Shown: positions 1 to 17,392 of the stretch, piece by piece
Position numbering within the stretch: the stretch's first letter is position 1
Layout: each line of letters begins with the position of its first letter
Assembly: GCA_016840245.1 (NCBI GenBank)
Contig: JAEOST010000240.1
Coordinates: 1 to 17,392, forward strand
DNA from: Candidatus Thorarchaeota archaeon
Lineage (GTDB): Archaea > Asgardarchaeota > Thorarchaeia > Thorarchaeales > Thorarchaeaceae
DNA: 17,392 nt
Reading direction: 5' to 3'
Position numbers and translations under genes: made by a program
Notes under the pieces: generated by a model
Seen by the model: the letters and a program-made list of their open reading frames with translations, nothing else
Told to the model about the DNA's origin: nothing
Database searches by the model: none

Positions 1-1683
1 AAATACGGTATCAAATAGAGGAATCCGTACAGGGATAGGCATCTCTCTATACGATGCAGTGAATAAAGCCTCTCCTCGGGACATTACTCGAAACTCGTTT
101 TCAAAGCCAGTGATATTGACACTTGCGTTCTCAATACAGGCTCTAATCTCGCGTTCATTACCCAATCGAAGATTAATCTCAGTATTCATCTGACTCAAAA
201 TAACGTTGTCTAACACACTAACCTGCTGACTCACAACAAGTAGACCGATGTTGAACTTACGACCTTGTCGTGATATGTCCTTGAAGACTGATTGACCACG
301 CATGAGTTCAGGATTGAGGATTGATGGAGCCTCTTCAACGGTGATTTGAATGACTGGTAGTTGTCGTGGATCCATCACACCGCTATCATTTGAGACACCA
401 CCCTTACCATAGAAGGATTTGGCTTTCGCTTTTACACGATGGAAGAAGGGATTAGGTAATCTCATCTGACCTTGTCGATCGAAGTCACCCAGATTGCCAC
501 TGCTCTTCAATGCCCTACGCATATCAGACACAGTTCTTGTAACGACTGTAGTTAGGAGGAATTGTTCAACGTCACTCATCAGACTAGTGTTTACGACGAG
601 AACACGACCAGTTTCCATAGCTACAAAAATATCGTCAAGTACAGAGGAGCCAGATCGTTCAAAGATTGCAGACCGTTCTAGGAATCGCAGTCGTCGTTGT
701 ACTGCACGAAGTGTTCCTTGAGGTGTGCCATCCGGATCGTCGTCCAAGTCCATAATCGCTCCAATCCAGTTCTCATGAGCTTGATTGAATTGCGCATCAA
801 TGAAAGCAGACATCTGGGGAGAAAAGTCCATGATTGAATACAAATCGCGTGGTCGAATATCCTCCCACAGAATTCGGATTCCCTTTGCATATCTCTGAAT
901 CTCTCTTGGGGCTGCGGTTGGATGCGTGGTGAGGTAATAGAAATCCCCAATGACATCAGTACGTGTCTTAGCATCCATAGCTTCTATGATATGCTGGATT
1001 CCAAAATTATCAACCCCCTTAGCAAACTCGTCATGTGGGTCGATACAGAACGCAGACACCTTGGTATCAGATTCTAAGTGTGTGTCGATTATTGCCTTAA
1101 TCCAGACCATCATCAGGTTGCTTTTACCAGCACCTGTCGAGCCGAATATACCAACATGCATGGGCAAGAATTTAGCTGGCATCTTCACTGGTACGTCCAA
1201 GGTTTTTTCTCCAATTTGTAGGTCACCAATGTATACCTCTCCATCAGTCTGGGAGGCAAGCATCTGACGAGCTTGTTCATCGGTTTTACCACGGACAGGA
1301 CGATACACATCAGCAAGATGATCTGGGAGGCGTCTTGGTGATTTGAATTTCCATGCATCACCCTCTAATTCCGCATAACCTAACATCTTTCCGTCAACTG
1401 AGAGTAACATGTTTCTTTCAATACCAGATAGATACGCATCACCTTCCACCATCAGCGTACCAGCGACTCGCGACATATCATCAACCTGTCGTAAGTAGTT
1501 CTGGAGACCTAGTACTCGGAAGAAGAAGACCCGCTCGTGTCCATCTCGTTGAGAGTAAATCATGAATATCTCACCGACACTGATGTCTCGATTATTACCC
1601 ATAATCCCCAGCATTGTCTGATTTCCTACGCCGACTTTACCATATAGTTCGCCTAATGCATCTCGATCTACTACCATTCTCAT
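1..1683 (-). CDS. herA: HerA bipolar DNA helicase/translocase (C-terminus beyond window edge)
   Basis: HerA is a hexameric FtsK/VirB4-like ATPase that works with the nuclease NurA (and Mre11-Rad50) in resecting DNA ends for recombination. The minus-strand frame is open from ATG at 1683 to the left edge, giving 561 codons without a stop. An N-terminal HAS-barrel-like region precedes the Walker A motif GSTGAGKS at about residues 181-188. A Walker B-like strand, LPVIQITVEEAPSILN, lies near residue 450, followed by the family's SRQGRKFNIGLLVVSQ block and a PVRIPLF end close to the usual C-terminus, so only a short tail should be missing. The start has GGAGAC just upstream and lies 11 bases after the nurA stop, so the two are one operon. 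The family call is from recognised motifs; the Walker B acidic pair reads EE rather than the common DE. Confidence 0.93.
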   Translation of the reverse strand, partial: MRMVVDRDALGELYGKVGVGNQTMLGIMGNNRDISVGEIFMIYSQRDGHERVFFFRVLGLQNYLRQVDDMSRVAGTLMVEGDAYLSGIERNMLLSVDGKMLGYAELEGDAWKFKSPRRLPDHLADVYRPVRGKTDEQARQMLASQTDGEVYIGDLQIGEKTLDVPVKMPAKFLPMHVGIFGSTGAGKSNLMMVWIKAIIDTHLESDTKVSAFCIDPHDEFAKGVDNFGIQHIIEAMDAKTRTDVIGDFYYLTTHPTAAPREIQRYAKGIRILWEDIRPRDLYSIMDFSPQMSAFIDAQFNQAHENWIGAIMDLDDDPDGTPQGTLRAVQRRLRFLERSAIFERSGSSVLDDIFVAMETGRVLVVNTSLMSDVEQFLLTTVVTRTVSDMRRALKSSGNLGDFDRQGQMRLPNPFFHRVKAKAKSFYGKGGVSNDSGVMDPRQLPVIQITVEEAPSILNPELMRGQSVFKDISRQGRKFNIGLLVVSQQVSVLDNVILSQMNTEINLRLGNEREIRACIENASVNITGFENEFRVMSRGEALFTASYREMPIPVRIPLFDTVF

Positions 1684-1694
1684 TGTCTCCTTAA

Positions 1695-2987
1695 TTATAG
1701 ATTATAATCAGCTCTCAGTGGGTCAGTCTTCCTATCCTCAAGACCCATTTGAGTCTGCACATCACGTGCGATTTCCCTAATCAGTCGAAGGTCCTCATAA
1801 CTCATCTTACATCCCTCGTGAGCAAGAGCTAGTGATACAGGATAACCATACCAACGAGCGTCACGTGACATGAACTCCAAGTCCCTGAAAAGTGCTTTCT
1901 CGTTCTCCCGGGTTGAAATTGGATCATCCTTCACAAACACATTCTCTAGCCACCAAACTCTATCAAAGTCAATCCGCGAGGGGCGATTATCCCGTGAAAA
2001 GCTGTATAGATAGGGTACTGCCAATCTTGGAGGGATATAGGTTCGGTCTTCATAGATATGAAGGCCTCCCTCTGGATCGTCCTTGCAGGGTAAGTGACAG
2101 AACCATTTAGTACCAGAGCCAAAGACATCCTGTGCCATTTTGGCAATCTTGTGCGCAAATGGAATTGTATGATTCTTGCTAACGGCACAGAGAATGACCT
2201 CTTCTTTTCGCGCCAAAGATGCTAATTCTCGAAGCATGAATCCACTTGGCATTGATGGGTACTGTCTTACAAAGTGCATGAAGACAGACATTGCACCATC
2301 AAGAAGTAGATATTTGGGTCTGAGCCCGCTTGAAAGTACATTTCGCGCTGCTGCGTATTCTGAAACCTTCCGAAGTTCATCATGCACCACGGGATTTGTG
2401 AGAATCTGTTCACGTGAGATTAATGATGCCATGTCATTGAATTTCATAGCATACTTAGCATACTCACTCCCAGAGAGGTCAGTAATTGAAGAAATACGCC
2501 CAGCAGTATGATCATGAAAGAAAGGTAGGATTAGAGAGGGAATGTCTTTCTCAGGGTAGATGTATGCTAGGGACTCAGCCATCTTATGCTTGGCATCTCC
2601 ACGTACACCAGAATGCCAGTGTGCATCCAAATGTGGCTGTGAACCAACATGTGATTCAAGTGAGTCACGTTCCATAGGAGCAAAAGGACAGTCAGCATCA
2701 GTGTTAGTGCTCAGGACCACGGTAGCAGTACTGAAGAGATGGACACGAATATCATCAAGCATCATCAAGTTATCAGTGCCAGATCCATCGACAGCCGCTA
2801 TCAAGAAGTCATCATCGAGAACAACATCAGCGGGATAGGGTTCAATGGTATCCAGAAGCTTCTCCTTGATTCGAGCTTCATCCTTTGCAAACTCCTCCTC
2901 ATCTCTTTTATCCTGCTGATTCTGAATGTCAGTAAAGACAAGTTTGAGCATCTCTCTGAATTTCTCGGTGAATATCTTTTCTAACAT
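1695..2987 (-). CDS. nurA: NurA-domain 5'-3' nuclease
   Basis: NurA is the nuclease partner of HerA; together they degrade the 5' strand at DNA ends to make 3' overhangs. The 430-residue protein has the first catalytic block AAVDGSG (Asp67) after a charged helical N-terminus, and the second block YLLLDGAMS (Asp230) in the middle, followed by an AVSKNH segment typical of the fold. Length is in the range of archaeal NurA proteins. ATG at 2987 is preceded by GAGGGG about five bases away, which supports this start. It is the first gene of the nurA-herA unit, with a probable TATA element near 3052-3060. Mre11 and Rad50, often adjacent in archaea, are not in the window and may lie past the left edge. 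Function is inferred from family and gene order. Confidence 0.9.
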   Translation of the reverse strand: MLEKIFTEKFREMLKLVFTDIQNQQDKRDEEEFAKDEARIKEKLLDTIEPYPADVVLDDDFLIAAVDGSGTDNLMMLDDIRVHLFSTATVVLSTNTDADCPFAPMERDSLESHVGSQPHLDAHWHSGVRGDAKHKMAESLAYIYPEKDIPSLILPFFHDHTAGRISSITDLSGSEYAKYAMKFNDMASLISREQILTNPVVHDELRKVSEYAAARNVLSSGLRPKYLLLDGAMSVFMHFVRQYPSMPSGFMLRELASLARKEEVILCAVSKNHTIPFAHKIAKMAQDVFGSGTKWFCHLPCKDDPEGGLHIYEDRTYIPPRLAVPYLYSFSRDNRPSRIDFDRVWWLENVFVKDDPISTRENEKALFRDLEFMSRDARWYGYPVSLALAHEGCKMSYEDLRLIREIARDVQTQMGLEDRKTDPLRADYNL

Positions 2988-3230
2988 AGTACCCCTCTCA
3001 ATATGAGTGGTGGGAGCTCGGTGAAGACCTTACACATTATTCATATACCAGTAATAAAAAGATAGCACTCGGATTCAACGAGATTCTGCTCTAGAAGTGT
3101 CTTTGGGTCCATTTTTTGTAGTTTTTTGAGACAGGCCGGAGATTTGTTTTTAAGAAACCAAATCAACGATTGAATTACCGCAGGTATTCCTGGTATTCGG
3201 TGACCGTCCAGGATATTCGGAAGTGGTTGA
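2988..3230. promoter_or_regulatory. Divergent promoter region between nurA and the MBL-like gene
   Basis: This 243-base gap lies between divergent genes. On the minus strand TTTTTATTAC (3052-3060) is a candidate TATA box about 65 bases before the nurA ATG. On the plus strand TTTTTAAG near 3148-3156 is a candidate for the MBL-like gene. Close to that gene's TTG, the arms TCCTGG (3188-3193) and CCAGGA (3208-3213) enclose a smaller dyad CGGTGACCG (3198-3206), which could form a hairpin in DNA or leader RNA. Promoter calls rest on sequence resemblance only. A 65-codon minus-strand ORF here has no recognisable features and no convincing ribosome site. Confidence 0.4.
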
Positions 3231-3926
3231 TTGCTCAAGATAACTTACTTCGGCCGAACAACATTTGCCTTAGAGTCAAAGGACACATCAGTTCTCATAA
3301 ACCCAGGAAGTTGGGATGGAGAGACTGTTGTACCAGATGACTATGATGTCAGAGTCATTGTTACTACTCATCACATGAGTGATGCGGTAGGCAATGCAAC
3401 CACAATAGCCGAAGGTTCCAAGGCATGGATTCTTGGAAATGAGAAAGCTATCGAGAGAGCGAAATCGGAGGGTGGTAAGCCCTGGTTGCTCCATGTTCTC
3501 AAATCAGAGGAGACCTATGAGATTCCAGGATTGAAACTGACTCCATTTGCACTTCATAGGAAAGATCCAGAAACTAGTGAAAGAGTCGAAAATATGGGAC
3601 TCCATATTGAGATGGCAAACATGAAGATTGCCTATCTTGGTGACACAATTGTACGTGGACCGTTCGGCAAACTAGAAACGGACATACTTATCGCACCTGT
3701 ATCTGGGGGAGATGTTTTCCCGGTCAAGGATGCAGTGAGCCTGTGCATAGATGCAAGTCCTCGAATCGGTATTCCCTGTCGAATCACAGAACCGGAGCAA
3801 GCAACCAAATTTGCGAAGTATCTAGACCAATTCAGCAAGACAACAACCCCAGTGATTATGGAAGAGAACCAAATTCTAGAGGTTGAATGGGCTGCTGGAA
3901 ACGAGTTTACATACACGATTTCCTAA
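3231..3926 (+). CDS. Metallo-beta-lactamase-fold protein (UPF0173/UlaG-like) with degenerate metal site
   Basis: The 231-residue protein follows the small MBL-fold hydrolase pattern: an opening strand LKITYFGRTTFALES, an INPG turn, VIVTTHHMSDAVGNA where family members have THxHxDH, an ALH segment (His109), and AYLGDT (Asp138). The metal site is incomplete. His47 and Asp51 remain, but the second and third histidines of the motif are Met49 and Ala52, and the later PxHY block reads PCRI. It is therefore either a binding or structural relative of the hydrolases or has a reduced metal site. TTG at 3231 is chosen because a stop codon immediately precedes it in frame and the fold's first strand begins right there; the ribosome site is weak. 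The next gene starts 35 bases after the stop on the same strand. Substrate unknown. Confidence 0.72.
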   Translation: MLKITYFGRTTFALESKDTSVLINPGSWDGETVVPDDYDVRVIVTTHHMSDAVGNATTIAEGSKAWILGNEKAIERAKSEGGKPWLLHVLKSEETYEIPGLKLTPFALHRKDPETSERVENMGLHIEMANMKIAYLGDTIVRGPFGKLETDILIAPVSGGDVFPVKDAVSLCIDASPRIGIPCRITEPEQATKFAKYLDQFSKTTTPVIMEENQILEVEWAAGNEFTYTIS

Positions 3927-3961
3927 TATTGAGAGTCATCGTTGCGGAATACGTACCCCAA

Positions 3962-5773
3962 ATGAGAAGTCAAGATAAGTTGGTGAGCCAGTTGAGCGAA
4001 AGTAAAAAGGTCATTATCGATATCGAAGAGACCGAGAAAACTGTGATAGGTGAGCTGAGCGAGTTAGAACGCATTGAAACTACAGGAGTTCTGAGTGTCA
4101 ACAATGTGTCTGAACAGAGTCGAATCTGGAGTGTAAGAGTACTCCTAGGTGACTCAAGACAAGCCACTAACATACCAGAAGAGAGCCTTCCTGCAGGGGA
4201 AGTGGATACGGGTAGTAAATGGGAAACTGACTATGACGTGACAGTTTCAGCCCCAATTCTGACTCTCACAGAGGTTTTCGATACATGCAGTACAGAAGCC
4301 TCCGAAGACCCACATTGGGCATATGCCTTTGGCAAAGCCAACCCTGTAAAGATTACAATTCGGGTTAAGAACGAAGCTGAAGGCCAAGTAGACAATATAA
4401 TCCTAAACAAGACGATCCCTCCAGAGCTCTCCAATGTAATGGTAGATAGTACATCCTCAGGGGTTGCGGAGTATGATGAGGGAACCAAACAAGTTGTTTG
4501 GAAAGACTTCTTGGTCTATCCAGGGGAAGAATCCATTCTTGTCTTGACTGCAACTGGACAAGTTGAAGAGGTCGATTCAAAGAATGCTGGAGAAGTTGTC
4601 GTGTCGTACAGAGGTGAAGGAATACAGAGGTCCTCACTGAATCCAGACATGACCGCCCTGACAGAGTTCCTCACTGGTATAGAAACTGCTGAAACTGAGC
4701 CGAATCAATGGGAATGCACATTGGAATGTTCCAATGAGAGCGACCTTATGATTCGATTAGACAAGGCAGATGTATATCTAGTACCTGAAGCTGGTGGCGA
4801 GAAACAGAAGATGATTGATGAATCACCATCCGTTGAACTAGCACCAGGTCAAGAATGGACTACATCATTTCAGATTGAGAGTAAATCACCACCAAAGTGT
4901 ACACAAGAGGTCACCTACACACCTATGAGGGACGTAACAAAGAGAGTCCTTGGAACCGTTGAGAAGGTCCCACAGACAATACCGGTCTATAAGATTGACT
5001 ACTCAAAGATCTTCGATCCACCACAAGTGGCTAGTTCTGACAAAACTCCAGTTGAAGTCACACTTGATATCACAAATAGTGGATCAGCCAAACTCAACGA
5101 ACTGATAATCAAAGACAACCTCCCAGATGATGTAATGCCCCCTAAGAAAGAGCACATCAGCATATGGATTAGAGATACAGATTACACTGGAGACTTTGGT
5201 TTCATTGTCGATCCCGATGATCAGGATCCTGAAAAACCACACACACTCACGTTCACATTGACTGATCTGAAAGATACAGTGGGTGAGCTTAAACCAGGTG
5301 AGCGTATAAAGATAAACTATGCAATCATGGCTTGGAGAAGCAGACCTGAGAAGGAGTATCCATCTCCAATTCACTGCTCAGCAAACATCTCTCCACCGGG
5401 ACTACCCACTGAGGTCGCAAGTAGTCCAGATGGGCACAAAATTGGTATTATCTACAAGAAGAGACGTATTTCTGTGAAGAAGGCTATCAATAGAGGGTCT
5501 TCACCAGGTGAGTACTCAGTGATGATTGTAGTCGAAAATAAGGGTGAAGTTACTGTGGAGAATGTTGTAGTCACCGACTGGATTCCAGATGGATTCGACT
5601 ATGTGGCAACAGAACCCATGGAGGAAGAACCCGCGCTCAAACCAGTTGATGATGGTATGAGCCTAGTCTGGACCTGGACTCGGATGAATCCTGGTGACAG
5701 AAAGAAAATCACTGTCAAAGTACAGGGTGAAGGCGAGTACGAACGCCGTGAACCAGAAGTCACTTCTGATTAG
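3962..5773 (+). CDS. Multi-repeat DUF11/CARDB-like beta-sandwich protein without signal peptide
   Basis: A 603-residue acidic protein. After about 40 helical residues rich in E, K and S (a possible short coiled coil) come roughly five immunoglobulin-like repeats. Recurring elements are VKITIRVKNEAEGQVDNIILNKTIP, VEVTLDITNSGSAKLNELIIKDNLP and VMIVVENKGEVTVENVVVTDWIP, each followed by a PGE or PGD turn; these resemble DUF11 or CARDB repeats. Such repeats usually occur in exported surface proteins, but here there is no signal peptide, transmembrane helix or anchor, so a cytoplasmic or partner-bound role is likely. The frame is open back to 3887, but ATG at 3962 avoids overlap with the upstream MBL-like gene. 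Together they look like a two-gene unit ending at the hairpin at 5791-5809. No specific function can be named. Confidence 0.75.
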   Translation: MRSQDKLVSQLSESKKVIIDIEETEKTVIGELSELERIETTGVLSVNNVSEQSRIWSVRVLLGDSRQATNIPEESLPAGEVDTGSKWETDYDVTVSAPILTLTEVFDTCSTEASEDPHWAYAFGKANPVKITIRVKNEAEGQVDNIILNKTIPPELSNVMVDSTSSGVAEYDEGTKQVVWKDFLVYPGEESILVLTATGQVEEVDSKNAGEVVVSYRGEGIQRSSLNPDMTALTEFLTGIETAETEPNQWECTLECSNESDLMIRLDKADVYLVPEAGGEKQKMIDESPSVELAPGQEWTTSFQIESKSPPKCTQEVTYTPMRDVTKRVLGTVEKVPQTIPVYKIDYSKIFDPPQVASSDKTPVEVTLDITNSGSAKLNELIIKDNLPDDVMPPKKEHISIWIRDTDYTGDFGFIVDPDDQDPEKPHTLTFTLTDLKDTVGELKPGERIKINYAIMAWRSRPEKEYPSPIHCSANISPPGLPTEVASSPDGHKIGIIYKKRRISVKKAINRGSSPGEYSVMIVVENKGEVTVENVVVTDWIPDGFDYVATEPMEEEPALKPVDDGMSLVWTWTRMNPGDRKKITVKVQGEGEYERREPEVTSD

Positions 5774-5790
5774 TTACTATAGGAAATACT

Positions 5791-5809
5791 TGAGGGGGTC
5801 ACCCCCTCA
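5791..5809. terminator. Bidirectional hairpin terminator between convergent genes
   Basis: TGAGGGGGTCACCCCCTCA has two perfect nine-base arms around one central base. On the plus strand it is followed by TTTCTATTATTTTTC. It sits 17 bases after the DUF11-like gene's stop and 7 bases before the stop of the convergent minus-strand gene, so it can serve both. Archaea also terminate at U-tracts without hairpins, so the role of the stem is inferred. Confidence 0.65.
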
Positions 5810-5816
5810 GTTTCTA

Positions 5817-6170
5817 TTATTTTTCTTGTTCAACTTCATCTTCTAATGCCTTGAGTTCTTTCCTGGTTGCTTCTAATTCTGCATCAATATCCTCAAGGGG
5901 TACATAGACATCTTCATCATCTGCGTGATGTGTATCGAGAGTATACATGACTTTGAAGCCTGATAGTGCTGCATGAAGTGCATTTGCTATATCGAGAATT
6001 GCATTGCTAAGGTCGGACTCGCTCATCTCATCCATCTCATGTTCATAAACAAAATCATATGCTCCACGTACTGGAGTAAAACCCAGCTCTGTCAGTTTTG
6101 TAATAACAACTGATGGAGATGCTCCTTCACTATAGAACCAGACTTGGACTCTCGTTACAAATGTAGACAC
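5817..6170 (-). CDS. Small conserved-looking protein with acidic coiled-coil tail, function unknown
   Basis: A 117-residue protein I cannot assign. The first 60 residues alternate strands and a helix (TRVQVWFYSEG, SPSVVITKLTELGF, AYDFVYEHE), consistent with a small alpha/beta domain. The middle forms an amphipathic helix (LSNAILDIANALHAAL) and a strand (KVMYTLDTHH). The last 30 residues are a charged heptad-like coiled coil (DIDAELEATRKELKALEDEVEQ). The start is GTG at 6170, supported by GGAGGT nine bases upstream. It follows raSEA on the same strand after 56 bases and may be the last gene of the helicase-arcS-raSEA run. An AT-rich GGATTAAAGG at about 6210-6219 could give it a separate promoter. 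No catalytic motif is visible. Confidence 0.7.
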   Translation of the reverse strand: MSTFVTRVQVWFYSEGASPSVVITKLTELGFTPVRGAYDFVYEHEMDEMSESDLSNAILDIANALHAALSGFKVMYTLDTHHADDEDVYVPLEDIDAELEATRKELKALEDEVEQEK

Positions 6171-6226
6171 TGTTGCGAACCTCCGAATTACAAGGGACCC
6201 GCGGTTGGTTTCCTTTAATCCTTTTC

Positions 6227-7327
6227 TTAATACTCCTTATTGAAATAACGGTGTATCATGAGGGAGATATCTTCATGGTTGAGAATATGTTGCCATGTCT
6301 TTTTACATCCACAGTCAGGTGATGTTAAATCAGATACATCCTGTGATAGAGAGAATTTTCGAATGGATTGTACGATGACTTCATCACACGTTCCACAGTT
6401 GTGAGTACCTCTGACCTTTCCAGCAGCTACAGGATCACATACAATGTTGACTGATTCGCCCACAGCCTTCTTAGCCTCTCTTAGTACTTCGATGACAGTC
6501 CATAACCAGGGGGGTCTATACAAACCACGAGACCAGAGCTGTTCTACAAGTGTGGATTTCTGAACATTCACCGGATTCATGGAAACAGTTGTGACACCCA
6601 TCTCTATTGAATCCCGGATAGTCTGCATGGAGTCCATAAGAGCATCACGTTCAGTCAGAAATGGAGGTTTCAGTAGAACATAAGCACGGGTTCCAACATT
6701 ATACTTCTGAGCGATATCCACTGCATTCTTGAAGTCCTCAGTTGAGAATCCCTTGTTTATGCAGATATTGCGAATCCAGTCACTACTGCTCTCCAGACCG
6801 ATACCCATCTCAATATGGCGGTCTCCAAGTAGTTTTCGAATCTCTGAGATGTTTTCATCGGTGATGAATTCAGGTCGGGACTCAATGACAACTTCACGAA
6901 CATGAGTATTCTTTGCAATCGAAGCAATGATGTCTACACGTGTTTCATGAGGAACTTCGTCAGTATCCAGAAAACTCCCACTTGTGTATATCTTGATAGA
7001 TAAAGCGTGTTCGATATCCTTGACCTCGTTCATTGCATTGTTGAATTGGTTGAGAAGCTCCTCTGAGGACACAGGATCCGAACTACCATCCAAGAGGTAA
7101 CTGCACATTGTGCATCCACCAGACTCACCAAGAGCATGAGAGCATCCGATAGTACCAAGAACGATAGCCAGGGCAGTACCAGTTTCATTTCCAACACGAG
7201 CAGCAGAGGTCCATTTTCCTGCGGGCCTGTTTGGGTCACGTCTATGGCGTCTAGAAAGTGACCGACCTCTTGCACGGGCGGCGGAATCCAAGATTAATTC
7301 CTGAATTGTTGATAGTATATCACTCAT
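6227..7327 (-). CDS. raSEA: Archaeosine biosynthesis radical SAM enzyme RaSEA
   Basis: RaSEA is the radical S-adenosylmethionine lyase that cleaves the lysine adduct which ArcS puts on preQ0 at position 15 of tRNA, leaving the formamidine of archaeosine (G+). In this 366-residue protein the cluster-binding cysteines are in IGCSHALGESGGCTMCSY, spaced C62-x9-C72-x2-C75 as in Elp3-like radical SAM proteins. The basic N-terminus (RGRSLSRRHRRDPNRPAGKW) suits RNA binding. C-terminal cysteines in HNCGTCD and SPDCGCKKTW look like a zinc site. ATG at 7327 overlaps the arcS stop by four bases (ATGA) and has GGGGGGA just upstream, so the two are translationally coupled. The identification rests on motif pattern plus adjacency to arcS and is strong. 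Confidence 0.92.
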   Translation of the reverse strand: MSDILSTIQELILDSAARARGRSLSRRHRRDPNRPAGKWTSAARVGNETGTALAIVLGTIGCSHALGESGGCTMCSYLLDGSSDPVSSEELLNQFNNAMNEVKDIEHALSIKIYTSGSFLDTDEVPHETRVDIIASIAKNTHVREVVIESRPEFITDENISEIRKLLGDRHIEMGIGLESSSDWIRNICINKGFSTEDFKNAVDIAQKYNVGTRAYVLLKPPFLTERDALMDSMQTIRDSIEMGVTTVSMNPVNVQKSTLVEQLWSRGLYRPPWLWTVIEVLREAKKAVGESVNIVCDPVAAGKVRGTHNCGTCDEVIVQSIRKFSLSQDVSDLTSPDCGCKKTWQHILNHEDISLMIHRYFNKEY

Positions 7328-9270
7328 TTAGATCCCCCCAGTTTGTGCCTGATTGTAACACCTCGTCCCTTTTTGAACGCACACATCTCAGATCCTGACA
7401 TCTCACTTCTACCAACTGCCATGACCTCGTCATTTGGTCCAATAATGACCACCTCATCACCCGGACGGATGTTTGGATCAGCCTCATCAATTCCTATGGC
7501 AAAGAGAGACCCACCCTTAATCTCCGTACCCTTGAAACGAACCCAGTATCGTTTGAGATGAGCTATTCTTCTGGCTCCCGCAATAGTGAGGGAGAGAAGT
7601 CCAGAGTCAGCAATATATGAGCAAAGTTGTTCAGACTCGTATCGAGCAATCACCATTCTGTAGAGTTTACCTGAAAATTTAGCGGCATCTGGAATCAGAA
7701 TTTTGCCTACACCTTCACCAAACTGGAAATCTGCAGTAGCGCGAAGTGTATCTCTCAGGGATGTTGGAGGACTAGACTCCAATGATAGCAGTTCACGAAG
7801 GTCTCTAAGGACCTCAGTCAGAGATTCCATTGAGTCCCTGCTTGTTGGGGATTTATCATCTATTGTGTATATGATACTCTGAGTAACACGATCCTCAGCA
7901 GCTTGAACTATATCGCGATAGCCACCCTTAACATGGGCAACTACAACGCAGGGCTCATCGAACTTACCCAGATGTGTCACTAAAGCATCTGCTGCTAGTT
8001 TGATTTCCTCAGCATCCCAAGTACCGGTAACAGGTATGTTATAATTCGCTGCAGGGTATATCCGTTCCAACTCTCTGGGAACTACACCTAGAGGCGATGT
8101 GAGTATGGTTTCAGCCACCTGATGACGGATATTTCCCAGAGCTGAGTCTAGTGTCTCTCCAAGACGTTTGTGGGACTTTGAGTCGGAATACGGTTTTTTG
8201 GCAGAACAAGGAAGAAGCAGAATAATCCGCTTTTCAACTGGGGGAGTATATCTCTCGGAGAGGGTATCACGGAATCTCTTCACAGGAGGTGAGTTGTATG
8301 ACTCTGGACCGATGAGCTGAACTACTCCTGAACCGGTAGTCGGGGTAAATTCTTCGAGGAAAGAGTACAGTGAGGTGTCGATTTGCCTGAGTAATGATGT
8401 GGCCGTAGGAGTAGCGTGTGTAAAGGATTCTATCAACCATCGGAGAGTACCACTATTCAATGCTTGTTCGGATTCAGAGAGAACCTCTTTGTACAGTGAA
8501 CCATTGTGTTGAACTAGAGTGTGGTCAAGTTCATCAGAATCAAGTAATGATAGACTCTGAACTCCCTGGCATGTTGAACACATACAGTATCTAGATGGTC
8601 TGTCTGTAATCTTCTCCGAATCAAGACGCCAAAGACGCCTTGAGAAAGAAGCACTCTCCCAAGCATGTCCGATATCAAGGATATCCACTCCAAGATAATA
8701 GAGTAAGGGAATCATATGAGGATGTACCCGGCCAAGAGCCACCACTACCCAGTCTCTAGGAAGATGTGAACGTAGCATAAGAGAATCGAGGTCTCGTGAG
8801 TCGTAGGAGCCTGTAATCTGAATTGCCGCCATCCTCACACCAATCTCTGTTAATTCTGACAAGATAGGTGTAAGCTCATCTGGATTGAGATTGTGTGAAA
8901 TCCGGATAATAAGTTGGGACGGAGAGATGATCTCACTTAGTTTCTTTGCTGATTCAAGTTGATAGTGAATGTCTGCCTGTGCAGCAGAAGCACTAAGCTC
9001 GGAGAGGGAGGGAAGGGAGGGGAGAAGAACCAAGTTATTGGTGCCAACCTCTGTGAGATTATGAGAGTTAATTTCAATAGAAAAGGGAAGTGAAAGTACA
9101 ATGGGGACTCCGCTCTCGGGTTTATCACGGCCCAAAGTAGCATATGACAGTGGAAGACCGTAACCAGAAGGTCCGATCAAAGTAGGAAGGGAAACCTCAA
9201 GTTCACCAATCATTAGTTTACCAGATCTGGCTGGTCCATCGTGACCACGACCCACAGAGAATTCTACCAA
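7324..9270 (-). CDS. arcS: Archaeosine synthase ArcS (TgtA2)
   Basis: ArcS attaches lysine to the nitrile of preQ0 at G15 of archaeal tRNA; with RaSEA this completes archaeosine. The 648-residue protein opens with a TGT-related domain (GRGHDGPARSGKL, then VDILDIGHAWESA) that includes a TGT-type zinc site: C229, C231, C234 and probably H255. The ArcS signature PCSAKKPYSDSKSH is at 354-367, leading into SPLGVVPRELERIYPAANY. A PUA domain fills about 574-645 (RYWVRFKGTEIKGGSLFAIG, NIRPGDEVVIIG). The start is TTG at 9270: an in-frame TGA lies two codons upstream, and GGAGATG sits about nine bases before it. The stop overlaps the raSEA start by four bases, and the upstream helicase gene ends 17 bases before. 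All signature elements are present, so it should be functional. Confidence 0.93.
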   Translation of the reverse strand: MVEFSVGRGHDGPARSGKLMIGELEVSLPTLIGPSGYGLPLSYATLGRDKPESGVPIVLSLPFSIEINSHNLTEVGTNNLVLLPSLPSLSELSASAAQADIHYQLESAKKLSEIISPSQLIIRISHNLNPDELTPILSELTEIGVRMAAIQITGSYDSRDLDSLMLRSHLPRDWVVVALGRVHPHMIPLLYYLGVDILDIGHAWESASFSRRLWRLDSEKITDRPSRYCMCSTCQGVQSLSLLDSDELDHTLVQHNGSLYKEVLSESEQALNSGTLRWLIESFTHATPTATSLLRQIDTSLYSFLEEFTPTTGSGVVQLIGPESYNSPPVKRFRDTLSERYTPPVEKRIILLLPCSAKKPYSDSKSHKRLGETLDSALGNIRHQVAETILTSPLGVVPRELERIYPAANYNIPVTGTWDAEEIKLAADALVTHLGKFDEPCVVVAHVKGGYRDIVQAAEDRVTQSIIYTIDDKSPTSRDSMESLTEVLRDLRELLSLESSPPTSLRDTLRATADFQFGEGVGKILIPDAAKFSGKLYRMVIARYESEQLCSYIADSGLLSLTIAGARRIAHLKRYWVRFKGTEIKGGSLFAIGIDEADPNIRPGDEVVIIGPNDEVMAVGRSEMSGSEMCAFKKGRGVTIRHKLGGSK

Positions 9271-9287
9271 TTCTGATCATCTCCAAC

Positions 9288-11297
9288 CTACACTACCGGT
9301 TCATATCCTGCATAACCCTTTGTATCTACACTTGTTTCTGCATTGTTGAGAATTTGCTGTATGCTGTCAAGAGCACCTTGTTTGAAGAGGGGACTATTAT
9401 TATTTCCACACTGGTAAGAATAGGTACATAGAGGACAACCATCAACAGTCTTGCAGTCACACTTGGTTAGAATTGTTTCAGCTCTCTCAAAGGCTTCATT
9501 CAGTCTTGAGAACAGCAACCTTGATGCTCCGTTGCCACCCGGGCTACCATCATACACAAAGATGATTCCTGAGTCACCCATCGAAACACCACCAATCTCT
9601 CTTGTACTCCCACCTGTCAACATATCACTCGACTCAATGATAACATGCTCAACTGCGTGGAAAGCACCACCAAAGAGGTCTGCAGGACCAAGAGTAGGTC
9701 CGGAGGCCTTCTTCAGTTTTCCACTGATATAATCATTAACAGGTTTTAGAGGTTCGGGAGCCTTGAATGCGAATCCACGTGTCTTGTAGGTGTACTCCAA
9801 TGGTTTGGGTATATCAGAGCGACTAAGAATCCGACCTGACCGGGTTTCTCTCTTGACATAACCATAGACGGACTGCGTCATCTCAAGAGAGAGGTAGACG
9901 ACATCCATTCCCAAGACCTTTTTCTCTTCATGAACCTCAATGATACGGGGCATTGTAAAATAGAGAGGTTTGGTATGAGCGCTGCGATCATTGATTGGAA
10001 CAATTGTTGCTCGACCAAGTCCTTTCGTATAACGAAAGTCCACTGACATGTAATTCTTGCCGCCATGAAGATAGATAGCACCTGGATGAAGCTCCTGTGC
10101 TGCCATTGGCATCGATCGTTCTCCAAGACTCTTCTGTCCAGTCTTTATTTGAACTGTGTCACCAATTCCACGAATGCTATAGCCTCGCCAAGCCTTCTGA
10201 GCACTTTCAAAGTCAGTCACTCGAACAGCACCATTGTCTCGAATCTCAATGAGACCATCCTTCTCAATGTTCTCGAGAATGTGTCTCTGTCTCGGAAACA
10301 TAGATACATCCAAGTGCCCGCTCATGGCTGCTGCAATAAGCTGATAATAGCCAACAACTTCGTTGTCAGGTTCCATATAGGCAGAGTCTACATCAGTGAA
10401 GTACTTCTCAGGTTTGTGCCTATAGAATGAAGAGATTGGGTCCTTTTCCCGAAGAGCAAGAATGGCTACGCTCTCCTGTCCCTTTCTTCCAGCCCGACCA
10501 ATTCTTTGAGTCAATCGTGTGATCGACACAATCATACTGACCACACTATCAAGGTCGCCAATATCAATTCCCAGCTCTAGGGTTGGGGTTGAAACTAACA
10601 CTGGGATCGCACCTGAACGGAATCTATCCTCAACATCTGCACGGTATTTCTTTGACAACCCTGCTCTATGAACCATTGATTTTACGCCCGTGTCACCGAT
10701 GAGCATATTGAGAACTTCTGCCTCTGAGTGAGTATTACCAAAGACTAGAGTCTTAAATCCGCCCTCATGAAGACCCCTCACTAAGTCTACAATCATGCTG
10801 TACTTGCTTCGTTCACCTGGATAGAACATCATGAAATGAATGGGTCCGCGTCTAGCACTCTCCGACTGAATCAACTTGACATCTGAGTCAAAGAGAAGTT
10901 CTGCAAACTCCTTTGGATTAGCTATAGTTGCAGAAGCCCCAACAAGCTGGAAGTCACCCGATTCAGCCTGCAGTCGCTTTAGGATGTAATAGACATTAGA
11001 ACCCATAGATCCAGTGTACAGATGGATCTCGTCTAGCACAACATGTTTCACAGTTCGAAGAAGAGATACGAGCCTTGAGCGATTCCAACCCAGATGATAA
11101 TGGAGGACATCAGGATTAGTCAGAAGAATATCAGGCGGTCTATCATATATCTTGGCGCGTTGTGACTGTGCGACATCTCCATCGAATATAGCCACAGTAA
11201 GTCCTGATGCTTTGCACATCTCTGTGACCTTATCGTATTGATCCCGAGCTAGTGCCTTTGTTGGATATATCAACAAGGCTCGTACTCCTGGATTCAT
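9288..11297 (-). CDS. DUF1998/MrfA-type SF2 helicase, main part downstream of an in-frame TAG
   Basis: This is the larger part of one helicase gene interrupted by an amber codon at 11358-11360; from ATG at 11297 it encodes 669 residues. It contains motif Ia (LLIYPTKALARDQ), II (VVLDEIHLYTG), III (GASATIANP), IV (KTLVFGNTHSEAE), V (TPTLELGIDIG) and VI (QRIGRAGRKG). The C-terminus has the MZB/DUF1998 zinc site CDCKTVDGCPLCTYSYQCG. This layout matches MrfA/Hrq1-like 3'-5' DNA repair helicases. The 20 codons between the TAG and this ATG (TEAFILPI onward) are clearly still coding. A protein started at 11297 would lack the P-loop and could not bind ATP normally. It is followed by arcS after 17 bases. 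Helicase family is confident; whether any active product is made is not. Confidence 0.85.
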   Translation of the reverse strand: MNPGVRALLIYPTKALARDQYDKVTEMCKASGLTVAIFDGDVAQSQRAKIYDRPPDILLTNPDVLHYHLGWNRSRLVSLLRTVKHVVLDEIHLYTGSMGSNVYYILKRLQAESGDFQLVGASATIANPKEFAELLFDSDVKLIQSESARRGPIHFMMFYPGERSKYSMIVDLVRGLHEGGFKTLVFGNTHSEAEVLNMLIGDTGVKSMVHRAGLSKKYRADVEDRFRSGAIPVLVSTPTLELGIDIGDLDSVVSMIVSITRLTQRIGRAGRKGQESVAILALREKDPISSFYRHKPEKYFTDVDSAYMEPDNEVVGYYQLIAAAMSGHLDVSMFPRQRHILENIEKDGLIEIRDNGAVRVTDFESAQKAWRGYSIRGIGDTVQIKTGQKSLGERSMPMAAQELHPGAIYLHGGKNYMSVDFRYTKGLGRATIVPINDRSAHTKPLYFTMPRIIEVHEEKKVLGMDVVYLSLEMTQSVYGYVKRETRSGRILSRSDIPKPLEYTYKTRGFAFKAPEPLKPVNDYISGKLKKASGPTLGPADLFGGAFHAVEHVIIESSDMLTGGSTREIGGVSMGDSGIIFVYDGSPGGNGASRLLFSRLNEAFERAETILTKCDCKTVDGCPLCTYSYQCGNNNSPLFKQGALDSIQQILNNAETSVDTKGYAGYEPVV

Positions 11298-11357
11298 GAA
11301 ACTCTCTTGTACACTAATCAGGAGCTTTTTGATAATGGGAAGAATGAATGCCTCAGT

Positions 11358-11360
11358 CTA
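11358..11360 (-). other. In-frame amber codon at the Walker A lysine position
   Basis: On the minus strand the codons read GCA CCC ACA GCT CAA GGA TAG ACT GAG GCA, i.e. A-P-T-A-Q-G-stop-T-E-A. Flanking sequence stays in one frame (11360 and 11297 differ by 63). TAG is also a normal terminator in this window, ending the DUF11-like gene, this helicase, the second thioredoxin, the 63-residue gene and tpiA, which argues against general reassignment of UAG. Confidence 0.9.
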
Positions 11361-11927
11361 TCCTTGAGCTGTGGGTGCAGCGATTACAACGTCTTCGCCA
11401 GCAAGAATCGATTCAAACACTTCATCTTGGAACTTGTATAGGATATGTATCCCCTTACTACCTAGTAACTCCTTCAGGCGTGTGGGAATCTTGAGGTCAT
11501 CAAGGGAAGTACCATATTCGGCATCTGTGGCTGGCATATATCGGTAGCTGACAAGATAATCACGACCACTGTTAACAACAGACTGTATGGTGTCTGGAAT
11601 GCCATCGAGAGTAATCCCCCCAGCCTCAATCAACTTGGAGACCTCCAACTCTGACTGAATTCGAGCTCCGATGGGTCTCTGTCGTCTTTTCCTACCGCTA
11701 GTGGAGTCCTCAGCACCAGAAACGTGTAGAATCTTGCCTAGACTATCATCTCCAATTGTGCCTTGCTGAATCGCAGCAGTATATGCCTCATATGCGTCGA
11801 AGAGGTCCTTTCCCTTTCCAGAGAGAGAAATCTCAGCACTACACCGATGACATCGTACATTCCATATTTGGCCGCCCTTCTTGATGTCAAGCGTGGAACC
11901 ACATTTGGCACAATGAAGGACTGGCAT
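11358..11927 (-). CDS. DUF1998/MrfA-type helicase, N-terminal part ending at TAG inside Walker A
   Basis: This 189-residue N-terminal part of the helicase is in the same frame as the larger part downstream. It starts with a zinc ribbon (C6xxC9 and C26xxC29), then a charged linker (GRKRRQRPIGARIQ), then the helicase entry with a Q-motif (LYKFQDEVF) and the strand leading to the P-loop, VVIAAPTAQG. The next codon, where the family has the invariant lysine (GKTE), is TAG, and TEAF follows directly. One A-to-T change from AAG would explain it. ATG at 11927 is preceded by AGAGGT about 11 bases upstream. Options are a recent inactivating mutation, an assembly or read error, or readthrough. With the downstream part the full frame is 879 codons plus stop (9288-11927). 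Confidence 0.82.
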   Translation of the reverse strand: MPVLHCAKCGSTLDIKKGGQIWNVRCHRCSAEISLSGKGKDLFDAYEAYTAAIQQGTIGDDSLGKILHVSGAEDSTSGRKRRQRPIGARIQSELEVSKLIEAGGITLDGIPDTIQSVVNSGRDYLVSYRYMPATDAEYGTSLDDLKIPTRLKELLGSKGIHILYKFQDEVFESILAGEDVVIAAPTAQG

Positions 11928-12118
11928 TCGATATCAAGACCTCTTAGACTTCGAGCTGTCTGCCGCTTATCAAACTAATGTATACACCAGACTGATTAAA
12001 CCTGCACGCTGGTCAGTTTAAGTTTCCAATCAAATCATGTACCCAACAAAACCGTTAAAAGCGGTTGTGCGGGAGAAAAACACAACCGACCTCTTGTAGG
12101 CAACGGGAGATGAATCAA
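11928..12118. promoter_or_regulatory. Divergent intergenic region between helicase and thioredoxin 1, with leader hairpins
   Basis: This 191-base gap separates divergent genes. Plus-strand TTTAAG (12017-12022) is a candidate TATA box and would give a thioredoxin leader of about 75 bases. That leader holds CGGTTGTG (12062-12069) and its perfect complement CACAACCG (12081-12088), a stem of eight pairs with an 11-base loop. The same CGGTT can instead pair with AACCG at 12050-12054, so two folds exclude each other. GGGAG at 12105-12109 is the ribosome site. Minus-strand helicase promoter elements are not clear. Confidence 0.4.
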
Positions 12119-12481
12119 ATGGTTGATGAAATTACTGCCGAAGAACTACCGAAAATTATCAGTGAGAACAAAGTTGTATTCCTCGATTGTCATGCCGTAT
12201 GGTGCGGTCCCTGTCGGACCTTGAGTCCAATCATTGAAGAGCTCTATGAGAACTTCCAAGAAAAGGGATTCAAGGCAGTCAAGTTAGATGTTGATCAGAA
12301 TCAAGAGTTTAGCCAAGAGAACCGGATCACAGGTGTACCTTCAGTGTTTGTCTATGCAGACGGCCAGCAGGTAGTCTTTGATGATGGTTCAGGAAAGAAA
12401 CTCGACAGACTTGTTGGTGTCATGCCTCCAGAGGTCTACACTCAAATTGTTGAGGGACTTCTTGCAGAAACCAGCGCATAA
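12119..12481 (+). CDS. Thioredoxin 1
   Basis: Thioredoxins are small cytoplasmic disulfide reductants. This 120-residue protein has the CGPC active site (Cys29, Cys32) in LDCHAVWCGPCRTLSPI, the conserved cis-proline in ITGVPSVFVYADG, and a thioredoxin-length C-terminal helix (PPEVYTQIVEGLL). Cys24, directly after the buried Asp23, is an additional cysteine where many thioredoxins have Phe; the residue before Ala is His rather than Trp. ATG at 12119 is preferred over ATG at 12110 because GGGAG is nine bases from the former and abuts the latter. The preceding leader can form alternative hairpins. A second thioredoxin follows 110 bases later, probably from a separate promoter. Its reductase is not in the window. 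Confidence 0.88.
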   Translation: MVDEITAEELPKIISENKVVFLDCHAVWCGPCRTLSPIIEELYENFQEKGFKAVKLDVDQNQEFSQENRITGVPSVFVYADGQQVVFDDGSGKKLDRLVGVMPPEVYTQIVEGLLAETSA

Positions 12482-12591
12482 TTATTTTTGCCTCTCATTC
12501 GATATCTGATTTTGAGGAGGGGCATTTACTCCTTTATAACCGAGAAGATTATAGGCATCCAGATTGTGGATAGCGAAGAGTGTGAAATAAG
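12481..12591 (+). promoter_or_regulatory. Thioredoxin 1 terminator-like T-tract and thioredoxin 2 promoter
   Basis: Immediately after the thioredoxin 1 stop is TTATTTTTG (12482-12490), a U-tract suited to archaeal termination. CCTTTATAAC (12531-12540) is a good TATA-box match and would place initiation near 12560, giving thioredoxin 2 a leader of roughly 30 bases. The two thioredoxins may therefore be transcribed separately. Assigned by resemblance only. Confidence 0.45.
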
Positions 12592-12960
12592 GTGGTAAAG
12601 GACGTAGCACCCGGAGATATTGAAACTGCTGTCAAAGAAACAAAGATACTATTTGTTGATTGCTGGGCGCCATGGTGTGGCCCATGTCTTGCACTCGGTC
12701 CGATTCTCGATGAGTTAGAACAAAAGTACACAGACAATGCGGATGTTGGCTTTCTGAAAGTTAATACACAGGAGTATCGTTCATTTGCAGCTGACAATAG
12801 TATTCATGCAATCCCATGCGTTTTAATATTCCATAACGGAGAGCCAGCCAAGTTTGAAATGGAAGATCCACGCGGTGGAGCACCACAGATTACTGATAGA
12901 CTGATTGGACTTCGACCACCTGAGCACTATGAAATGGTAATCAAGGAACTTCTAAAATAG
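12592..12960 (+). CDS. Thioredoxin 2 (paralogue of thioredoxin 1)
   Basis: A 122-residue thioredoxin with FVDCWAPWCGPC (active cysteines 29 and 32) and the cis-proline loop HAIPCVLIFHNG. As in its neighbour, Cys24 precedes the active site. In addition Cys76 lies directly after cis-Pro75, a position facing the active site that is normally Thr or another small residue. Both thioredoxins share a similar end (DRLVGVMPPEVY versus DRLIGLRPPEHY), which supports a tandem duplication. The segment EMEDPRGGAPQITDRL is a slightly long beta-hairpin. GTG at 12592 is the first possible start, since an in-frame TGA lies two codons before it; the ribosome site is weak. Disulfide reductase activity is likely, but the partner is unknown and may differ from that of thioredoxin 1. 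Confidence 0.86.
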   Translation: MVKDVAPGDIETAVKETKILFVDCWAPWCGPCLALGPILDELEQKYTDNADVGFLKVNTQEYRSFAADNSIHAIPCVLIFHNGEPAKFEMEDPRGGAPQITDRLIGLRPPEHYEMVIKELLK

Positions 12961-13050
12961 TTCACTAATCCAATTCGTGTTAATATCACATGATGTTTTA
13001 TTAGTGTGGAACATAGGATTAGAGGAAGAAGGACTAAAGAGGTGTACTAG
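12961..13050 (+). promoter_or_regulatory. Promoter region of the hexapeptide-repeat protein
   Basis: GTTTTATTAG (about 12995-13004) is a plausible TATA box 47-55 bases before the GTG start. AGAGGTG at about 13038-13044 is a good Shine-Dalgarno site that decides the GTG at 13051. Confidence 0.4.
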
Positions 13051-13575
13051 GTGCCAATACTTCCTTTCGGTGATAAGAACCCTAAGATTGATCCAAAGGC
13101 ATACATCAGCCCACAGGCCACGATAGTAGGGGATGTAGAAATAGCAGCCAAGGCCAATGTTTGGCCAGGTGCTGTGATAAGAGGCGACCATGCTGCTGTG
13201 AGAATCGGTGCAAGCACGTGTATTCAAGACAGTGCTGTTATCCATGCCCATTCAGCTGACAATCCAGCAATTATTGGTAATCTTGCTGTAATTGGAACCG
13301 CATCTGTTATTCATGGTGTCTATATAGGAGATAATACAAACATAGGAGAGGGGTGCGTTATTTTCGATGGCGCGACTCTAGGAGAAGGTGTTATGGTAGC
13401 ACCAGGAAGTATCATACCATCAAACGTTGTGATCCCCCCAAGAAGTCTGAACTCCGGAGCCCCAGCATCTCAGATACGTGAACTCTCAAGAGAAGAGGTC
13501 GAGAAACAGATGACTAGAGCAGACACCATTGCTCAGGTGTTTCAGAAATTACTCATTTGGCAGAAAATCACATAA
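13051..13575 (+). CDS. Gamma-carbonic-anhydrase-like left-handed beta-helix protein
   Basis: A 174-residue protein with isoleucine-rich hexapeptide repeats (ATIVGDVEIAAKANVWPGAV, then IIGNLAVIGTASVIHG and IGDNTNIGEG), closing with the family's PPRSLNSGAPASQIREL. It follows the gamma-carbonic anhydrase (CamH/YrdA/PaaY) layout: the RGD of VIRGDHA at 44-46, CIQD, and VIH with His65 as the first zinc ligand. The second ligand, expected as GH in IIGxxVTVGH, is Thr83; the third, in VIHG, is His88. With two of three histidines left, classical CO2 hydration is doubtful, and other roles known in the family (acyl-transferase-like, scaffold) are open. Such proteins form trimers. GTG at 13051 has a strong AGAGGTG site seven bases upstream. 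The stop is about 120 bases before a tRNA gene on the other strand. Confidence 0.85.
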   Translation: MPILPFGDKNPKIDPKAYISPQATIVGDVEIAAKANVWPGAVIRGDHAAVRIGASTCIQDSAVIHAHSADNPAIIGNLAVIGTASVIHGVYIGDNTNIGEGCVIFDGATLGEGVMVAPGSIIPSNVVIPPRSLNSGAPASQIRELSREEVEKQMTRADTIAQVFQKLLIWQKIT

Positions 13576-13695
13576 CCAACAACGAAGTGAGTGTTTCTCG
13601 AGAGAGGACTGTGAGATTTTCACATCAATTAGAAGTAACCACAATGATATCACTAATCTTGGCACTTTCAGGACCATGTTGAAAAGTAGTTTTAA

Positions 13696-13773
13696 TGGCG
13701 GGACCGCCAGGATTCGAACCTGGGATAACCAACTCCGCAAGCTGGTGCCTTATCCATACTAGACTACGGCCCC
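13696..13773 (-). tRNA. tRNA-Arg (anticodon GCG), 3' CCA encoded
   Basis: The minus strand folds as a full cloverleaf: acceptor GGGGCCG with CGGTCCC (one G-U pair), D stem GTCT/AGGC with G15, anticodon stem CCAGC/GTTGG around the loop TTGCGGA (anticodon GCG, reading CGC and CGU), five-base variable loop, and T arm CCAGG-TTCGAAT-CCTGG. Discriminator G73 at 13699 is followed by CCA at 13696-13698 in the DNA. No intron. TATA-like TCTATAAGATA lies at 13792-13802, about 20-29 bases before the 5' end. Confidence 0.96.
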
Positions 13774-13791
13774 AGTCAGCGGGACTCTCAT

Positions 13792-13802
13792 TATCTTATA
13801 GA
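13792..13802 (-). promoter_or_regulatory. TATA box of tRNA-Arg(GCG)
   Basis: TCTATAAGATA on the minus strand is centred about 24 bases upstream of the mature 5' end at 13773, the spacing expected for an archaeal box A. Confidence 0.55.
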
Positions 13803-13875
13803 TTCTTCGTTAGCGAACAGTCTACAGAAGAAGACTAACTGTGTTTTTGAAGCATGCAGACTGCCCTTGGATAAT

Positions 13876-14067
13876 CTATGCGAGAGTAACGACTGCTTGA
13901 CCATTGGATTTGGTGATAAGTAGTCTATATTCAGAAGTTTGCATGATGAAACTCTCACCCTCAGCCAGACTGTCAAGAACAGTTCGCCCCAGTGGACCAT
14001 TCAAGTACTTAGTAAAGCGTGCAATGACCCGATCAGCTGGAGTTCGCATGTACTTTTGAATACTCAT
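13876..14067 (-). CDS. Small protein of unknown function (63 aa)
   Basis: A 63-residue protein lying between two tRNA-Arg genes on the same strand. It begins with a basic helical part (MSIQKYMRTPADRVIARFTKYL), then GPLGRTVLDSLAEGE, then two predicted strands (SFIMQTSEYRLLIT, GQAVVTLA). I recognise no family. The ATG at 14067 is chosen over the one at 14073 because GAGGT lies about eight bases before the former but almost touches the latter. A strong TATA-like element inside a near-perfect palindrome (14104-14119) lies about 40 bases upstream, which supports a real, separately transcribed gene. Two overlapping ORFs in other frames lack these signals. It ends with TAG, about 100 bases before tRNA-Arg(GCG) begins. 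Confidence 0.65.
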   Translation of the reverse strand: MSIQKYMRTPADRVIARFTKYLNGPLGRTVLDSLAEGESFIMQTSEYRLLITKSNGQAVVTLA

Positions 14068-14103
14068 CGTCATTTACCTCAGAACACAGTGTTGTTTCTT
14101 CTC

Positions 14104-14119
14104 GGACTATATAAAGTCC
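14104..14119 (-). promoter_or_regulatory. Palindromic TATA element / possible operator
   Basis: GGACTATATAAAGTCC is a dyad with arms GGACT and AGTCC around TATATAA (14 of 16 positions symmetric). On the minus strand it reads GGACTTTATATAGTCC and fits a TATA box for the 63-residue gene. The symmetric arms would let a dimeric regulator overlap the TBP site; that role is inferred. Confidence 0.5.
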
Positions 14120-14188
14120 AATCGAATACCTAAATGACATAAATTTTGTAAAACTGAATGAATAGTGAGAGAAAGTGAGAAGAATATC

Positions 14189-14266
14189 TGGCGGGACCGC
14201 CCGGATTCGAACCGGGGATTACCAACTCCGGAGGCTGGTGCCTTATCCATGCTAGACTACGGCCCC
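14189..14266 (-). tRNA. tRNA-Arg (anticodon CCG), 3' CCA encoded
   Basis: The minus strand forms a cloverleaf nearly identical to the tRNA-Arg(GCG) nearby: the same acceptor stem GGGGCCG/CGGTCCC, D stem GTCT/AGGC with G15, anticodon stem CCAGC/GTTGG with loop CTCCGGA (anticodon CCG, reading CGG), variable loop TAATC, and T arm CCCGG-TTCGAAT-CCGGG. Discriminator G73 at 14192 precedes CCA at 14189-14191. A TATA-like TTTAAG on the minus strand lies at about 14290-14295. Confidence 0.96.
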
Positions 14267-14286
14267 AACCGATTGAGATGCTATTT

Positions 14287-14297
14287 GGCTTAAAGAG
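14287..14297 (-). promoter_or_regulatory. TATA box of tRNA-Arg(CCG)
   Basis: CTCTTTAAGCC on the minus strand is about 21-31 bases before the tRNA 5' end at 14266, the right spacing for an archaeal box A. It lies between the tRNA and the stop of the upstream regulator gene. Confidence 0.5.
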
Positions 14298-14307
14298 TAT
14301 TTGTTGG

Positions 14308-14829
14308 TCAGTCAAGAATTTTGTCTATGTTCACCAACCACCAGGCTCCACGTTTGTCTTTGACTCGACCCTTCTCATGCAATAGCAGAGGTACACCAAT
14401 TATCTCCTCAGCTCTCTCATTGAGACGCTCAATTCGGTCCAAGATAGTACGCCTCTTACTAATGCTCCCCAACAATGATTTAGCTATCTCTGGTGTGGTT
14501 GCACCCTCGTTCTGGAGGAAGAAGGTGAGTAATTCACGATCAAGGTCATCCCGACATATCTGTTCCTTTGTGACCTTGCTTAGTCGACTGAGATGGACAC
14601 TCGTCGATTGTGACGCCTCCAGGTAATCGAGTCTTGCCCTGAGTTTATCAACTTCTTCAGCGAGGCTCATTACAAATGGAGGTATGGCCTCATCGAGCCG
14701 ATAAAGAATCGAATCTCTAATGAAACGTTCACGGCCATGAGTCCCTGCTGCACGATCCAATCTGTTAAGGAGGTCACTTTCCAAACGAACACGTATACTG
14801 ACGAGTTTCTCCTTAGATTTCTTACTCAT
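14308..14829 (-). CDS. Ribbon-helix-helix / winged-helix transcriptional regulator
   Basis: A 173-residue probable DNA-binding protein. Residues 8-48 (KLVSIRVRLESDLLNRLDRA, GRERFIRDSILYRL) fit a CopG/MetJ-type ribbon-helix-helix: a basic strand, then two helices with a conserved-looking G/S turn. A helix with leucine spacing follows (FVMSLAEEVDKLRARLDYLE), then a C-terminal winged-helix-like domain (LLTFFLQNEGATTPEIAKSL, SKRRTILDRIERLNE, wing at GVPLLLHEKGRVKDKRGAWWL). Two DNA-binding modules joined by a dimerising helix suggest a local transcription factor. It is divergent from the 115-residue charged protein across 14830-14940, which it may control along with itself. ATG at 14829 has no clear ribosome site. 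The stop is 42 bases before tRNA-Arg(CCG). Confidence 0.75.
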   Translation of the reverse strand: MSKKSKEKLVSIRVRLESDLLNRLDRAAGTHGRERFIRDSILYRLDEAIPPFVMSLAEEVDKLRARLDYLEASQSTSVHLSRLSKVTKEQICRDDLDRELLTFFLQNEGATTPEIAKSLLGSISKRRTILDRIERLNERAEEIIGVPLLLHEKGRVKDKRGAWWLVNIDKILD

Positions 14830-14940
14830 TGCAGTTCTTAGATGGTGCTGTGAAAGAAAAAGATTGTCTTGTACCTAACAGCGACACAGTTATAACAATA
14901 CAGCAAGCGAGGACGCAGAAGACGCATCAAGGTGACCATG
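14830..14940. promoter_or_regulatory. Divergent promoter with palindromic TATA
   Basis: The gap contains GTTATAAC (14889-14896), a perfect palindrome that reads as a TATA box on both strands. In the plus direction it lies about 45-50 bases before ATG 14941, with ribosome site GGTGA at 14931-14935. In the minus direction it is about 60 bases before ATG 14829. Confidence 0.45.
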
Positions 14941-15288
14941 ATGGTAAATAAGGAAAAGGCCCTGAAGCGCGAAATTGTTAGCCTGCGCAACTTACAGAAT
15001 CGAGGACAGACCAGCTCTAGACGTACACGACGGCTCCGTGACGCAAGAACAGAGTATTGGAAATTAATGAAGAAGAAGAAGGCGGAAGGCAGGGTCGAGG
15101 AAAGGAAGCCCAAAGATAAGGTAAAGAAAGAGAAACCGCCCAAAGAATCCAAGAAGAAACCAGAGCCAGAAGCAGAGGTAGAGGAGATCGAGGAGGTCAT
15201 TGATGATGAATCCGATGACGAGGAACTTGATCTCGATGATATTAGCCTTGAAGATTTGTATGATGACGATGAAGATGTGAAAGAATAA
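14941..15288 (+). CDS. Polyampholytic protein with basic middle and acidic tail, function unknown
   Basis: A 115-residue highly charged protein. Residues 1-45 are a basic helix with many Arg and Lys (EKALKREIVSLRNLQNRG, SSRRTRRLRDARTEYWKLMK). Residues 46-75 are Lys/Glu/Pro-rich and probably disordered. The last 40 are strongly acidic (EVIDDESDDEELDLDD, DLYDDDEDVKE). A basic head with an acidic tail suggests nucleic-acid or histone-like binding with a self-inhibitory or chaperone-like tail, but that is inference and I recognise no family. ATG at 14941 is chosen with GGTGA five bases upstream; ATG 14938 and GTG 14932 are in frame. A long opposite-strand ORF over it is a Ser/Phe-rich shadow of the Glu/Lys codons. 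It is divergent from a ribbon-helix-helix regulator. Confidence 0.7.
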   Translation: MVNKEKALKREIVSLRNLQNRGQTSSRRTRRLRDARTEYWKLMKKKKAEGRVEERKPKDKVKKEKPPKESKKKPEPEAEVEEIEEVIDDESDDEELDLDDISLEDLYDDDEDVKE

Positions 15289-15345
15289 TCACGTCTGCAT
15301 CGCGTACAGCAACTAATAAGACTCAGCTGTGCACTAGGTAAGACC

Positions 15346-16158
15346 ATGACAACTCTCCATGACATAGTCAAATACTTTGATGAGATTGCACCTAAACAGT
15401 TCACATTTCGTGGACAAAGGAGCTATGTTGAGATTGGAGGACAGACAGAGCAGGAACAGTTGAATGAAACTGTAAACAAGATTGTTGTTTCCACATATCC
15501 ATCTTCAAAAGCTGTAACCAAAGCAACACAGGATAAGGCGAATCTTCTTGTTACTCACTGGCCACTATTCTACGAGGGCTTAGATAGACTTGCAGGTTCA
15601 GAACTGAGACGAGTACGGCTTCTCGTGAAGAACTATATCTCAGTGTATGTTCTTGGAAGTGCATTGACCTATTCCAGAGGGGGTTTGGCTGATGCACTCA
15701 CAGAAATATTGGGACTGACAAGAACTGGCGACCTTATGCGCCCAGGTGATTTCTCAGAGGCAGTACCAGCAGGAAGACTGTGCCAGCCTCCAGAGGTCAT
15801 GAACCATTCACGATTTGCCAATTATGTATCAGAGAAACTAGGCATCGATTCAATGGTATTCACTGGGGGACTAGACGATGAACTTCAAGTAGTCCTTGTG
15901 TTTCCAGGTTCCAATCTCTCTTCAGAGGACCTCAATCTTGCAAGACAACATAATGTAAGAACGGTTGTCACAGGCGAATTGTGTCCATCTGTAAGGCTAT
16001 TGGCACACGAACTAGGAATAGGTACCTTAGAAGTAGGACCGTTCACGACAGAAGAACCTGGAATGAAACGCCTTCGGCATCAGATGAGTCTGGAATTTCC
16101 AAGTCTGAAGATTGATTTTGTAGAGACCCCTCAATATGTAAACCATTTGAGATTCTGA
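15346..16158 (+). CDS. NIF3/DUF34-family protein with degenerate metal site
   Basis: A 270-residue protein matching the NIF3-like (DUF34) fold: NLLVTHWPLFYEG where the family has a HHP motif, SVYVLGSALTYSRGGLADALTEILGL where it has HTNLD, and TVVTGELCPSVRLLAHELGI followed by VGPFTTEEPG where it has GHxxTE. Family members bind two metals through two His, an Asp, another His and a Glu. Here His71 and Glu236 remain, while Trp72, Thr108 (Asp position) and Pro232 (His position) replace the others. Some relatives have been annotated as GTP cyclohydrolase type 2, but that is unlikely here. ATG at 15346 follows AGGT about eight bases upstream. It converges with the DUF89 gene, nine bases apart. Family confidence is moderate to good; biochemical role unknown. 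Confidence 0.75.
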   Translation: MTTLHDIVKYFDEIAPKQFTFRGQRSYVEIGGQTEQEQLNETVNKIVVSTYPSSKAVTKATQDKANLLVTHWPLFYEGLDRLAGSELRRVRLLVKNYISVYVLGSALTYSRGGLADALTEILGLTRTGDLMRPGDFSEAVPAGRLCQPPEVMNHSRFANYVSEKLGIDSMVFTGGLDDELQVVLVFPGSNLSSEDLNLARQHNVRTVVTGELCPSVRLLAHELGIGTLEVGPFTTEEPGMKRLRHQMSLEFPSLKIDFVETPQYVNHLRF

Positions 16159-16167
16159 CTCGTTCAG

Positions 16168-17058
16168 TCAATGTGCAGTAGGTCTTCTTATCAGCACAAT
16201 ATTCTTGTTTCGCGGCACTCCTACATGCTTTGCAACTGGTAGGCATTTTGTACGCATGATATGAACAACAGGAGATGGAAGTTCAAACTCAGTCATGGAT
16301 TCGTAGTTACCCATTCCTTTGGCCACAATGAGTTCAGAGGAGTATAGTATCTTCTTAAACTCATCAGAATCACGTTCTAGGTTGACTCCAATCGCAGGTG
16401 CACCAGTGTCGATAACCTCGTCGGCATATTCAGACAACCCAACTTCGTCTGAATCAACCATGGTAGCATCATTGAGAATAGGTCCTCCTTTTACGACAGC
16501 AATAACCTTTGGTCCAAGACGCTTAATCTCAGAGATTAGAATCATATCGAGAACAACTTCACCTGCATTATCCATGAGATATAGGACCGTATTAGCTCCT
16601 TTGCAGAGTTCCCTAAAGGTAGATACTTCATCGATTGCAAGATCTGAATCAACACGAGAAATTATGTCCCTGAGTTCGTCAAGACTAAAGTCCCTACCAG
16701 AAACATCAAACTCTATTGCATTAGCAGCTGCAGCAATGAGTGCAGCCTTTCTAAACCGTAGCTCAGAAGTTTCTTCTTCCTCAACAAGAGAGGTCAACTC
16801 CGGAAGAATGGACAGTGCCATGAGATTTGATTCTTTCTTGAGTTGTTCATAGGGATCCTTTCCTGTCATCCTCTGTACAATGAGGTCTCGGTCTGTACCG
16901 ATGTGACTTGGAACAGAGTCTTCGTTTAGGTTCTCCCCCAAGAACTTCAGCATAGCTGTGAGGACCTGCATCTGGAGGTCTTGGTCATTGGTAGCAAGCT
17001 TAGCCTGATTTAATGCACGTTCTAGAAGACAATGGGCACACTGAAGCTCTACTTTCAT
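16168..17058 (-). CDS. DUF89-family metal-dependent phosphatase (ARMT1-like)
   Basis: DUF89 proteins are metal-dependent phosphatases proposed to clear damaged or surplus phosphometabolites. This 296-residue archaeal-type member has the N-terminal CxxC (Cys7, Cys10 in LQCAHCLLERA), a helical region with AAAANAIEFDV, the metal and phosphate site LYLMDNAGEVVLD (Asp163, Asn164, Glu167), the block VVKGGPILNDAT at 189-199, KGMGNYES near 247-254, and KCLPVAKHVGVP near the C-terminus. All expected motifs are intact. ATG at 17058 is preceded by AGGGGATA at about seven bases. The tpiA stop lies 56 bases upstream on the same strand, so the two may be cotranscribed, which would fit a house-cleaning role next to glycolysis. 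The true substrate is unknown. Confidence 0.88.
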   Translation of the reverse strand: MKVELQCAHCLLERALNQAKLATNDQDLQMQVLTAMLKFLGENLNEDSVPSHIGTDRDLIVQRMTGKDPYEQLKKESNLMALSILPELTSLVEEEETSELRFRKAALIAAAANAIEFDVSGRDFSLDELRDIISRVDSDLAIDEVSTFRELCKGANTVLYLMDNAGEVVLDMILISEIKRLGPKVIAVVKGGPILNDATMVDSDEVGLSEYADEVIDTGAPAIGVNLERDSDEFKKILYSSELIVAKGMGNYESMTEFELPSPVVHIMRTKCLPVAKHVGVPRNKNIVLIRRPTAH

Positions 17059-17114
17059 GAAATATCCCCTAATGCAATGCGTGTGGTTATCAGTGAAAAA
17101 CCAAACGGAATGTA

Positions 17115-17392
17115 CTATTTTACGACTGGACGAATTAAGTCCTCTAATACCGCCTCTGGTTTGTCAGACTTTGCCACTGCTGATGCAAGGAGAACGCCCT
17201 GAGAACCTAGTTTGATAGCTGACTCGACATCTGAGCCAGAACCTATTCCAGCACCACAGAGAATCGTGACTTCCTTGTTGACTGCTCGGATCTGTTCAAC
17301 TGTGCCTGAGATGATTTCTGGTTGTGCTTGAGAGACAGATATGCCAGAACCAATTAATTCAGGTGGTTCGACAGCAACAGCGGATGGATGGA
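17115..17392 (-). CDS. tpiA: Triosephosphate isomerase, C-terminal part (cut by window edge)
   Basis: Triosephosphate isomerase interconverts dihydroxyacetone phosphate and glyceraldehyde 3-phosphate. The 91 visible residues run from HPSAVAVEPPELIGSGISVS, with the catalytic glutamate in the EPPELIG block and the mobile loop, through the phosphate-binding segments LCGAGIGSGSDV and GVLLASAVAKS, to the end LEDLIRPVVK and a TAG stop. The sequence is of the short archaeal tetrameric type, in which roughly 220-230 residues are usual, so about the last 40 percent is present. The 5' part lies beyond the right edge. It precedes the DUF89 gene on the same strand by 56 bases. Confidence 0.92.
   Translation of the reverse strand, partial: HPSAVAVEPPELIGSGISVSQAQPEIISGTVEQIRAVNKEVTILCGAGIGSGSDVESAIKLGSQGVLLASAVAKSDKPEAVLEDLIRPVVK

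Follow-up and report, generated by a model that had tools for sequence, protein, structure and literature searches.

A helicase gene with an internal TAG

The window, the whole stretch of 17,392 nucleotides that we analysed, carries on its minus strand a gene for an SF2 helicase of the MrfA/YprA type (positions 9288 to 11927; 880 codons, including a terminal TAG at 9288..9290, codon 880). The gene is interrupted at codon 190 by an in-frame TAG (11358..11360, minus strand), in the context A-P-T-A-Q-G-TAG-T-E-A-F. The frame holds two stops, these two TAG codons, and the one at codon 190 is the sole internal one. Ahead of it lies an open N-terminal part of 189 aa (11361..11927, minus strand), which contains the start of RecA1 up to P-T-A-Q-G; two CxxC pairs near its beginning form, by eye, a presumed zinc ribbon. 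The longest open part past the TAG begins at the first in-frame ATG (residue 211) and gives 669 aa without Walker A (9288..11297, minus strand).

When codon 190 is read through, a profile search of the protein finds DEAD (PF00270, 1.7e-35) and Helicase_C (PF00271, 5.2e-19), that is, RecA1 and RecA2, followed by the C-terminal zinc domain MZB/DUF1998 (PF09369, 1.1e-12, residues 760-835). Residue 190 aligns with the lysine of PTASGKT in the YprA structure 6znp, and with TAG at this codon the Walker A lysine is not encoded in the window allele. The preliminary description, made from the letters alone, had spoken of an otherwise intact DUF1998 helicase whose Walker A lysine is replaced by TAG. Given the two-stop frame, the domains and the 6znp alignment, that account is exact: there is no second internal stop or frame break across the 880 codons, and no other decay was seen. 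At the other end of the protein, no homologue among the 120 listed (the top 120 of 5291 matches) continues beyond the terminal TAG.

The helicase gene had also been placed ahead of archaeosine genes, and this holds. The arcS-like gene (archaeosine synthase alpha; 7324..9270, minus strand) lies 17 nt downstream of it and overlaps by 4 nt with the next gene, raSEA, which encodes the archaeosine biosynthesis radical SAM protein (6227..7327, minus strand; TIGR01210, 374.3 bits, over the cut-off). Against NF040592, which has a curated cut-off of 440 bits, the ArcS-like protein reaches 392.9; judged by its sequence, it is a diverged ArcS. We compared 18 loci, two of which end inside the helicase gene. 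In all 16 that continue past it, arcS follows directly, and raSEA comes next in all 15 that continue that far, the remaining one ending in arcS. A useful by-product of this analysis is that, in the thorarchaeal loci we looked at, arcS and raSEA come immediately after an MrfA-like helicase. A functional link of this helicase family to archaeosine synthesis is not obvious, and the main text of a survey of the YprA family (PMC12458937) contains neither the word archaeosine nor the word Asgard.

Gene ends could be assigned in 15 cases in the window: 7 are TAA, 4 TGA and 4 TAG. The genes that end in TAG are those for a DUF11 protein, the helicase, the second thioredoxin and a triosephosphate isomerase-like protein. 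Five genes other than the helicase had been said to end in TAG; the count is three others plus the helicase itself. At the edge of the window, a HerA-like gene (1-1683) runs off the end, and beside it is a gene for a 430-aa protein (1695-2987) that matches neither Pfam nor NCBIfam models at E up to 0.001. The two genes adjoin in 8 of the 18 loci compared. From its position, our guess is that the 430-aa protein is NurA.

Codon 190 in relatives

The preliminary description had proposed a comparison of orthologues at the interrupted codon. This comparison gives lysine and no stop wherever the codon could be read. Among the best 120 of 5291 protein matches, residue 190 is lysine in every one; where a group is given in the names of these proteins, it is Thorarchaeota or another Asgard group. 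Since the search filters by length, such a list favours intact proteins, and DNA loci were therefore examined as well. We fetched 19 loci: 18 close ones on genome contigs titled Thorarchaeota or Lokiarchaeota, with a gene order common to many of them, and one from a distant bacterial relative. Codon 190 is readable in 15 of the 19, with 9 AAG, 6 AAA and no stop; of the other four, one has N at this place, two start downstream and one is the distant relative.

The class sample consisted of 47 genomes other than the window's own. The helicase gene is present in 46 of them, the sole miss being a genome of 0.6 Mb. At E up to 1e-100 there were 48 matches in the class, none with an internal stop, and among the 45 that cover codon 190 there was no in-frame UAG at this codon. 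From these matches, 30 loci were cut out, which overlap in part with the 19 fetched ones; their codon 190 is AAG in 22 and AAA in 8. We also used the 189-aa N-terminal part as a query, which could have revealed a second amber allele. It gave 13 protein matches: the motif lysine is present in ten, two stop short of the motif, and P0123 is disrupted within Walker A, continues with a different, unrelated tail and looks like a frameshift. None of the 13 ends at codon 190. Four of the fragments (P0125, P0126, P0128 and P0131) have unrelated tails that begin, by eye, at about residues 213-220, just past Walker A; these may be assembly breaks or an insertion site.

The closest relative is an intact DEAD/DEAH box helicase from a Thorarchaeota MAG, P0002. 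It differs from the window protein at 12 of 879 residues, codon 190 aside. It is full length with an uninterrupted frame and has lysine at 190, where the window has TAG. At all 12 sites, one or more of the remaining 119 homologues share the window residue. The window residues at these sites are thus known elsewhere in the family, which means that there is no excess of odd changes and no sign of relaxed constraint.

Possible origins of the TAG

The sole internal stop, the intact relatives and the missing further lesion favour an assembly error or a very recent null allele, two of the explanations that had been put forward at the outset. The TAG is very probably a nonsense point change, young and isolated and without decoded meaning, in a conserved thorarchaeal helicase gene that is intact otherwise. 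It is most simply accounted for by the change of one base, whether in the consensus or in the strain. Our judgement is that a base error in the assembled consensus has about an even chance of being the cause, with a slight lean in its direction, and that a real null allele, very recently arisen in the strain, has somewhat less than an even chance. Since the gene is conserved in nearly all genomes of the class sample, one would expect null alleles to be uncommon, though possible. If the TAG is real, translation would stop after residue 189 and leave a fragment without the helicase core. Were translation to resume at codon 211 (ATG), the 669-aa product would be made; since this is without Walker A, ATPase activity should be absent from it. 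A real TAG would thus be expected to cost the gene its helicase activity.

What we counted against the favoured explanation is that the change falls on the very lysine that defines the Walker A motif. There are 335 single-base changes in the helicase gene that would create a nonsense codon, and 99 of them lie at columns invariant in the 120 listed homologues, so a random nonsense change strikes some invariant residue about 30% of the time; 53 of the 335 are in lysine codons. For the exact Walker lysine the chance is 1 in 335 beforehand, but the coincidence was picked out afterwards, and a hit on many another motif residue would have prompted the same remark. As most likely explained, the TAG has little significance: it is one nonsense codon, of the kind made by base errors and by strain null alleles.

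Another explanation offered at the outset was recoding, by suppression or by pyrrolysine: a tRNA with a CUA anticodon would insert lysine, another amino acid or pyrrolysine at UAG, and the helicase would be made at full length. The TAG does stand precisely at the lysine codon, with the sequence intact on both flanks, and sequences resembling tRNAPyl are reported from some Thorarchaeia, where their role is given as unknown, as it is for those of Lokiarchaeia (PMC9723677). According to the same source, Sifarchaeia are the only Asgardarchaeota with pyrrolysine recoding, and Thorarchaeia are without the gene cluster.

Our profile searches do not support recoding. In the class, 0 of 47 genomes had PylS over the cut-off and 0 of 47 had PylD. 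Across the phylum, PylS was over the cut-off in two of 227 genomes (G224, contig C7, and G225, contig C65; loci L092 and L093) and in no others. In each Pyl search, one and only one of the 14 control genomes exceeded the cut-off; in the phylum PylS search it was named as Methanosarcina acetivorans. Weak matches, far below the cut-off, were found for PylS in 21 and for PylD in 30 of the 47 class genomes. The control genomes give such matches too (13 and 10 of the 14, respectively), and we therefore set them aside as paralogues.

We then looked for tRNA genes with a CUA anticodon, using patterns that fit intron-free genes and miss intron-containing ones. The first, loose pattern matched at least 46 of the 47 class genomes, with a similar frequency for the reversed control. 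Among the matches listed, the recurrent TCTAAGTT... look like tRNA-Arg(TCT) one base out of register, as judged from the spacing and a tRNA match. Stricter patterns with variable loops of 5, 4 and 3 gave 11, 11 and 16 matches in the class genomes; the corresponding reversed controls gave 12, 22 and 11. When any anticodon is allowed, the pattern with a variable loop of 5 recovers both tRNA genes of the window. At its default setting, ARAGORN reported no tRNA with a CUA anticodon among the 68 loci (36 + 32) around the pattern matches. A check of the stems at the 53 register-fitting sites in these loci left two candidates, L080 and L057. The first is no tRNA: its acceptor stem is unmatched and it has no Rfam tRNA match.

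The second, L057, is a weak CUA-like, tRNA-like sequence in locus L124 (genome G020, contig C26, about 6025-6096, minus strand). Its acceptor and T stems are paired and CCA comes next, with a short D region. Even with E relaxed to 10, it has no match to the Rfam tRNA model. ARAGORN reports it as tRNA-Pyl(cta) only once the threshold is lowered, as one of 15 calls made in that way, and in mitochondrial mode takes the anticodon to be TCT. Its contig is 26 kb long, and the first 20 kb hold tail sheath, thymidylate kinase and endonuclease matches together with 8 called tRNAs, and the sequence is found in one of the 47 class genomes. Given the phage-like gene matches, the 8 tRNAs and the single genome, we take the sequence to belong to a phage or mis-binned contig; it is possibly a phage suppressor tRNA. 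One candidate of this kind in a class genome can be cited for recoding, but its tail-sheath contig, its single occurrence and its failure to match the Rfam model speak against it.

Other observations bear on recoding as well. UAG terminates the same helicase gene and three others in the window, and no class match covering codon 190 stops there. Use of UAG as a stop does not by itself rule out recoding, since Sifarchaeia, in which UAG terminates 21% of the genes, are nevertheless described as using pyrrolysine locally (PMC9723677). The chemistry of the site has to be considered too. The epsilon nitrogen of lysine is the position at which pyrrolysine is acylated and carries its ring, and by established knowledge this residue should therefore not do the job of the P-loop lysine. 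In ArmC, a YprA-like defence helicase, protection was lost when alanine replaced the Walker A lysine (PMC12458937). The window helicase would be restored only by a suppressor that puts in lysine. Altogether, we consider recoding of this codon very improbable, and it is just as improbable that this thorarchaeote has an amber suppressor tRNA, lysine-inserting or active in some other way and perhaps an orphan "tRNAPyl", and tolerates UAG at the catalytic lysine. The finding would matter only if the TAG were fixed and decoded, since it would then give the orphan tRNAPyl-like sequences reported from Thorarchaeia a job.

The gene could also be split and functional, with the 189-aa N-part and the 669-aa C-part, restarted at codon 211, working as two proteins. 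An in-frame ATG does occur 60 nt beyond the TAG, with GAGAG just upstream of it, and a database protein, P0135, begins at the same methionine and likewise has 669 aa, but its entry is marked partial and derives from a contig of 3101 bp. The cut, however, is inside the P-loop, which leaves the whole Walker A in neither part, and none of the class matches spanning the codon is split there, nor does any of the N-terminal fragments stop there. We give a split gene as slim a chance as recoding. An older pseudogene in decay, to which a nonsense codon within a catalytic motif might point, is the least likely of all and nearly refuted by the intact frame, and its few further differences from intact P0002 are residues seen elsewhere in the family. 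A consensus base error or a very recent null allele is what we retain.

Comparison with known systems

Pyrrolysine recoding in Sifarchaeia, as described in PMC9723677, resembles the present case in that an in-frame UAG occurs in an Asgard archaeon. It differs in three respects: no PylS or PylD was found in the class of the window, the window site is not in a methylamine methyltransferase, and the helicase gene itself ends in UAG.

By sequence, the best match to the window helicase among solved structures is YprA (PDB 6znp; E 1.3e-60). The family of this protein, including MrfA of B. subtilis, is treated in the survey cited above (PMC12458937). MrfA/YprA in 6znp is an SF2 helicase with an MZB/DUF1998 zinc domain, and the read-through protein of the window is likewise. 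The alignment covers two stretches of the window protein, 146-636 and 784-835, and Walker A, at residue 190, falls within the first of them. The N-terminal region with the two CxxC pairs is outside the alignment. The window gene differs from YprA in having a stop at codon 190, and we count its archaeosine neighbours as a further difference from MrfA/YprA.
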